Below the pieces are notes generated by a model. That model saw nothing but the letters and a program-made list of their open reading frames with translations. It searched no databases and was not told the origin of the DNA. Source: Anaerolineae bacterium (GTDB lineage: Bacteria; Chloroflexota; Anaerolineae; Aggregatilineales; Aggregatilineaceae). From it: a stretch of 64,000 nt of DNA. The position numbers and the translations under genes were made by a program. The first letter of the stretch is position 1; the number at the start of each line of letters is the position of its first letter. Shown piece by piece: positions 1 to 64,000 of the stretch. Location of the stretch: NCBI GenBank assembly GCA_023382715.1, contig JAHDWP010000011.1, forward strand, positions 1-64,000, read 5' to 3'.

Positions 1-477
1 GGCATCGCCAGCGGGATGCCGCTCAGCGCCACCATCGCCCGCAAGGAGATCATGAGCGAATGGTCGCCGGGCGCACATGCCAGCACCTTCGGCGGCAACC
101 CGGTGAGCTGCGCGGCGGCCATTGCCACCTTTGACCTGCTCCAGAACGGGCTGATTGAGAACGCGGCGCGCATGGGTGCCTACCTGGAAGGCAAGCTGTG
201 CGACATCGCTTCACGGCACCCCAGCATCGGCGATGTTCGCGGGCGGGGGCTGATGATGGGCGTCGAATTCGTCCGCGATCGCGCCACGCGCAAGCGCGCG
301 CCGGAGATCCGCGACGCTGTGGTCAATTACGCCTTCGAAAACAGGCTGCTGATGCTCGGCGCCGGCCCCAACACTATTCGCGTCATCCCGGCGCTCACTG
401 TGGAGCCGGAGATCATTGACGAAGCGATGGTCATCTTCGAGCGCGCCATCGCCCGCGCCGAGGAAGAACTGCTTTAG
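1..477 (+). CDS. class III aminotransferase, C-terminal part (5' end outside window)
   Basis: The reading frame is open from base 1 and ends in TAG at 475-477. The 158 visible residues are the C-terminal part of a PLP-dependent class III aminotransferase (acetylornithine / 4-aminobutyrate aminotransferase type). The first residues, GIASGMPLSA, are the segment that normally follows the PLP lysine directly, so that lysine lies just outside the window. HASTFGGNPVSCAAA is the conserved small-domain entry, followed by VRGRGLMMGVEF and a C-terminal IRVIPALTVEPEIIDEA segment. The start is missing, so the substrate (acetylornithine, GABA, another omega-amino acid) cannot be decided. Downstream lies a repeat, not an operon partner. 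Confidence 0.9.
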   Translation, partial: GIASGMPLSATIARKEIMSEWSPGAHASTFGGNPVSCAAAIATFDLLQNGLIENAARMGAYLEGKLCDIASRHPSIGDVRGRGLMMGVEFVRDRATRKRAPEIRDAVVNYAFENRLLMLGAGPNTIRVIPALTVEPEIIDEAMVIFERAIARAEEELL

Positions 478-514
478 TGCTGGCGGGCGGCAGTCCGCCG
501 GCAGTTGCTCGCTA

Positions 515-637
515 TTCTTCCTGCCCCAAGCCTGGAGGGAGGGACTTAAGGTCTGTGCCCTTCTCCCTTCCTCCACCAAGGGGGAAGGGCTGGGGATAGG
601 AGGCAGAGGCCGGCGCGCGACGTTTCAAACGGCCACC
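515..637. repeat. dispersed GC-rich repeat, family A, copy 1
   Basis: This intergenic stretch shares a string of blocks with 27515-27637 and 40050-40188: a purine-rich GGAGGGAGGG block, a CTTCTCCCTTCC block, a GGGGAAGGGC block and a GGGATRGG block, in the same order and spacing. It is the most diverged of the three copies. It holds no credible gene. Function unknown. Confidence 0.65.
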
Positions 638-678
638 GAGTTCGCCCGGCTCAACCCGACCGCCCTGAGGAGGCCGCC

Positions 679-1602
679 ATGTCCTCCCGCCATGCCGAAC
701 GACTCGCCCGCGCGCGGTGTGCCCTGCAAGGGCTATCGGTGGGCGACGCGTTCGGGCAAAGGCTGTTCGTCCCGCCGGTGGTCTTGCGGCATATCGTCGC
801 CACGCGCAAGCTGCCCATTGCGCCCTGGTACTTCACCGACGAAACCAACATGGCGCTGTCGGTTTACTACGTGCTCAGCCGGCACGCGGGCATTGACCAG
901 GATCGCCTGGCGCGCAGCCTGGCCGAGCACTACGACCGCGCGCGCGGCTATAGCCTGGACATGCGCAGCCTGCTGCCCGCGCTGCGCCAGGGCGCGTCGT
1001 GGCGCAAGCTGGCCCCGACACTGTTCGGGCGAAAAGGGTCCTATGGCAGTGGCGCCGCCGTGCGCGCCGCCCTGGTGGGCGCTTACTTCGCCGACGATTT
1101 CCCCGCCGCCATCGAGCACGCGCGCGCCTCTGCCGAAGTGACGCACAGCCACCCGGAGGCGACCGCCGGGGCGATAGCCGTTGCGGTGGCAGTGGCCCTG
1201 GCCTGGCAGGGGCGAGCCAGCAATCCCCGGCCCGCGCGCGAGCAGTTCCTCGGCCATCTGATGCTGCTCGTGCCGCCCAGCAAAGTGCGCGAAGGGATAC
1301 GCCGCGCCCACAACCTTCCCCCGTCGGTGACGGTCGAAGAGGCTGTTGCCGAATTGGGCAACGGCAGCCGGGTCACTGCCCAGGACACCGTGCCTTTCGC
1401 GCTGTGGTGCGCCGCCCAGCACCCGGACGACTTCTGCGAGGCGCTCTGGCTGGTCGCCAGCGGCATGGGCGACACCGACACCACCTGCGCCCTCACCGGG
1501 GCGGTGGTGGTCATGGCTACGGGCGCGGACGCCATCCCCGCCGTCTGGCGCGAGAACCGCGAGCCGCTGCCAGATTGGGCGTTCAACGGGCAGGCGCGCT
1601 GA
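679..1602 (+). CDS. ADP-ribosylglycohydrolase family protein
   Basis: A 307-residue protein of the ADP-ribosylglycohydrolase (DraG/ARH-like) fold, predicted to cleave ADP-ribose from proteins or small molecules with a binuclear metal centre. Visible family motifs are an N-terminal GLSVGDAFGQ (around residues 19-28), WYFTDETNMALSVY in place of the usual TDDT metal-binding motif, and a C-terminal GMGDTDTTCALTGAVV carrying the acidic metal ligands. Its length is normal for the family. The ATG is preceded by GAGGAGG at good spacing. It sits alone between a repeat and a sensor kinase. The substrate cannot be told; family members reverse protein ADP-ribosylation or act in NAD-related signalling. 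No toxin-like ADP-ribosyltransferase is next to it. Confidence 0.88.
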   Translation: MSSRHAERLARARCALQGLSVGDAFGQRLFVPPVVLRHIVATRKLPIAPWYFTDETNMALSVYYVLSRHAGIDQDRLARSLAEHYDRARGYSLDMRSLLPALRQGASWRKLAPTLFGRKGSYGSGAAVRAALVGAYFADDFPAAIEHARASAEVTHSHPEATAGAIAVAVAVALAWQGRASNPRPAREQFLGHLMLLVPPSKVREGIRRAHNLPPSVTVEEAVAELGNGSRVTAQDTVPFALWCAAQHPDDFCEALWLVASGMGDTDTTCALTGAVVVMATGADAIPAVWRENREPLPDWAFNGQAR

Positions 1603-1716
1603 TCTCTGCCGCCAGCTCTCCCCTTCCGCCAGCCAGCGCGTTAGAAATGCGCAAGATCGCTGCAATATCCTCATCAGAAAACGCGCGGACACCTTACTGG
1701 CGCATGAGCCGCCTGC

Positions 1717-1722
1717 TACAAT
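1717..1722 (+). promoter_or_regulatory. -10 box for a leaderless sensor kinase mRNA
   Basis: TACAAT at 1717-1722 ends 7 nt before the ATG at 1730, where transcription from a sigma-70 promoter would start. No Shine-Dalgarno sequence lies between. The -35 (TTACTG, 17 bp upstream) is weak. Inference: leaderless transcript. Confidence 0.5.
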
Positions 1723-1729
1723 ACAGAGT

Positions 1730-3307
1730 ATGTTTCTGCTACCCGATTATCGCGTCCGCCAGCGTGACCACCTGCTCAACATCAGCCGGGCGATGACCGC
1801 CCAGCTCGATCTGGGCGAGGTGCTGCGCATGGTGTTGCAGGCGGCCACCTCGATGCTCAGCGCCGAGGTTGGCATCATCGCCCTGCGCGAAAATGGGGCC
1901 TTCCACACGCGGGCCATCATCGGCTTCGACCCGGAACGGGCGTCGCTGTTCAATGGGTTGCTGGAAGAGTTGTCCGCGCTGCCCACGCGCAATGACGAGG
2001 ACACCCAGCAGTTCCACGCCCGGATGCGCAGCATCGCCCGGCGGATGGATCCCGCGCTGCGCCAGGTTGTCGCCCTGCCCATGTCCGTGGCCGACGATAT
2101 GCTGGGCATCATCTTCGTGTTCCGCTCCTACGCCGGCGCGCCCACCCAGAACGACTATGGGCTGCTGCAGAGCTTCGCCGACCAGGCCGCCATCGCCGTG
2201 CACAACGCGCGCATGTACGCCGTGGCCATCCAGGAGCGCCAGCGGCTGGCGGCCATTCTGGAGCATAGCGCCGACGGCGTGATGATCCTCGACGCTCACC
2301 TGCGCATCGAGCGGTGGAATCGCGCCCTCAGCCATATGACCGGCTGGCAGGCCGCCCAGGCCTCCGGGCGACTCCACGACGACGTGATCCACTGGCGTCG
2401 CCGCGAGATCGGCCCCGGCCTGAGCGAAGCGATTCGCCAGGGATGGCCTGGCCCGGCGCGCGAGTCGGGCGCGCCAGAGACGATCTACGTCGAAGGCGAC
2501 CTGGAACGGCTGGATGGGACTTCGCTCAGCGTCGGCATCACCTATGCGGCGCTAACCGACGCCCAGGGTGCTTTGGTCAACGTGATCGCCAATGTGCGCG
2601 ACATCACGCACTTCCGCGAGGCCGAACGCCTGAAATCCACGTTCATCTCGGTCGTCTCGCACGAGCTGAAGACGCCGGTCGCCCTGATCAAGGGCTATGC
2701 CGACGCGCTGAATCGCGACGATGCCGAGTGGGATCGGGCCACCATCCAGAATGGGCTGACCGTCATCGAGGAAGAAGCGGACCGGCTGGCCGAGCTGATC
2801 CAGAATCTGCTGGAAGCGTCGAAGCTGCAGGCCGAGAGCATGAAGCTGACCTACGATGATGTCAACCTGCCCGCCCTGGCGCGGCGTTCCATCGAGCGTT
2901 TCCAGACGCAGACGACTCAACACATGCTGAGCGCCAGCTTCCCCGACAACTTTCCGATCATTCGCGGCGACGGGCGGCGGCTGCACCAGGTGCTGGATAA
3001 CCTGCTGAGCAACGCGATCAAATACTCGCCTAAGGGCGGCCCGATCACGGTCACCGGCGACTTCAACGGGACGACGGTGCGCGTATCTGTGCGCGACCGG
3101 GGGACGGGCCTGCCGCCCGACCAGCTTGGGCGCGTCTTCGAGCGGTTCTACCGGGTGGACAACAGCCTGACGCAGAATGCGCCGGGGACGGGGCTGGGCC
3201 TGTACCTGGTCAACGCGGTGATCAAAGCGCACGGGGGCCGTATCTGGGCCGAGAATAACCCCGATGGCGGCGCGACGTTCAGCTTCCTCTTGCCGCGCGG
3301 CGATTGA
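1730..3307 (+). CDS. GAF-PAS sensor histidine kinase
   Basis: A 525-residue cytosolic sensor kinase. The N-terminal part (about 20-165) resembles a GAF domain and is followed by a PAS domain (about 180-290) ending in NVIANVRDITHFREAERLK. The HisKA dimerisation domain carries the phosphoacceptor at H311 in VVSHELKTPVALIKGY. The HATPase domain shows the N box DNLLSNAIKYSP, G1 box VRDRGTGLPP, F box VFERFYRVDNS and G2 box GTGLGLYLVNAVIKAHGG. No transmembrane segment is seen, so the ligand is probably cytoplasmic. The ATG at 1730 was chosen because it follows a -10 box at leaderless spacing; upstream in-frame codons overlap the previous gene. No response regulator is adjacent; the nearest in the window is at 51.6 kb. 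Confidence 0.92.
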   Translation: MFLLPDYRVRQRDHLLNISRAMTAQLDLGEVLRMVLQAATSMLSAEVGIIALRENGAFHTRAIIGFDPERASLFNGLLEELSALPTRNDEDTQQFHARMRSIARRMDPALRQVVALPMSVADDMLGIIFVFRSYAGAPTQNDYGLLQSFADQAAIAVHNARMYAVAIQERQRLAAILEHSADGVMILDAHLRIERWNRALSHMTGWQAAQASGRLHDDVIHWRRREIGPGLSEAIRQGWPGPARESGAPETIYVEGDLERLDGTSLSVGITYAALTDAQGALVNVIANVRDITHFREAERLKSTFISVVSHELKTPVALIKGYADALNRDDAEWDRATIQNGLTVIEEEADRLAELIQNLLEASKLQAESMKLTYDDVNLPALARRSIERFQTQTTQHMLSASFPDNFPIIRGDGRRLHQVLDNLLSNAIKYSPKGGPITVTGDFNGTTVRVSVRDRGTGLPPDQLGRVFERFYRVDNSLTQNAPGTGLGLYLVNAVIKAHGGRIWAENNPDGGATFSFLLPRGD

Positions 3308-3386
3308 CGTCCTATCAGTTTCTACGCTCGCTCTCAGCGTTTTGTGCGAGAACGACATAGTTCTGTCGCGCCACCCACGAGCGCGG

Positions 3387-3392
3387 TATACT
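3387..3392 (+). promoter_or_regulatory. promoter -10 box of the CpXC gene
   Basis: TATACT at 3387-3392 lies in the gap after the kinase gene, with a poor -35 (TGTCGC, 17 bp upstream) and a leader of about 50 nt before the CpXC start. It suggests the CpXC gene is transcribed separately from the kinase. Confidence 0.5.
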
Positions 3393-3447
3393 CTTCCCGT
3401 TTGGCCGCCGGTTTCAGCCGGCCGCATGGTTCGCAGGAGACTCCATC

Positions 3448-4812
3448 ATGAACCAGGTCATCCGTACCACCCTGAACTGCCCGCACTGCGGCCACAGGTT
3501 CCCGGCGATCATCGAGCAGATTCTCGACGTGGGGCGCGATCCGCAAATCAAGGCGCGCTTTCTGTCTGGGCGCTTGAACATGATCCCTTGCCCCAACTGC
3601 GGGCAGGTGGTCGGGGTCAGCGCGCCCCTGCTCTATCATGACCCGGCCAAAGAGTTGCTGCTCATCCACGTGCCGATGGAGCTGAATATCTCGCCGCTTG
3701 AACGCGAGAATCTCATCGGCGACCTGACCCGCCGCCTGACGGACAGCCTTCCGCAGGAACAGCGCCGCGCCTACCTCTTGCAGCCCAGGCAGGCGCTCAC
3801 TATCCCTGGCCTGATTGACATGATCCTGGAGGCGGACGGCATCACCCAGGAGATGCGCGAGGCCCAGCGCGAGAAGCTGCGCGTCATCGAGATGTTCCTG
3901 CAAGTCAGCCCCGACCAGTGGGAGCGGCTGATCCAGGAGCAGGCCAAATACATTGATGGCGAGCTTTTCGAGCTGCTGCTGGCCACCGCCGAGAACGCCG
4001 CCGCGACCGGCAAGAACGAGATGTCCGAGGGCCTGATCTACCTGTACGAATATCTTGTGCAGCACACGGCGATCGGGCAGGAAATGCTGGCGACGGCCCA
4101 GGCGCAGCAGCAGACCGTGCAGGAGGTCGCTGAGCGCCTGCAGGCTATGGGCGAGAAGATGACCCGCGACGACTTCATGGCGCTGGTGATCGAGTACGCC
4201 GGCGACGAGGAGCGCCTGCAGGCCGTCGCCGGGCTGATGCGCCCCGCGCTGGATTACGCTTTCTTCCAGGAACTGACCCGGCGCATCGAGCGGGCCGGCG
4301 GCGCAGAGCGCGAACGTCTCGAACACCTGCGTGAGCGCCTGGTCGAGCTGACCACGGCCATTGACGAGCAGACGCAGGCCGTCCTTCAGCGGGCCGCCCA
4401 GACGTTGCGCACTATCGCCAGCAGCGAGGACGTGGACGCCGCCATCCGCGCGCACCTCGACCAGCTAGACGACACTTTCCTGGCCGTGCTCCAGGCGAAT
4501 ATCCAGGCGGCCCGGCAGGCCAACGACACCCGCTCCGCCGAGCGGCTCGAGCTGGTGCTCGAACGGTTGATGGTCGCGATGCGCGACAGCGCGCCGCCCC
4601 AGATTCGCCTGATCAACGATCTGATCAGCGCTGAGAGCGATGCCGAAGCCCGCCAACTACTGGCCGAGCAGGCGCCTTCCTTCGGCCCGGAGCTGGTCGA
4701 GATCATGGACGCGATCCTGGCCGACCTGGACGGACACGCTCAGCCAGACAGCGTCCGCCGCGTGCGCGAGTTGAGGAAAATGGCCGCCCAGTTGGTCGGC
4801 TCCGGGCGCTGA
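3448..4812 (+). CDS. CpXC domain protein with long helical C-terminal region
   Basis: A 454-residue protein. The first 80 residues form a CpXC domain: two zinc-knuckle-like pairs, CPHCGHRFP and CPNCGQVVG, flank an intervening segment containing VGRDPQIKARFLSGRLNMI. The remaining 370 residues are strongly helical, rich in Glu, Gln, Leu and Ala, with heptad-like stretches suggesting coiled coil (for example around residues 265-390). No membrane segment or signal peptide is visible. ATG 3448 has AGGAG upstream. CpXC is a bacterial domain of unknown function, likely metal binding. The next gene is convergent only 22 bp away. Function unknown. Confidence 0.8.
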   Translation: MNQVIRTTLNCPHCGHRFPAIIEQILDVGRDPQIKARFLSGRLNMIPCPNCGQVVGVSAPLLYHDPAKELLLIHVPMELNISPLERENLIGDLTRRLTDSLPQEQRRAYLLQPRQALTIPGLIDMILEADGITQEMREAQREKLRVIEMFLQVSPDQWERLIQEQAKYIDGELFELLLATAENAAATGKNEMSEGLIYLYEYLVQHTAIGQEMLATAQAQQQTVQEVAERLQAMGEKMTRDDFMALVIEYAGDEERLQAVAGLMRPALDYAFFQELTRRIERAGGAERERLEHLRERLVELTTAIDEQTQAVLQRAAQTLRTIASSEDVDAAIRAHLDQLDDTFLAVLQANIQAARQANDTRSAERLELVLERLMVAMRDSAPPQIRLINDLISAESDAEARQLLAEQAPSFGPELVEIMDAILADLDGHAQPDSVRRVRELRKMAAQLVGSGR

Positions 4813-4834
4813 GTCTGCCCGCGCGCCGACTCCG

Positions 4835-5593
4835 TCAGCCCGGCTTCTGGACGATCAGCAGCTCGCGGTGCACGTTGGTGGCGATGCCGCGCGGAGCCTG
4901 AAACGCGGTGAGGATGTGCACCACCTGCTGCCAGTGGCGTTCCGGGGCGAAGTCTTCGGGCACAGGCAGCGCCCTCAGCCAGAACAGCAGCGAGGCGGCG
5001 TCCTTGTAAAAATAGGGCACGTCGTACTCAGCACGGGCACGCACTGCCCATCCCAGCGCAGCGAACGCATGCGCCCATTCGGCGACCGTCTGCCTCGCTT
5101 CGCGCGCGTACTGGCCGCCCGGCCCACAGCCGAACAGCGCCGTAATGTTGCCGTGATTGCGCGCGCCGATCTGCTGGGTGAGGAAGACGCCGCCGGGGCG
5201 CAGCACCCGCGCGATCTCGCCGGGGTAGGCGGGCGCGTGGCGGTTCAGCACCACGTCGAACGAGTTGGCGGGGAATTCGAGCGCCGCCGCGTCCATCGCC
5301 AGGAACTTGACGCGGCAGGCGACCGGTTGCGGCGTGTTCTCCTCGGCGATGGCGATCATCTCCGGGTCGGCGTCAATGCCCACACCACTGCCATAGTGCT
5401 CGGCCAGCGCCAGGAACTGCTCACCGCCGCCGGTGCCGATGTCCAGCGCGCGGTACAGCGGCGAGAGGTAGCGGCGGGCCACTTCGCGGTACGACCAGGG
5501 CACGGGGTCGCAGTCGTCGCGGATGGCCGAGAAATCCCATCCCCGCCGCTCCGGGAGCAATTCCAGCAGGCGCTTCAGGTCTTCCAGCGACAT
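4835..5593 (-). CDS. class I SAM-dependent methyltransferase (UbiE/RlmA-like)
   Basis: A 252-residue methyltransferase. The SAM-binding motif I reads ALDIGTGGGEQFLALAEHYG, followed by the acidic loop VGIDADPEMIAIAEEN, a motif II-like LAMDAAALEFPANSFDVVLNRHAP, and VLRPGGVFLTQQIG (motif III). The C-terminal half has no domain I recognise. The start codon at 5593 is preferred because the reading frame above it is low-complexity Arg/Pro-rich and overlaps the PBP gene in an unlikely way. It lies 22 bp downstream of the PBP gene and may be cotranscribed with ftsW-pbp. The methyl acceptor cannot be deduced. Confidence 0.85.
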   Translation of the reverse strand: MSLEDLKRLLELLPERRGWDFSAIRDDCDPVPWSYREVARRYLSPLYRALDIGTGGGEQFLALAEHYGSGVGIDADPEMIAIAEENTPQPVACRVKFLAMDAAALEFPANSFDVVLNRHAPAYPGEIARVLRPGGVFLTQQIGARNHGNITALFGCGPGGQYAREARQTVAEWAHAFAALGWAVRARAEYDVPYFYKDAASLLFWLRALPVPEDFAPERHWQQVVHILTAFQAPRGIATNVHRELLIVQKPG

Positions 5594-5615
5594 GGCGACA
5601 TCCCTCGCCGGGCGC

Positions 5616-7079
5616 TCAACGGGCCTGGGCCGCCGCGAAAGCAGCTCGCGCAACGCGCGCGGCGACGGCTGGATCGCGCTCGCCCTCGACGATGACGACG
5701 GCCACCGTCGTCGTCGCGCTCTGGCCCTCGCTGCTGCGCGCAAACCCGACGAACCAGGCGTAGGGCGTCTCGTCCGGCCCGGCGTAGGCCAGCGCGCTGT
5801 GCCCGAAGAGCGTGTAGCCGCCACCCTGGGCCTGCTGCGTGGCCGGGTTGGTCTCCGCCGCGTAGCCCAGCGCCTGCTCCAGCGCCCGCGCCACCTCTGC
5901 GCGCAGCATGGCGGACGGCTGCCCCGCCCCGGCGACCGGCTGCCAGGTCTCAGCTTCCGGCTTGCGCACGGCGTCCACCAGATGGGGCGGCATGGCGTTA
6001 CCTTCATGGGCGATGGCAGCGACCCATTGCGCCATCTGTAACGGCGAGACGGTCAGCCCGCCCTGTCCGGCCAGCAGCGCCGTCCATGCTTCGGGCACGG
6101 CGCTGCCCGGCTGGGCGATGGGCGCTGCCGCCGTCTCGAACCCCTCCAGGGCGGGCGCGCTCAGCAGCCCCAGCACGCGCAGCCGCTCCCACAGGGAATC
6201 CCCCGTCAGGCCCGCCTCGAAGGCCGCCACAAAGGGTGCCGGGCAGCCGTAGGCATAGGCGTCGGCCAGCGTGAGGACATCGCCGGGAGGATCGCTCGTG
6301 CAGCCCAACGTCAGATCGCCGACGACCACCGGGGCGCTCCCGTCCTCGACCGCCCTCGACAGCACGCGCTCGCCGCCATCGCTCAGGTCAGTCTGCGCGC
6401 CGAGCAGCGCGGCCAGGATCACCGTCTGGAACGCCCCGCCCGGCTGGTAGAGGCCCGCCGCCGCCCGGTTGAGCAGGGGCGAGGCCGCGCGATCAGCGCG
6501 CAGCGTATCCCACTGCGCGTCCAGGACGTTCGGGTCGTAACCGGGCAGGCTCGCCAGGGCCAGCACACCACCTGTCGCCGCGTCCAGCACCACCGCCGCG
6601 CCCGCGCGCCCTTCCAGCGCGCCGATCACTGCTTCCTGCACGTCCAGGTCGAGCGTGGCGCGCACGTCGCTGCCAGCCGGAGAGCGATGCAGCAGCTCGT
6701 CGAGCAGAACGTCCGCGTCGTCGCGCCCCTGGTCGCCGCGCAGGACGTCGTCATAAGCCGCTTCGATCCCGGCGACGCCATAAGTGAGGCTGTAGTAACC
6801 GATCGCGCTGGCCGCCGCCGGATGCGGATAGCGCCGCACCATCAGTCCGCCCGCGCTCTGCTCGCTGAGCGCCAGCGGCTCGCCCGTCCGGTCAAGGATA
6901 GCGCCGCGCGCGATGCGCTGCTCGGCGAGCACGTTGCGGGCATTGTCGTCGCGCGCGCGCAGGTCTGCGGCGCGCAGCACTCCCCAGTAGGTCGCGCCGA
7001 GCGCAACCAGCGCGAACGCGATGAGCACAGCCATCGCCAGGCGGCCCAGGTCCCTGCTGTGGCCGGGGGAATCGTTCAC
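5616..7079 (-). CDS. penicillin-binding protein-like transpeptidase with all catalytic motifs lost
   Basis: A 487-residue FtsI/PbpA-type protein. It has one N-terminal membrane segment (about 13-33), the RGAILDRTGEPLA motif typical of class B PBPs (58-70), IGYYSLTYGVAGIEAAYDD (93-111) and a C-terminal transpeptidase fold marked by AAVVLDAATGGVLALASLPGYDPN. The active-site motifs are gone. The SxxK site reads GAFQ (215-218) inside YQPGGAFQTV, the SxN region reads GCP (278-280), and KTG is replaced by GHS (426-428). The frame is intact with clean codon usage, so this is probably a maintained pseudoenzyme, not a decaying gene. GTG start 7079 overlaps the stop of the RodA/FtsW gene by 4 bp, which implies translational coupling and a role as partner of that glycosyltransferase. 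Confidence 0.88.
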   Translation of the reverse strand: MNDSPGHSRDLGRLAMAVLIAFALVALGATYWGVLRAADLRARDDNARNVLAEQRIARGAILDRTGEPLALSEQSAGGLMVRRYPHPAAASAIGYYSLTYGVAGIEAAYDDVLRGDQGRDDADVLLDELLHRSPAGSDVRATLDLDVQEAVIGALEGRAGAAVVLDAATGGVLALASLPGYDPNVLDAQWDTLRADRAASPLLNRAAAGLYQPGGAFQTVILAALLGAQTDLSDGGERVLSRAVEDGSAPVVVGDLTLGCTSDPPGDVLTLADAYAYGCPAPFVAAFEAGLTGDSLWERLRVLGLLSAPALEGFETAAAPIAQPGSAVPEAWTALLAGQGGLTVSPLQMAQWVAAIAHEGNAMPPHLVDAVRKPEAETWQPVAGAGQPSAMLRAEVARALEQALGYAAETNPATQQAQGGGYTLFGHSALAYAGPDETPYAWFVGFARSSEGQSATTTVAVVIVEGERDPAVAARVARAAFAAAQAR

Positions 7080-8389
7080 GACGCGCGCTCTCCCCGCTCG
7101 CTGAGCACCAGCAGCAGCCCCACCACCGTGAAACTGGTCAGCAGCGAGCTGCCGCCATAGCTGATGAACGGCAACGTGACGCCGGTCAGCGGGAGCAGCC
7201 GCAGCACGCCGCCCATGATCAGCAGGCCCTGTACGGCCAGCAGCACGCTCAGCCCGGCAGCGAGGAGCATGTCGAAGGGCTGGCGCGCCTGGGCCGCGAC
7301 GCGCATCCCGCGCACGACCAGCACGGCCAGCACCCCGATGACGCTCAGCGCGCCCACCAGCCCCCATTCTTCGGCGATGGCGGCGAAGGCGAAATCCGAA
7401 TGGACGACCGGGATGATCCCCGGCTGGCCCTGGCCGATGCCCTGACCGAGCACCCCGCCCGACGCCACCGCGATCAGGCTCTGCACGATCTGATAGCCTC
7501 CCGCATTGGCCGTCGGCCAGGGATTCCACCAGATGTCCACGCGCAGGGCCACCACGTCGAACAGCCGGTAGGCGACCGCGCTGGCGATGGCCAGCAGCGC
7601 CGCCCCGCCGGCCAGCAGCAGCGCCTGGCCGCTGGCCAGGTACAGCATGGCCATGAAGACGGCGAAGAACAGCGTCGCCGTGCCCAGGTCGCGCTGCCAG
7701 ACCAGCACGATCACGCAGACGCCCCACATCAGCAGCACCGGTCCCAGAAAGGCCGGTGACGGCACCCGCCAGGGTCCCAGGCGTACCGTGTCCTGGCGCA
7801 TGTAGCGCCCGTGCTCGGCGAAGTAGCTCGCCAGAAACGCCACCAGCAGAATCTTGAGCAGCTCCGACGGCTGGTAGTACACGCGACCGAGGCCCAGCCA
7901 TAGCCACAAGCGCGGCCCGGTGTCCGCCGGATTTTCCCCGACGAAAATCGTCAGAAAGAGCAGCGCCAGTCCGCCGATCAGCCACGTGTAGCGGTAGCGG
8001 CGCAGCCAGCGCAGGTCGCGCGGCAGGGCCGTCAGCGCCAGCAGCGCCAACATGCCCACCACCAGCCACGAGGTCTGGCGCACCGTGTACGACGGCACAA
8101 GCCGCGCGATCAGGTTCAGCCCCCACCCGGTCAGCAGCATCGCCAACGGGAAGAGCAGCGGGTCGCGCGCGGGCAGCCGCCGGTTGAGCAGGGCATGTCC
8201 CCCCGCCGCGCACAGCGCCCACATCGCCACCGGCCACAGGTGGGACACCGGGCGGTCGCGGGCGAGCAGCAGCGCCACATGGTTGATCAGGATGAACGCG
8301 CCGCCCAGGGCGAGCAGCAGCCGCTCGCGGCGCGCGGCGGGCGCACCCTCTTCCAGGTCGTCCGCGTAGTGAGGGGTCAGAGGGGGCAT
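7076..8389 (-). CDS. FtsW/RodA/SpoVE SEDS peptidoglycan glycosyltransferase
   Basis: A 437-residue polytopic membrane protein of the SEDS family, which polymerises lipid II into glycan strands. About ten hydrophobic segments are visible. Family signatures include LGRVYYQPSELLKILLVAFL, VWQRDLGTATLFFAVF, SDFAFAAIAEEWGLVGAL and the C-terminal LPLTGVTLPFISYGGSSLL. The catalytic-type Asp is present in the WQRDLGTA segment. It starts with ATG 8389 and overlaps the downstream PBP-like gene by 4 bp, the usual SEDS-bPBP pairing. Whether it acts in division (FtsW) or elongation (RodA) cannot be decided without mre or fts neighbours. Confidence 0.95.
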   Translation of the reverse strand: MPPLTPHYADDLEEGAPAARRERLLLALGGAFILINHVALLLARDRPVSHLWPVAMWALCAAGGHALLNRRLPARDPLLFPLAMLLTGWGLNLIARLVPSYTVRQTSWLVVGMLALLALTALPRDLRWLRRYRYTWLIGGLALLFLTIFVGENPADTGPRLWLWLGLGRVYYQPSELLKILLVAFLASYFAEHGRYMRQDTVRLGPWRVPSPAFLGPVLLMWGVCVIVLVWQRDLGTATLFFAVFMAMLYLASGQALLLAGGAALLAIASAVAYRLFDVVALRVDIWWNPWPTANAGGYQIVQSLIAVASGGVLGQGIGQGQPGIIPVVHSDFAFAAIAEEWGLVGALSVIGVLAVLVVRGMRVAAQARQPFDMLLAAGLSVLLAVQGLLIMGGVLRLLPLTGVTLPFISYGGSSLLTSFTVVGLLLVLSERGERAS

Positions 8390-8390
8390 G

Positions 8391-8543
8391 GGTAGCTGGT
8401 AGATAGTTGTTGGTTATTGGTTGTTAGGGATCAGTGATCGGTTTTCAGAGATCGACTGGCGGGATGACCGCGCATAGGGGCGTATCGCAATATGCCCCGC
8501 TCACTGACGACGGGAAACTGATCGCTGACCGCCGCTCTCTGAT
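8391..8543. repeat. heptamer-phased repeat tract upstream of ftsW/rodA
   Basis: Between the mtnP stop and the ftsW/rodA start. Bases 8391-8453 divide into nine consecutive 7-mers (GGTAGCT, GGTAGAT, AGTTGTT, GGTTATT, GGTTGTT, AGGGATC, AGTGATC, GGTTTTC, AGAGATC), and 8516-8543 into four more (AACTGAT, CGCTGAC, CGCCGCT, CTCTGAT). It resembles the short tandemly repeated repetitive (STRR) heptamers known from cyanobacteria. Confidence 0.6.
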
Positions 8544-8545
8544 AT

Positions 8546-9418
8546 TTACTCGCCGAAATACTTGCCGACGATGGGCCGCAGCCGCGCCAGCGTCTCCGGC
8601 GGAATGGCCGCGCGCGCCGTGATCAAGGCGTTCGCCAGGGCATTCTCGCATTCGCAGGCGCGCGCGCTCCCCGCCAACCGCTCGACCGCCGCCAGCAGCG
8701 CCTGTTGCGCCAGGCGTACGTTGGCGCTCAGCGTTTGCAGCACCAGCTCGACCGATACGTCCTCTTCCGACTCGTGCCACACGTCGTAGTCGGTGATGTG
8801 AGCCATCACCGCGTAGCACATCTCCGCTTCGCGGGCCAGGAACGCTTCGGGCGACGTGGTCATGCCGACCAGGTCGCAGCCCCACGAGCGGTAGAGCGCG
8901 CTCTCGGCGCGGGTGGCGAAGCGCGGCCCTTCGCTGGTGATGAACGTGCCGCCCCGGTGCACGGTGCCCCCGTTCGCCTGCGCCGCGTCGGCCAGCACGG
9001 CGCTCAGGTGCGGGCAGAAGGGGTCCGCCGCCGAGACGTGGGCCACCAGCCCATCGCCGAAGAACGTCCGGCCTCGCTTGTCGCGCGTCCAGTCCACCAG
9101 TTGGTCGGGGACGGCGATGTGGCCGGGCGCGATGGCCTCGCGCAGCGACCCGCACGCGCTGACGCTGATCACCCGCTCCACGCCGAGCGTCTTGAAGGCG
9201 TAGATATTGGCGCGGTAGGGCACTTCGCTGGGCGTGAGCACGTGTCCGCGCCCGTGCCGCGCGATGAAAGCGACGCGCTGCCCGGCCAGCGTGCCAATGC
9301 GTAGCGCGTCGCTGGGCGGCCCAAACGGAGTCTCGATGTGCTGCTCGACCACATCGGTCAGCTCCGGCATCTCATACAGGCCAGAGCCGCCGATTACGCC
9401 AATTCGCACTGCATCCAT
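8546..9418 (-). CDS. mtnP: S-methyl-5'-thioadenosine phosphorylase
   Basis: A 290-residue PNP/MTAP-family phosphorylase that splits methylthioadenosine into adenine and methylthioribose-1-phosphate in methionine salvage. The N-terminal IGVIGGSGLYEMPEL, the phosphate and ribose-site motifs FIARHGRGH and PYRANIYAFKTLGV, VSACGSLRE, ITSEGPRFATRAES and the purine-side MTTSPEAFLAREAEMCYA are all present. The ATG at 9418 has GGAG 8 nt upstream; a GTG 9 nt further up is also possible. It follows the B-box gene by 37 bp on the same strand. A related specificity (methylthioinosine or guanosine) cannot be excluded from sequence alone. Confidence 0.93.
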   Translation of the reverse strand: MDAVRIGVIGGSGLYEMPELTDVVEQHIETPFGPPSDALRIGTLAGQRVAFIARHGRGHVLTPSEVPYRANIYAFKTLGVERVISVSACGSLREAIAPGHIAVPDQLVDWTRDKRGRTFFGDGLVAHVSAADPFCPHLSAVLADAAQANGGTVHRGGTFITSEGPRFATRAESALYRSWGCDLVGMTTSPEAFLAREAEMCYAVMAHITDYDVWHESEEDVSVELVLQTLSANVRLAQQALLAAVERLAGSARACECENALANALITARAAIPPETLARLRPIVGKYFGE

Positions 9419-9455
9419 CCACAGCACTCCTCTCTGTGCAGAAGGAGAAGGTCGC

Positions 9456-10124
9456 TCACCCGCCCGGACTCTCGCCGGCCAGCGGCGTCCGGGCGAAATC
9501 GTCCAGCGTCGGCAGGGGCGTGGGCGATGGTGTGGGCGTCTCCGTCGCGCTGACGGCGGTGGGCCACTGCCAGGCCGCGCCCCGAAAGGCCGTCATCGCC
9601 GACGAGAGGGACAACCCATACATGACGATGCAGGCCGCGATGATGATCACCCACACGCCAGAGACCAGCAGGCCCAGCACACCCAGGCGCCGCGTCCGGC
9701 GAGGGTTGAGCGAATGCCGGGCGTTGATCAGCGCCATCAACGACAGGGCAAAGCCCACCACCGGCAGACAGTAGCCCGCGCCGCAGCACGCCACCAGCGA
9801 TACGCCGCCAACCAGCAGGCCGATAAAGCCGAGCAGATCGGTCGAGTTGCCGGTATAGACGCCAGCGGTCACTGCGTCGTGCTCGCGCTTGCGCTTGCGA
9901 TCAGCGCCCACCTGCGCGCCCAGTAACTGGTCGGCGTAAGCCCCTGGCTCCTCGACGCGCAGGCCCAGCTTGCGCGCTTCTTCGGCGTGCTCAGCGCACA
10001 GGCGTTGGCCGTCTTCCGTGTAGTACAGGCAGTAGGCGCACAGGGGCTTCTGGCAGACTTCGCACCGTTCGAGCGCAATGCGGTCGGGGTGGTTGGTGCA
10101 GGTCAGCGTCTCCCACTGGCTCAT
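9456..10124 (-). CDS. B-box zinc finger membrane protein
   Basis: A 222-residue protein. The first 42 residues form a B-box-type zinc finger: CTNHPDR, CEVCQKPLCAYC and LCAEHA supply the Cys/His ligands. A charged linker follows, then a hydrophobic region with three or four predicted membrane segments (about 92-118, 130-145 and 150-175, with a short cytosolic loop containing RHSLNPRRTRR). A Pro/Thr-rich tail (TPTPSPTPLPT) ends the protein. ATG 10124 has AGGAG upstream and a TACACT box lies further up. Proteins joining a B-box finger to a small membrane domain are common in Chloroflexota; the function is unknown. It probably heads an operon with mtnP. Confidence 0.8.
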   Translation of the reverse strand: MSQWETLTCTNHPDRIALERCEVCQKPLCAYCLYYTEDGQRLCAEHAEEARKLGLRVEEPGAYADQLLGAQVGADRKRKREHDAVTAGVYTGNSTDLLGFIGLLVGGVSLVACCGAGYCLPVVGFALSLMALINARHSLNPRRTRRLGVLGLLVSGVWVIIIAACIVMYGLSLSSAMTAFRGAAWQWPTAVSATETPTPSPTPLPTLDDFARTPLAGESPGG

Positions 10125-10230
10125 CGTCCAGGCTCCTGGCGCCGCGCGGCCCGCGAATGCCGCGCCATCTGGGAGTGTAACGCGCTGGCCCCGCCCAGAC
10201 AACGGGCGGATCGCCGGCGGCAGCCTTGCG

Positions 10231-10298
10231 AATTGCGGATTGCGGATTGCGAATTGTGGATTGCAGATTTCTGATTTCGCAATCCGCAATCCGCAATT
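10231..10298. repeat. perfect 23-bp inverted repeat built of heptamers
   Basis: Arms 10231-10253 and 10276-10298 are exact reverse complements of 23 bp with a 22-bp loop. The whole tract keeps a 7-bp phase (ATTGCGG, ATTGCGG, ATTGCGA, ATTGTGG, ATTGCAG, ATTTCTG, ATTTCGC, AATCCGC, AATCCGC). The stop codon of the CHAT gene lies inside the right arm. The RNA would fold into a strong hairpin and could end or protect the CHAT mRNA, but it has no T-run. Confidence 0.75.
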
Positions 10299-13200
10299 AC
10301 AGAGCGGACAGTCCCTGCACGATGCGCTCCAGCGCGGCGGCGTGCTCGCTCAGATTCAGCTCGATCAGGCGCTGGCGCGAGCTGGCAGCCTGGGCAGCCG
10401 TGTCCTGGCAGAAAGTGGCGTCGCCCTGCAGGGCGTGGCGGGCGCGAATCTGGTGGACGCGCACGAGAACATCTGCCGCGCGGCACAGAGCGTCCGGCAG
10501 ACTCAGCGCCCTGGCCAGGTCGAGCGCCTCGTGCAGCGCCGACTGTGCGCTCACCGCGTCGCCCAGGGCCATACGCAACTGACCCAGCGTGATCGCTGCC
10601 TCGGCCAGGTCGGGCAGGCTTTCCACCTCGGCCAGCAGAGCGTGCGCGCGCGCGGCGTTGGCTGCGCCGTCGTCCAGGATGCCCGCCTGCGCCTGCGCGC
10701 GGGCCAGGTCGTGCAGCGCGCGCGCCAGCCGCAAGCGATCTGGCAGGGCCAGCGTGTCGGCGACCGCCGCGCTCAGGTGCCGCACCGCCTCGCCCAGCTC
10801 GGCGGCGGCCTCGCCCACGCGCTCCTCGCGCGCAAGCTGATCGGCGCGGCCCCGGTGCAGCCCGGCCAACTGCTGACGTAGCTCGGCGGCCAGGTCGCGC
10901 CGGCCCGCAGCGTCCGCCGTGGCCAGCGCCCGGCGCAGCACGTCTTCGGCGCGCGCCGTCTCGCCGAGCGCGATCAGCGACGCGCACAGGTCGCGCTGCA
11001 CTTCCGCCGAAAGCTCGGCCTGCCTGGTGCGCGCGTACCCGGCGATGGCCCCCTCAAAGCGCTTGATCGCGTCGGCGTGCTGGCCGCGCGCGGCGAGCGC
11101 CCGTCCCCATTCGCAGGCGAGCATCGCCGCCACACGCACATCCGAGCCGTCCGGCTGGGCCATCACCGCCCGGAAGGAGCGCGCCAGCAAGTCCACCGCC
11201 GCCCCCGTCTGTCCAACGGCGACGAGGTGCTGGCCATAGGCCAGGCTCGCTTCGGCCAGCACGGGGCGGCTCAGCCCTTCGATGGCCAGCGTCACCTGGA
11301 AGAGCCAGCCCGCTTCGTCTTGCTTGCCGGGCAGCGCGCTGATTATGCTGCCCAGCGCCACCTGCAGCCGCGCCAGATCGTTGCCCTCTGGCAACTGGCT
11401 GCGCACGCCTTCGGCGTAGCGCGCAAATTCGCCGGCCAGCCCCGCCGCCGCAAAAGTCGGGGCCGCCGCCACGAGCAGGCGCGCCAGCTCCACCGGCGCA
11501 GCGACCATGCCGGCGCCGATCTCCCGTTCGAGCAGCGCGCGGACGTTGTTCAGCCGCGCCCGGCTGACGGCGTCCAGCGGGCTGGTGAGATCGTCGGGCC
11601 AGGTCTGCGCGAAGTATTGTGCGATCACGCGGTCAAGGTGCGCCTGCTTGGGCGCGTCCAGCGGGAAGCGCTCGCGGATGAAGGCGCGCACTTCGTCCGG
11701 GATGACGAACAGCGCCTCGTCGCGGCGCAGCACGTCCCGCGCCAGCAACAGCTCAAGCTGTTCGGCGGCATCGCCACCGGCCAGCCCCAAAGCCAGTCGC
11801 TCGTCGAAGCCGTCCGGGATGCCCTGCGCGCGAATCAGCAGTTTGAGCGCGTCGCGGTGATCGGCCATCAGCCATTCAAGCTGGCGGCGCAGGTACGCGG
11901 CGGGCAGGGCAGCATCATCGTCCTGGTCGAACGCGCTCAGATACTTGAGCGTCGCCTCCACGCCGTCACCGCGCACCATCTCTACGCCGCGCACGATCAG
12001 CCAGGGCAACTGGCGCGTCCGGTCGAGGAAGTCGTCAATCGTGTCCACGTCCAGCGCTTCGACGCCGCGCACAACAGCGCGGCGCATGGCCAGGGTGCGC
12101 GCGTCTCTGGCGGGCAGCCGCTCCGCCGCGCGCAGCTTCGCCGTGAAAGTCGGGCCGGTGGGCAGCAGCGCCTCGTCGGGCTGGGTGGCGGTCAGGATGA
12201 CGCCGTGGCCCGCCGGAGCCAGCAGATCGGCCAGGAAGTCGGCCAGCGCGTGGCGCTCTGCCCCAGAGCCAAGCGCGTCCACCCGCTCCAGCACCAGCAG
12301 CAGACGTCGCCCAGCCAGCGCCGCCAGCACGTCATCGCGCGGCGCCAGCGGCGGCAGCCCGGCGACCCCGGCCAGCAGCGCCTGGACTTCGCGGACGGTC
12401 GTCGTCGCGCCACAGCGCAGCCAGATCACGCCATCGCGAAAGCGCCAGCCAAAACGGTTGGCGAACTCCGCCGCCAGCCAACGCTTGCCCACGCCGTCCG
12501 GCCCGGCCAGCAGCACCAGGCGGCGGTCGAAGCGGAACATGTCTTCGGCCAGCTTGCGCAGCAGCTCGCGCCGCCCGACGAATCCGAGCGGAAGGGGCAG
12601 GTCATAGGTGCGCGGCATCCCGTCAGCGATCAGCGGGCGAGGGGCGCGCTGGGCCGGCTCTGGCAGGGCCAGCCACACCTCGTGGCGGGTGTCGTCAATG
12701 ACCAGCTCGTAGCGGTCTGCCTGCCCGTCCGGGCGGTCGCGCAGATCAGCGATCGCCGCGCGAAACGCCTCGCGCACGCCCGCGCCGCCGGCCAGCTCTG
12801 CGTAAAGGCGCGCGTTGAAGGCGACCGCCTGCTCTTCCGACGCCCGGCGCCGCGTACCCAGCACCGCCTCGACCGGCGTCTCGTCGAGCAACATCTGCGC
12901 CAGCCGCCGGCTGAAGCACCCGTCCAGGATCACCAGGCGCGCTCCGCTGGTCGCGAACAGCTTCACGGCGTGCTCGGCCACCATGTAGGCTTCGCTGCCG
13001 TCGTCGTCTTCCAGGTAGAGCATGTCGCGCTCGCCGTGCGCGACGAAGTGCACGATGCGAAAGGCATCGGCGCCATGACTGGCCAGCGCCGCCGCCAGCC
13101 GCTCGGCGGTCGGCGGCAACAGGCGCGCCAGCGCCAACGGCGCGCTCGTCGCTTTCTGCTTCGGCCCGGCTTCCTTCAGCGCGCGCAGCAGGGTGTGCCA

Positions 13201-13404
13201 TTCCTGGGCGGGGTCTGCCGGGCTGAGCGGGTCCTCGTTGCCGCTCATGGAGGCGAACGGCGCGGCGATCACTGCCAGCACCGGCAGGTAGCAGCGCAGT
13301 TGGGCCAGGCCAGGGTCGCCAGCCACATCATGACCGCTGATCACGGTGTATTCCATCGCAGACAACAAGGAAGGCTCCGGGGTGAGAGGCGGATTCTCGC
13401 TCAT
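10297..13404 (-). CDS. CHAT protease - STAND ATPase - TPR protein
   Basis: A 1035-residue multidomain protein. Residues about 1-240 form a CHAT (caspase-like) domain with the catalytic dyad visible as VHFVAHGERD (H123) and LVILDGCFSRR (C163). A STAND/NB-ARC-like ATPase follows after GFVGRRELL: Walker A GPDGVGKRWL (K307), Walker B-like LLLVLERVD (about 368-376), and later helical segments. The C-terminal 450 residues are Ala/Leu-rich helical repeats of TPR type. This architecture is that of signal-activated proteases with apoptotic or antiviral roles. The ATG at 13404 follows TATACT by 8 nt, so the mRNA may be leaderless. It is a single gene with no obvious effector partner next to it. Confidence 0.88.
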   Translation of the reverse strand: MSENPPLTPEPSLLSAMEYTVISGHDVAGDPGLAQLRCYLPVLAVIAAPFASMSGNEDPLSPADPAQEWHTLLRALKEAGPKQKATSAPLALARLLPPTAERLAAALASHGADAFRIVHFVAHGERDMLYLEDDDGSEAYMVAEHAVKLFATSGARLVILDGCFSRRLAQMLLDETPVEAVLGTRRRASEEQAVAFNARLYAELAGGAGVREAFRAAIADLRDRPDGQADRYELVIDDTRHEVWLALPEPAQRAPRPLIADGMPRTYDLPLPLGFVGRRELLRKLAEDMFRFDRRLVLLAGPDGVGKRWLAAEFANRFGWRFRDGVIWLRCGATTTVREVQALLAGVAGLPPLAPRDDVLAALAGRRLLLVLERVDALGSGAERHALADFLADLLAPAGHGVILTATQPDEALLPTGPTFTAKLRAAERLPARDARTLAMRRAVVRGVEALDVDTIDDFLDRTRQLPWLIVRGVEMVRGDGVEATLKYLSAFDQDDDAALPAAYLRRQLEWLMADHRDALKLLIRAQGIPDGFDERLALGLAGGDAAEQLELLLARDVLRRDEALFVIPDEVRAFIRERFPLDAPKQAHLDRVIAQYFAQTWPDDLTSPLDAVSRARLNNVRALLEREIGAGMVAAPVELARLLVAAAPTFAAAGLAGEFARYAEGVRSQLPEGNDLARLQVALGSIISALPGKQDEAGWLFQVTLAIEGLSRPVLAEASLAYGQHLVAVGQTGAAVDLLARSFRAVMAQPDGSDVRVAAMLACEWGRALAARGQHADAIKRFEGAIAGYARTRQAELSAEVQRDLCASLIALGETARAEDVLRRALATADAAGRRDLAAELRQQLAGLHRGRADQLAREERVGEAAAELGEAVRHLSAAVADTLALPDRLRLARALHDLARAQAQAGILDDGAANAARAHALLAEVESLPDLAEAAITLGQLRMALGDAVSAQSALHEALDLARALSLPDALCRAADVLVRVHQIRARHALQGDATFCQDTAAQAASSRQRLIELNLSEHAAALERIVQGLSAL

Positions 13405-13412
13405 AGCCCCGC

Positions 13413-13418
13413 AGTATA
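13413..13418 (-). promoter_or_regulatory. -10 box of the CHAT gene (leaderless spacing)
   Basis: Read on the minus strand, TATACT lies 8 nt before the ATG at 13404, leaving no room for a ribosome binding site in the transcript. The -35 is weak, and the region overlaps the tail of a terminator-like hairpin. Confidence 0.5.
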
Positions 13419-13431
13419 GTCCAAACGGCAC

Positions 13432-13461
13432 AAAAACGAAAAGCGAGCTTGCGCTCGCTCA
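13432..13461 (-). terminator. hairpin with T-run downstream of the SDR gene
   Basis: AGCGAGC and GCTCGCT flank a 4-nt loop at about 13443-13460. On the minus strand the stem is followed by TTTTCG and a further T-run, a plausible rho-independent terminator for the fha-GNAT-SDR operon, abutting the CHAT promoter. Confidence 0.5.
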
Positions 13462-13499
13462 GCGGGAAGCGCGGGGATGCGCCGCAGAGATCATTTGAG

Positions 13500-13700
13500 A
13501 AGTTGCTCGCCATCCCACGAAGAGAGAGAGCTTGGGGTCTCTGAATCTTCTCCCGTCTCTCCGCGTGGGGAAGGGGGCGCATAACTCCTCGACCGGCCTC
13601 TTCGCGCGGAAGACTCACCCCCGGCCATCGCTGTAACGGCGAAGTCCCCTCGTCGCGTATGGAGAAGGGAGTTAGGGGTGAGGCAAATCGTAACGCGGGC
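13500..13700. repeat. GC-rich palindromic repeat remnant (families A/D)
   Basis: Together with the terminator this fills the 311-bp gap between the CHAT and SDR genes. It carries a CTTCTCCC..GGGGAAGGGGG block like family A. It also has an ACTCACCCCC..GTTAGGGGTGAGG inverted pair like the inside of the MITE-like element at 18.4 kb and the repeat at 51.55 kb. No gene is seen. Confidence 0.45.
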
Positions 13701-13715
13701 CTTCCATGCGGCCTC

Positions 13716-14507
13716 TTACAACGACGCGCCGATCAGACCGCCATCCACCGGGATCATCGCCCCGTGCACGTAGCCTGCCGCCGGTGAGCACAGGAACACG
13801 GCGACATTGGCGAACTCCTCCGGCTCGCCGATGCGCCCCAGCGGGCTGCTGGCCGACTGGCGCGCATAGGCCTCCTCCAGGGAGATGCCTTCCTCGCGCG
13901 CGCGGTTTTCGACAAGCTGGGCCACGCGCTCGGTGCGCGTGTAGCCGGGCAGGATGCTGTTGACGCGAATGCCCAGCGACCCCACCTCATTGGCCAGCGA
14001 CTTGGTCAGCCCGATCACGCCCATGCGCACGCTGCTGGAGAGGATCAGGTTGGGGATCGGCTGCTTGACCGACACCGAGGTGATGGTCAGGATGGCCGCC
14101 CGGCTGCTCTTGCGCAGATGTGGCAGCGCCGCCCGGATCAGGTTCACCGCGCTCATGAAGTTGAGCCGGAAGGCCAGCTCATACTCCTCCGCCGGCGTGG
14201 TCGCGAACGTCCCCGCCGGCGGCCCACCGGCGTTGGTCACCAGGATGTCCAGCCCGCCCAGCCGCTCGGCGGCGCGAGCGACGAGGCCGTAGACGGCTTC
14301 CGGGTCGGACACATCGCCGGGCATGCCCACCACGCGCCGTCCTGTTTCCACGAAGAGCCGCTCGGCAACCGCGGCCAGCCGGTCGGGGTTGCGCCCGTTG
14401 ATGGCAACATCGGCCCCTTCCAGGCAGAAGCGCCGCGCAACCGCTGCCCCCAGCCCGGCGCTGCTCGCCGCCACGAAGACCCGCGCATCCTCCAGACCCA
14501 GGTTCAT
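13716..14507 (-). CDS. SDR-family oxidoreductase lacking the catalytic Tyr-Lys pair
   Basis: A 263-residue short-chain dehydrogenase/reductase fold protein. The cofactor loop reads AASSAGLGAAVARRF instead of TGxxxGxG, and the NAG motif is intact (TNAGGPP, about 91-97). After ITSVSVKQ the YxxxK catalytic pair is replaced by S157 and R161 within LSSSVRMGVIGLTKSLA. The C-terminal INSxxPG-like segment (VNSILPGYTRTER) and GAMIPVDGG are conserved. It matches the known atypical subgroup resembling beta-ketoacyl-ACP reductase that lacks both the perfect NAD motif and the tetrad. Its real reaction is unknown. It follows the GNAT gene by 4 bp, so the two are probably cotranscribed. Confidence 0.87.
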   Translation of the reverse strand: MNLGLEDARVFVAASSAGLGAAVARRFCLEGADVAINGRNPDRLAAVAERLFVETGRRVVGMPGDVSDPEAVYGLVARAAERLGGLDILVTNAGGPPAGTFATTPAEEYELAFRLNFMSAVNLIRAALPHLRKSSRAAILTITSVSVKQPIPNLILSSSVRMGVIGLTKSLANEVGSLGIRVNSILPGYTRTERVAQLVENRAREEGISLEEAYARQSASSPLGRIGEPEEFANVAVFLCSPAAGYVHGAMIPVDGGLIGASL

Positions 14508-14511
14508 GCGT

Positions 14512-14985
14512 CTATTCCCCTTCTATGTCGCACTCAAGAATCAGCCGCTCGTACCCGTCGCCGTAGTAGTCGGCCTCGGTGCGCACGGCACGAAAGCCCA
14601 GTCTCTCGTAAAGGCGGATAGCCGCGACGTTCTCCGGCTCCGACGTGACCAGCATCCGGCGCACCTGCGCCGCGCGCAGCTCGGCGACTCCGCGCTCCAG
14701 CAGCAGCCGCCCGATACCCTGCCGCCGGTAGTGCGCCAGCACCGCTGTGTTGAGAATCCAGCCGACCTCTCCGCCCTGGCCGATGGCCGCGCACAGGTGC
14801 CCGACGATCTTTCCGGTGCGCCGGTCTTCAGCAATCCACACCAGCGCCGGGTTCAGGTCGTGCAGTTGGCGGAAGAAGTAGGTGGAATAGGCCCCGCTGC
14901 CATACACTGCCTGCTCCACGTCGGTGCACTGCGCCAGGTCACGCGGTGCAAAAGGCCGCAGCGCGATGTCGTGTGTGCCGTCCAC
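14512..14985 (-). CDS. GNAT-family N-acetyltransferase (RimI-like)
   Basis: A 157-residue GNAT acetyltransferase. The acetyl-CoA binding motif A is LAHYRRQGIGRLLLERGVAE (about 87-106; R/Q-x-x-G-x-G/A form), followed by motif B with ENVAAIRLYERLGFRAVRTEADYY, which is very similar to ribosomal-protein alanine acetyltransferase RimI. The YYGDGYERLILECDI ending also fits RimI-type enzymes. The start is GTG at 14985 after a GAGGGG site. It lies between fhaB and the SDR gene. The substrate, ribosomal protein S18 or another N-terminus, is not proven; no tsaB or tsaD is beside it. Confidence 0.85.
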   Translation of the reverse strand: MDGTHDIALRPFAPRDLAQCTDVEQAVYGSGAYSTYFFRQLHDLNPALVWIAEDRRTGKIVGHLCAAIGQGGEVGWILNTAVLAHYRRQGIGRLLLERGVAELRAAQVRRMLVTSEPENVAAIRLYERLGFRAVRTEADYYGDGYERLILECDIEGE

Positions 14986-15003
14986 AGTGATCCGCCCCTC
15001 TCA

Positions 15004-15044
15004 GGAACCGGGCCGCGCGCCAGATTCCCGGCGCGCCCGGTTCC
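15004..15044 (-). terminator. strong hairpin after the second FHA gene
   Basis: GGAACCGGGC at 15004-15013 pairs with GCCCGGTTCC near 15044, extended inward by a second GC-rich stem. It lies between the fhaB-like stop (15047) and the GNAT start (14985). There is no T-run, so it may attenuate, process or simply separate the two parts of the operon. Confidence 0.45.
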
Positions 15045-15046
15045 CC

Positions 15047-15481
15047 TCAGTCCAGCTCGACGCGCAGCTCCGACCGCCCCACGCCGATCACGTCGCCCGA
15101 CGATAGTACGACCGGCTCGCGCACCGGCTGGCCGTTCAGGCGTGTGCCATTGCTGCTGTCCCGGTCTTCCAGCCACCATTGCCCATCGCGCCGCGTGACC
15201 AGCGCGTGCTCCTGGCTGCAAAAAGAGTCGTCCAGCACGATGGTATTGGTCGGCGCGCGGCCCAGCGTTGTCAGTGGCAGCAGTGCGTAGCTGGCCCCCA
15301 GGCGCGCCGCAGCGCCCATGCCCACCACGACCAGCCGGCCCCGGCGTCGCCCTGGCTCGCCCGCCGCCGCCGTCGCCGCCTGGAAGTCGCGCCAGAGCAT
15401 GAGGAACACCGCGCCCAGGAAGGCCAACAGCAGGCCCCCGGCCAGGATGCGCAGCGCCAACAGCACAGCGTCCACCTTCAC
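15047..15481 (-). CDS. membrane-anchored FHA domain protein
   Basis: A 144-residue protein. One N-terminal membrane segment (about 5-28) precedes a forkhead-associated domain, a phosphothreonine-binding module. The FHA signature is clear: TLGRAPTNTIVLDDSFCSQEHALV (GR..N.I.L.D...S..HA) and WWLEDRDSSNGTRLNGQPV (DL.S.NGT..N). The ATG at 15481 overlaps the stop of the upstream DUF3662/FHA gene by 4 bp, so the two are translationally coupled. The pair matches the fhaA-fhaB arrangement known in actinobacteria, where FHA proteins link Ser/Thr kinases to wall synthesis. No kinase is visible in this window. Confidence 0.88.
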   Translation of the reverse strand: MKVDAVLLALRILAGGLLLAFLGAVFLMLWRDFQAATAAAGEPGRRRGRLVVVGMGAAARLGASYALLPLTTLGRAPTNTIVLDDSFCSQEHALVTRRDGQWWLEDRDSSNGTRLNGQPVREPVVLSSGDVIGVGRSELRVELD

Positions 15482-16299
15482 GGCTCCTCATCAAAGGCGT
15501 CGTCGTCATCAACAGCGCGCAGATAAATCTCCGTATCGCCGCCGGGAGCGCCGTTCGCGCTGGTGGTATTCTCGTCCACGACATAGACCAGCTTGACGCC
15601 GGCCAGCGAGAGGACATCGCCGGAACGCAGCACACACTCCGATACGCGCGCATCGTTGACGAACGTCCCGCCCCGGCTGGCCAGATCGTAGAGCACAAAC
15701 TCGCCGAAACGGTAGCGCAGCTGGCAGTGATGGCGGCTGACGCGCCGGTCGTCGAGCACGATGGTGTTGTCGCGCCGTCGCCCAATGTTGATCACCGGGC
15801 GCTCAAGCAGCACGTAGCGGTCGCCGTCCACCACCAGGTAGGCCGGGGGCGGCGGCGCGTCGGGGGGCAGATCGGTGGAGCGCAGATCGCGCTCCAGCAG
15901 CAGGCGGGTCGTCCGGCGCGTGGCGTCTACATGCTCGGCGTGCACGAAGACCGTATGGGCCGCCACTTCCGGGTCGGAGACGAACAACACTTCGGGCGGT
16001 GTTTCCAGCCGCAGGTCGCTCTCGCGGGCCAGCGCCACGATGTCGCTCGCCAGCGAGACGTCCAGATCGGGGTGGGCATCCAGCAGCGCCCGGTGATCGT
16101 CGGGATGAAGCCGCACCGCGTAGTGGTTCGGCGCGGCGAGTGTCCCGCTGGAGTCGAGCGCCGCCCCGTCCTCCATCGCCCGCGCCAGGCGGAGCGCCAC
16201 TTCGCGCGGCTTGAGCCGCCCGGCGAACAGCCGCGCAAAGCCGCCTTCGACCAGCGCCTGCACGCGCTCCTCGAACTGCGTGAACCGGTTCCTGTCCAT
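15478..16299 (-). CDS. DUF3662 + FHA domain protein (FhaA-like)
   Basis: A 273-residue protein with an N-terminal DUF3662 domain (about 1-120; RFTQFEERVQALVEGGFARL is its hallmark, with the following RLKPREVALRLARAMEDG) and a C-terminal FHA domain (about 165-250; INIGRRRDNTIVLDDRRVSRHH and YDLASRGGTFVND). The Arg and Ser phosphothreonine-contact residues are present. The start at 16299 was chosen because the DUF3662 pattern starts there and because TATAAT lies 7 nt upstream, which suggests a leaderless message. In actinobacteria FhaA binds the pseudokinase-regulated flippase MviN; here the partner is unknown. Confidence 0.9.
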   Translation of the reverse strand: MDRNRFTQFEERVQALVEGGFARLFAGRLKPREVALRLARAMEDGAALDSSGTLAAPNHYAVRLHPDDHRALLDAHPDLDVSLASDIVALARESDLRLETPPEVLFVSDPEVAAHTVFVHAEHVDATRRTTRLLLERDLRSTDLPPDAPPPPAYLVVDGDRYVLLERPVINIGRRRDNTIVLDDRRVSRHHCQLRYRFGEFVLYDLASRGGTFVNDARVSECVLRSGDVLSLAGVKLVYVVDENTTSANGAPGGDTEIYLRAVDDDDAFDEEP

Positions 16300-16306
16300 G
16301 CCGGGG

Positions 16307-16312
16307 ATTATA
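16307..16312 (-). promoter_or_regulatory. -10 box of the FHA operon (leaderless spacing)
   Basis: Perfect TATAAT on the minus strand, 7 nt before the ATG at 16299. The -35 at 17-bp spacing is weak (TTCTCT). The same arrangement is seen at the histidine kinase (1717) and CHAT (13413) genes. Confidence 0.6.
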
Positions 16313-16414
16313 CCAGGCAATCGTCCCACAGAGAACGCCCGTCGGGCAAACGTTGGGGGGCAGACTCGCGCCTGCCCCCGCTTGCCCAGTTACGCGCTAA
16401 CGGTCGCCCGCCGC

Positions 16415-18250
16415 CTAGCGATCCTCTGGCCGGTGGTTGAGGATGAAATCGAGCGGGTCAATGTAGTTGGCCCGCAGATTTGATCGGTTCATCTTCGGCC
16501 AGTGCCAGGGCTGCGTCTCCAGAACTGTCGTGTTGCTGAGATCGAAGTGCAGATGATAGGCAAAGATGCCGTCCGCGTTGCCCACCTTGCTGATCTGCTG
16601 GCCGCGCACGACGCGGTCGCCCACCTGCACCCGCATGTCTTCGACATGCGCATAACGCCCGTAGAGCACCTGCCCGGTGGAGATCAGCGGGTCGTGGCGG
16701 ATGATGATCACCTGGCCCCAGCCCGGCACACGGTCTGCGAATGTCACCACGCCGGACGCCGCTGCATAGACCGGCGAATGGGCATCCGCATCCCAGTACG
16801 GCTCGTTCATGTTCAGGTCAGCCCCGGTGTGATAGGCCTGGTTCACCGTGCCGACCCGGTAGAGCCGGTCGAAGCCGGTCGCGTCGAACCAATTGCCCGG
16901 CCACACCTTGTCGCCGCTGCGCTCCGCCGCCGTGCCCACCGGGCTGTCATAACCGTCGGCCAGGTATTTCTCGGTCGGCGTGATGCCCACGATCTGACGC
17001 CAGCGTATAGCGTCGAAGGCGATCTCCTTGTCCTCCTCACCGGTCAGGTCGTTGAGAAAGACCACGCCCGCCGTCGCGTTGTTGGCGTCGAACTGGAACA
17101 CGCCCAGCGGCACCCAGACGTTGTACTGGTCGGCCTGGCGGACAGGCACCACCAGCTCGCTGGACGCGCCGAGGGCACCGTGCAGCTTGTAGCGCGCGAC
17201 CCCGGTGGTGGCGTGACGCGCCGGGACGAAGGCGGACACCTCGTACCAGCCGCTGGCCACAAGCTGCGGGTCCCAGCGCGCCCAGACCAGGCTGCTCGTC
17301 TTGGCGGTCGCCTTGTACTTGGCCGTCCAGCCCCAGGTGTTCTTGAACGTCTTGAGCAGCTTGCCCACGTCCCCGCCCGCATAGGCCCCGTCGCGGTATT
17401 GCGGCTTGTCGGGGGTGATCACGATCTCGATGCCGTAGCGCCCCTTGGCCGCCGGCGGCTCTGGCTCGGTGCTCCCGTCGCCGGGCACCATCGGCTGATT
17501 GATGGCGGGGAACTCGATCGGGCCGATTGTGCCGAAGCGCCACCAGCTCATGCCGGGGGCCTTGTGGCGGTCGATCACGTACTTGCGCCCGGCGATGATC
17601 TCGTCACGCGGTGCCTTGCCGGGCATCACCGGATAGAGCGGCAGCCCATAGCTCTTCCAGGTGTTATAGGCTTCGTCCAGCACTTCGGCGTAGGCGCGCT
17701 GAAAGGTGTCCCAGTACACCTGCAGATGCACGCTGTTGACGAAAGGTCGCCACTCGTCGGGGAAGATGGAGGCCTTGTGGCGCGGGCGCGGGTCAATGGC
17801 CATGGCGATGTGAAAACGCCCGCCCACTCCGCGCCGGATGCGCGTCATGAACGGGCGGATCGGCTCTTTGCCCACCGTCCAGAAGCCGGAGTACGGCTCG
17901 ACATCGAGCACCATCGAGCGCACACCGGGCCGGTTGCACACATCAATGATGCGATCCGCCTCCTCGTTGATATCCTTGCCTGTGACAACCGCCCAGGCGT
18001 GGAACTCCAGCCCGAACGAGTCCAGGACGCGCACCCACTTATCCACGCTGGCAGGGCCGTCAATCGCCAGATTGCGATCGGTGTCGAACTTACCCTGCCA
18101 GTGGGGGCCGTCGCTGGTTTTGACCCACACCTGCGTGATCGCCGGCGCCCATTTCTTGATCGTCCGGCACAGCCCCTCAATCGACTCCTCGGCGACGGAG
18201 TCGCCTTTCCAATGCCAGATGCCAACCTTGCCGTCATAGGGGGTCGCCAT
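16415..18250 (-). CDS. M23 (LytM-type) metallopeptidase with N-terminal GH-like and golvesin-like domains
   Basis: A 611-residue protein in three parts. Residues about 1-235 look like a TIM-barrel glycoside-hydrolase-like domain (GIWHWKGDS; MVLDVEPYSGFW). The middle (about 265-425) resembles a golvesin/Xly carbohydrate-binding beta domain (WYEVSAFVPARHATTGVARYKLH). The C-terminal part (about 440-600) is a LytM peptidase: AYHTGADLNM supplies the H..D zinc ligands and YHLHFDLS the HxH pair. It probably cuts peptidoglycan cross-links. No signal peptide or membrane segment is visible, which is odd for a wall hydrolase. AAGGAG precedes the ATG. It is transcribed alone. Confidence 0.82.
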   Translation of the reverse strand: MATPYDGKVGIWHWKGDSVAEESIEGLCRTIKKWAPAITQVWVKTSDGPHWQGKFDTDRNLAIDGPASVDKWVRVLDSFGLEFHAWAVVTGKDINEEADRIIDVCNRPGVRSMVLDVEPYSGFWTVGKEPIRPFMTRIRRGVGGRFHIAMAIDPRPRHKASIFPDEWRPFVNSVHLQVYWDTFQRAYAEVLDEAYNTWKSYGLPLYPVMPGKAPRDEIIAGRKYVIDRHKAPGMSWWRFGTIGPIEFPAINQPMVPGDGSTEPEPPAAKGRYGIEIVITPDKPQYRDGAYAGGDVGKLLKTFKNTWGWTAKYKATAKTSSLVWARWDPQLVASGWYEVSAFVPARHATTGVARYKLHGALGASSELVVPVRQADQYNVWVPLGVFQFDANNATAGVVFLNDLTGEEDKEIAFDAIRWRQIVGITPTEKYLADGYDSPVGTAAERSGDKVWPGNWFDATGFDRLYRVGTVNQAYHTGADLNMNEPYWDADAHSPVYAAASGVVTFADRVPGWGQVIIIRHDPLISTGQVLYGRYAHVEDMRVQVGDRVVRGQQISKVGNADGIFAYHLHFDLSNTTVLETQPWHWPKMNRSNLRANYIDPLDFILNHRPEDR

Positions 18251-18635
18251 GCCGCACGCTCCTTGAGGATCGCCACTCGATATGATTCTTACGGCATGGT
18301 AGTCTTTTTTGCCGAAATTGACAACATGGCAAGAGCCAGGGGTGCGTGCAAAGGCTGGCAGCGACTCGCCGGGTGGGGGGCAGTGACCTCACCCCCAGCC
18401 GCGCTATGCTCGGCTTGCCCCCTCTCCGACGCGGGGAGGGGGCGGCGCGGCGCGTCAGCGCTGAGCGGGAGTGAGGTAAGCCAGGGCGCAGCGGAGCAGC
18501 ACCCCCGCCTGACAGGTTTTGCACGCACCCAGAGCCAGGCAGCGTATTCCCGCCGGTTGAGACTCGCCACTCCCCTTTTCCTGCTGGCGAGGGAAGGGGC
18601 CGGGGAGAACAGAGATCAAGAGCGCTTAACCGCCC
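18251..18635. other. 385-bp intergenic region filled by a MITE-like element
   Basis: The gap between the M23 and sufT genes. It contains the promoter side of the M23 gene (18251-18310), the MITE-like element with its target duplications (18332-18539) and about 95 bp of unremarkable sequence. No gene is seen. Confidence 0.7.
18332..18539. mobile_element. MITE-like element (family B) copy 1 with 8-9 bp target duplication
   Basis: The element spans 18340-18530 (191 bp). Its ends are imperfect 22-bp inverted repeats (19 of 22 match; left starts GGGTGCGTGCAAAGGCTGGC, right ends TTTTGCACGCACCC). It is flanked on both sides by AGAGCCAG(G) at 18332-18340 and 18531-18539, a target-site duplication of 8 or 9 bp. 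It has no coding capacity and an internal CCCTCTCC..GGGGAGGGGG palindrome. The second copy is at 36098-36240. It is probably mobilised by a transposase elsewhere in the genome. Confidence 0.85.
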
Positions 18636-18968
18636 CTAGAACAGCCCCCAATCACTCAATACGCCCCCCTCGGCCATCGAGGGATCCCACATCTCCATGC
18701 CAACCTCGATGGTCGTGGGCACTTCAAGCGCCTCTTGCGCTCTGTACCGTGTAGCTTCGAGCAACTGCGGCCCATAGGGACAGAACGGCGTGGTCAGGAT
18801 CATCACGATATGCAGCTTGTCGTCCTCGACCAGGATTTCGCGCACCAGCCCCAACTCGATCACGTTGAGGCCAATCTCCGGGTCATAGATTTCGCGCAGC
18901 GCCTCGCGTACCAGATGCTCCTTCTGCGCGCGGGCTACTGCGCCGGGATCCAGCAGTTGATCAGACAT
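18636..18968 (-). CDS. sufT: SufT-like MIP18/DUF59 Fe-S assembly factor
   Basis: A 110-residue MIP18 (DUF59) protein. The diagnostic motifs are YDPEIGLNVIELGLVREI and LTTPFCPYGPQLLE, where the conserved Cys lies. Family members (SufT, PaaD) help Fe-S cluster maturation or transfer. It is divergent from the sufCBD operon across a 249-bp promoter region, which supports the Fe-S role. ATG 18968 was chosen for its GAGGAG site. On the minus strand TATACT at 19012-19017 with TTGTCG 18 bp upstream gives a reasonable promoter. Confidence 0.88.
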   Translation of the reverse strand: MSDQLLDPGAVARAQKEHLVREALREIYDPEIGLNVIELGLVREILVEDDKLHIVMILTTPFCPYGPQLLEATRYRAQEALEVPTTIEVGMEMWDPSMAEGGVLSDWGLF

Positions 18969-19011
18969 GAACCGTTCTCCTCTGCAAATGGCCAAAGCTC
19001 GTACTGAGCAG

Positions 19012-19041
19012 AGTATAAGACAGGCGCAGCGCCACCGACAA
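19012..19041 (-). promoter_or_regulatory. sufT promoter
   Basis: On the minus strand TTGTCG (19036-19041) and TATACT (19012-19017) are separated by 18 bp. Leader of about 37 nt to the sufT ATG. Confidence 0.5.
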
Positions 19042-19064
19042 ACCCGCGCTCGCCGGGTTTTTAT
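19040..19064 (+). terminator. hairpin with T-run inside the sufT/sufC divergent region
   Basis: AAACCCG at 19040-19046 pairs with CGGGTTT at 19054-19060 and is followed by a T-run on the + strand. No + gene ends here, so it may insulate the suf promoter from upstream readthrough, end an unseen small RNA, or act as an attenuator for neither gene. Confidence 0.4.
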
Positions 19065-19083
19065 AAGACGGGCATCTTTCTTA

Positions 19084-19112
19084 TTGGCTTCAGCTCGCTC
19101 ACCTGTTATAAT
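19084..19112 (+). promoter_or_regulatory. sufCBD promoter
   Basis: TTGGCT (19084-19089) and perfect TATAAT (19107-19112) at 17-bp spacing. The leader is about 100 nt and contains the inverted repeat TCTCA-AC-TGAGA at 19138-19149, a possible binding site for an Fe-S regulator (IscR or SufR type); this last point is inference. Confidence 0.7.
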
Positions 19113-19217
19113 ACACGCTAGAACCGTTGCGAAATGTTCTCAACTGAGAGAAACTTAACGGCTGAATGAGCCGGTGATTGGGAAATATCGCAGTCAGTGA
19201 GGAGATACAGCATACCG

Positions 19218-19994
19218 ATGGGCGCTGCGCTAGAAATCCGTAATCTGCATGTCACGGTCGAAGACCAGCCGATTCTGAAAGGCGTCAATCTGATCGTCCG
19301 CCAGGGCGAGATTCACGCGCTGATGGGGCCGAATGGCTCCGGCAAGAGCACCCTGTCCAACACGATCATGGGCCATCCTGCCTATGAAGTCACCGCCGGG
19401 CAGATCATTTTCGATGGCGTGGACATTCTGGAGATGGAACCGGACGAGCGCAGCCGGCGGGGCCTGTTCATGGCCTTTCAGTACCCTGTCGCCATCCCCG
19501 GCGTCACCGTGGCCAACTTCCTGCGCAACGCGCTGAACGCGCGGCGGCGCATGACCAACCCGGAAGACAAGGGCATCCCGATCCCGGCTTTTCGCAAGCT
19601 GATGATCGAGAAGATGGACATGCTGCGCATGGATCACGAGTTCGCCGGGCGCTACCTCAACGACGGTTTTTCCGGCGGCGAGAAAAAGCGCGCCGAAATC
19701 CTGCAAATGGCCGTGCTGGAGCCGCAGATCGCCATCATGGACGAGACGGACTCCGGCCTGGACATTGACGCGCTGCGCGTCGTGTCAGAGGGCGTCACCA
19801 CCCTCTACGGCCCGAACCTGGGCGTGCTGGTCATCACCCACTACCAGCGCATCCTCAACTACATCAAGCCGCAGTTTGTGCACATCATGATGGACGGGCA
19901 AATCGTGGAGAGCGGCGGGCCGGAACTGGCGCTGCACCTCGAAGAGCAGGGTTACGACTGGCTGCGTGAGAAGCAGAACGGCAGCGGCAAATAG
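19218..19994 (+). CDS. sufC: Fe-S cluster assembly ATPase SufC
   Basis: A 258-residue ABC-type ATPase that powers the SufBCD scaffold. Walker A is GPNGSGKSTLSNTIMGHP, the Q loop lies in MAFQYPVAIPGV, the signature is FSGGEKKRAEILQM, and Walker B is IAIMDETDSGLDIDAL, with the DETDSGLD form typical of SufC. The H loop follows in VITHYQRIL. The ATG at 19218 gives the standard N-terminus (LEIRNLHVTVED); a GTG at 19197 is an alternative. It is the first gene of sufC-B-D. Confidence 0.97.
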   Translation: MGAALEIRNLHVTVEDQPILKGVNLIVRQGEIHALMGPNGSGKSTLSNTIMGHPAYEVTAGQIIFDGVDILEMEPDERSRRGLFMAFQYPVAIPGVTVANFLRNALNARRRMTNPEDKGIPIPAFRKLMIEKMDMLRMDHEFAGRYLNDGFSGGEKKRAEILQMAVLEPQIAIMDETDSGLDIDALRVVSEGVTTLYGPNLGVLVITHYQRILNYIKPQFVHIMMDGQIVESGGPELALHLEEQGYDWLREKQNGSGK

Positions 19995-19999
19995 CTTTC

Positions 20000-20106
20000 G
20001 GCCATCAGCGCTCAGCCGTCAGCAGGTGAGGACTCACAGATTCCCGCCATCCGCAGCAGAGCAGCGTTCCAGCCTTTCGCTGAAAGCTGACCGCTGACCG
20101 CTTAAA
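20000..20106. repeat. heptamer-phased repeat tract between sufC and sufB
   Basis: 20000-20023 reads as GGCCATC, AGCGCTC, AGCCGTC, AGC, and 20079-20106 as GCTGAAA, GCTGACC, GCTGACC, GCTTAAA. The two parts are near-complements of each other in content (TCAGC versus GCTGA), so the transcript could fold. No gene. Confidence 0.5.
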
Positions 20107-20122
20107 CCAACGGAGCAAGCAC

Positions 20123-21535
20123 ATGGGTGATGCAGAGCAGCTTCAGGGCATCCGCGAAGCCTACGACGAGCAATACGGCTTCCGCGATCCCGATACCTAC
20201 GTCTTCAAGGCGCGCAAGGGCCTCGACGCCGAGATTGTCGGCCAGATCAGCGAGATGAAGGGCGAGCCGGAATGGATGCGCACCCAACGTCTCAAGGCGC
20301 TGGAGATTTACCAGAGCAAGCCCGTGCCTACCTGGGGGCCGGATCTGTCCGGCTTCAGCGAAGACGACATTTACTTCTTCGTCAAGCCTGCCGAAAAAGA
20401 GGCGCGTTCGTGGGACGACGTCCCCGAAGACATCAAGCGCACTTTCGACCGGCTGGGCATCCCCGAAGCCGAGCAGAAGTTCCTGGCCGGCGCCGGCGCC
20501 CAGTACGACTCGGAGATGGTCTATCACCAGGTGCGCAAGGAGCTAGAGGCGCAGGGCGTCATCTTCAAGAGCATTGAGGTTGGGCTGCGGGAGCACGAGG
20601 ACCTGTTCCGCCAGTATTTCGGCACGGTCATCCCCGCCTACGACAACAAGTACGCGGCGCTCAACACGGCAGTATGGTCGGGTGGCTCGTTCATCTACAT
20701 CCCGCCGGGCGTGCGCATCGAAATGCCTCTCCAGGCGTATTTCCGCCTCAACACGGCCAGCATCGGCCAGTTCGAGCGCACGATGATCATCGTGGACGAA
20801 GGCGCGTTCCTGCACTACGTCGAAGGTTGCACCGCGCCCACCTATTCCACCGACAGCCTGCACAGCGGCGTGATCGAGATCGTCGTCAAGCGCGGCGCGC
20901 GCTCGCGCTACACGACCATCCAGAACTGGTCGGATAACGTCTACAATCTGGTGACGCAGCGCGCCCTGGTGCACGGCGACGCTTCCCACGAATGGGTGGA
21001 CGCCAACCTGGGCAGCAAGATCACCATGAAGTACCCGTCGGTGTACCTGCTGGAGCCGGGCGCGCACGGCGAAATTCTGTCCATCGCTTTCGCCGGTCGC
21101 AACCAGATTCAGGACGCAGGCGGCAAGGTTATCCACATCGCGCCCAACACCACCAGCCAGATCATCAGCAAGTCCATCTGCAAGGATGGCGGGCGCAGCA
21201 GCTACCGTGGCCTGCTGAAGGTTTATCCTGACGCGGCGCACGCCAAGAGCACCGTCGTCTGCGATGCCCTGCTGCTGGACGATCACAGCGAGTCGGACAC
21301 GTACCCGTACATCGAGATCGAGAATCCGAGCGTCACTGTCGGCCACGAAGCCACTGTCAGCAAGATCGGCGACGACCAGCTTTTCTACCTGATGAGCCGC
21401 GGCCTGGGCGAAGACGAAGCCAACGCCATGGTCGTCAACGGCTTCCTGGAGCCGCTGACCAAAGAGCTGCCGATGGAATACAGCATTGAGATGAACCGCC
21501 TGATCCAGCTTCAGATGGCTGGTTCGATCGGTTAG
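20123..21535 (+). CDS. sufB: Fe-S cluster assembly scaffold SufB
   Basis: A 470-residue SufB, the beta-helix scaffold on which clusters are built with SufC and SufD. Hallmarks are the YGFRDPDTYVFKARKGL N-terminus, GVIFKSIEVGLREHEDLFRQYFGTVIP, IYIPPGVRIEMPLQAYFRLN, LHYVEGCTAPTYSTDSLHSG (with the conserved Cys), YTTIQNWSDNVYNLVTQR and the C-terminal DEANAMVVNGFLEPLTKELPMEY. Its length is normal. ATG 20123 follows a CGGAGC site. It lies 128 bp after sufC, the gap being filled by heptamer repeats. Confidence 0.97.
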   Translation: MGDAEQLQGIREAYDEQYGFRDPDTYVFKARKGLDAEIVGQISEMKGEPEWMRTQRLKALEIYQSKPVPTWGPDLSGFSEDDIYFFVKPAEKEARSWDDVPEDIKRTFDRLGIPEAEQKFLAGAGAQYDSEMVYHQVRKELEAQGVIFKSIEVGLREHEDLFRQYFGTVIPAYDNKYAALNTAVWSGGSFIYIPPGVRIEMPLQAYFRLNTASIGQFERTMIIVDEGAFLHYVEGCTAPTYSTDSLHSGVIEIVVKRGARSRYTTIQNWSDNVYNLVTQRALVHGDASHEWVDANLGSKITMKYPSVYLLEPGAHGEILSIAFAGRNQIQDAGGKVIHIAPNTTSQIISKSICKDGGRSSYRGLLKVYPDAAHAKSTVVCDALLLDDHSESDTYPYIEIENPSVTVGHEATVSKIGDDQLFYLMSRGLGEDEANAMVVNGFLEPLTKELPMEYSIEMNRLIQLQMAGSIG

Positions 21536-21634
21536 GCGGGGCAGAGCGCCGCCCCTGCGAAAGCACGCGATTTTCTGCGCAGGGGCACTGTTTGCCGCGC
21601 CCTGGAGCGGGCAGAGCGCCGCCCTAATTATAAC

Positions 21635-21704
21635 GGCTGATCCCTGACGCCTGATCCCTGATCGCCAATGACCAGCAACCAATTACCAATCACTAATCAC
21701 TACC
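21635..21704. repeat. heptamer-phased repeat tract between sufB and sufD
   Basis: Ten consecutive 7-mers with no slip: GGCTGAT, CCCTGAC, GCCTGAT, CCCTGAT, CGCCAAT, GACCAGC, AACCAAT, TACCAAT, CACTAAT, CACTACC. It ends 17 bp before the sufD start. Confidence 0.65.
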
Positions 21705-21721
21705 CTGAGAGAGGAACGCCT

Positions 21722-23065
21722 GTGGCAACCCGTCGTCGTGTTGCACGTGAATTTCAAGCGCCGCCGCTCACTCGCGCCGATGTCGAAGCGCTGAGCGCGC
21801 GTTACAGCGAGCCGGCCTGGCTGCGCGAAGCCCGGCTGACCGCCTGGGACATCTACGAGGCGCTGCCCATGCCCACTACTAACGACGAGGCCTGGCGGCG
21901 CACCGATTACCGGCATATCAACTGGGACAGCGCGGGCGTGCTGCGCGCGCCCAACGGCGGGCGTGTCGAAGACATCCCCGCCGACAACCGCCGCCCCCTG
22001 CTCGGCGGCGAACAGGGCGGGATGATCGCCTTCGTGGACGACAAGCTGGTTCACCACGAAGCGAGCGCGGCGCTGGCCCGCCAGGGCGTCATCTTCACCG
22101 ATCTGCGCAGCGCCGCCCGCGAGCACGCCGACCTGGTGCGCCAGCACCTGATGACGCACGCCGTCACGCCCCAGCTCGGCAAGTTCGCGGCGCTCAACGC
22201 GGCTCTGTGGACGCACGGCGTCTTTCTCTATGTGCCGCGCGGCCAGGCGGTGACGCTGCCCGCGCACAGCATCTTCTACGCCAGCCGCCCCGCCGCTATG
22301 CTCGGTCATCTGCTGGTCGTGCTGGAAGAGGGCGCGTCCATTGACTATCTCCACGAGAATCTGTCGCCGACCATGCCCAGCGACGCCAGCTTCATCGGCG
22401 CGACCGAGCTGATCGTCGGGGACAAGGCGACGCTGCGTTTCGTCAACCTGCAGGACTGGGGCCGCAGCATGTTCGAGTTCAGCACGCAGCGCGCCCGCGT
22501 CGGCCATGACGGACAGCTCGACTGGATCACCGGGCAGATGGGCGGCAAGCTGGTCAAGGCTTTCATGGAGATTGACCTGGACGGGCGCGGCTCGTGGGGC
22601 CGCATGAGCGCGCTTTACTTCCCGGACGGCCAGCAATTCATGGACCTGGACACTCAGCAGAACCACAACGCGCCGCACACCACGTCCGACCTGCTGTTCA
22701 AGGGCGTGCTGAAGGATCACTCGCGGGCGGTGTGGCAGGGCATGATCAAGGCGCTGCCCGGCGCGCAGAAGACCGACGGCTTCCAAGCCAACCGTACCAT
22801 GATCATGAGCGACCACGCCCGCGTGGACAGCATCCCCGGCCTGGAGATTCAGGCCGACGATGTGCGCTGCACGCATGCCTCGGCCACCGGGCAGGTTGAA
22901 GAGGAAGTGCTGTTCTACCTGATGTCGCGCGGGCTGCCGCGCCTGGAAGCTGAGAAGCTGGTCGTGGATGGCTTCTTCGTGCCCGTGCTGGACCGCATCC
23001 CGTTCGAGAACGTGCGCGAACGGATGATGGCCTACGTCGAGCGCAAGCTGCTCGGCGAGGTCTAG
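21722..23065 (+). CDS. sufD: Fe-S cluster assembly protein SufD
   Basis: A 447-residue SufD, partner of SufB. Conserved segments are TNDEAWRRTDYRHINW near the N-terminus, LGKFAALNAALWTHGVFLYVPRGQAV, HLLVVLEEGASIDYLHE, VNLQDWGRSMFEFSTQRA and the C-terminal VLFYLMSRGLPRLEAEKLVVDGFFVPVLDRIP. The GTG at 21722 with GAGAGGAAC upstream was preferred over an ATG at 21668: the 18 extra residues that ATG would add come largely from heptamer repeat DNA and match nothing in SufD. Confidence 0.95.
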   Translation: MATRRRVAREFQAPPLTRADVEALSARYSEPAWLREARLTAWDIYEALPMPTTNDEAWRRTDYRHINWDSAGVLRAPNGGRVEDIPADNRRPLLGGEQGGMIAFVDDKLVHHEASAALARQGVIFTDLRSAAREHADLVRQHLMTHAVTPQLGKFAALNAALWTHGVFLYVPRGQAVTLPAHSIFYASRPAAMLGHLLVVLEEGASIDYLHENLSPTMPSDASFIGATELIVGDKATLRFVNLQDWGRSMFEFSTQRARVGHDGQLDWITGQMGGKLVKAFMEIDLDGRGSWGRMSALYFPDGQQFMDLDTQQNHNAPHTTSDLLFKGVLKDHSRAVWQGMIKALPGAQKTDGFQANRTMIMSDHARVDSIPGLEIQADDVRCTHASATGQVEEEVLFYLMSRGLPRLEAEKLVVDGFFVPVLDRIPFENVRERMMAYVERKLLGEV

Positions 23066-23096
23066 CCGAGGCTGCGGGGGAGGGGAGCAATCGGCA

Positions 23097-23124
23097 AACC
23101 GGGTCGCACGAGGCCCGGTTTTCT
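23097..23124 (+). terminator. terminator after sufD
   Basis: AACCGGG (23097-23103) pairs with CCCGGTT (23114-23120), followed by TT and a T-rich stretch. It separates the sufCBD and sufSU transcription units. Confidence 0.7.
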
Positions 23125-23142
23125 GTTCGCGCTCGGAACGCG

Positions 23143-23171
23143 CTGCCAGCAGCGGGGCTAGACGGTATAAT
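23143..23171 (+). promoter_or_regulatory. sufS promoter
   Basis: CTGCCA (23143-23148) and perfect TATAAT (23166-23171), 17 bp apart. The predicted 5' leader is about 205 nt long and includes the heptamer tract 23306-23361, unusually long for this window. Confidence 0.6.
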
Positions 23172-23305
23172 CCGCCCTGTTCGCGGCACGGCTCAGCCTG
23201 GGCGGGCAGCTTGTTCCCGTCGGGACGTATGGCGATACGCCCTTACGATCAGCGCCCGCCTGAGAAAATCGAACACAGAGGATCGGTGGCGGCTCATCAA
23301 ACGCC

Positions 23306-23361
23306 GATCACTGGCAACCGATCACTGGTAACTGGTAACTGGTAACTGACAACTGATCACC
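23306..23361. repeat. heptamer-phased repeat tract in the sufS leader
   Basis: Eight 7-mers in phase: GATCACT, GGCAACC, GATCACT, GGTAACT three times, GACAACT, GATCACC. It would be transcribed as part of the sufS leader. With the terminator and promoter it accounts for most of the 319-bp gap between sufD and sufS. Confidence 0.65.
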
Positions 23362-23384
23362 GCCTGCGCACAAGCGAGCATACT

Positions 23385-24638
23385 ATGACCCATCCCACAG
23401 TTCCCCTCGACATCGCCGCCATCCGCGCGGACTTCCCGATCCTCGACCAGGAAGCGCACCCCGGCAAGCGGCTCGTCTTCCTGGACTCGGCGGCCAGTAG
23501 CCAGAAGCCGCGCCAGGTCATTGACGCCATGAGTCACTATTACGAGACCAGCCACGCCAACGTGCACCGGGGGATTCACGTCCTCAGCGAGCGCGCAACC
23601 GCTGCCTATGAGGGCGCGCGCGAGAAGGTGTGTGCTTTCATCAACGCCGCCTCGCCCCGCGAGATCATCTTCACTCGCAACACGACCGAAAGCATCAACC
23701 TGATCGCCTATTCGTGGGGCCGCGCGACCCTGCGCCCCGGTGACGTGATCGTGCTCAGTGAGATGGAGCACCACAGCAACCTGGTGCCCTGGCATATCCT
23801 GGCCGAGCAGACCGGCGTTCACCTGCGCTACATCCCCGTCACCGATGAGGGCCTGCTGGACCTGGATGCTTACCGCGCTTTCCTGCGCGAGGAACCGGTC
23901 AGGCTGGTCAGCATCATGCACGTCAGCAATGTGCTCGGCACAGTCAATCCTGTGCGGGAGATGATCGCCGAGGCGCACGCCGCCGGCGCGCTCTTTGCTG
24001 TGGACGGCGCGCAAAGCGTGCCGCACCTGGCCGTAGACGTGCAGGCGCTCGACGCGGACTTCCTGGCTTTCTCCGCGCACAAGATGGCCGGGCCGACCGG
24101 CATCGGCGTGCTCTATGGCAAGCGCGCCCTGCTCGAAGCGATGCCCCCCTTCCTGGGCGGCGGCGAGATGATCCGCCGGGTGACGCTGGAGGGCAGCACG
24201 TGGAACGACCTGCCGCATAAGTTCGAGGCTGGCACGCCGGCCATCGCCGAAGCCGCCGGGCTGGGCGCAGCAGTGGACTACCTGGGCGCGCTGGGCATGG
24301 ACAACATCCTCGCCCACGAGAAGATCGTGGCCGACTACGCGCTGGACCGGCTGAGCGAAATCCCCGGCCTGACGCTGTACGGCCCCGATGCCTCGCAGCG
24401 CAACGGGGTGGCCACCTTCACCCTGCAGGACATTCACGCCCACGACGTGGCCCAGTTGCTCGACGCCGAGGGCGTCGCCGTGCGCGCCGGGCACCACTGC
24501 GCCATGCCCCTGCACAAGCGCCTGGGCGTGGCGGCGACCGCGCGCGCCAGCTTCTACGTGTACAATACGCGCGACGATGTGGACGCCCTGGTTGAAGCGA
24601 TCTACAATGCGCGCAGAGTTTTCGGGCTGGGCGGCTGA
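23385..24638 (+). CDS. sufS: cysteine desulfurase SufS
   Basis: A 417-residue PLP enzyme that removes sulfur from cysteine for cluster assembly. The PLP lysine is K233 in FLAFSAHKMAGPTGIGVLYG, with upstream VDGAQSVPHLAVDVQ. The catalytic Cys372 lies in VRAGHHCAMPLHKRLG, the group II (SufS) RAGHHCxxP form. TRNTTESINLIAYSW and EMEHHSNLVPWHILAE are typical. sufU follows 65 bp downstream, the usual arrangement in which SufU accepts the persulfide sulfur. Confidence 0.97.
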   Translation: MTHPTVPLDIAAIRADFPILDQEAHPGKRLVFLDSAASSQKPRQVIDAMSHYYETSHANVHRGIHVLSERATAAYEGAREKVCAFINAASPREIIFTRNTTESINLIAYSWGRATLRPGDVIVLSEMEHHSNLVPWHILAEQTGVHLRYIPVTDEGLLDLDAYRAFLREEPVRLVSIMHVSNVLGTVNPVREMIAEAHAAGALFAVDGAQSVPHLAVDVQALDADFLAFSAHKMAGPTGIGVLYGKRALLEAMPPFLGGGEMIRRVTLEGSTWNDLPHKFEAGTPAIAEAAGLGAAVDYLGALGMDNILAHEKIVADYALDRLSEIPGLTLYGPDASQRNGVATFTLQDIHAHDVAQLLDAEGVAVRAGHHCAMPLHKRLGVAATARASFYVYNTRDDVDALVEAIYNARRVFGLGG

Positions 24639-24703
24639 CGCGCCGCCGGCCCGGCGCTCTCGCCCATGCCGCGCCAGCCATTTGCACGCTGTGAGGAACC
24701 CCG

Positions 24704-25099
24704 ATGGACCTCTACATGGAGAACATCATTGATCACGGGCAGCACCCCCGCAACTTCGGGGAGCCGCTCGATCCCGCCGACATCGAGTACGAAGACGACA
24801 ACCCCTTCTGCGGCGATCACCTGCACCTGACCCTTCAGCTTGACGAGCAGAATCGCGTCAAGGCTGTCTCCTGGCAGGGCGAAGGCTGCACGATCAGCCA
24901 GGCCTCGGCGTCCATGCTCGGCGAGGAGATCATCGGCAAGACGCTGGACGAGCTGCGCAATCTTGACCGCCAGGACGTGCTCGACCTGCTCGGCATCCCT
25001 CTCAGCCCGACGCGACTGAAGTGCGCTCTGCTGTCGCTCAAAGTGCTCAAGGCGGGCGTCTACGCTCATCTGGGTTGGTCTGTTCAGGAAGATGAATAG
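24704..25099 (+). CDS. sufU: SufU, zinc-dependent sulfurtransferase partner of SufS
   Basis: A 131-residue IscU-fold protein. Three conserved cysteines are in NPFCGD (C34 region), GEGCTIS and LKCALLSLKVLK. The short C-terminus without an HCS motif, and the position directly after sufS, support SufU rather than IscU. SufU takes sulfur from SufS through a zinc-ligand swap. ATG 24704 has GAGGA upstream; an ATG 12 nt later is possible. Confidence 0.93.
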   Translation: MDLYMENIIDHGQHPRNFGEPLDPADIEYEDDNPFCGDHLHLTLQLDEQNRVKAVSWQGEGCTISQASASMLGEEIIGKTLDELRNLDRQDVLDLLGIPLSPTRLKCALLSLKVLKAGVYAHLGWSVQEDE

Positions 25100-25113
25100 C
25101 GCAGGCCCCGCTG

Positions 25114-26463
25114 ATGCCCGCTGCTGAACTGCTCCCTACCGCCGATCTGCGCGCCATCCTGGATCGCGCCAATCTGGAAGCCGGGCAGCGTCACAACGTC
25201 TACGTGGACGTGGAGCACCTGTTGCTCGGCCTGCTGCGCCAGTCCGACTCTTCAGCGTGCGGCCTGCTGCGCGCCGGCGGCGCGGATACGGACGCCCTCT
25301 ACGCGCGCGTCGCCGCGTCGGTCGGCATCGAGCGCGAGACGCCCGTCGCCCTGAAGGGCTACAGCCGGGGGGCCAAAGACGCCCTTGAGCGTGCCGCGCA
25401 CGAGGCAACTCAGCTTGAGCAGCCGGCGCTGGACTCGCGGCACCTGCTGCTGGCGCTGCTGTCCGAGCAGGACGGCGCGGTCGGTGAGGCGCTGGGCAGC
25501 GTGGCGCTGTCGCCGGAAGACGTGCGCGACGATCTGCGCCGGCAGCCGCCAGGTCGCCCGGTCGCGCCGGCCCAGGTCTCCGCCGCGCCCGCAGACGCCA
25601 GGCCGGAGATCGTGGTCATCCCCACCCGGCGCGCCAGGCACCCGCACGCCGGGGCCGCACCGCGCCGCGACCGCCGGCCCTGGCTGATCGGCGGGCTGGC
25701 GCTGCTGATCGCCTACCTGCTTTTCGCCCTGCCCGGCAGCTCGCTGTTCACTTTCATCTTTGTGCTCGTCGGCTGGGTCTTTTCGGTGACGCTGCACGAA
25801 TTCGCCCACGCCGTGGTTGCGTATTGGGGCGGCGATTACACCGTCAAGGACAAGGGCTACCTGTCGTTCAACCCGCTCAAGTACACGCATCCCATGCTGA
25901 GCATCGGCCTGCCGCTGCTCTTCCTGGCGATGGGCGGCATCGGCCTGCCGGGCGGCGCGGTGTACATCGAGCGGCACCGCCTGCGCAGCAAGTGGTGGGG
26001 GGCGGCGGTCTCGGCGGCGGGGCCAGCGGCCAACCTGCTGCTGGCGCTGCTGCTGGCGCTGCCCTTCATCGTCGGGCTGGTGGACACGACGCTGATCGAG
26101 TTCACCCTCTGGCTGGGGCACAGCCCGGAGTCTGGATCGATCTGGGAGAACACGTCGCTGTGGTCGGCAGTCGCCTTCCTGATCATGCTGCAGGTCACGG
26201 CGGTGTGCTTCAACCTGCTGCCGGTGCCGCCGCTGGACGGCTTCGGCGTGATCGAGCCGCTGCTCGACGCGCGCACGCGCTGGCAGCTTCTGCAGATCGG
26301 CTCGTATGGCCTGTTCCTGGTTTTTCTGGCTTTGTGGTTTATCCCGCCCGTCGCCAACGGGTTCTGGGAGATGATCTTCGACCTGACCCGCGCGCTCCAG
26401 ATTCCCGACGAGCTGGTGCGCGAGGGCTTTCGCAGCTTCATGTTCTGGCGCAATCCGCCATAA
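25114..26463 (+). CDS. Clp_N double domain fused to a site-2 (M50) membrane metalloprotease
   Basis: A 449-residue fusion. Residues 1-142 hold two Clp N-terminal repeats (for example VDVEHLLLGLLRQ and LDSRHLLLALLSEQ), normally found in ClpA/ClpC as substrate or adaptor docking sites. A charged linker (about 143-188) leads to an M50 peptidase with five or six membrane segments. Its zinc site is H228EFAH232 and the second motif is NLLPVPPLDG (367-376), with Asp as third ligand. It starts 14 bp after sufU and 27 bp before the Rieske gene, inside the Fe-S operon. It may cleave membrane proteins presented through the Clp_N domain; the substrate is unknown. Confidence 0.9.
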   Translation: MPAAELLPTADLRAILDRANLEAGQRHNVYVDVEHLLLGLLRQSDSSACGLLRAGGADTDALYARVAASVGIERETPVALKGYSRGAKDALERAAHEATQLEQPALDSRHLLLALLSEQDGAVGEALGSVALSPEDVRDDLRRQPPGRPVAPAQVSAAPADARPEIVVIPTRRARHPHAGAAPRRDRRPWLIGGLALLIAYLLFALPGSSLFTFIFVLVGWVFSVTLHEFAHAVVAYWGGDYTVKDKGYLSFNPLKYTHPMLSIGLPLLFLAMGGIGLPGGAVYIERHRLRSKWWGAAVSAAGPAANLLLALLLALPFIVGLVDTTLIEFTLWLGHSPESGSIWENTSLWSAVAFLIMLQVTAVCFNLLPVPPLDGFGVIEPLLDARTRWQLLQIGSYGLFLVFLALWFIPPVANGFWEMIFDLTRALQIPDELVREGFRSFMFWRNPP

Positions 26464-26490
26464 TCCACACTTTCAGAGAGGGGGATCCCA

Positions 26491-26805
26491 GTGCCACGCT
26501 TTATCACTGTCGCCACGACCGCCGAAATTCCGCCCGGCGAGCGCGAAGTCTTCGAGGTCGAGGGCCTCTACATTGGTGTGTTCAACGTGAGCGGCACCTA
26601 CTACGCCATCGAAGATCGCTGCACACACGACGACGGCCCGCTGGCCGAAGGCGATCTGGACGGGTTCACCATCACCTGCCCGCGGCATGGTGCGCAGTTC
26701 GACATCCGCGATGGGCGCGTGCTGGCCATGCCGGCGGTGATCCCGGTGCCCTGGTTCCCCGTGCGCGTGGAGGGGGACGCCATCCAGATCGGTCTGGAAG
26801 ACTGA
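26491..26805 (+). CDS. Rieske-type [2Fe-2S] ferredoxin
   Basis: A 104-residue non-haem Rieske protein (dioxygenase-ferredoxin / NirD type). The cluster ligands are in the motifs CTHDDGPL (C and H) and CPRHGAQF (C and H), spaced about 18 residues apart as expected. The GTG start at 26491 follows a GAGAGGGGGA site. Rieske ferredoxins inside SUF operons are known from Chloroflexota, Thermus and actinobacteria and probably carry electrons for assembly or accept clusters. Its last 57 bp are duplicated at 28618-28674. Confidence 0.93.
   Translation: MPRFITVATTAEIPPGEREVFEVEGLYIGVFNVSGTYYAIEDRCTHDDGPLAEGDLDGFTITCPRHGAQFDIRDGRVLAMPAVIPVPWFPVRVEGDAIQIGLED
26746..26802 (+). repeat. 57-bp direct repeat, left copy (3' end of the Rieske gene)
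   Basis: This stretch is repeated at 28618-28674 with a single mismatch (G at 26765, A at 28637). The two copies flank the glycosyltransferase gene, in the same orientation, 1815 bp apart. Confidence 0.9.
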
Positions 26806-26927
26806 GCAAGGTGGACGCGATGAGCATTGGGCCATCTGCCCCAGCGCGCCCGCGCACAGATCGGTGCCCTGCGCTCGCGGAGGCTGCGCCAGGCTCTGTC
26901 ATCATTCGCGCGCTGGGGAACTAGCCC

Positions 26928-28568
26928 ATGAGACAGACGCGCTTTCTCGTACAGGTCACCCTGCTCCTGCTCCTGGGATTTGCGCTGCGGGTGATCAGCC
27001 TAGGCGACGACAGCCTGTGGTCCGATGAGGCATTCACCGTCTTCTTTGCCGATGCGCCCGCCGCTGAGTTTGTGCCGCTGCTGCTGACCGACGGCGTCCA
27101 TGTCCCGCTGTACTTCTTGCTCATGCGCGCCCTGCCCACCGGCAACGACTTCATGTTGCGCTGGCCGTCGGTCTTGCTGGGAGTGAGCGGCATCACCTTA
27201 CTGATCTGGGTGACACTACGGCTCTATGGCAGCCGGCCGCTGGCACTGTGGGCGGGGCTGTTGCTGGCCTGTAACCCATACCATATCTGGCTCTCGCGGG
27301 TGGCGCGCCCCTATGCCCTGTTCTTTATCACGGCCCTGCTGGCCTCGTACTACTTCCTGGTCCTGCTGCGCGGTGAGCGCTCGGCGGCGCATTGGGCAGG
27401 GCTTGGCCTGAGCAGCGCCGCCTGCTACATGACTCATTTCTTCGCCGCGGCGCTGCCGCTGGCCCAGTACATCGTGCTGGGCTTCGCCCTTCAGAGACCC
27501 TTTGAGAAGCTGTCTCCCCCCACCCCAAACCCCTCCCCCGCAAGGAGGGAGGGGCTTAGCGGACGCGCTTTTCTCCCTTCCCCCCTCGTGGGGGAAGGGC
27601 CAGGGATGGGGGGCAAAGGCGGGCGCACGACTTCTCAGGGCAATCGCCGGCTGTTGCGCCAGTGGCTGCTGGTACAGGTCGTCGCCCTGGCTCCGCTGGC
27701 GTGGTGGGTCTATCGCCTTGTCACCCAGGAAGTTGTCTCATTCGGTATCGCGTGGATTCCCCGCCCCGCCCTTGCCGACCTGCCGGCCACGCTGGCGAAC
27801 ATGGGCGTTGGCCCAGATGGCTTCGCTCTCCTGCTGCTGCCCGCGCTGCTTGCTCTGGCCGTCGGGCTGACGGCTGGCACTTACCGGGCGTGGAGCGCCT
27901 GGCGCGCCGTCCCCACAGACCTGTACTGGTTCTGGCTCGTCACCCTTGCCTTGCTGCCCATCTTCCTGCTGTCACAGGCTCGCCCGTTCTACGTCGACCG
28001 CTACTTCATGGTCTTCCTGCCGGGGCTGCTCCTGCTGACCCTGCGCGGCTGGAGCGCCCTGGCCAGGGGGGGGCTAGGTTCACTGAAGCTCCTCAGTCCT
28101 GTGACATGGCTGGCCGGGCGCTCGTGGGCCGGTGTCCTGGCCGCGATTGTGGTCATCAGCGGAACGGTGCAAGTGTCGTGGAGCCTTGCGAACGAGTCTA
28201 ACGAGCGCCAGTCCTGGCACGATGCCAGCGCGTTCGTGGCCGATGAATACCAGCCCGGAGATGGCTTCGTCATGGAACCGGCCCTGTCGCTGCTGCCTTT
28301 CTTGCGCTACTGGCAGGACGAGGCACTGTTGCGTGCCAACCTGGTTCTGCCTCAGAACGTTCTCGCCGCCCCGCACGACCGGCTCTGGGCCATCGTAACC
28401 AGCCCCGAGGTCAATATACACCGCGAGCAAGCTCTGGGACCCTTCGATCCCTTTGCGCCGGGCGACTCGGCTCTTTCGCGCTGGCTGGCCGGGCAGCGCG
28501 ATCACGTGGCGGCGCAGCACGAAGTAAACGGCGTAGCAGTATTGCTGATCGTACAGGGCACAGACTGA
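26928..28568 (+). CDS. GT39-like membrane glycosyltransferase with an in-frame repeat insertion
   Basis: A 546-residue polytopic protein of the dolichyl-phosphate-mannose-mannosyltransferase / ArnT-like (GT-C) type. The first loop has the LGDDSLWSDEAFTVFFAD acidic motif and is followed by about ten membrane segments, with HIWLSRVARPYALFFITALLA and FLLSQARPFYVDRYFMVFLPGL as further family features. Residues about 196-237 (from PPTPNPSPARREGL to GKGGRTTSQG) are encoded by a copy of dispersed repeat A and look unlike the rest of the protein. They fall in a loop between membrane helices, so the protein may tolerate them. The gene is flanked by 57-bp direct repeats and interrupts the SUF/Rieske neighbourhood, which suggests a later insertion. 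Confidence 0.85.
   Translation: MRQTRFLVQVTLLLLLGFALRVISLGDDSLWSDEAFTVFFADAPAAEFVPLLLTDGVHVPLYFLLMRALPTGNDFMLRWPSVLLGVSGITLLIWVTLRLYGSRPLALWAGLLLACNPYHIWLSRVARPYALFFITALLASYYFLVLLRGERSAAHWAGLGLSSAACYMTHFFAAALPLAQYIVLGFALQRPFEKLSPPTPNPSPARREGLSGRAFLPSPLVGEGPGMGGKGGRTTSQGNRRLLRQWLLVQVVALAPLAWWVYRLVTQEVVSFGIAWIPRPALADLPATLANMGVGPDGFALLLLPALLALAVGLTAGTYRAWSAWRAVPTDLYWFWLVTLALLPIFLLSQARPFYVDRYFMVFLPGLLLLTLRGWSALARGGLGSLKLLSPVTWLAGRSWAGVLAAIVVISGTVQVSWSLANESNERQSWHDASAFVADEYQPGDGFVMEPALSLLPFLRYWQDEALLRANLVLPQNVLAAPHDRLWAIVTSPEVNIHREQALGPFDPFAPGDSALSRWLAGQRDHVAAQHEVNGVAVLLIVQGTD
27515..27637. repeat. dispersed GC-rich repeat, family A, copy 2 (inside a CDS)
   Basis: This copy matches 40050-40188 closely over about 120 bp: the shared blocks GGAGGGAGGGGCTTA, CTTCTCCCTTCCCCCCTCGT, GGGATGGGGGGCAAAGGC and CGCACGACTTCTC occur in the same order. 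It is read in frame by the glycosyltransferase gene. Confidence 0.85.
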
Positions 28569-28617
28569 CACGCTGGCTTTGTCGCCTGTCAGCAATTGGC
28601 CATCTTCAGGATCGTCC

Positions 28618-28674
28618 GTGCCCTGGTTCCCCGTGCACGTGGAGGGGGACGCCATCCAGATCGGTCTGGAAGAC
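28618..28674 (+). pseudogene. duplicated Rieske gene 3' fragment (right copy of 57-bp repeat)
   Basis: It encodes the terminal VPWFPVHVEGDAIQIGLED of the Rieske ferredoxin, one residue different (H for R), with no cluster ligands and no start. Beyond it, sequence similarity to the region after the Rieske gene fades but an ATGAGCAT block recurs at similar spacing (26820 and 28693). It is a non-functional duplicate end. Confidence 0.8.
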
Positions 28675-28763
28675 CAGTGCACCAGAGCAGAAATGAGCAT
28701 ACGGTCTGGCCTGGCCCAGCTCCCCATCCCCGGCCCTGGACATTCCGGCAGACTGACTCCGCC

Positions 28764-29684
28764 TCAATCGCGCGGGGAGCCGTCTACCTCGGCGGCCAGG
28801 CGATCAAGCTCCTCGGCGCTCAGGAAGCCGTCCGCCGCGCCGGTCACGCCGATCTTGTACGAGGCGAAGACCAGCGCCCGCCGGATAGCCCGGTACGGGT
28901 CGTTGGTCGCGCGATAGACGTGCACGAAGCTGGAGAACAGCGCATCCCCCGCGCCGATCGTGCTGACGACCGGGCGCGTGTACACGGCGGGCACACGCTC
29001 CAGAAAGCCATCGGCGCGCACGGCCAGCAGCGCTCCCTGCGTCCCGCGACCGATTACGACAATGGGGGCGTCGTAGCGATCCCACAGCGTGCGCACCCAG
29101 TCTTCCGGCGCGCAGGGCAGCTTCTCGTCGCTCATGAAGAGCACCGACGCAGCGCGCATCCAGTCGGCGTTGTAGGCGTCGTCCGGGTCGCTGATGGTGT
29201 GCACGTCGGTGGCGATGGGCACGCCGCGCGCCTGCATCGCGGCGAGCATGGGCCGCGCGAAGTTGATGTTGCCCAGCACGGCCAGCGTCACGTCGCGCGC
29301 CGCCGCCTCGAACAGCGCCTCCGGATAGGCCCGCTCCTGCAAATCTTTCAGGTCCACGTAGATCATGCGCTGCCCATCGGCGTCGTACAGGATCGCTGAG
29401 CGGGCTGTGCGCTCGATTTCCTGCACGACGAAGGCATTGGATAGGCCATCAGCGCGAAGCTGCCCCAACACCAGCGCCGCCCCCAGGTCGCGCCCGATGA
29501 TGGACAGGAAGCGCACCGGGCTGCCCAGCGCTGTCAGCGCCTTGGCCACGTTGTAGCCCACGCCGGACACGCTCGCGTCCACGTCGAAGAACGGGTAGCG
29601 CACTGGTGTATAGGTGATGGGGAAGCCCTCCACACGCACCGTCGTCTCGATATTGGTCAGCCCGGCGACCAGCACCGCGCCCAT
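28764..29684 (-). CDS. PfkB-family carbohydrate kinase
   Basis: A 306-residue ribokinase/PfkB-type sugar kinase. Motif 1 is VSGVGYNVAKALTALG near residue 38 (substrate-side GG/GVGxN), and the catalytic motif 2 is VVSTIGAGDALFSSF with the GAGD anion hole and catalytic Asp. The ATG at 29684 has a strong AGGAGGAGG site. It is followed upstream by the baeRF gene (76 bp) on the same strand. The sugar cannot be assigned; nucleoside or ribose-like substrates are possible. Confidence 0.88.
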   Translation of the reverse strand: MGAVLVAGLTNIETTVRVEGFPITYTPVRYPFFDVDASVSGVGYNVAKALTALGSPVRFLSIIGRDLGAALVLGQLRADGLSNAFVVQEIERTARSAILYDADGQRMIYVDLKDLQERAYPEALFEAAARDVTLAVLGNINFARPMLAAMQARGVPIATDVHTISDPDDAYNADWMRAASVLFMSDEKLPCAPEDWVRTLWDRYDAPIVVIGRGTQGALLAVRADGFLERVPAVYTRPVVSTIGAGDALFSSFVHVYRATNDPYRAIRRALVFASYKIGVTGAADGFLSAEELDRLAAEVDGSPRD

Positions 29685-29760
29685 TGCCAGTCCTCCTCCT
29701 CCAGCAAAATGGGCCAGGATACTCCCCTGGCCCACCCACTACGCTCCTCTGCCACGCGGA

Positions 29761-30906
29761 TCAATAGCGGAAGATGGCCGCCACCAGGTCACCGCCGGGC
29801 ATCTGCGCCGGATCAACCACGTAGACGGTGCCGCCGTTGGCAACCGTCCGGGCCGACGCCAGGTCAAGCAGATCATGATCGCCGGGCTGCTCCGACGGAT
29901 GGACGTGCACTTTCTGGCTGTGCGCGCGGTAAACACCCCACTTCTGCACGCCGCGCGGAACGAACAGCGTCGCAATGCGCCCCTCGTGCGCCGCCCGGAC
30001 AACATCTATGAGCGTATGCGACGCGCGCGGATCGTCGCGCCCATCCAGCTCGTAGTACAGGGCGATCTGCTCGCTCTGGGCTTTGGCGAAGAAGGGCATA
30101 ACCACCGCCCAGGCGCGCTGGTGCAGCTCCCTGGCATTCAGCGCGTCCTGATTGCCCGTCACGCCCTGCGCGACCAGGTGCGGATAGGTGTTCGCCTCCC
30201 GGTAAATTGGCAGCAGGTAGTCCACGCCGGCCAATACCAGGGGCAAATGCTTGTCAGCAATCAGGTCGCGCAATCCGCGATCCACCGCCTGGAAATAGCG
30301 CAGCAGGTCGGGTTTGGCGGTTACTTCCGGGCCTCCGTGTCCGTGGAAGGTCGCCACGCCCGTGCTGCTCGCCGCGCGCGCGCGCACCTGGCGCTCTGGC
30401 TGATCGTATTGCAGCGCCTCGGCCATGCTGGTCGGGACGCCGGGCAGCTCGATCTCCGTCACGCTGTCGCGCGTGCCCCCCAACAGGCGCACCTGGTCCT
30501 GGCTGAGCGCGAGCACCAGGAAGCGCCCATCGCCGTTGAGCAGGGGCAGCAGCGGCCTGACGTGGAAGCGGCGTTTGGCCGTCACTCTCTCCTCAAACGA
30601 GAGAGGCAGGCGATAGTAGCTGAAGTGATCGGGAGCGACAAAGACGGCCAGCCCATCGCTCTGCTGTCGCCACAGTTCCGCGTCGTCGAGCATCGCCGCC
30701 GCCGACGCCAGCAGGCGCTCGGCATCTGGCACGCGCACTTGCAACCTGGCCAACCGCTCCTCGGCCTGGCGAAGTAGGTTTCTGAACCGGATCGTGTTCT
30801 GCTGCACCTCCGTCCCTGCTCGTACTGTGGGCATGTAAAGTGAGACGCACCATTCCCCTTCCACATCGATCAGGTTAATCAGATCACTTCGGGTCAACGA
30901 GTCCAT
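29761..30906 (-). CDS. baeRF-family (archaeo-eukaryotic release-factor-like) protein
   Basis: A 381-residue protein that resembles the bacterial archaeo-eukaryotic release factor families (eRF1-like and Vms1-like VLRF1 fold). Features are SLYMPTVRAG near the N-terminus, the central RFLVLALSQDQVRLL, the basic/aromatic loop TGVATFHGHGGPEV in place of a GGQ-type loop, RYFQAVDRGLRDLIADKHLPLVLAGV and the C-terminal Rossmann-like VRAAHEGRIATLFVPR. Members are thought to act on stalled ribosomes or peptidyl-tRNA. There is no GGQ sequence. ATG 30906 has AAGGAG upstream. Evidence rests on overall pattern. Confidence 0.75.
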   Translation of the reverse strand: MDSLTRSDLINLIDVEGEWCVSLYMPTVRAGTEVQQNTIRFRNLLRQAEERLARLQVRVPDAERLLASAAAMLDDAELWRQQSDGLAVFVAPDHFSYYRLPLSFEERVTAKRRFHVRPLLPLLNGDGRFLVLALSQDQVRLLGGTRDSVTEIELPGVPTSMAEALQYDQPERQVRARAASSTGVATFHGHGGPEVTAKPDLLRYFQAVDRGLRDLIADKHLPLVLAGVDYLLPIYREANTYPHLVAQGVTGNQDALNARELHQRAWAVVMPFFAKAQSEQIALYYELDGRDDPRASHTLIDVVRAAHEGRIATLFVPRGVQKWGVYRAHSQKVHVHPSEQPGDHDLLDLASARTVANGGTVYVVDPAQMPGGDLVAAIFRY

Positions 30907-31040
30907 AGACCGGCTCCTTTCCTTAATCTAAAGGATAGTGGAGTTTATTGGGCAACGCCAACGTCGCAGGAAATGCCGCGCCTGGGGCAACCCAGCACCC
31001 CAGGCGCGCTGAAGAATCGCCGCAGAAGGGCAGGGGCCGG

Positions 31041-31778
31041 TCAGAGAGTCTGCACGAGAGTGCGGACGCTCAGGAAGATGATGAGCAGCCCCACCGCCGC
31101 CATGAGCTTGCGCGGAGACAGGCGGCGGCAAACCACAGCGGCCAGCGGTGCCGCGGCCACGCCGCCGGCGATCAACCCTACGATGATGCTCAGGTTGGTC
31201 AGGCGGATCGTCAGTAGAAAGATCGCCGACTCCGCGAAGGTGACGAAGAACTCGGCCAGGTTCACCGAGCCAATGGAGATGCGCGGATTGTGACCGTTCG
31301 CCACCAGCGTCGTGGTCACGATCGGCCCCCATCCGCCGCCGCCAATCGCGTCGAAGAAGCCACCGAGGACGCCCAGCGGAACCACGCGCTGCAGCGGGCT
31401 GGCTGGCCCCGGCTTGCGTAACGCCTTCCAGAGAATGCGCAGGCCCATGAGCATCAGATAGACTGAGACGAACGGCTTGATCTTGTCGCCGGGAAGCTCG
31501 CTCAGCGTGTATGCTCCCAGTATGCCGCCGATCACGCCGGGGATCACCAGGCGGCGGAATAACGCGCGATCCACATTGCCGAACTTGAGATGGGACAGGC
31601 CCGACACCAATGTGGTGAAGACTTCGGCCATGTGCACGCTGGCGCTGGCCGCCGCCGGCCCTATCCCCGTGCTCAGCAGAAACGTGGTCGAACTGACGCC
31701 GTAGGCCATGCCCAGCGCCCCGTCAATGAGCTGGGCGGCAAAACCTACCAGCAGGTAGAGCAGGAAGTCTTCCGGCAT
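31041..31778 (-). CDS. TauE/SafE-family sulfite exporter / membrane transporter
   Basis: A 245-residue polytopic protein with about eight hydrophobic segments of TauE/SafE type: AAQLIDGALGMAYGVSSTTFLLSTG near the N-terminus, AEVFTTLVSGLSHLKFGNVD, VIPGVIGGILGAYTLSELPG, GVLGGFFDAIGGGGWGPIVT and the C-terminal GLIAGGVAAAPLAAVVCRRL. The family exports sulfite, sulfoacetate or related anions. It has GAGAGAGG upstream of its ATG. It lies divergently from the HhH gene across a 216-bp gap. Confidence 0.9.
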   Translation of the reverse strand: MPEDFLLYLLVGFAAQLIDGALGMAYGVSSTTFLLSTGIGPAAASASVHMAEVFTTLVSGLSHLKFGNVDRALFRRLVIPGVIGGILGAYTLSELPGDKIKPFVSVYLMLMGLRILWKALRKPGPASPLQRVVPLGVLGGFFDAIGGGGWGPIVTTTLVANGHNPRISIGSVNLAEFFVTFAESAIFLLTIRLTNLSIIVGLIAGGVAAAPLAAVVCRRLSPRKLMAAVGLLIIFLSVRTLVQTL

Positions 31779-31898
31779 GAAGACCTCTCTCGCCGGTCCC
31801 GGCAGCGGGCACCAGGCGCGTCTTTTCCTGACATGGATATAACCCGCAGGATTGTAACAGATTCTATTAGCCCGTCAAAATCGAGCGCGCCGCCCCTT

Positions 31899-31928
31899 TT
31901 GTCCTTTCACCCACTTCTGTGGCACAAT
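31899..31928 (+). promoter_or_regulatory. possible promoter of the HhH gene
   Basis: TTGTCC (31899-31904) and CACAAT (31923-31928) at 18-bp spacing, 66 nt before the GTG start. Weak match. Confidence 0.35.
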
Positions 31929-31994
31929 AAGACAAACGTCAAGCCGCGCAGTCTGTGAGTCCCGTCCGCACGTGTACAGAACGGAAGGGTTGCC

Positions 31995-32663
31995 GTGCCT
32001 GCACAAGAGAAACTCACCCCAAATGAACAGCACCTCGCTTATTTGACCGGACTGGGTATCGCCATCACCATCGTAGCTTTATTGCTCATCGGTCTTGGCA
32101 CCATAGATAACGCCGACATCACCACCAGCCTGTTGATCGTCGGTCTCGCTCTGATCGCCCTCGGTGTCGGCGGCTGGCTGATTATGGTACGTCCCTGGGA
32201 GCGCTTCGACGACCTGACGACGCCACACTACACCGGGCACGATGATCATGCGCCCGCCGCCGGCGCGATGGCTGAGCCAGAGCCTGCTCCCGCTGAAGAG
32301 GCCGCGCCCGTCGCCGAAGCGGTGGCCGAGCCAGAACCTGCCCCCGCCGAAGCAAAAGCTGCGCCCGCCGAGAAAACTGCCGCCAAGTCGAAGGCGGTTC
32401 CTGCCGGAAAAGCCGCCCCGGATGACCTGAAGCTGATCGAGGGCATCGGTCCCAAGTCCGCCGCCGCCCTCAACGAGGCCGGGATCACCACCTTCGTCCA
32501 GGTCGCGACCTTGACTGGCGAACAGCTTGAACAGATCGTCAAGGAGCGCGGCGTTCGGCTGGTGGGCAGCGCCATCAACTGGCCGCAGCAGGCTGCGCTG
32601 GCCGCCGCCGGCGATTTCGAAGCGCTTGCGGAGTTGCAGGCGAAGCTCAAGGGTGGCGTTTAG
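31995..32663 (+). CDS. membrane-anchored helix-hairpin-helix protein with Ala/Pro/Glu-rich linker
   Basis: A 222-residue protein. Two hydrophobic segments (about 17-37 and 43-65) precede a low-complexity linker of PAEEAAPVAEAVAEPEP type (about 85-140). The C-terminal 75 residues form a helix-hairpin-helix domain, with LKLIEGIGPKSAAALNEAGI as the clear HhH motif, TLTGEQLEQIVKERG and WPQQAALAAAGDF. It resembles the DUF4332/predicted flap endonuclease-like HhH module that binds DNA or proteins. Start is GTG 31995. Function unknown; membrane anchoring of DNA is a speculation. Confidence 0.82.
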   Translation: MPAQEKLTPNEQHLAYLTGLGIAITIVALLLIGLGTIDNADITTSLLIVGLALIALGVGGWLIMVRPWERFDDLTTPHYTGHDDHAPAAGAMAEPEPAPAEEAAPVAEAVAEPEPAPAEAKAAPAEKTAAKSKAVPAGKAAPDDLKLIEGIGPKSAAALNEAGITTFVQVATLTGEQLEQIVKERGVRLVGSAINWPQQAALAAAGDFEALAELQAKLKGGV

Positions 32664-32710
32664 CCAGGCGCAGAAGCGGTCTCGCGGGGTGTTCTTGTTG
32701 CTGGGCCAAG

Positions 32711-32808
32711 CGATCATCGCTGAGGCGCAGAGAGCACAGAGAAAAGACGGCATGGAGAAGATGTCAGTGCTTCTCCGCGCCCTCTCTGCGGTTCAGAGAA
32801 TCGCGCCC
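32711..32808. repeat. imperfect palindromic repeat, family C, copy 1 (inverse orientation)
   Basis: A roughly 100-bp element of the form GCAGAGACGCAGAG...CTCTCTGCGTCTCTGCGG. This copy runs opposite to the others. Further copies are at 34788, 36262, 43321 and 50410. It is intergenic and without a gene. Confidence 0.75.
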
Positions 32809-32827
32809 CCGGTCTGGCTGATCCCCT

Positions 32828-32858
32828 AAAAAGCGGCACGGGCGCCTGCCTGTGCCGC
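32828..32858 (-). terminator. terminator of the 593-residue glycosyltransferase gene
   Basis: On the minus strand, GCGGCAC pairs with GTGCCGC (32833-32839 with 32852-32858), followed by TTTTTA. Placed 34 bp beyond the stop at 32892. Confidence 0.75.
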
Positions 32859-32891
32859 CGGGTTGTCTTCCGGTCACGGCAGATCGCGCCG

Positions 32892-34673
32892 TCATTCCTG
32901 CGGGGCGAATTCCTGCTGATACTGCGCCGCAACCCAATCATAGCTCGCCTGTAGCGGCGGCTCCAGCGCCTGCCAGAACGCGCTCAGCGGCGGCCCGGTC
33001 ACGACTGAGAGCGGCAGGCGCGTCGTGTTCGGGTAGGCGCAGCGGTAGATAACGATCTGCTCGATCTCGTCCACCTGCCAGCAGTGCGCGTCCACAAACT
33101 CGAAGATCGGGTCCAGGTTGGCCACGTCGCGGCGGCCTCCCTCTCCCCACCATTCGATGCGCCGTGCCGGGTCCAGCGGCGGGATGCGGTCGCCGTCCAC
33201 CATCGTGCTGTCCACAATGATCGCCGGCTTGCCGCGCCGCAGGTCGCGCACCGCTTCCAGGATGTACTCGTCCGACACCTCGTCGGGCACGATCAGCGGA
33301 TAGCCGTAGTGGAACTGCGTGGGGCTGCGCCGGTCGGCCAGGAAATTGACGACCGTGTTCGCGCCCCACACCAGCACCGTATCGTGCGGATCGGTGCGCT
33401 CCGCCACGTAAGTGACCACCTCTTGCTGGCGGGCCGGCCCGGCGATCTTCGTTTCGGCCAGCAACACGCGCACCACCGTCGCCGCCACTGGCACGCCGAG
33501 CAATAGCGCGGCCAGGTAGACGCGCAGCCACGACCACGCCCTACGCCGGCGGCCTGTTGCCTGGGCGATGCGCTGCGCCAGCACTGGCAGGCTCATCGTC
33601 GTCAGCAGGGTCATGGCCGGGATCAGCGTGACATAGTAGTGCGCATAGCCGCGATTGGTGATGTTGGACAGGATCATGTCCACGAAGAAGGTGATCACGA
33701 TCCACACGCGCAGCGTCGTGTTGGTCGCCGCCTGCCGCCCGTAGTAAGGCCGGGTGCGCAGGCTGCGCCACGCGGCGCGCATCCCCAGCACCAGGAACGG
33801 CAGCAGCGGCACGATCACCAGCGGGGCCAGGCTGGCCGTCCACGTGGTGAGCACCGTCCGCCCGATCCACACCGAGCCATCGCTCACCCAGTCGTGAAAG
33901 GTGCCCGCCGCCACGAACGAGGCGTTGACAGCGTCGTCCAGAATCCCGTTGAGCAGCAGGTACAGCGCCACCAGCCCCAGGCTGCTCAGCCCGCCCAGAA
34001 TGGTCACGCCCAGCCAGTGCCAGCGCCGCTGCGTGCCCAGCACCGGGTGCCGGCTGATCAGCACTGCCGGGATGAAAGCCAGGGCCACGCCCACCGTCGT
34101 CTGCTTGATCAGGAAGGCGCTGCCCGCCGCAAAGCCCATGGCAAACCCCCAGCGCGAGCCAGGCGCACGCAGGAACTGGTAGCCCGCCGCCAGGACGAGC
34201 ATCTGCGGCAGCAGCGCGTAGGGTTCGGTGAAGTTGATGTCCGAGACGAGCGCCGGGTGGCGCGTGAGCAGCACCAGGATCAGCGGGCCGGCCCACGCTT
34301 CGCCGCGCTCGCCGTACAACTGGCGCAGCAGCCAGAACATGGTCATGCCCGCCAGGAAGAGGGTGATATTTTCCGCCAGCCACAGCGCCCAGCGGTTGGT
34401 GCCAAAGAGGAAGAAGGCCAGCGCGTTGATGAAATAGATGCCGGGCGGCTTGTTGTCCCAGGCATCCAGATAGGGCAGACCGCCGTCACGGATGACCTTG
34501 CCCGTGTAGGCGAAGATACCGCTGTCTCGCCGCTGTTCAGTGAGAAAAGGGGCGAACTGCAGCGACACCAGAATGATCAGGAGCAGCAGAAAACTCGCCG
34601 GCAGCACCCACGACATTCTGACGAAGGCGAAACGGCTGCCCCCCGCACGAGGACCGCCCATCGAGTAGCTCAT
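32892..34673 (-). CDS. GT39-like membrane glycosyltransferase
   Basis: A 593-residue polytopic GT-C-type protein with about ten to twelve membrane segments. The first extracellular loop has the acidic signature RDSGIFAYTGKVIRDGG and LPYLDAWDNKPPGIYFINAL, typical of the PMT/ArnT-like lipid-sugar transferases, and MILSNITNRGYAHYYVTLIPAM is a family loop. A C-terminal soluble domain of about 180 residues (starting near VVRVLLAETKIAGPARQQEV) includes a GKPAIIVDSTMVDGDRIPP segment. The ATG at 34673 has AAGGAG, with a TTGCCT-17-TATAAT promoter just above. Substrate unknown. Confidence 0.87.
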   Translation of the reverse strand: MSYSMGGPRAGGSRFAFVRMSWVLPASFLLLLIILVSLQFAPFLTEQRRDSGIFAYTGKVIRDGGLPYLDAWDNKPPGIYFINALAFFLFGTNRWALWLAENITLFLAGMTMFWLLRQLYGERGEAWAGPLILVLLTRHPALVSDINFTEPYALLPQMLVLAAGYQFLRAPGSRWGFAMGFAAGSAFLIKQTTVGVALAFIPAVLISRHPVLGTQRRWHWLGVTILGGLSSLGLVALYLLLNGILDDAVNASFVAAGTFHDWVSDGSVWIGRTVLTTWTASLAPLVIVPLLPFLVLGMRAAWRSLRTRPYYGRQAATNTTLRVWIVITFFVDMILSNITNRGYAHYYVTLIPAMTLLTTMSLPVLAQRIAQATGRRRRAWSWLRVYLAALLLGVPVAATVVRVLLAETKIAGPARQQEVVTYVAERTDPHDTVLVWGANTVVNFLADRRSPTQFHYGYPLIVPDEVSDEYILEAVRDLRRGKPAIIVDSTMVDGDRIPPLDPARRIEWWGEGGRRDVANLDPIFEFVDAHCWQVDEIEQIVIYRCAYPNTTRLPLSVVTGPPLSAFWQALEPPLQASYDWVAAQYQQEFAPQE

Positions 34674-34712
34674 GCGCGAGAACGCATCTCCTTCACATGC
34701 TGCTTAACCATC

Positions 34713-34741
34713 ATTATAAGCCCGCTAAGCAGCACAGGCAA
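34713..34741 (-). promoter_or_regulatory. glycosyltransferase promoter
   Basis: On the minus strand TTGCCT (34736-34741) and perfect TATAAT (34713-34718) are 17 bp apart, 40 nt before the ATG at 34673. Confidence 0.65.
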
Positions 34742-34787
34742 TACACAAGTGGGGTGGGGGGGCATCTCACGATGGGGGCGAAATGCC

Positions 34788-34890
34788 TGAATTGCAGAGA
34801 CGCAGAGGGCGCGGAGAAGACCTGGCGCCCGCTCTCCAACCTGTCTTTTCTCTGCGCTCTCCGCGTCTCAGCGGCGATCTTTTGCCCCAG
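34788..34890. repeat. imperfect palindromic repeat, family C, copy 2
   Basis: Left arm GCAGAGACGCAGAGGGCGCG, right arm CTCTGCGCTCTCCGCGTCTC, followed by the conserved GCGGCGATCTTTTGCCCC tail that is shared with copies 3 and 4. Confidence 0.8.
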
Positions 34891-34935
34891 AAATGAGAGA
34901 CACTCCGGCGCCTTGCCCGTGCCCTCACACAACGA

Positions 34936-34960
34936 ACGGCGTGAGCATCTCTCACGCCGT
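34936..34960 (-). terminator. mdh terminator
   Basis: A perfect 10-bp stem (ACGGCGTGAG with CTCACGCCGT) and 5-nt loop; on the minus strand it is followed by TTCGTTGTG. It lies 35 bp after the mdh stop. Confidence 0.7.
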
Positions 34961-34994
34961 CCTGAGCGCGCCTCATTGTATCAGACCGGGCGGG

Positions 34995-35984
34995 CTATTT
35001 CAACAGGTCGGCGACCGCCTCACGCTCCTCCAGCAATTCCTCCGCCGACACCCGCAGCTTGCCGCGCGCGTAGTCGCTCAGCGTCAGCCCTTCGACCACC
35101 GTCACCGATCCGTCCCCGCCAACCCGCAGCGGGAAGGAATAGAGCAGCCCCTCGGCGACGCCATAGGCATTGCCGTCCGAGAGAATCGCCCCGCTGAACC
35201 AGTCGCCCTCAGGCGTGGGTCGCAGCAGGCTCTGGATATGGTTGACGGCAGCGTTGGCGGCGCTGGCCGCGCTGCTCTTGCCACGCGCGTCAATGACTTC
35301 TTTACCGCGCTGCTGCACCGCCACCAGGAAGGCCCCCTCGAACCAGGCCCGGTCGCGGATCACGTCGAGCGCCGGCTGGCCATTGATCCGCGCGTGCTCA
35401 AAGTCGGGGTACATCGTCGGGCTGTGATTGCCCCATACAGCCAGGTTGGTCACCGCGCTCACCGGCACACCTGCCTGCCGGGCGATCTGCGTCTGGGCGC
35501 GATTCTGATCCAGGCGCGTCATAGCCATCCAGCGATTGGTGGGCACGTCGGGCGCGCTGCGCAGCGCGATCAGGGCGTTGGTGTTGCACGGGTTGGCCAC
35601 GACCAGCACGCGAATGTCGCTGGCCGCCCGCTCGTTGATCGCTCGCCCCTGGCTGACGAAGATCGGCGCATTGTCGCGGATCACGTCGGCGCGCTCCATG
35701 CCCTTGCCGCGCGGCTTGCCACCGACCAGAACAGCCCAGCTCGCGCCGTCAAAGGCCACATACGGGTCATCCGTCGCCACCACGCCCTGCAACAGCGGGA
35801 AAGCGCAGTCGTCCAGCTCCATCACCACGCCGCGCAGAGCGTCCTGTGCCTGCGGAATTTCGAGCAGTTGCAGGATCACGGGTTGGTCGGGGCCGAACGC
35901 CTCACCATTGGCCAGACGAACGAGCAGGCTGTAGCCGATCTGACCGGCTGCGCCGGTCACCGCCACACGAATCGGATTCTTCAC
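34995..35984 (-). CDS. mdh: malate dehydrogenase (cytosolic-type)
   Basis: A 329-residue NAD-linked malate dehydrogenase of the eukaryote-cytosolic/Thermus type. The Rossmann loop is [41 protein letters not shown] follows, the substrate loop is [19 protein letters not shown] with the two catalytic-site arginines, [14 protein letters not shown] and [14 protein letters not shown] come next, and the catalytic His is in [13 protein letters not shown]. The start is GTG 35984 with AAGGAG; ATG 36011 is possible but adds nine residues of no family match. A TCA-cycle enzyme; ppdK lies 4 kb away. Confidence 0.96.
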
Positions 35985-36089
35985 TTCCGCACTCCTTGAT
36001 AGGTTTTGCAAGATGACTAATTAGGCTGTGTTGGGGAGTTCCTTGTAGAATTATTTTAGCGTCAAAGCATCGCCGCTGACAACAGGGGA

Positions 36090-36248
36090 CACCTCGCGGG
36101 GTGCGCGCAACGGCTGACAGTGACTCGCCGGGTACCGGGCAGTGACCGCACCCCCAGCCGCGCTGCGCCGAGGGGGGGTGAGGTCAGCCAGGGCGCAGCA
36201 GAGCAGCGTCCCTACCGCCTGACAGGTTTTGCACGCATCCCACCTCGC
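36090..36248. mobile_element. MITE-like element (family B) copy 2 with perfect 8-bp target duplication
   Basis: The element spans 36098-36240 (143 bp) with the same ends as the 18.3-kb copy (left GGGGTGCGCGCAACGGCTGA, right CTGACAGGTTTTGCACGCAT then CC). CACCTCGC is repeated exactly on both sides (36090-36097 and 36241-36248). It is 48 bp shorter than copy 1: the internal CCCTCTCC palindrome is missing while CACCCCCAGCCGCGCT and AGCCAGGGCGCAGC are shared. Confidence 0.85.
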
Positions 36249-36261
36249 ATTGGGGGGCGAG

Positions 36262-36368
36262 ATTCTCGAACCGCAGAGATACAGAGGACGCGGAGAAGAA
36301 CGCATAAATCTCTCGACGCTCTCTTCCCTCTGCGCTCTCTGCGTCTCCGCGGTGATCTTCTGCCCTGG
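36262..36368. repeat. imperfect palindromic repeat, family C, copy 3
   Basis: ACCGCAGAGATACAGAGGAC ... CTCTGCGCTCTCTGCGTCTC followed by CGCGGTGATCTTCTGCCCTG. It directly follows MITE-like copy 2, only 14 bp beyond its target duplication. Confidence 0.85.
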
Positions 36369-36435
36369 ACATGAGGCACACTCCACTCGCGCCCCTCGGC
36401 CCCAGGCGACCATCCCGCTTCGGGGTACTTTATGG

Positions 36436-36441
36436 TATACT
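36436..36441 (+). promoter_or_regulatory. -10 box of the phosphatase pair
   Basis: TATACT at 36436-36441, about 38 nt before the ATG at 36480. No clear -35. Confidence 0.4.
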
Positions 36442-36479
36442 CCGCCCGCCAACCGAGAGGATATAGCCAGAAGCCCACA

Positions 36480-37490
36480 ATGCCCGATCGTTTCGTTGAT
36501 CTCACGCAAGGCGTCGCCATGGTCGTCACCGATCTGCACGGCGACGGCGACGCTTTCGATCGCTATGTAGCGCAGTTTCGCCAGCTCTACGCCTCTGGCG
36601 AGGCCCAACGCCTGATCTTCCTGGGCGACCTGATTCATTCCTACGGCGCGGCGCGCCACGACCGCAGCCTGGAAATCCTGCACCAGGTCATGGCTCTGCG
36701 CGCCGAGTTGGGGCCGGACACGGTGATCATGCTGCTGGGCAACCACGAGATGCCGCATATCTACGGTGTCTCGCTGGCCAAGGGCGAGATCGAGTTCACG
36801 CCGCGCTTCGAGCGCGCCCTGGGCGCTGACCGCGCGACGGTCCTCGCCTTCCTGGACGGCCTGCCTTTCTACGTGCGCACCGCCGCCGGAGTCATGCTGA
36901 GCCACGCGGGGCCGGTCAGCGAAGTCATCCCCCATGTCGAGATGCTGCGCGCCTTCGAGCACAGCGCGCTGCTGGCCCAGGCCGACGCTGCGCTGGCCCA
37001 GGCCGCAGACCTGGCGCCCTATTACGAGCACTATGAGCAAGTGCACGGCGCGCCCTATCTGGACGATGCGCGCCACTACCTGGCCGTGAGCGGCCCATCG
37101 GACCCGCGCTACTCGCACCTGCTGCGCGCCTTCCTGATCGCCGAGCAGAGCAGGCCGTTCGCGGTGTTGTGGGAGGCGCTCTTCACCCAGAACGAGCTGG
37201 GGCTGACCGAGTACGGCTACGTGCAGATCGCCCAGCAGTTTCTCGAAGCGTTCTCGGCGGGCGCACCGGCCCCCCAGCGGGTGATCGTCAGCGGGCACAT
37301 CGTTACGCCGCTCGGCGGTTACATGCTGGTCAACCGCTACCATCTGCGCCTGTCCAGCGCGGCCCACGCTCGCCCGCGCGAAGCCGGACACTACCTGCTT
37401 CTGGACTGCGCTCAGCCCGTCCGCGCCGCCAACGAACTGCTGCCCGCGCTGGGCACCGTCTTCGCTGACCTGCGCGAAGCCTTCGCCTGA
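36480..37490 (+). CDS. PPP-family metallophosphoesterase
   Basis: A 336-residue calcineurin-like (PPP/bacterial Ser-Thr phosphatase) protein. The metal-binding signatures are MVVTDLHGDGDAFDRY (DxHG), IFLGDLIHSYGAARHD (GDxxD-like), MLLGNHEMPHIYG (GNHE), MLSHAGPVSEVIPH and VSGHIVTPLGGYMLVNRYHLRL (GHxxP-like). It could dephosphorylate proteins or diadenosine tetraphosphate. The ATG at 36480 is preferred since GAGAGGA lies upstream. It is followed after 18 bp by the histidine phosphatase gene, forming a two-phosphatase operon. Confidence 0.88.
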   Translation: MPDRFVDLTQGVAMVVTDLHGDGDAFDRYVAQFRQLYASGEAQRLIFLGDLIHSYGAARHDRSLEILHQVMALRAELGPDTVIMLLGNHEMPHIYGVSLAKGEIEFTPRFERALGADRATVLAFLDGLPFYVRTAAGVMLSHAGPVSEVIPHVEMLRAFEHSALLAQADAALAQAADLAPYYEHYEQVHGAPYLDDARHYLAVSGPSDPRYSHLLRAFLIAEQSRPFAVLWEALFTQNELGLTEYGYVQIAQQFLEAFSAGAPAPQRVIVSGHIVTPLGGYMLVNRYHLRLSSAAHARPREAGHYLLLDCAQPVRAANELLPALGTVFADLREAFA

Positions 37491-37508
37491 CTACACCGGA
37501 CTCGTCCA

Positions 37509-38162
37509 ATGGCTGAGCCTCATCCCTCCACCCCTGCCCGTGTCCTGTGCATCCGGCACGGCGAAACCGACTGGAACGCCGCCGGGCGCTGGCAGGGCAA
37601 TGCCCCGGTCCCGCTCAACGCGACCGGGCTGGCCCAGTCCGCCGCGCTGGGCCGCTACCTGGCCAGCAACGGGGCGCGCATCGCCGCGCTCTACAGCAGC
37701 GATCTGCTGCGCGCCTGGCAGACTGCCCAGGCCATCGCGGAGGCGCTCAGCCTTCCAGTGCAGCCAGAGCCACGCCTGCGCGAGATTGACCTGGGCGACT
37801 GGCAGGGCCTCACGCGCGACGAAGTGCTGGCCTGGGATGGTGAGCGTTACGCGGCCTACCGGGCCGACTGGCGCAACATCCCCGCGCCCAACGGGGAATC
37901 GCGCGCGGCGCTCAGGGTGCGCGCCCGCGCCGCTTTCGACGACATCGCCGCTCACCATGCCGGGCAGACGGTCGCCCTGGTCACGCACGGCGGGACGTTG
38001 GGGATGCTGCTCGAAAGTCTCTTTGGCCACCTGGAACATCCTTCGCTGACCAATACCTCGATCACTCTCGTTGAGCGCCTCCGGCCCGGCGACGCCTGGA
38101 CGCTGGTCCGCGCCTCGTGGTCACCCCACCTGGACGAATCGCCTCTCGGCGAAACCTGGTAG
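37509..38162 (+). CDS. histidine phosphatase (phosphoglycerate mutase-like)
   Basis: A 217-residue branch-1 histidine phosphatase. The phosphohistidine motif is CIRHGETDWNAAGRWQG (RHGET), followed by LYSSDLLRAWQTAQAIAEAL, the second-site REIDLGDWQGLTRDE, and a C-terminal ALVTHGGTLGMLLESL with the second His. Its length and pattern fit cobalamin/alpha-ribazole phosphatase or broad phosphatases (CobC/PhoE) better than glycolytic GpmA. It probably shares an operon with the PPP gene upstream. Confidence 0.88.
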   Translation: MAEPHPSTPARVLCIRHGETDWNAAGRWQGNAPVPLNATGLAQSAALGRYLASNGARIAALYSSDLLRAWQTAQAIAEALSLPVQPEPRLREIDLGDWQGLTRDEVLAWDGERYAAYRADWRNIPAPNGESRAALRVRARAAFDDIAAHHAGQTVALVTHGGTLGMLLESLFGHLEHPSLTNTSITLVERLRPGDAWTLVRASWSPHLDESPLGETW

Positions 38163-38254
38163 CCAGGCAGGATTACGTTTTAGATAGTTATTATTGGGGC
38201 ACCGTTACATTTGCCCCCAGTCAAAGTTTTCGGGAGCGGGCAGCGCGCCTGGCA

Positions 38255-38288
38255 CAAAAAATGGGCTGCCCGCCCAGGGGCAGCCCAC
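38255..38288 (-). terminator. bidirectional-looking terminator between convergent genes
   Basis: GGGCTGCC (38263-38270) pairs with GGCAGCCC (38279-38286). On the minus strand the stem is followed by ATTTTTTG, an excellent rho-independent terminator for the secreted-protein gene. Confidence 0.8.
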
Positions 38289-38308
38289 TGCTGGCGCGGC
38301 ACGCGCTC

Positions 38309-39853
38309 CTACCAGGTTTTCCAGGTGTTCTCCACCAAATAGACGATCGTCCCGTTGGGCAGAGTCAGGTACAGGCGGGCGTACTTGAGGTCTCCGGAGC
38401 GCTGGTGGAACATTGTGTAGCCCTGCTCCAGGCTGGTTGCCCAGCCCAGCCCGGCGCGCACCTGGGGATTGTCCACCCACACACGGCCAAAGCCGCGATC
38501 GGGTTTGTACAGGCCCGGCGGGGGCGTCTCACCATAGGGGACTTCCTCGCCGTGCCACGTGTCGCGGTAACGGTTCACCAGCCCCGTTTCGAGGTAGAGC
38601 ACGTAGATGTCGCTCGTGTCCGCCCGCCAGATCATCACCCCATGCTCAAACTCCTGATAGGCGGCCTGCACTGTCGTCCCCGCCTCCAGCGGGCAGGTGA
38701 GCGTCTGGCCGCGTGTGTCGAAGAAATAGACGTAAGGGCAAATCACGCCCACTACCAGCGACTCCTGCGCCTGGCCGCCGGCGGCATCACGGGCGAAGAG
38801 CATAAACGTCGCCGCATCCACGTAAGCGGGGGGCACCGCGACCGTCCACGATCCCTGGGGAGTCGGGTTGGGGGCGAATTGCGCCAGCCGTCCGCCCGGC
38901 TCGACCAGCCACACGCCCAGTTCCACCGCGTTGCGCACATCCCAACTGACCGTCACTATCCCCCCGCGCGAGATGGTCTCTGGCGCGACGGTGAACAGCG
39001 CCACGTCAACCGGCGCGGGGCTGTGTCCTGGGGGTGATCCGGGCGAGGTGCCGCCCTGCGCTGGCGGAGGCACGGGCGTAGCGGGCGGGATCACTCCCTG
39101 CACTACCGGTATTGGCGGCAGGGCATAGGCAGCCAGCGTGTTGCCATCACGGATGTCCACCACACGCAGCCGCAGCCGCACCGACTGCCCGCCCGCGGTG
39201 GGCAGTGGAGCCACGACGCCCTCACCGTGCGAAGCGATCCACAGGTTGCGGCGCGGCAGCTCAACCGAGACCACACTGCCGCTCTCCAGCACCTGCTCGA
39301 AGACCAGGTGCATGTGCGGCTGACGACCGCCCACCTCCCACGCCACCGGCACGCGCGCGGTCCCGGCGGCCAGCGACGCCGTGTCTAGCTCGACCACCTC
39401 AGTCTCGAAGCGGTCAATGCTCAGCGACACGGTCTCGTCGGGCGGCGCGTAGGGGATGATCACAATGCGCTGATCGAGCATCTGGCCAGCCCCATCGCTG
39501 ATCACCAGGCTGTACATTGGCGGGCTGAAGGTCAGCGGGTGCTCGATCACAATATCCTGGCTGCCAGCGGCAGGCAGCGGCGGCGCTTCGGCTGGCAGCA
39601 GCGGCTCCCAGCGATTGATGCGGAAAACGAAGAGGGTCAGGCGGTGACTATCCTGGACGCCGACCGCCTGCCAGGTGAGCCGGGCAGGCGTCTCACCCGC
39701 TTCGGCGTCCGCCAGCGCGATCTCCTCTATGTCCGCCGAGAAGCTGATGATGGTCGGCGGGAGCACGGGCGCGCCCTGTGCGGCCCAGGTTGGGCCGTTC
39801 GCCAGCGCCAGCAGCGCCATCATCACAAGCACACCTATCACACGTCGCCTCAT
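38309..39853 (-). CDS. secreted protein with Ig-like repeats, function unknown
   Basis: A 514-residue protein with a clear signal peptide (RRRVIGVLVMMALLALANG then AWAA-type cleavage near residue 25; the written sequence is TWAAQGAP). The body seems to hold three beta-sandwich or Ig-like domains; the linker near residue 300 is Pro/Gly-rich. The last 135 residues contain a FFDTRGQTLTCPLEAG, MIWRADTSDIYVLY, WHGEEVPYGETPPPGLYKPD and ARLYLTLPNGTIVYLVENTW pattern that I recognise only as a recurring, probably cell-surface, Chloroflexota module. The ATG at 39853 has GAGGAG. It is monocistronic. Confidence 0.78.
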   Translation of the reverse strand: MRRRVIGVLVMMALLALANGPTWAAQGAPVLPPTIISFSADIEEIALADAEAGETPARLTWQAVGVQDSHRLTLFVFRINRWEPLLPAEAPPLPAAGSQDIVIEHPLTFSPPMYSLVISDGAGQMLDQRIVIIPYAPPDETVSLSIDRFETEVVELDTASLAAGTARVPVAWEVGGRQPHMHLVFEQVLESGSVVSVELPRRNLWIASHGEGVVAPLPTAGGQSVRLRLRVVDIRDGNTLAAYALPPIPVVQGVIPPATPVPPPAQGGTSPGSPPGHSPAPVDVALFTVAPETISRGGIVTVSWDVRNAVELGVWLVEPGGRLAQFAPNPTPQGSWTVAVPPAYVDAATFMLFARDAAGGQAQESLVVGVICPYVYFFDTRGQTLTCPLEAGTTVQAAYQEFEHGVMIWRADTSDIYVLYLETGLVNRYRDTWHGEEVPYGETPPPGLYKPDRGFGRVWVDNPQVRAGLGWATSLEQGYTMFHQRSGDLKYARLYLTLPNGTIVYLVENTWKTW

Positions 39854-40049
39854 TGCGCACACTCCTCGCACCGTCATAATAGGCTGCGTTCTTCCTGTCC
39901 TCAGTATATTCGATTTAGCGCCCTCCGCAGCCGGAGCGCAGAGAGAACGCCCGATACGTACAGAATCCGTCAGGCAGCAGAAGTGTTCCCGTGCTGCGCT
40001 GCGCCCGGCCAGCACCCATCAGCAGGGGTTCGCCGATGATTGTTCGCTG

Positions 40050-40188
40050 TTTTCCCCCATCCCAAGCCTCTCCTCCACAAGGAGGGAGGGGCTTAAGGTC
40101 GGCGCACTTCTCCCTTCCCCCCTCGTGGGGGAGGGGCCGGGGATGGGGGGCAAAGGCAGGCGCACGACTTCTCGAACGGCCTCTAGGG
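40050..40188. repeat. dispersed GC-rich repeat, family A, copy 3
   Basis: The longest copy: TTTCCCCCATCCCAAGCC, AAGGAGGGAGGGGCTTAAGG, CTTCTCCCTTCCCCCCTCGT, GGGGATGGGGGGCAAAGGC and CGCACGACTTCTCGAACGG blocks. The inner part can form CCTCCTCCACAAGGAGGG-type hairpins. Confidence 0.85.
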
Positions 40189-40239
40189 CGCTCTTCTCTC
40201 TTCCCTCTCGCGGGGCGAGCGCAGCTTCCGCCAACGACA

Positions 40240-40265
40240 AGGGCCGCCCCACTGGGACGGCCCTC
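40240..40265 (-). terminator. hairpin after ppdK
   Basis: GGGCCGCCCC... pairs with CGGCCC (40241-40263), followed on the minus strand by TTGTCG. It lies 27 bp beyond the ppdK stop. A weak T-run makes it moderately convincing. Confidence 0.5.
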
Positions 40266-40291
40266 GCTGACTCTCAGGGACAGGCGCCGCT

Positions 40292-42982
40292 TTAGTTGCG
40301 GTGCGGGTCGCGGACGCCCAGCTCGCCCAGGCGCTCCCAGCCCTTCTCGCGCAGGGCAGCGTGCGCTGCTGCCAGCCGTGCCACCGGGACACGGAAGGGA
40401 GAGCAGCTCACGTAGTTCAGGCCGATCAGGTGACAGAAGTCAATGCTGTCCGGGTCGCCACCGTGCTCGCCACAGATGCCCACTTCCAGGTCGGGCCGGG
40501 CGGCGCGCCCGTCGGTGACGGCCATCTTCATCAACACCCCCACCCCATCACGGTCAATCGTCTGGAACGGGTTCCTGGGCAGGATGCCCTTCTCGACGTA
40601 CTGGAGCAGGAAGTGCCGCTCGGCATCGTCGCGGCTGATGCCGTAGGTCATCTGCGTCAGGTCGTTGGTGCCGAAGCTGAAGAACTGCGCCAGCCCGGCG
40701 ATCTCGCGGGCGGTGATGGCTGCGCGCGGGATTTCGATCATCGTGCCGAACTTGTAGCTGATTTCGACACCCTTCTCCGCCATAACCTTCCTGGCTTCTT
40801 CTTCCAGGACGGTTTGCAGCAGCTTAAGCTCGTTGATGTGCGCCGTGAGCGGGATCATGATCTCAGGATGCGCGTCGAAGCCATCCTTGGCCGCGTCGCA
40901 CGCCGCCGCGATGATCGCGCTCACCTGCATCACCGTCACGTCGGGCATCATGATGCCCAGGCGGATGCCGCGCAGACCCAACATGGGGTTGAACTCAGCC
41001 AGCTCTTCGGCCTTGTGCAGCAGGAATTCCTTCTCCGCCACATCTTCGCCGCGCTCGCGGCCCAGTGCCACGTCCACCTTCAGCTCGTCGCGCGCCGGCA
41101 GGAACTCGTGCAGCGGCGGGTCAATCAGGCGGATGATGACCGGCAGCCCGTCCATCGCGCGGAAGATACCGTAGAAGTCGCCGCGTTGCAGCTCGCCCAG
41201 CTTGTCCAGCGCCTTCTGCTTGGCCAGCGGATCGGCGGCCAGGATGTAATCCTGGAAAAGGTAAGTGCGCTCGCCCAGGAACATATGCTCGGTGCGGCAC
41301 AGGCCGATGCCCTGCGCCCCGTAGCTGCGCGCGCGGGCAGCCTGCTGCTCGTCGTCGGCGTTAGCCCACACCATCAGCCGGCGCATCTCGTCAGCCCAGC
41401 CCAGAATCTTGAGCAGATCGGTCTGCTCTTCGAGCCTGGGGGCAACGACCGGAATCTGGCCCACGTAGACGGTGCCCTTCGCGCCGTTCAGCGAGATGTA
41501 GTCGCCTTCCTTGACGACCGTCTGGTTGACCGTGAAGAACTTCTTGTCCAGGTTGATCCTGACATCGGTGCAGCCGGCGACACACGGCTTGCCAAGCTGA
41601 CGAGCCACCACCGCGGCGTGACTGGTCGCGCCGCCTTCCGCCGTCAAGATACCCTTCGCGGCGAGCATCCCGTGCACATCGCTCGGCTCGGTCAGCGGGC
41701 GGACGAGGATGACCGGCTCGCCCTCTTTGCTCTTAGCTTCGGCGGTGTCGGCATCGAAGTAGACTTTGCCGACCGCCGCGCCGGGTGAGGCGTTGAGACC
41801 CTTGGTCAGCGGCGTGGTCTTCTTGAGCGCCGCTTCGTCGAAGCGCGGGTGCAGCATCTGGTCAATCATATCCGGCGAAATGCGGGCAACAGCCTCGGCG
41901 GGGGTGATCAGGCCCTCGCTCACCATGTCCACCGCGATCTTGACGGCGCTGGCGGCGGTGCGCTTGCCCGAACGAGTCTGGAGCATCCACAGCACACCGC
42001 TCTCGATGGTGAACTCGATATCCTGCGTCTCACGGTAATGCTCTTCGAGGATGTCCGACACTTTCATCAGCTCGTTCCATGCCGCGGGGATCTCGTTGGC
42101 CAGGCCGGACACCTCGGTGGGCGTGCGCGCGCCAGAAACTACGTCTTCACCCTGGGCGTTGAGCAGGTATTCGCCGTAGAACTTCTTCTCGCCAGTGGCC
42201 GGGTTGCGCGTGAAGGCCACGCCCGTGCCGCTGACGCCGTCGGCGATGTTGCCGTAGACCATCGTCTGCACATTGGTGGCGGTGCCCCAGGTGTGGGGGT
42301 AGCCGTAGTGGTTGCGATAGTCCACCGCGCGCTTGCCGTTCCAGCTTTTGAACACGGCCTCGATGCCCAGCTCGAGCTGCTTGTACGGGTCGTGCGGGAA
42401 AGGCTGGCCGGTGTGCTTCTCGGCCAGCTCGACGAAGCGCTCGGCGCAGCGCTGCCAGCCCTCGGCGGGCATCTGGGCGTCGCTGGCGGCCCCGGCGCGC
42501 TCGCGCTCTTCGTCAATGATCTCCTCAAACTCTTCGCCGGGCACTTCCAGCACCACCTTGCTGAACATCTGGATCAGCCGGCGGTACAGGTCCCAGGCGA
42601 AGCGCATGTCGTCGAATTTCTTGCCCATCGTCTCGACGGAGCCGACGGTCAGGCCCACGTTGAGGATCGTGTCCATCATGCCCGGCATGGATTCGCGCGC
42701 GCCAGAGCGGATTGACACCAGCAACGGATTAGCGTCATTGGCGAACACCTTGCCGGTCTGCTTGTTCAGCGCGTCAATGTGCGCCAGCACCTCTTCCCAC
42801 ATGCCTGCGGGGAACTTCCCCGTGTTCATGTAGGACACGCACGCCTCGGTCGTGACCGTGAATCCGGGCGGGACCGGCAGCCCAATACGGGTCATTTCGG
42901 CCAGGTTGCAGCCTTTGCCGCCCAGGAGGTTACGCATTGTCGCGTTACCCTCTTCAAACGCGTATACCCACTTCTGTGCCAT
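40292..42982 (-). CDS. ppdK: pyruvate, phosphate dikinase
   Basis: An 896-residue PPDK, which interconverts pyruvate + ATP + Pi with PEP + AMP + PPi. N-terminal ATP-grasp features include LGGKGCNLAEMTRIGLPVPP and IRSGARESMPGMMDTILNVG. The phosphohistidine lies in GGATSHAAVVARQLGKPCV. The C-terminal PEP-binding barrel shows CRTEHMF, GLRGIRLGI, GTMIEIPRAAI and FSFGTNDLTQMTYGISRDD. The C-terminal ICGEHGGDPDSIDFCH contains the catalytic Cys. AGGAGAGG precedes the ATG. It serves gluconeogenesis or pyrophosphate-linked glycolysis. It is transcribed away from nusA. Confidence 0.98.
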   Translation of the reverse strand: MAQKWVYAFEEGNATMRNLLGGKGCNLAEMTRIGLPVPPGFTVTTEACVSYMNTGKFPAGMWEEVLAHIDALNKQTGKVFANDANPLLVSIRSGARESMPGMMDTILNVGLTVGSVETMGKKFDDMRFAWDLYRRLIQMFSKVVLEVPGEEFEEIIDEERERAGAASDAQMPAEGWQRCAERFVELAEKHTGQPFPHDPYKQLELGIEAVFKSWNGKRAVDYRNHYGYPHTWGTATNVQTMVYGNIADGVSGTGVAFTRNPATGEKKFYGEYLLNAQGEDVVSGARTPTEVSGLANEIPAAWNELMKVSDILEEHYRETQDIEFTIESGVLWMLQTRSGKRTAASAVKIAVDMVSEGLITPAEAVARISPDMIDQMLHPRFDEAALKKTTPLTKGLNASPGAAVGKVYFDADTAEAKSKEGEPVILVRPLTEPSDVHGMLAAKGILTAEGGATSHAAVVARQLGKPCVAGCTDVRINLDKKFFTVNQTVVKEGDYISLNGAKGTVYVGQIPVVAPRLEEQTDLLKILGWADEMRRLMVWANADDEQQAARARSYGAQGIGLCRTEHMFLGERTYLFQDYILAADPLAKQKALDKLGELQRGDFYGIFRAMDGLPVIIRLIDPPLHEFLPARDELKVDVALGRERGEDVAEKEFLLHKAEELAEFNPMLGLRGIRLGIMMPDVTVMQVSAIIAAACDAAKDGFDAHPEIMIPLTAHINELKLLQTVLEEEARKVMAEKGVEISYKFGTMIEIPRAAITAREIAGLAQFFSFGTNDLTQMTYGISRDDAERHFLLQYVEKGILPRNPFQTIDRDGVGVLMKMAVTDGRAARPDLEVGICGEHGGDPDSIDFCHLIGLNYVSCSPFRVPVARLAAAHAALREKGWERLGELGVRDPHRN

Positions 42983-43320
42983 TCAAGCCTCTCCTAGACT
43001 CTCAGCAGGATCGCTGCGCTTCCCGTGTAGTGTGTGCGGGTGTCGTCGTCACTGGCCCCGGCGCACAGTTGTGCCTCTATCCTGATGGCGCAGAACAACG
43101 GGCCGGACGCACGCAAACCTGGGGGATCTTGCCGCCATGCTTCGCGCGAGCACAGTGAAGAAACACACCGGATCGGATGACGAGTGATACAAGCGCCCAA
43201 AGATACCCCGTCACGGCGACTCCGTCAACTGCTTTTGCGGCGGCTCAACGCAAAGGCTAGCGGCGATTCGCTCGCTGCCGGGCCGGGCACCTTGGCGCGG
43301 GCGGGGCGAGGCTGGGGGTG

Positions 43321-43420
43321 CAGAATTCTGGAACCGCAGAGGCGCAGAAGACGCGGAGAAGAGCGTATCATTTGTTTTCCTCTGTGCTCTCTGCGTCTCT
43401 GCGGTGATCCTTTGCTCTGG
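43321..43420. repeat. imperfect palindromic repeat, family C, copy 4
   Basis: Best-preserved copy: GAACCGCAGAGGCGCAGAAG ... CTCTGTGCTCTCTGCGTCTC then TGCGGTGATCCTTTGCTCTG. Confidence 0.85.
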
Positions 43421-43501
43421 AGTCCGGTGCTGGGTGGGTAGGGGCGCTGCGCCCTGGTCCTCACCCCTTGCGCGCACCCCCACTAGCCGCTTGCGCTGCC
43501 C

Positions 43502-43530
43502 TTGTCAAGCGGAGCGGGCCATGTTATACT
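43502..43530 (+). promoter_or_regulatory. nusA operon promoter
   Basis: TTGTCA (43502-43507) and TATACT (43525-43530) at exactly 17 bp. The predicted leader is about 118 nt. Confidence 0.75.
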
Positions 43531-43559
43531 GTGGATGCTGAGACCGAGCTATTCTTAGG

Positions 43560-43580
43560 AAAGTGGGACCCCCCACTTTT
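43560..43580 (+). terminator. hairpin in the nusA leader (possible attenuator)
   Basis: AAAGTGGG (43560-43567) and CCCACTTT (43572-43579) form a perfect 8-bp stem with a 4-nt loop, followed by TCGTTGT. It sits about 24 nt downstream of the predicted start of the transcript. As NusA affects pausing and termination, feedback control here is plausible but not shown. Confidence 0.5.
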
Positions 43581-43654
43581 CGTTGTATATAGCTGGCTTG
43601 CTCAGCACCCCATTGGATGGCGTGAGTCCCGGTAGGGCAGAACCAAGCAGAACT

Positions 43655-45592
43655 ATGAAGAGCGATTTCACCCTGGCTTTCAACGAAATTGTCGAGTTGC
43701 GCGCGCTACCGCGTGAGGTGGTGATGGACGCCCTCTCTCAGGCGCTCGTCTCCGCCTACAAGCGCGACGCGAACATTGGCAACAACCAGCGCGTCGAGGC
43801 GCAGATTGACCTGACCGGCGAGCCCCACATCTTCCTGGAGAAGGAAGTCGTCGAGTCGGTCGAGTCGGATTCGACAGAAGTGGCGCTGGAAGTGGCGCAC
43901 CAGTACGCACCTGAAGCTGAGCTTGGCGATACCGTGATGGTGCCGGTGCAGACCAGCATCACCTTCGGGCGCATCGCCGCGCAGACGGCCAAGCAGGTCA
44001 TCCTGCAGCGCATCCGCGAAGCCGAGCGCGATGCCCTGTACGATGAGTTCGTTGAGCGCGAGGGCGACCTGGTCACCGGGACGGTGCAGAGCGTCAGCCA
44101 TGGCACGCTGACCATCAGCCTGGGCCGCGCCGAAGCGGTCATGCCTCACCAGCACCAGATTCCCGGCGAGCGCTACCGCCCGCACGACAAAGTGCGCGCC
44201 TATGTCGCCGAGGTCAAGCGCAACACGCGCGGCCCGCAGATCGTCGTCAGCCGCGCTCACAAGAACATGCTGCGCCGCCTGTTCGAGTATGAAGTGCCGG
44301 AGATTTACAACGGCCAAGTGGAGATCAAGAATATCGCCCGCGAAGCCGGGCACCGCTCCAAAGTGGCTGTGGCTGCGCTGCAGGAAGGCGTGGACCCCGT
44401 TGGCGCATGCGTGGGCATGCGCGGGATGCGCATTCAGAACATCGTCAAGGAACTGAACGACGAAAAGATTGATGTCATCGAGTGGAACACGGACCCGGCG
44501 ATCTTCATCGCCAAGGCGCTCAGCCCGGCCCGCGTCAGCGATATGCTGCTCGAAGAAGACCTGGACACGGGGCGCACGGCAACGGTGATCGTGCCCGACG
44601 ACCAGCTTTCGCTGGCAATTGGCCGCGAAGGGCAGAACGCTCGCCTGGCCGCCAAGCTGACCGGCTGGCGCATTGACATCAAGAGCGTCTCCGAGGCCGC
44701 CGAAAAAGCCTATGCCGGGCTGCAAGAACCGCCGCTGGACGCGCTGCTGGCGGAAATGCCCGACCTGGTGGCTGAGGTCGAGCGCATCATGGAGAAGAAG
44801 CTCGCCAACCGCCCGGTGCAGCCGGAAGAGTTCAGGACGCTGACCGAATTCGTCAAGACCGCCGAGCGCCGTCAGCAGGCGGTGCGCGAGGCAGGTCGCT
44901 CGACGCGCCGCGCGGCGATGAGCAAGGTGCGCGATCTGGTGCCCGACCGCGCGTACCGCATGACCATCGAAGAACTCGAACTCGACGAAGACATCAACCG
45001 CGCCCTGGCGCGCATTGAGAACGTGGGCGAGCTGATGGTGCGCGTGCTGGCCGATGCCGAAAACCTGGAGCGTATGTTGGAGCAGGGTGGCGCGGGCGAA
45101 GACGCGATGGAAGCTATCCGCTATGCCCTTGACGACCTGGTGATCCTGCGCGCCGGTGAGCCAGAGCCTGAAGAAGCCCTGGAGCCAGCGCAGGAGCCAG
45201 TGGCCGCGGTGGAGGCTCTGCCAGAAGCGGCAGCGGAGACGGTCTCCGAACCGGCGCAAGAGGAAGTCGCGCCGCCTGTGGCCGCGCTGGCGGACGAAGA
45301 GGAGGTCATGCCGGCCTTCGTCGAGCCAGAGCCGGTGCCGCTGCTGGACGCCGAAGAAGCTGCCGAGCTGGAACGGCGGGCCAAGAGCGCCGGGCGGCTC
45401 AAGACGGTTGGCGACATTGACGACGAAGATATCTTCGACGAGGGCGAGGGCGGCGAAGCCGAGCAGGGCAAGAAGAAAGCGAAGAGCAAGCGCCGCGAGC
45501 TGGTCTTCGATGAGGAGCGCGGCGAGGTTGTCGCCCGTCGCCGTCGCAAGGGCGGGCGTCGCCGGGGCGACTGGGACGAGTACCTCGGATAG
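43655..45592 (+). CDS. nusA: transcription termination/antitermination factor NusA, long form
   Basis: A 645-residue NusA. The N-terminal RNA-polymerase-binding domain (about 1-125) starts [20 protein letters not shown], followed by S1 ([23 protein letters not shown]), KH1 and KH2 ([38 protein letters not shown]). After about residue 370 comes an extra helical region, an Ala/Glu-rich acidic stretch (about 510-585) and a basic tail with [20 protein letters not shown]. Typical NusA is 350-500 residues, so the C-terminal 250 are unusual. The ATG at 43655 was chosen since the NusA pattern starts there. It heads nusA-ylxR-infB-rbfA-DHH-truB-ribF. Confidence 0.95.
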
Positions 45593-45624
45593 CCTGCCCT
45601 GGCCGTGTAGGCTGTAGGAGCACG

Positions 45625-45918
45625 ATGGGCAAACCCGGTACTTCGCCCAGACGCCGTCGGGTCCCTCAACGCACCTGCGTGGTCTGCCGCACAACGGCGG
45701 ACAAGCGATCGCTGACGCGCCTGGTGCGCACTCCTGACGAAGGCGTACAAGTGGACCCGACCGGCAAGCGCAGCGGGCGCGGCGCTTACTTGTGCGACGA
45801 TCCGGCCTGTTGGGACCGCGCCCTGGCGAGCGACGTGCTGGCGAAGGCCCTGCGCACAACGCTGAGCGAGGCCGACCGCGCGCGGTTGGCGGCGGCGCGT
45901 CCCACACCCGAAGAGTGA
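45625..45918 (+). CDS. ylxR: YlxR/RnpM (DUF448) RNA-binding protein
   Basis: A 97-residue DUF448 protein with the classic RVPQRTCVVCRTTADKRSLTRLVRT start (the CxxC region), SGRGAYLCDDPACWDRAL in the middle and a charged C-terminus. It lies between nusA and infB as in most bacteria; B. subtilis YlxR (RnpM) binds RNase P RNA. ATG 45625 has GTAGGAG upstream. The ribosomal L7Ae-like gene often present between ylxR and infB is absent. Confidence 0.95.
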   Translation: MGKPGTSPRRRRVPQRTCVVCRTTADKRSLTRLVRTPDEGVQVDPTGKRSGRGAYLCDDPACWDRALASDVLAKALRTTLSEADRARLAAARPTPEE

Positions 45919-45990
45919 CGCCTCTCCGGCGCAGCCCTGGAGGATTTGCACCGGCCCGGCGCTGTCCGCTGGACACACTGAGACCCCTGA

Positions 45991-46040
45991 AAGGAGGTTA
46001 GCGGCGGTGCTGCTGCCCTTCGGCAGCGGCTAGACCCGCT
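45991..46040 (+). promoter_or_regulatory. infB upstream mini-ORF and hairpin
   Basis: AAGGAGG (45991-45997) is 9 nt before a GTG at 46007 that opens an eight-codon ORF (encoding V/M-L-L-P-F-G-S-G) ending in TAG 46031-46033, 7 nt before the infB ATG. GCTGCC and GGCAGC (46012-46017 and 46022-46027) form a hairpin inside this mini-ORF. The infB ATG has no Shine-Dalgarno sequence of its own. Confidence 0.6.
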
Positions 46041-47837
46041 ATGTCTATGCCACAACAAAAACAGATACTCGAAGTCCCGGATTTTCTCTCTGTACGAGAG
46101 CTTGCCGACCTGATGGGTGCCAGCCCGATCGAGGTGATGAAGGAACTCATCAGCAACGGCATCATGGCGTCCATCAACCAGCAGATAGACTTCGACACTG
46201 CCGCCATCGTGGGCGACAGCATGGGCTTTGAGGTACAGCCGATCAAGGGGCCGGAACCCGAGCCTGTCCAGGACCGCAAAGCCACGCAGACCTGGCGCCG
46301 CCTGTACGCCGATCAGTCCCGCGAGGTGCTCAAGCCGCGCCCGCCGGTGGTCACCGTGCTGGGGCATGTGGATCACGGCAAGACCTCGCTGCTGGATGTC
46401 ATCCGCAAGGCCAACGTGCAGGCAGGGGAAGCGGGCGGCATCACGCAGCACATCGGCGCGTACCAGATCACCCACAACAACCGCGTGATCACCTTCCTGG
46501 ACACGCCGGGCCACGAGGCGTTCACGGCCATGCGCTCGCGCGGGGCGCAGGGCGCGGACATCGCCGTGCTGGTTGTGGCGGCGGACGATGGCGTGATGCC
46601 CACCACGCGCGAGGCCTATGCGCACGTGCACGCGGCCAACGTGCCGGTGGTCGTGGCCCTCAACAAGATTGACAAGGCCAACGCCAACCCCGACCGCGTC
46701 CGCCAGCAGCTCGCCGATGAGCTGAACCTGCGCTCGGACGAATGGGGCGGCGACACGCTGATCGTGCCGGTCAGCGCCCGCACCCAGGCCGGCATCGAAG
46801 ATCTGCTCGAAGCGATCCTGCTCGTCGCCGAAGAACAGGACATCTCCGCCAACCCGAGCGCCCCGGCGGCAGGCACCGTGCTGGAAGGGCGCATGGAGAG
46901 CGCGCGCGGCGCGTTGGCGACGCTGCTGGTGCAGAACGGCACGCTGCGCACCGGCGACATTGTGATTGCGGGCACGTCGCACGGGCGCATCAAGCGCATG
47001 TTCGATTACAACGGCAACGTGATCAAAGAGGCCGGGCCGTCCTGCCCGGTGTCGGTGATGGGACTGGACGTGCCAGCGCACGCCGGTGAGATGTTCGAGG
47101 TGGTCAAGGACATCAAGGAGGCGCGGGCTATCGTCGAGGAGCGCAGGCTGGCTCGCCAGGAAGCCGCCGTCAAGACGCCACCGGCCCTCACCCTCGAAGA
47201 GGTCTTCAGCCGCTTCCAGGCCGGCGAGACGAAGGAACTGCTGCTCATCATCAAGGTAGACGTGGACGGATCGCTGGAGCCGGTCGTTAACTCCGTCCAG
47301 GACATCTCTGTGAACGAGTTCAAGGTGCGCGTGCTCCATGCTGATGTGGGCGAGATCACCGAGAACGACGTCAACCTGGCCCATGTCTCTCATGCGATCA
47401 TCATCGGTTTCAACGTCGGGCCAGACGCCGCCGCCGAGCGCGTCGCTGAATCGCTGGGCGTTGACATCCGCACCTACAACGTCATCTACAAGCTGATTGA
47501 GAGCGTTGAGCTGGCGCTGAAGGGCTTGCTGGAGCCGGAATACGCCGATAAGCTGGTCGGCGTGGCCGAGGTGCGCCGGGTGATCCGTCTGCCCAAGATC
47601 GGCAACATCGCCGGCTCGTACATCCTGGAAGGTGTGGCACGGCGCAATGCCAAGGCCCGCGTCGTGCGCCAGGGCAATGTGCTGGCGAGCGGCGTAGCAG
47701 TCGCCAGCCTCAAGCGCTTTGAAGACGACGTGCGCGAAGTGCGCACCGGCTTTGAGTGCGGCATCGGCCTGGACGGGTTCCACGACTTCGTAGAAGGCGA
47801 CCGCATTGAGTTCTTCATCCGCGAGCGCGTGAACTGA
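46041..47837 (+). CDS. infB: translation initiation factor IF-2 (short form)
   Basis: A 598-residue IF-2. Residues 1-80 hold a shortened IF2_N domain ([25 protein letters not shown]). The G domain shows [16 protein letters not shown] (G1), [11 protein letters not shown] (G2), [11 protein letters not shown] (G3), [10 protein letters not shown] (G4) and VPVSART (G5). Domains II, III and IV follow, ending in [22 protein letters not shown]-2 is often 800-1000 residues; the long N-terminal extension is absent. The ATG at 46041 lacks its own SD and probably relies on the upstream mini-ORF. Confidence 0.97.
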
Positions 47838-47865
47838 GCGCACGCGCCGCCGTCTTGCGACCAGC

Positions 47866-47902
47866 CGGGCCAGGAGCGCGCGATCTTCTGGCCCGCTTGT
47901 TT
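47866..47902 (+). terminator. hairpin after infB
   Basis: CGGGCCAG (47866-47873) pairs with CTGGCCCG (47888-47895) and is followed by CTTGTTTTG. It may partly terminate or attenuate the operon before rbfA; 261 bp lie between infB and rbfA and hold nothing else recognisable. Confidence 0.5.
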
Positions 47903-48098
47903 TGCGCGGACAACGGGTGCGCGGCATCGCTGGCCGTTGCGCGCGCGATCTGGCATGATCTACCAGGACTCTGCACCGTGGCTGCGGGCGGCAAGTTGGC
48001 GCTGGGCGCGGCCCAGGGAGGCTCTCGCAGCGGAATCAGCACCGCAAGATGCCCCTTGCACAGAGTCAGCTTCTAATTGCTGCAACGAGGGTAAGACC

Positions 48099-48488
48099 AT
48101 GACGATCAAACAGGAGAGGGCGGCACAGCTCATCCAGGAAATCCTGGGCGAGCTGTTCATGATGGAAGTGACCGATCCCGCCTTGCAGGACGTGACGATC
48201 ACCGAGGTGAAGGTCGATCGCGAGATCGAGTACGCTCAAGTCTACGTGCACGCCCTGGAAGACCGCCAGACGGTCATGGCCGGGCTGGAGCGGGCCAGCG
48301 GCTTTCTGCGCCGCGAGCTGGCGGCGCGCACGCGCTTCCGCAAGACGCCGGCGCTGCATTTTCACTGGGACGTAGCTATTGATCGCGGCGAGCGCATTGA
48401 CGAGCTGCTCAGCTCGCTGGATATCCCAGCGCCGCCAGCCCCAGCAATCACCGAGGAGGAAGACGCGGATGACGATGGATTGGGATAA
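48099..48488 (+). CDS. rbfA: ribosome-binding factor A
   Basis: A 129-residue RbfA for 30S maturation. It starts MTIKQERAAQLIQEILGELF and shows MMEVTDPALQDVTITEVKVDREIEYAQVYVHAL, typical of the KH-like fold, with LRRELAARTRFRKTPALHFHWD near the end. The acidic tail (ITEEEDADDDGLG) overlaps the start of the DHH gene by 20 bp. The ATG at 48099 matches the family start. Confidence 0.94.
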   Translation: MTIKQERAAQLIQEILGELFMMEVTDPALQDVTITEVKVDREIEYAQVYVHALEDRQTVMAGLERASGFLRRELAARTRFRKTPALHFHWDVAIDRGERIDELLSSLDIPAPPAPAITEEEDADDDGLG

Positions 48489-49449
48489 GGCTGCGGCGCT
48501 GCTGGCCTCGGCCCGGCGCGTGCTCGTGCTGACGCACGTCAACCCGGACGGCGACGCCATCGGCTCGCTGCTCGGCCTGGCCAGCGCCCTGCGCAACCTG
48601 GACAAAGATGTCCAGACAGCGGTGGACGAGGGCGTGCCGCCCGACCTGGCCTTCCTGCCGGGCAGCGCCAGCGTGCAGGCGACACTCAGCAGCGTGCAGA
48701 CCGACCTGGTGATCGCTGTAGACTGCGGTGACGAGGCGCGCATGGGCGACGTGGGCCGCGCCGCCCGGCAGAGCGGCGCGCCGCTGATCAACCTGGATCA
48801 TCACCGCACGAACACGCTGTTCGGCGACGCCAACCTGGTGGACCCGGCCACAGTCGCCGCCGCCGAGGGGGTGCTGGGCTGGCTCGACCGGCTCGGCGCG
48901 CCCATTGGCCGCGACACGGCCTTCTGCCTGCTGACCGGGCTGGTCACCGATACGCTGTGCTTCCGCACGGACAACGTCAGCAGCGAGACGCTCGGCAAGG
49001 CGCAGCGGCTGATGGCTGGCGGCGCGCCGCTGACCGAGATCGTCCAGCGCACGGTCAACCGCACGACTTACGCCGGGCTGCGCCTGTGGGGGCTGGCCCT
49101 GCCCGCCGCCCATCTGGAAGACGGCGTCATCTGGACGGCGATCAGCCGCGAGATGTTCGCCCAGGCCAGCTACGACGGTCACGACGACGCCGAGCTGGTC
49201 AGCAAGCTGGTGCAGGCCGAGGAAGCGTCCATCGCGGTCGTTTTCCGCGAGAAGCCGGACGGCGCAATCGAGATCGGGATGCGCGCCGTGCCCGGCTTCG
49301 ACACGTCCGAGGTGGCGGTGGCGCTGGGCGGCGGCGGGCACAGGCTGGCTTCCGGCGCGACAGTCCGCGAGCCGCTGGCGACGCTCGTCCCGCGCGTGGT
49401 GGCCATGTTGCAGGATGCCGTGCGCGCCGGCGCGCGATTGGTTGTGTAG
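48469..49449 (+). CDS. nrnA: DHH-family bifunctional oligoribonuclease/PAP phosphatase (NrnA-like)
   Basis: A 326-residue DHH-DHHA1 phosphoesterase. Motifs are LTHVNPDGDAIGSLLGLASAL (DxD), VIAVDCGDEARMG, LINLDHHRTNTLFGDANLVDP (DHH) and the C-terminal DHHA1 site EVAVALGGGGHRLASGATV. NrnA-type enzymes degrade nanoRNA and pAp. The ATG at 48469 has GAGGAGG and lies within the last codons of rbfA. The rbfA-nrnA-truB-ribF order is that seen in Firmicutes and other phyla. Confidence 0.94.
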   Translation: MTMDWDKAAALLASARRVLVLTHVNPDGDAIGSLLGLASALRNLDKDVQTAVDEGVPPDLAFLPGSASVQATLSSVQTDLVIAVDCGDEARMGDVGRAARQSGAPLINLDHHRTNTLFGDANLVDPATVAAAEGVLGWLDRLGAPIGRDTAFCLLTGLVTDTLCFRTDNVSSETLGKAQRLMAGGAPLTEIVQRTVNRTTYAGLRLWGLALPAAHLEDGVIWTAISREMFAQASYDGHDDAELVSKLVQAEEASIAVVFREKPDGAIEIGMRAVPGFDTSEVAVALGGGGHRLASGATVREPLATLVPRVVAMLQDAVRAGARLVV

Positions 49450-49462
49450 CGGAGCGGGCAGC

Positions 49463-50362
49463 GTGTCCGGCGTCTTCGGCCTGCTGAACCTGTACAAGCC
49501 CCCTGGCCCGACCAGCCACGACCTGGTGGCCTGGGTGCGGCGCGGCACGGGCGTGCAGAAGGTCGGCCACGCGGGGACGCTCGATCCGGCGGCGGCGGGC
49601 GTGCTGGTGCTGTGCCTGGGGCCGGCCACACGCCTGAGCGAGTACGTCATGGGGTCGCCCAAGACGTATGTGGCCCGCGTGCATTTCGGCGTGCAGACGG
49701 ACACCTACGACGCCCAGGGCGCGCTCACCGCGCAGGACTCCCGCCCGGTGACGCGCGCCGCAGTCGAGGCGGCGCTGGTTCGCTTTCGCGGGGAGATCGC
49801 GCAGGTCCCGCCGATGCACAGCGCGATCAAGCACGGCGGGCGTAAGCTCTACGACCTGGCCCGCGCCGGGCAGACGGTTGAGCGGGCCGCGCGCCGAGTG
49901 ACGATCGGCCGCCTGGCGCTGACAGCCTGGGAGCCGCCGGTTGCCGTGCTGGAGATTGACTGCTCGCCGGGGACGTACATCCGCAGCCTGGCCCACGACC
50001 TGGGGCAGGCCGTCGGCGTGGGGGCGCACCTGGCCGCGCTGGAGCGCACCGCCAGCGGGTTGTTCACCGCCGCTGACGCCGTGCCCTGGGAGACTTTCCG
50101 CGCGGCGCTGGAAGCCGGGACGTGGGCCGATTACCTGATCCCGCCCGACCGCGCCCTGGCCGCGTACCCGGCGCTGCACCTGGACGCCGAGGGAACCGCC
50201 GCTGTGCTCAGCGGGCGGCTGATCGCGGCGCTGCCAGAGACAGCCGGGCACCGCCTGGCCCGCGCCTACGACCCCGATGGGCGCTTCATCGCCGTGCTGG
50301 AGCGGCGCGGCCCGTCCTGGAAGCCGCATAAGGTGTTTGCGGGGGCGGGCGGAGAGGGGTGA
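49463..50362 (+). CDS. truB: tRNA pseudouridine-55 synthase
   Basis: A 299-residue TruB. Hallmarks are GLLNLYKPPGPTSHDLVAWV, KVGHAGTLDPAAAGVLVLCLG with the catalytic Asp in the GTLDP motif, RFRGEIAQVPPMHSAIKHGGRKLYDLARAG, and the RYDPxGxF-like tail YDPDGRFIAVLERRG. GTG 49463 was chosen from the family start and the GGAG site upstream. It begins 13 bp after the DHH gene. It modifies U55 in the T-loop of most tRNAs. Confidence 0.96.
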   Translation: MSGVFGLLNLYKPPGPTSHDLVAWVRRGTGVQKVGHAGTLDPAAAGVLVLCLGPATRLSEYVMGSPKTYVARVHFGVQTDTYDAQGALTAQDSRPVTRAAVEAALVRFRGEIAQVPPMHSAIKHGGRKLYDLARAGQTVERAARRVTIGRLALTAWEPPVAVLEIDCSPGTYIRSLAHDLGQAVGVGAHLAALERTASGLFTAADAVPWETFRAALEAGTWADYLIPPDRALAAYPALHLDAEGTAAVLSGRLIAALPETAGHRLARAYDPDGRFIAVLERRGPSWKPHKVFAGAGGEG

Positions 50363-50388
50363 TTGATAGGTTGGTGGTTGGTAGGGAA
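50361..50388. repeat. short heptamer tract after truB
   Basis: GATTGAT, AGGTTGG, TGGTTGG, TAGGGAA: four 7-mers in phase, beginning on the truB stop codon. Confidence 0.35.
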
Positions 50389-50409
50389 TACTTTTCGAGA
50401 CGGGAAGAA

Positions 50410-50497
50410 CTCGGCGCAGAAGACCTAGAGAAAGAGCAGGAAACTCTCAATTCATCTCTCTCTGCGCTCTCTGCGGCTCTGCGGCTCAAAGAATCCC
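50410..50497. repeat. imperfect palindromic repeat, family C, copy 5 (diverged)
   Basis: TCGGCGCAGAAGACCTAGAG ... CTCTCTGCGCTCTCTGCGGC. It sits inside the nusA-ribF operon, between truB and ribF. Confidence 0.7.
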
Positions 50498-50553
50498 GTC
50501 CCATGCGTGAGTCTCGCCTCGGCTGACGGCTTTTCGCACTCACAGGAGACCCT

Positions 50554-51492
50554 ATGCAGCACGTGTACAGCCTGGACGACGCGCACCCTTCCGGCCCGAC
50601 GATCGTCGCGGTGGGCATGTTCGACGGCGTGCATCGCGGGCACCAGCATTTGCTGCGCCGCCTGGTGCAGACCGCCCGCGCGCGCGACCTCGTCCCGGCG
50701 GTGCTGACCTTCTTCCCGCACCCGGATGTGGTGCTGGGCCGCGCATCGGGCCGCTATTACCTGACCTCGCCGCAGCAGCGCGCCGACCTGCTGGCCGGGC
50801 TGGGCGTCGAGCTGGTGGTGACGCACCCGTTTGATGAGACCGTGCGCCACATGCGCGCGGCGGAGTTCGTAGACCGGCTGCTGGCGCACCTCAGGCTGCG
50901 CGAGCTGTGGGTTGGGCCGGAATTCGCGCTCGGCTACAAGCGCGAGGGGGATGTCGCTTTCCTGCGGGCGGAGGGCGCGCGCAAGGGCTTTGCGCTGGAG
51001 GTTGTGGACCTGGTGACCAATGACGACAACGGTGACGTGATCAGCAGCAGCACCATCCGCGCGGCCCTGGCCGAGGGCGATATGAGCGTGGCGACCCGGC
51101 GGCTGGGCCGCCCCTACCGACTGGAAGGTGAGGTCGTGCACGGCGACGGGCGCGGGCGCACCATCGGCTTCCCGACGGCCAACCTCGACGTGTGGGACGA
51201 GCAGTTTTTACCGCGCAAGGGCGTGTACGCCGGCTGGGCGCACCTGAACGGCGAGACCTTCATGGCCGTGGCCAACATCGGCAACCGCCCGACCTTCAAC
51301 GGCGGGCTGGTGACGGTCGAAGCGTATCTGCTCGACTTCGACCGCGACATCTACGGCGAGCACCTGGCCTTCGACGTGGTGGCCTATCTGCGCCCAGAGT
51401 TGAAGTTCGACAGCGTGGAGGCGTTGATCGCCAAGATTCGCGAGGACGTGATCCAGGGCCGCGCCCTGCTCTCGACTCTACCGCGCCCGTGA
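50554..51492 (+). CDS. ribF: bifunctional riboflavin kinase / FAD synthetase
   Basis: A 312-residue RibF. The N-terminal nucleotidyltransferase shows VGMFDGVHRGHQHLLRRLV (HxGH-like), LTFFPHPDVVL and GPEFALGYKREGD. ISSSTIRAALAEGDM marks the ISSTxxR motif. The C-terminal kinase shows GRTIGFPTANLDV and FNGGLVTVEAYLLDFDRDIYGE. It follows truB as in the standard operon but after a repeat-filled gap of 191 bp. CAGGAG precedes the ATG. Confidence 0.96.
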   Translation: MQHVYSLDDAHPSGPTIVAVGMFDGVHRGHQHLLRRLVQTARARDLVPAVLTFFPHPDVVLGRASGRYYLTSPQQRADLLAGLGVELVVTHPFDETVRHMRAAEFVDRLLAHLRLRELWVGPEFALGYKREGDVAFLRAEGARKGFALEVVDLVTNDDNGDVISSSTIRAALAEGDMSVATRRLGRPYRLEGEVVHGDGRGRTIGFPTANLDVWDEQFLPRKGVYAGWAHLNGETFMAVANIGNRPTFNGGLVTVEAYLLDFDRDIYGEHLAFDVVAYLRPELKFDSVEALIAKIREDVIQGRALLSTLPRP

Positions 51493-51544
51493 AGAAATAC
51501 GAGCGATTTTCGAAACTCACGCCCATAAAATGGGGCCTGGTGGG

Positions 51545-51595
51545 GTTCCGTCCCCTCTCCACACGTGGAGAGGGGAATGAGGGGGTGAGGTAAAC
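51545..51595. repeat. palindromic GC-rich repeat, family D
   Basis: A perfect 9-bp stem CCCCTCTCC / GGAGAGGGG (51552-51560 with 51567-51575), then GGGGGTGAGGT. It is related to the interior of the MITE-like element at 18.4 kb and to the remnant at 13.6 kb. It may also serve as a terminator between ribF and the convergent regulator gene. Confidence 0.6.
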
Positions 51596-51641
51596 CTGTC
51601 CGTTTCCCGCGCTAGCTCGGCATAATCCTATAGCGTGGCCG

Positions 51642-52349
51642 TCAGCGCTGAGGTTCGAAGCGATAGCCGATGCCCAGCTCGTTGATGATGTATCTCGGCT
51701 CTTTCGGGTCTGGTTCCAGCTTGCGGCGCAGATGCCAGATATAGACGCGCAGGTAATCAATGTCGTCAATGTACTCGAAGCCCCACACCTGTTCCAGCAG
51801 GCTACGGTAGGGCACGATGCGCGGCGCGCTGCTCACAAGCTGGATCAGCAGGTTGAACTCGGTTGGCGTCAGCTTCACCGGCTGCCCGTTGGTCGTCACG
51901 CGGCGATCTCGCGCGTTGATGACCAGATAGTCGTCGCTGTAGGCGACGTCGTAGTCGAAGTCGGTCGGCTCGCTGGTCGCCCGGCGCAGATTAGCCCGCA
52001 CGCGCGCCAGCAGAATGGCCGGATCGGTGGGTTTGAGGATGTAGTCGTCCGCGCCCATCTCCAGCCCTTTGACGATTTCTTCCGGGGCGGATTGGGCGGT
52101 CAGCATCAGGATGGGCACGTTGCTGATCTCGCGCACGCGCTGGCAGACGACCCAGCCATCCATCAGCGGCATGTTGATGTCGAGGATGATCAGGTCGGGG
52201 CGGTGCTCGTACAGCTTGCGCAGCCCTTCCTGCCCGTCATAGGCGGCATGGACGGTGTAGTGGTTCGCGCTGAGCATGGCGGTGACCATCTCAACGAGCT
52301 TGTAATCGTCATCAATGACGAGAATGGTGGCCTGGCCTGTCGTCATCAT
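51642..52349 (-). CDS. OmpR/PhoB-type response regulator
   Basis: A 235-residue regulator. The receiver domain has ILVIDDDYKLVEMV (acidic pair), the phosphoacceptor Asp in DLIILDINMPLMDGW, the switch Thr in ILMLTAQSAP and Lys in DDYILKPTDP. A winged-helix OmpR output domain follows: LTPTEFNLLIQLVSSAPRIV, LLEQVWGFEYIDDIDYLRVY and IWHLRRKLEPDPKEPRYI. It has no adjacent kinase. It is convergent with ribF. Confidence 0.95.
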   Translation of the reverse strand: MMTTGQATILVIDDDYKLVEMVTAMLSANHYTVHAAYDGQEGLRKLYEHRPDLIILDINMPLMDGWVVCQRVREISNVPILMLTAQSAPEEIVKGLEMGADDYILKPTDPAILLARVRANLRRATSEPTDFDYDVAYSDDYLVINARDRRVTTNGQPVKLTPTEFNLLIQLVSSAPRIVPYRSLLEQVWGFEYIDDIDYLRVYIWHLRRKLEPDPKEPRYIINELGIGYRFEPQR

Positions 52350-52407
52350 CCTGTTCTTTCCCGGCAGCGCAGTCGCTGGCTCTGAGCGCGCTGCATTCTA
52401 TCTCCGC

Positions 52408-53364
52408 TCAACTCCACAGAAAGCGCCCGCCCTGCGTGGTCACCAGCGCCCCCGCGCCGATCAGGGCGACGTTGTCGCCCAGGGCCGCCTGGACAATGGG
52501 CACCTGCTCGCAATAGGCCGGGTCGAGCACGTGCGCAGTCACCGCGTTGCGCAGCGGCGCGAAGAACAGCTCGCCGGCGTTGCTCACCCCGCCGCCGATG
52601 ACCACGATCTGCGGGTTGAACACGTGCAGCAGGCTGGCTACGGCCAGCCCGACCATGAAGCCCGCCCGCTGGATCAGCTCCAGGGCCAGTGGGTCGCCTT
52701 CGGCGGCGGCCTGGCCGACGATCTTGGCGGTCACGCTGTCCAGGTCGTCGCCCACCTTGGCGCGAATGGTCGAAGGTTCGCCGGCGCGCAGGCGAGCGAC
52801 GGCCTGGCGGGCGATGGCCGTGCCCGACGCCACCTGCTCGATATCCAGCACCTCGCCATTCACTACCATGAGGATATGGCCCGCTTCCGCCCCCAGGCCC
52901 TGCGCGCCGACCAGCAGCCGCCCGTCTTCCAGGATGCCAGAGCCGATCCCTGTGCTTACGGTCAGGTAAAGCACATAGCGGTAGCCCTGGGCCGCGCCGC
53001 GCGTAGCCTCGGCCAGCGCGGCGACATTGGCGTCATTGCCCAGGTAGGTGGGGCAGCCGAAGCGCTCTTCGATGATCTGACGGATGGGCACGTTGTGCCA
53101 GCCGGGGAGGTTGGGCGGCTTGACGACCGTCCCTGCGTGCGGGTTGATCGGGCCGGGGACGGAGATGCCGATGCCCTCCAGCGAGGCGGCATCGCCCGGC
53201 ACCACCCGCGCGATGAGGTCCAGCAGCCGGGCGATCACCCGGTCGCGGCCTTCGCGGGCTTTGGTCGGTTCGGCCAGCCGCTGCTCAATGGCGAGTTGGG
53301 GATCGAAGCGGGCCGCGCGCATTTGCGTGCCGCCCAGGTCAACACCGATGATAGCGTGAGTCAC
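52408..53364 (-). CDS. ROK-family sugar kinase without the zinc motif
   Basis: A 318-residue ROK protein (glucokinase type). It shows IIGVDLGGTQMRAARFD, ISVPGPINPHAGTVVKPPNLPGWHNVP, GNDANVAALAE (catalytic Asp), LYLTVSTGIGSGI and the C-terminal NPQIVVIGGGVSNAGELFF. The usual CxCGxxGCxE zinc site following GHxxx is missing; the region reads EAGHILMVVNGEVLDIEQVASG, so the structural zinc and one substrate-binding Glu context are altered. It could phosphorylate glucose or another hexose, or be regulatory. Transcribed in the same direction as the regulator, with a 58-bp gap. Confidence 0.9.
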   Translation of the reverse strand: MTHAIIGVDLGGTQMRAARFDPQLAIEQRLAEPTKAREGRDRVIARLLDLIARVVPGDAASLEGIGISVPGPINPHAGTVVKPPNLPGWHNVPIRQIIEERFGCPTYLGNDANVAALAEATRGAAQGYRYVLYLTVSTGIGSGILEDGRLLVGAQGLGAEAGHILMVVNGEVLDIEQVASGTAIARQAVARLRAGEPSTIRAKVGDDLDSVTAKIVGQAAAEGDPLALELIQRAGFMVGLAVASLLHVFNPQIVVIGGGVSNAGELFFAPLRNAVTAHVLDPAYCEQVPIVQAALGDNVALIGAGALVTTQGGRFLWS

Positions 53365-53490
53365 TCTGCTGCCCCAATCTATGCTGGCGTAAGATCGTCG
53401 GGTGAATCCATACGGCGGCCTCTACCCAACGGTTTGCGCTTCACCTGCGCCACCGGAACGCAGCGGAAACGGAGTAGATCGAAGCGCCTG

Positions 53491-54459
53491 TTAACTGACA
53501 GCTTTTCTGTTTGAGAGTCGCCACAAGTCATGTACCAAGAACGTCTGAAAATCGCTTATTTGATCGCAGAAACGTTCGTTTGCCATCATTTCTGGCCTGG
53601 GATCAACGTAATAGACGCCATCCAATCGGCTCAACGCGACCATATACCCCAGGAAATGGTTGGTCTTGAATGTAGAATTGATGCCGAAGATGCTCTGTCC
53701 CTTTCGTGCCCTTTGGATATCGTGTAGGAAAATGGCGATTACAGGCACATCTCTGCCGAGCAGTTTGGTGAGGAGGTACTTATCGAGAAACACTTTGTCC
53801 AGACGATCCTTGCTCGTTGTTTTCACTGATCCAACGACTTCGGTTGCATTGATGAACTTGGTTTCAGCGGCCACAATCGCCTGGTTGCGGGAGAATACCA
53901 GATCCAACTCATAGGGCATCTCATACCCCGGGCAACCGGGGATGGGAATGCTTATGGTACGAGGTTCGCATTCTAATCCCACCTCCTGGAGAATCAGCTT
54001 GACCAGCGTTTCAAAAAGCTGCCCCACTCGTTTTCTGGACTGGTTAGGATTGTCAAACGAGTCGCCTATACTGCCGGCGGCTTGCTGGGCGGTGTAGACG
54101 ACCCTGTTGATCTCACCTGAGGCAACGTAGCTGTGTACGCCTTTCTGATCGCGGGTTTTCTCCTGGTATCTCTTCAGGTCAGCCAGGAACAGGACGAATC
54201 TCTCAAAGGCTGCTTTGAACTCGTCAGAGGATTCGATAAATAGGTTGGTGTTGAGAGGACGTGTGATCTTATGCCCGTATTCCTGGCTGTATTGGTAGAA
54301 GATGTAGTTGTTGTGCGTGGGTGAAATAATCCTCGTAGGTTGTGTTCTTCTGACGAAATCAAGGAAGGTTTCACACAATCTGGAATAATCATCCAACGCG
54401 GTGAACGCCGATCTATCCTGAACACTGGCCTGCAACTCCCATAAAGCAGTATCCGTCAT
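53491..54459 (-). CDS. putative type II restriction endonuclease (PD-(D/E)XK)
   Basis: A 322-residue protein I do not recognise at family level. Its context (directly after a DNA methyltransferase gene, overlapping it by 4 bp) and a PD-(D/E)XK-like pattern support a restriction nuclease: E150 in GQLFETLVKL, D186 in YELDLVF and E199-T-K201 in VAAETKF, with a plausible order and spacing. The gene is clearly poorer in G+C (around 45-50%) than its neighbours. It seems intact. The recognition site is not predictable. Confidence 0.72.
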   Translation of the reverse strand: MTDTALWELQASVQDRSAFTALDDYSRLCETFLDFVRRTQPTRIISPTHNNYIFYQYSQEYGHKITRPLNTNLFIESSDEFKAAFERFVLFLADLKRYQEKTRDQKGVHSYVASGEINRVVYTAQQAAGSIGDSFDNPNQSRKRVGQLFETLVKLILQEVGLECEPRTISIPIPGCPGYEMPYELDLVFSRNQAIVAAETKFINATEVVGSVKTTSKDRLDKVFLDKYLLTKLLGRDVPVIAIFLHDIQRARKGQSIFGINSTFKTNHFLGYMVALSRLDGVYYVDPRPEMMANERFCDQISDFQTFLVHDLWRLSNRKAVS

Positions 54460-55481
54460 CGAATAGACATCCTTCTCTTAGCGTTCTCCAGGTCGTATTG
54501 AATCCATTTCTCTACTGGCCAGTCCTCAACCAGTTCGATCCGGTGAGCAGCCCACTGACAATAATCGAGTACGATGTCGCAGCCCTTCCATCTGCGACGA
54601 AGCTGCTCAGCCACTACAGCCGTGGTCCCAGAGCCGAGAAAAGGATCAACCACCAGATCGCCCATGTTCGACGACGCCAATATCAGCTTCCTCAGAAGCT
54701 CTTCGGGCTTCTGCGTTGGATGAGGGGTCTTCTCGTGCATTCCATTGCAGGTTGTGGGTATCTCGATGACATCTCTAGGTTTGGCTCCGCGCGGATGCGG
54801 CTGCCACAGCGCATCCTTCCGGCTACTGCCTTTCCCGTACTGGCTGGTCTCGGCCTGTGGATGTTCGGGATACTTCAGAGTGTGATTGCCATAGGGGATG
54901 CGCACATCATCTGTGTTGAACGTAAACTGCTGGCTTTTTCTAAAGTGAAGGATGCTTTCGTGCGACCGCCCCCAGTCCGAGCCGAGATTGGCCTTGTTCT
55001 TGTAGTGCCAGACCAACCAGCGGCATCCCTCAAAATATCGAGAAGCGGGCAGTTTCAAGTCTGTGAGTGTTTCGGAGAATCCACAAATATAGAGGGTGCC
55101 AGTGGGTTTAAGCACTCGAGCTGCTTCTTTTATCCACTGTAATGACCATTCGACATAGTGTGCTTGGGACTCGAACGTATCCCATTCTGCCTTCTTGATG
55201 TTATAGGGCGGATCGGCAAAGACCATATCCACTGACTCGGTTTCCAGCGACCGTAGCCAGGCTACCGCGTCACCTATCCATAGTTCCCCATGAGGATGCG
55301 AGTAGAACAGTACTGGAACGTCAGGGTCTCGCCGGGAGGCGTCAAGATCAGCAAAGACCCCCTTGAGCATTGGCTGGCCAAAGAAGACGGGAATCTCCTT
55401 GTTCCGGGCGTACTCCGCTGACTCTCTAGGCTCAAGCGAATTGCCCGCCTGTTCTTCTTGTCTCTTTGCCATCTTCACCAT
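54456..55481 (-). CDS. beta-class DNA adenine/cytosine-N4 methyltransferase
   Basis: A 341-residue N6/N4 DNA methyltransferase. Motif IV DPPY is at 90-93 (FADPPYNIKKAEW), and the SAM-binding motif I FLGSG comes later at 281-285 (VVDPFLGSGTTAVVAEQL), which is the beta-class order with the target recognition domain between. DPPY rather than SPPY favours N6-adenine. TPHPTQKPEELLRKLI precedes motif I as usual. The start is ATG 55481 (AAGAGG upstream), or ATG 55472. Low G+C suggests acquisition by transfer along with the nuclease gene. Confidence 0.93.
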   Translation of the reverse strand: MVKMAKRQEEQAGNSLEPRESAEYARNKEIPVFFGQPMLKGVFADLDASRRDPDVPVLFYSHPHGELWIGDAVAWLRSLETESVDMVFADPPYNIKKAEWDTFESQAHYVEWSLQWIKEAARVLKPTGTLYICGFSETLTDLKLPASRYFEGCRWLVWHYKNKANLGSDWGRSHESILHFRKSQQFTFNTDDVRIPYGNHTLKYPEHPQAETSQYGKGSSRKDALWQPHPRGAKPRDVIEIPTTCNGMHEKTPHPTQKPEELLRKLILASSNMGDLVVDPFLGSGTTAVVAEQLRRRWKGCDIVLDYCQWAAHRIELVEDWPVEKWIQYDLENAKRRMSIR

Positions 55482-55553
55482 GGGGCCTCTTGTTGCTGAT
55501 GCGCTTGCCCGCCCACTTCGGGGTCATCTCTTCCCAGGCCCGATGCGCGGCGG

Positions 55554-55582
55554 TTGTTGGCGGGCGGCCCGCCTGCTAGAAT
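55554..55582 (+). promoter_or_regulatory. mutS promoter
   Basis: TTGTTG (55554-55559) and TAGAAT (55577-55582) at 17-bp spacing, 86 bp before the mutS ATG. Confidence 0.55.
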
Positions 55583-55668
55583 ACTGCACGCGGCCCATGT
55601 TTCTGCCGGACGCGCGCTGTTGCTCCCTGCCGCAATCATAGCCCAAAACCGGGATTGTTGAAACTCCC

Positions 55669-58269
<2,601 letters not shown>

Positions 58270-58431
58270 GGAGCGGCTTGGGCGCGATCACGCCTGCCCG
58301 ACAACTGGTGCCCGGTGCCTGGCGAGAGGCAGCGTATCGGACGGAAAGGGCACGCCGCCCGTGATCCGAGAGTGTGGTGGAGCCGGGCAGCCCGTTAGAA
58401 TCAGGCTAAGGGTCGGTGGTGGAAGTGGGCG

Positions 58432-58671
58432 ATGGCTGTACAGGAAAGACGTTACACGGTGGCGGAGTTTGAGTTGTTTATCGAGCTGCCGGAAAACGCC
58501 GACAAATTGTTTGAATACATCGGGGGGGAGACTGTCGAAGTCGCCTCGAATACTTATGCATCGGCGGTTGCGGCGCGGGCGAACTATTGGATCAGCCGCC
58601 ACGTGACGCTGGATGGGGGTGAGGTGCTGCCAGGGTTCACGGTGACGGTGCAGGAGGTCTTTCCCGGCTGA
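58432..58671 (+). pseudogene. Uma2-family gene with large internal in-frame deletion
   Basis: A 79-residue reading frame. Its first 58 residues match the Uma2 N-terminus (RRYTVAEFELFIELPENADK then LFEYIGGETVEVAS). The last 21 (TLDGGEVLPGFTVTVQEVFP) match the Uma2 C-terminus. The middle, which carries the PD-(D/E)XK catalytic Asp and ExK, is missing (about 110 residues). The two parts are joined in frame near residue 58, so it is a deletion remnant without nuclease activity. It has no strong RBS. Whether it is translated is unknown. Confidence 0.75.
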
Positions 58672-58834
58672 ACCCGCCACGTCCTGAATTTGAGCTGTTT
58701 CAAACTTTGCTGCGAGAGTGTGATACAGGCTGATCATGGGGCGGAGATGGTGCTCATGGGATTTCATCTCGATTGAGGTTCTTTCTTTCGCGGTGCGCCA
58801 ACTTTCTTTGATGATGGAGGGATGAATCAGCTCT

Positions 58835-59602
58835 ATGGAAAGAGAAACTCCTGAAAACGGGCAGGCAACACAGTATAACAATTTGAGCGTGGAATATGCT
58901 TCATTGGCCGAGGTTGATCCGGTCAAGAGATTTATTCAATACCCCGAAGCATTGAGGTTACTTGGCGATGTCGCGAATAAAGACATCCTGGATATTGGAT
59001 GTGGGAATGGGACATTTACAAGGATGCTGGCGCGGAAAGAGGCGAGGGTTGTAGGATATGACCCAGCAGTGAAACAAATCGAGGAGGCGCAAAAATTCGA
59101 AGCGCAAGAAGGATCGGGCATAAAGTACTTTGTGGGCGACAGGCCTGCAATTTCACCAGGACACCAGTTTGATGAAGCGGTATCGGTGATGGTTTTACTA
59201 TATGCAACTGACAGAGGAAATCTGCGCGATATTTTCACTTATGCGATTCGGGCGCTGAAAAGCGGTGGTTCGTTCAGTTCAATCACCTTTAATCCTGACT
59301 ACAGGCGCTTTGGCGAGGTGGCCTATAACCGGCGGTTTTCAAAAACTGAAGATGGCAGAATTCAGGTTGATTTTCTTAACGACCAGGGTGAAGTGAAGAT
59401 AACAGCCAGGTTTTCCGATTTTTCTGTTTCTGATTATGAAAACGCCGCGAAAGAGGCTGGATTTTCAGGAGTTGAGTGGATCAAATTGGAAATAACACCG
59501 GAAGGAAAAGAGAAACAGGGGGAAGATTTTTGGAACGATTTTGAGGATGACCCGCCCTATATCGGAATCAGGGTTGTGAAGAGCCTGGGAACGGAAAGAT
59601 AG
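58835..59602 (+). CDS. class I SAM-dependent methyltransferase, low G+C
   Basis: A 255-residue methyltransferase. Motif I is ILDIGCGNGTFTRMLARK, followed by VVGYDPAVKQIEEAQKFEA, GVG-like VGDRPAISPGHQFDEAVSVMVL and IRALKSGGSFSSITFN. The C-terminal half shows a repeated basic/acidic pattern ending EEDFWNDFEDDPPYIGIRV-like. The gene has a G+C content near 47%, much lower than its neighbours, and its own TTG-rich upstream region, which suggests transfer. Substrate unknown; ubiquinone-like, tocopherol-like and small-molecule methylases look alike. Confidence 0.83.
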   Translation: MERETPENGQATQYNNLSVEYASLAEVDPVKRFIQYPEALRLLGDVANKDILDIGCGNGTFTRMLARKEARVVGYDPAVKQIEEAQKFEAQEGSGIKYFVGDRPAISPGHQFDEAVSVMVLLYATDRGNLRDIFTYAIRALKSGGSFSSITFNPDYRRFGEVAYNRRFSKTEDGRIQVDFLNDQGEVKITARFSDFSVSDYENAAKEAGFSGVEWIKLEITPEGKEKQGEDFWNDFEDDPPYIGIRVVKSLGTER

Positions 59603-59681
59603 CCTGCCGGACCCGCCAGATCACGAACGGTACAAACAGCGCCCAGCCGAGACGGGCTTGCAGGATACCCCCGGCCACCGC

Positions 59682-59703
59682 CTGGCAGGCTTGGCACGCA
59701 CCC
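59682..59703. repeat. possible solo end of a family B (MITE-like) element
   Basis: CTGGCAGG..GGCACGCACCC matches the right terminal repeat of the elements at 18.3 and 36.1 kb at most positions, but no left end is found within 200 bp. Confidence 0.35.
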
Positions 59704-59720
59704 CCGACGGCCAGGGGGAT

Positions 59721-59758
59721 TTGCATCTGGCTTGGCGCGCATGGTACCATGTGCGCCA
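59721..59758 (+). promoter_or_regulatory. recJ promoter overlapped by a 26-bp palindrome
   Basis: TTGCAT (59721-59726) and TACCAT (59745-59750) at 18 bp make a plausible promoter. Positions 59733-59758 form a palindrome, TGGCGC-R-CATGGTACCATG-Y-GCGCCA, with a single mismatched pair. It covers the spacer and the -10 box, so a repressor could bind there. A repressor is inference. Confidence 0.5.
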
Positions 59759-59793
59759 GCGAACTCTAGGGTCTCGACCAATCGAGAGAGATT

Positions 59794-61557
59794 GTGCTGC
59801 ATCCCACTTCTGCTGTCAAACGCTGGCGTGTGCAGGCTCCTATCCCCAGCGACATCCGCGCTGCTCTCCATGCCTACGATCCTGTGCTGGCCCAGGTGCT
59901 CTACAATCGCGGCCAGGACACGCCAGAGAAAGCGCGCATGTTCCTGGATGGCGGCGACTACGCATTACATAACCCCTTTCTCATGCACGGCATGGCCCAG
60001 GCAGTGGCGCGCATCCGCCAGGCGATCAAACGGGGCGAGCTGATCGCCGTCTATGGCGACTTCGATGCGGATGGCGTGACCAGCACGGCGCTGCTCACCC
60101 AGGCCTTGCAGGCGCTGGGCGGGCGCGTCCGCCCCTACATCCCCAACCGCGTGGACGAAGGATACGGGCTGAACACTAACGCGCTCGACCAGTTGAAGGA
60201 CGAAGGCGCGCGCCTGGTGGTGACGGTGGACTGTGGCATCCGCTCGCTCGAAGAAGTCGCCTATGGCCGGCAGATCGGGCTGGACATGATCGTCACCGAT
60301 CACCATTCGGTGGGTGAAGAGCTGCCCGATGCGCTGGCTGTGATTGACCCGAAGATTGACGCCAGGCTGCGCGCGGACAACGGGACGACGGGCTGGTACC
60401 CCGAAGACATGCTGGCCGGGGTGGGCGTGGCCTACAAGCTGGCCGATGCGCTGCTGCGCGCCGAGGCGACGCAGACCAACCGCACGCCCGATTTCAAGCT
60501 GGAAGATCTGCTCGACCTGGTGGCGTTGGGCACGGTGGCCGACCTGGCCCCGCTCGACCGGCTGGAGAACCGCGAGCTGGTGCGGCGCGGGCTGGCAGTC
60601 CTCAACCGGGCGCAGCGCGCCGGCGTGTACGAACTGAGCCAGGTGTCGGGGGTGGAGCCGGGCAAGATTGACACGACGGCCATCGGCTTCATGCTCGCCC
60701 CACGTCTCAACGCTGCCGGACGCCTGGACAGCGCTATGATCGCCTACAATCTGCTGATGGCCGATCAGCCGGGGGCGGGGGCGCTGGCCGAGAGATTGCA
60801 GGAGCTTAACGAGCGGCGGCAGGCCCTGACGTCGGAGGCAGTCGAGACCGCGCGACAGCGCGCGCTGGGCGAAGGGACCGCCGACGTGTCGCTGATCTTC
60901 GACGCTGGGACGGAGTATATGTCGGGGATCGTCGGGCTGGTGGCGGGACGGCTGTGCGAGGAGTTCTTCCGCCCCGCGGTGGTCATCGAACAAGGTGAGG
61001 ACGAGTCGCGCGGGTCGTGCCGCAGCATCCCAGGCTTCGATATCACGCGGGCGCTGGACGAGTGCGCCGATCTGCTGGTGCGGCACGGCGGCCATGCGCA
61101 GGCCGCCGGCTTCACCGTGCGCAACGAGAACATTGGCTGCCTGCGCGAGCGGCTGGCCGACATCGCGGAGCGCAAGCTCGGCGAACAGGACCTGCGCCCG
61201 GAGCTGATCATTGACGCCGAAGTGCCGCTAGGTGAGCTGACGATGGATATGGCGCGCGCCTTGCAGCGGCTGGAGCCGACGGGCGCTGGCAACCGGACGC
61301 CCCTTTTTGTGACGCGGGGGCTGCGCGTGGTCGAGGCCAGGCGGGTAGGCAAAGAAGCTAAACATCTGCGTCTGCGCCTGGCCGATGGCGCTCACTGGAT
61401 GGACGCCATCGCCTTCAAGCAGGGCGACTGGGCCGAGCGGATGCCGCCTGAGGTAGACGTGGCCTTCCACCTGGAGATCAATGAGTGGAATGGCTCTTCG
61501 CGCCGACAGCTCAACGTGCAGGACTTGCGGCGCTCCGGCGATGACTTTGACGACTGA
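59794..61557 (+). CDS. recJ: single-stranded-DNA-specific exonuclease RecJ
   Basis: A 587-residue RecJ. Motifs are IAVYGDFDADGVTSTALLTQAL (DxD), VDCGIRSLEE, MIVTDHHSVGEELPDALAVIDPK (DHH), LVALGTVADLAPLDRLENR, the APRLNAAGRLDSA box, then the DHHA1 region VVIEQGEDESRGSCRS and CADLLVRHGGHAQAAGFTV. It acts 5' to 3' in recombination and base excision repair. Start GTG 59794 gives the standard N-terminus. The OB-fold tail ends QLNVQDLRRSG. A near-normal length for RecJ. Confidence 0.96.
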   Translation: MLHPTSAVKRWRVQAPIPSDIRAALHAYDPVLAQVLYNRGQDTPEKARMFLDGGDYALHNPFLMHGMAQAVARIRQAIKRGELIAVYGDFDADGVTSTALLTQALQALGGRVRPYIPNRVDEGYGLNTNALDQLKDEGARLVVTVDCGIRSLEEVAYGRQIGLDMIVTDHHSVGEELPDALAVIDPKIDARLRADNGTTGWYPEDMLAGVGVAYKLADALLRAEATQTNRTPDFKLEDLLDLVALGTVADLAPLDRLENRELVRRGLAVLNRAQRAGVYELSQVSGVEPGKIDTTAIGFMLAPRLNAAGRLDSAMIAYNLLMADQPGAGALAERLQELNERRQALTSEAVETARQRALGEGTADVSLIFDAGTEYMSGIVGLVAGRLCEEFFRPAVVIEQGEDESRGSCRSIPGFDITRALDECADLLVRHGGHAQAAGFTVRNENIGCLRERLADIAERKLGEQDLRPELIIDAEVPLGELTMDMARALQRLEPTGAGNRTPLFVTRGLRVVEARRVGKEAKHLRLRLADGAHWMDAIAFKQGDWAERMPPEVDVAFHLEINEWNGSSRRQLNVQDLRRSGDDFDD

Positions 61558-61558
61558 G

Positions 61559-61611
61559 CGCCCTCGCCGCCGGGCCGCCCTGCCTGCCGGTCTCGCTGCC
61601 AGTGAGGGCGC
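61559..61611. other. inverted repeat after recJ
   Basis: GCGCCCTC near 61559 and GAGGGCGC near 61604-61611 are reverse complements around a GC-rich loop. Possible weak terminator; no T-run. Confidence 0.3.
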
Positions 61612-61639
61612 GCGGCAGCCGGGGCGCTAGGGGGCGCGC

Positions 61640-63037
61640 ATGTCCGGCAGGCCCCCCGTCGGGGCGGTGTTCGTGGCCTTCGCCTGCCTGTGCGCGCTGA
61701 CGCTGGGACGCGGCTTCTACAGCAGCGACGGCGAGGTGATGTTCCAGACGACCGCCGCGCTGGCCGGGCAGGGGACGCTGGCCCTGCCGCCCGATCCTGA
61801 CCTGCCGCAGATTGTGGCGGGGCGCGATGGGCGTTATTACAGCAAGTACGATCCGGGACTGCCGCTGCTGGCCGTCCCGTTTTTTATCGCTGGCGACCGC
61901 CTGGCAGCGCTCAACCACGCGCACCGCACGACTATCGCCGCGATCAGCGTGCTACTGATCTCCGCGCTGACGGCGGCGGGGGCACTGGCGGCTTTGGCGG
62001 CGCTGGCCGGGCGACTCGCTCCGGGGCAGGGGGTGCGCACGCTGCTGGTCGTGGTCAGCGCCGGATTGGCCACGCCGCTGTGGTGGTATGGGCGCGTCCT
62101 GTTCCCAGAAGCGGCGCTCGCCTGCGCGCTGACGCTGGCGGTGTGGCTGGCTGTGCGTGCAGGAGGGTCGCGCAGGGGGGCGCTGCTGGCGGGCGTGACG
62201 CTGGGCGCGGGGATGCTGGTGCGCGTGTCCCTGGCGATCTACGCGCTGCCGCTGGGCTGGCTCGTGGTGCGCGCGCGTGGCGAGGGGCTACACTCCGCCC
62301 GGCGGTTATCCTGGCTGCTGGCGGGCGCGCTGCCTTTTGCCGCCGCGCTGCTGGCGCACAACGCCCTGCGCTTCGGCGATCCGCTGACGACCGGCTACGC
62401 AGGTGAGTCGTTCAGCGCAGCGCCCTGGACGGGGATCGGCGGGCTGCTGCTCAGCCCCGGCAAAGGCATCTGGCTCCATGCGCCGCCGCTGCTGCTCAGC
62501 GCGCTGCTCTGGCCGCGCTTCCGGCGGGCGCACCCGGCGCTGGGCGGATTCCTGGCGCTGGCCTGGGGGGTGGCGCTGCCCTTCTACGGCATGTGGTGGG
62601 CGTGGGATGGCGGGTGGGGTTGGGGGCCGCGCCTGCTGGTGCCGCTGCTGCCGCTGAGCTGCCTGCCGCTGCTGGTGCTCCCGGCGCGGCGCGGCTGGGG
62701 GACGGCGGCGCTCTGCGCGCTGGCGCTGGGCGTGGGCGTGAATATCCTCGGAGTCTTCAGCGACCCGGTCGCTCATTACGCGGAGGTGGCGACTCGCTGC
62801 GCCGATCCCGCTCCCTGCGTCGCCTGGGCGGTGCGCGAGGCTCCGCTGCTGGGGGCGGTGCGCCTGCTGGCGGACGGGCAGAGCGAGCCGCTGGCGCTGT
62901 TTCACCTGGCCGAGACCGGGCTGCCGCGCACCTGGTCAGCCGGAGCACCCGCCCTGCTCGTCGGCGGGGCGCTGGCGAGCGCCTGGTGGATGGCGCGCGC
63001 GGCCTTCTCGCGCGGGCGGCGGCGCGGCCCACCCTGA
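61640..63037 (+). CDS. polytopic membrane protein, glycosyltransferase-like
   Basis: A 465-residue protein with roughly ten to eleven membrane segments. The first loop contains GRGFYSSDGEVMFQTTAALAG and the motif DGRYYSKYDPGLPLLAVPFF, both typical of GT39/ArnT-like and related GT-C proteins of Chloroflexota and actinobacteria. WYGRVLFPEAALACALTLAV and FGDPLTTGYAGESFSA are further family features. It has a short C-terminal tail instead of a soluble domain. It begins 82 bp after recJ with a GGGGGCG site. Acceptor and donor are unknown. Confidence 0.8.
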   Translation: MSGRPPVGAVFVAFACLCALTLGRGFYSSDGEVMFQTTAALAGQGTLALPPDPDLPQIVAGRDGRYYSKYDPGLPLLAVPFFIAGDRLAALNHAHRTTIAAISVLLISALTAAGALAALAALAGRLAPGQGVRTLLVVVSAGLATPLWWYGRVLFPEAALACALTLAVWLAVRAGGSRRGALLAGVTLGAGMLVRVSLAIYALPLGWLVVRARGEGLHSARRLSWLLAGALPFAAALLAHNALRFGDPLTTGYAGESFSAAPWTGIGGLLLSPGKGIWLHAPPLLLSALLWPRFRRAHPALGGFLALAWGVALPFYGMWWAWDGGWGWGPRLLVPLLPLSCLPLLVLPARRGWGTAALCALALGVGVNILGVFSDPVAHYAEVATRCADPAPCVAWAVREAPLLGAVRLLADGQSEPLALFHLAETGLPRTWSAGAPALLVGGALASAWWMARAAFSRGRRRGPP

Positions 63038-63087
63038 CCCTGATGTAGGCGGCGGATTGCCTCTTGTCACCGGGGGGCCGCTTCCTG

Positions 63088-63120
63088 AAAAAACGCGCCC
63101 CTGCCACAGAGCAGGGGCGC
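63088..63120 (-). terminator. terminator of the sugar-binding protein gene
   Basis: GCGCCCCTGC (63095-63104) and GCAGGGGCGC (63111-63120) form a perfect 10-bp stem with a 6-nt loop; on the minus strand it is followed by GTTTTTT. Lies 34 bp beyond the stop codon. Confidence 0.9.
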
Positions 63121-63153
63121 AGTTATGAACTCAGATCAGCGGGCAGCGCGGAA

Positions 63154-64000
63154 CTAGCGCAGACCCTGCTCGATCAGCGGGATGATCGCCTCGATGTTGT
63201 CAGGGGTCACGACGCCAACGCCGGTGTCCACCACGAGGCCAGGGATCTGGAGGTTGTAGGTCAGCCAGACTTGCAGCACCGGGATGTAGCCCTGCAGGTA
63301 GAGCACCTGGTCGAAGGTGGCGCTGATGTAGCCTTCCTGGACGCCGGCCACTGTGGCGGGCGACAGGTCAATGCCACCGACGATGATCTCGCCAGGCGCG
63401 TAGCCGGCTTCCTTGAGCACGTTCACCAGCGCCGACGTCACGTTACCGTGCTGGGTGCCGATCGCCTTGAGGTTGGGATGGGCTTCCAGGTAGGCGGTGA
63501 GGATGGGGGTCGCCAGCGAGACATCGGAGTTGACTTCCTGCGAGACGTCGAGCATGTCCACGACCACGCCGGCCTCTTCCAGGGCGTCCTTGATGCCCTG
63601 CGGGCTGCGGCTGCGCAGCTCTTCGTGCCAGATGTCGTAGACGAGGGCTTCGTCACCGGCCTGCAGGCCCGCGGCGACCATCGCCTTGCCGGTCACATAA
63701 CCGCCGGTCCACAGGTCAGCCCCGGCATAGCCGAAGCCCTGCGCCTGGTACTGGGCTTGCAGGTTGGGCAGCGAGTTGTTGCCGCTGGTGACGATGATGC
63801 CGCGGCTGATCGCCTCGGCTACCAGGGGGGCGAACGCATCCTCGCCGGGGTGGCCCATGATGACGATGCCATCCGGGTCGGCGGCCAGCGCCTCGTTGAA
63901 GTGGTTGATCATCGTCTGCATGTCCCAGCCGGAGTACTGCTCGATCAGGGTGATGCCCAGCGCTTCGGCTGCGGCGCGCGCGCCGTTGGTGCGGGCCAGC
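63154..64000 (-). CDS. ABC-type sugar substrate-binding protein (ribose/RbsB family), 5' end outside window
   Basis: The frame is open to the window edge and encodes at least 281 residues of a periplasmic-binding protein of the type I (peripla_BP_4) family. Visible segments are LARTNGARAAAEALGITLIEQ, DPDGIVIMGHPGEDAFAPLV, SRGIIVTSGNNSLPN, GGYVTGKAMVAAGLQAGDEAL, IGTQHGNVTSALVNVLKEAGY and GGIDLSPATVAGVQEGYISATFDQ. The last corresponds to the D-x-S region lining the sugar pocket. The N-terminal signal and lipobox lie outside. The permease and ATPase should lie beyond the window. The sugar is unknown. Confidence 0.92.
   Translation of the reverse strand, partial: LARTNGARAAAEALGITLIEQYSGWDMQTMINHFNEALAADPDGIVIMGHPGEDAFAPLVAEAISRGIIVTSGNNSLPNLQAQYQAQGFGYAGADLWTGGYVTGKAMVAAGLQAGDEALVYDIWHEELRSRSPQGIKDALEEAGVVVDMLDVSQEVNSDVSLATPILTAYLEAHPNLKAIGTQHGNVTSALVNVLKEAGYAPGEIIVGGIDLSPATVAGVQEGYISATFDQVLYLQGYIPVLQVWLTYNLQIPGLVVDTGVGVVTPDNIEAIIPLIEQGLR

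Follow-up and report, generated by a model that had tools for sequence, protein, structure and literature searches.

A gene in the window, by which we mean the whole 64,000-nucleotide stretch analyzed from contig JAHDWP010000011.1 of an Anaerolineae bacterium, encodes a protein that, judged by its sequence, is a pseudo-member of the PbpA-type class B penicillin-binding proteins (PBPs), with the predicted fold of the family but not its enzymatic residues. The explanation we favor, with a probability of roughly 0.78, is that a natural pseudo-transpeptidase has been kept as a structural or activating subunit of its SEDS glycosyltransferase, with cross-linking supplied in trans by other transpeptidases. 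The initial annotation of the gene had likewise suggested a retained pseudo-transpeptidase, and the suggestion holds up: all three active-site motifs are lost in 131 of 184 classified rows, dN/dS among close orthologs is 0.21-0.30, and neither of the two contrary findings it had named, an intact SxxK elsewhere in the protein or a loss limited to a single strain, was made. The features of the region are collected in Table 1.

Table 1. Features of the window, with coordinates counted from its first nucleotide.
Feature	Coordinates	Strand	Basis and remarks
Predicted pseudo-transpeptidase, PbpA-type, coding sequence	5616..7079	-	487 aa; GTG start at 7079, TGA stop at 5616-5618
N-terminal helix, residues 5-35	6975..7067	-	Secondary structure of the AlphaFold2 model
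Pedestal, PBP_dimer_2, approximately residues 58-139	6663..6908	-	PF21922; sole match in the genome
Former SxxK, now GAFQ, residues 215-218	6426..6437	-	Multiple alignment
Former SxN, now GCP, residues 278-280	6240..6248	-	Multiple alignment
Former KTG, now HSA, residues 427-429	5793..5801	-	Multiple alignment
SEDS glycosyltransferase, FtsW/RodA family	7076..8389	-	437 aa; PF01098, E 3.5e-73; PDB FtsW/RodA by sequence
SEDS D332 codon (HSDF)	7394..7396	-	Aligned with P. aeruginosa FtsW HTDF
PNP_UDP_1 phosphorylase	8546..9427	-	Pfam; adjoins the SEDS gene
FHA pair (small FHA protein and FhaA_N-FHA protein)	15047..16329	-	Pfam; upstream, same strand as the pseudo-PBP

The clean reading frame noted in the initial annotation is indeed open across all 487 codons, from GTG to TGA, with no internal stop; the locus had been given correctly and the strand, which is minus, had been left out. 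Pfam finds the PbpA pedestal (PF21922, E 5.3e-13, above the curated cut-off) and the transpeptidase domain (PF00905, E 9.4e-22), and the NCBIfam matches (PBP2/MrdA, SpoVD, FtsI and similar) all fall far under their cut-offs. An AlphaFold2 model based on a 94-row alignment has pLDDT 94.6 and pTM 0.92. Its top structural match is Mycobacterium tuberculosis PBPA (PDB 3lo7; Z 45.1, rmsd 2.1), with 394 residues aligned at 31% identity, and the PBPA fold thus predicted over residues 51-486 bears out the earlier description of an otherwise intact class B PBP. The N-terminal helix is taken as a membrane anchor, a role carried over from the class B PBP family.

Two of the three motif replacements reported previously are recovered in the multiple alignment exactly as read, SxxK as G215-A-F-Q218 and SxN as G278-C-P280. 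The third motif, KTG, is lost as stated, but its reading as GHS was one residue off: GKTGTA lies over GHSALA, which places H427-S-A429 at the KTG position. The protein contains a single lysine, K373, and neither S..K nor K(S/T)(G/A) occurs anywhere else along its whole length. A displaced catalytic triad is therefore impossible, and we discarded it as a candidate. In all 32 intact rows of our first data set the six positions of greatest diagnostic value read S, K, S, K, T, and G; the Asn position of SxN holds N in 31 of them and D in one. Across the 112 rows of that set labeled lost, position 218 is never K and position 280 never N, position 427 is K only in the row L136 discussed below, and the SxxK serine persists, without its lysine, in 11. 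From these substitutions we infer that the pseudo-PBP would neither bind penicillin nor carry out transpeptidation.

Certain columns of the alignment are fixed, or nearly so, in the lost rows. C260, C279, and W442 occur in all 88 full-length lost rows and P280, which stands at the catalytic Asn position of SxN, in 98% of them; C260 and C279 are each found in 53% of intact rows. The two cysteines seem to be a structural pair close to the dead pocket. A new catalytic site replacing the old one, for example Cys279 with His427, would profit from the constancy of C279 and from the presence of His at 427 in 54 of the 112 rows labeled lost, but that position is elsewhere F, Q, Y, L, W, and others, and the joint fixation of both cysteines, given their frequency in intact rows, suits a structural role. 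We rejected the Cys/His catalytic pair on the lack of conservation at H427, and consider a substitute active site very improbable.

Relatives were collected by comparing the window protein with 396 genomes of the same class, by searching alignment A1 against 301 genomes of the phylum, and by scanning contigs of named genomes. The first data set comprised 152 loci, from which eight were dropped (seven touching contig ends, and L178), leaving 144 aligned with the window row included, 112 labeled lost and 32 intact. Twenty further loci, from families f32, f9, f56, f59, and f60, are all lost. Another 20 loci were fetched from other classes, 12 with a profile match in the N-terminal half only and eight from other families, because such half-length matches could have hidden losses; all 20 are intact in all three motifs and none is fused to SEDS. 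The 184 classified rows, window included, thus divide into 131 that have lost all three motifs, 52 intact, and one disrupted. The intact rows sit in outer lineages and other classes: 14 belong to this class (families f12, f38, f42, f51, f52, f54, and f55), 36 to other classes of the phylum, and two to named genomes, a Thermomicrobium MAG and an Actinomycetota MAG. In an earlier set of 25 other-class loci, 16 of which entered the first data set, SxxK is kept in 25 of 25, the pairwise alignment used there having misplaced SxN or KTG in several. Within the class, 236 of 392 genomes have PF21922, and the classified rows are therefore a sample. The closest named relatives, an Anaerolineae MAG (L042) and a Thermoflexus MAG (L043), are approximately 80% identical to the window protein and show the same loss, which is thus not peculiar to one strain.

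Two apparent exceptions were examined individually. L136 (genome G006, family f12), labeled lost at first, was set aside, is excluded from the 131, and was rejected as an independent second loss: it keeps GKTGTA, and a low-complexity run of Glu, Leu, and Gly stands in place of everything from SxxK to beyond SxN. It is treated as a disrupted gene or an assembly artifact beside its intact sister L028. A pattern match to GKSGTY in L216 was rejected as a KTG motif because its location, residue 524, is in the pedestal and off the KTG place. Separately, one genome (G304) has two SEDS-PBP pairs: L169, which is fused and lost, and a more distant one with intact motifs, the L178 dropped above. Of the 301 phylum genomes, 31 (family f66 and others) gave no hit with the PBP alignment; among these, the 20 that were listed are small (0.9-2.2 Mb), with few candidates, and are possibly wall-less relatives.

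The SEDS gene and the pseudo-PBP gene overlap by four nucleotides (GTGA), which makes the translational coupling to ftsW/rodA proposed in the initial annotation plausible. D332 of the SEDS protein aligns with the Asp of the FtsW HTDF motif, a residue that we take to be catalytic. This position is Asp in all 126 SEDS rows aligned (24 intact, 56 lost, 46 fused) and in all 20 additional SEDS rows, 146 of 146 altogether. The 126 rows are those of the 144 with a SEDS frame of at least 300 residues in the locus, adjacent or fused in most; no such frame was found in the locus for 8 of 32 intact and 10 of 112 lost rows, partly owing to contig ends. We built a likelihood tree of the 126 rows under LG+C20 with PMSF, using a quick search and an outgroup from the Actinomycetota. 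In it the lost rows, 101 once L136 is left aside, form one clade with SH-aLRT 93, under the starred level. The f12 pair is the sister of this clade (node 99), and the remaining intact lineages branch further out. As the lost rows form one clade, the loss is most simply a single event, which would have occurred inside this Chloroflexota class and before the split of the sampled lost families.

Conservation of the SEDS partner bears on another explanation, that the pair makes a glycan not meant for cross-linking, or polymerizes some other lipid-linked substrate, in either case separately from the normal wall, which would be the work of the two other SEDS proteins of the genome. Loss of transpeptidation would be costless if the product needed none, and the window SEDS is the third in its genome, the other two lying on contigs with a class B PBP that carries SxxK and KTG. 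However, the SEDS columns conserved in at least 95% of rows, the Asp included, are common to lost and intact rows, and in sister lineages an intact PBP accompanies a SEDS of the same kind. We regard a separate product as unlikely.

The evidence from gene architecture agrees with a subunit role for the pseudo-PBP. SEDS and PBP occur in a single open frame in 50 of the 152 loci and in 19 of the 20 further lost loci. Among classified rows the fused form accounts for 67 of 131 lost against none of 52 intact, where the SEDS gene was within the locus for 38 of the 52 intact rows (24 of 32 and 14 of 20) and the unfused lost rows are an upper bound, some contigs ending right before the PBP. Fusions are found in ten family codes (f9, f10, f15, f32, f40, f50, f53, f56, f57, and f59), and the SEDS tree requires seven changes between fused and unfused states, four of them forced by starred branches. 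All seven fusions examined with Pfam have SEDS plus PBP domains: six (L140, L177, L162, L175, L164, and L035) match PF01098, PF21922, and PF00905, and L179 matches PF01098 and PF00905. An AlphaFold2 model of the natural fusion L140 (884 residues) has pLDDT 90.4 and pTM 0.81; among the 50 matches listed from a structural search with it, only the PBP half was matched. The alignment lacks the SxN region for families f9, f21, f32, f46, and f50, and the PBP part of f9, f21, f32, and f46 is shorter, at 341-426 residues.

A dN/dS comparison, which the initial annotation had proposed as a check, indicates purifying selection among three close orthologs (the window, L042, and L043; Nei-Gojobori method): 0.21-0.30 for the PBP and 0.13 for SEDS, with 0.16-0.23 for the pedestal and 0.20-0.31 for the transpeptidase part. 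Over longer distances we compared identities in pairs matched for SEDS divergence, figures that serve as descriptions and not as tests because the pairs are non-independent. At 45-55% SEDS identity (107 intact and 796 lost-unfused pairs), pedestal identity is 0.42 in intact and 0.43 in lost-unfused pairs and helix identity 0.34 and 0.33, whereas identity of the transpeptidase part goes from 0.47 to 0.30. The 35-45% band gives 0.38 versus 0.40 for the pedestal and 0.43 versus 0.29 for the transpeptidase part; the 55-70% band holds just four intact pairs, too few for use. Full-length fused rows at 45-55% show a smaller fall of the transpeptidase part, to 0.39, with the pedestal at 0.51. The helix and pedestal are the part of a class B PBP known to interact with SEDS. 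Our reading of these identities is that selection best preserves the part that meets SEDS, and that the transpeptidase part is relaxed.

Such relaxation relative to intact relatives, together with the disappearance of every catalytic residue, is what a decaying gene might present. Decay is nevertheless rejected on the open frame, the dN/dS values, and conservation across a clade of 101 rows spread over many family codes, with the fold predicted throughout; we find it hardly tenable. More serious is the proposal that the dead domain is a non-covalent sensor or guide, which would bind a stem peptide or nascent strand and either gate SEDS or pass strands to another cross-linker. The high-confidence predicted fold, the dN/dS of the transpeptidase part in close orthologs, and the clade-specific fixed columns (C260, C279, W442, P280) of full-length lost rows all speak for it. 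Purifying selection on this part, with C260, C279, and P280 near-fixed, also counts against the explanation we favor, as it points to a function beyond SEDS activation. At equal SEDS divergence, however, transpeptidase identity falls far more than that of the pedestal, and since five families are missing the SxN region, binding in the pocket cannot be general. We consider a sensor role possible but doubtful as the main explanation.

Retention of the pseudo-PBP as a SEDS subunit leaves cross-linking to other enzymes, and the genome, at 3.88 Mb and 98.6% complete, is well supplied with them. Seven other proteins match PF00905, three of class B (L001-L003) and four of class A (L004-L007), all seven with SxxK and KTG patterns, and four proteins match YkuD. 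With these present the atypical wall that the initial annotation had offered as an alternative is not needed. The pseudo-PBP is the genome's only match to PF21922, which indicates that PbpA was altered in place and not duplicated. One of the three class B proteins, L002, is of the MecA_N type, with GSVFK, NSCNVY, and GKTGTA patterns. Of 80 chosen genomes, 50 have a lost PbpA, and 49 of these carry MecA_N (G218 being without); 29 have an intact PbpA, and 17 of these carry it, as does G006, counted apart from both groups. These are raw genome counts, uncorrected for kinship, and seven of the 12 intact genomes without MecA_N are less than 90% complete. The nearest intact lineages (f12, f38, f54, and f55) also have MecA_N. 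Kinship, incompleteness, and this presence in the nearest intact lineages make MecA_N a lead only, and it may be a precondition of the loss rather than a response to it. The MecA_N-type class B PBP is the leading candidate for the cross-linker.

In the mechanism we propose, the PbpA partner of the third SEDS polymerase would have lost its acylation site while keeping its membrane helix, pedestal, and fold. SEDS would polymerize lipid II, and the pseudo-PBP would hold and switch it through helix and pedestal. The dead domain would be a scaffold or sensor, in the course of being trimmed in some lineages, and the glycan product would be cross-linked by other PBPs of the cell. Transpeptidation and SEDS activation are normally tied together in one class B PBP. 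A stronger version of the proposal, which we hold only tentatively and rate below even odds, is a SEDS synthase decoupled lineage-wide, in which a dead, beta-lactam-blind partner is in the course of merging into the polymerase as a regulatory domain and cross-linking falls wholly, in trans, to a stand-alone MecA_N-type PBP. If that version were true, transpeptidation and SEDS activation would have been split in nature, and every step from active PBP to dead partner, fusion, and shortened domain would still be visible.

Precedents for the separate parts of this mechanism come from model bacteria. Bacillus subtilis with a catalytically dead PBP2B (S309A) divides if the MecA-N-bearing PBP3 supplies transpeptidation (PMC5656894), and asymmetric division in Clostridioides difficile is partly supported by a dead SpoVD (PMC12713402). 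Both resemble the pseudo-PBP in having a role without catalysis, and the former also in that cross-linking comes, here presumably, from another PBP; unlike it, both are laboratory mutants of active enzymes, whereas the loss described here is natural and clade-wide. According to PMC6207328, RodA is activated by changes in the pedestal of PBP2, and SEDS activation by the pseudo-PBP is what we would infer by analogy. The same paper describes an engineered RodA-PBP2 fusion, largely functional in vivo, which likewise joins SEDS and class B PBP in one chain; unlike it, the fusions reported here are natural, have a dead PBP, and occur in ten code-numbered families. Its authors also argue there that coupling polymerase to cross-linker avoids toxic uncross-linked glycan. 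A pseudo-PBP system would forgo that protection, which counts against the explanation we favor. Other points that weigh against it are the sub-starred support of the lost clade, the SxxK serine kept in 11 rows labeled lost, and the rows whose locus has no SEDS frame of sufficient length.

Among known structures, M. tuberculosis PBPA (PDB 3lo7, 3un7) shares the transpeptidase fold and PbpA-type pedestal, and differs in that its structures, by their titles, include penicillin, imipenem, and ceftriaxone acyl-enzymes, where the pseudo-PBP is without all three motifs. The "peptidoglycan glycosyltransferase" of Atopobium parvulum (PDB 4jbf and others) has its PBP numbered 523-947 in the chain, suggesting a long N-terminal part that may be a SEDS domain; SEDS-PBP fusion as such may therefore not be unique to the lost clade. 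The A. parvulum structures with penicillins and cephalosporins, again by title, make its transpeptidase look active, unlike the pseudo-PBP. Inactive LytM-domain regulators such as DipM (PMC10336132) likewise have a wall-enzyme fold that has lost catalysis and regulates other proteins, but they act on autolysins and not as synthase partners. In the open-licence PMC literature we recognized no natural inactive SEDS-partner PBPs and no natural SEDS-PBP fusions. With the fold and pedestal of PbpA but without its catalytic residues, the window protein is best described as a natural pseudo-class B PBP subunit, and its family as a clade-wide form of the SEDS-class B PBP synthase.

Point mutants of model bacteria have been the means of asking whether SEDS needs its class B PBP as an enzyme or only as a switch. 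Evolution seems to have separated the roles here, in many families of a single class, keeping the part that meets SEDS, losing the catalytic site, and often fusing the remnant to its partner. The natural reduced proteins, consisting of SEDS, a helix, a pedestal, and a shortened domain, are offered as material for biochemistry, and the SEDS synthase is predicted to be untouched by beta-lactams. A large number of genes would be misnamed by the label "penicillin-binding protein" or "transpeptidase."

Some of the relatives also have FHA genes upstream of the pair. Of 91 longer loci, 24 have a match to the small FHA protein no farther than about 5 kb from the PBP, and 23 have a match to FhaA; in L105 the FhaA match is on the opposite strand, downstream. 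FHA genes near a SEDS-PBP pair also occur in the Actinomycetota relative L047, and the arrangement in the window resembles what we take to be the actinobacterial FHA-RodA-PbpA neighborhood. An open reading frame related to the PNP_UDP_1 phosphorylase is found somewhere in 60 of the 91 longer loci. Between the phosphorylase gene and the FHA pair, window positions 10297-13431 encode a 1044-residue protein with weak matches to AAA_22 and TPR_12 and an N-terminus that seems to us reminiscent of CHAT proteases; its product is perhaps a signaling ATPase.
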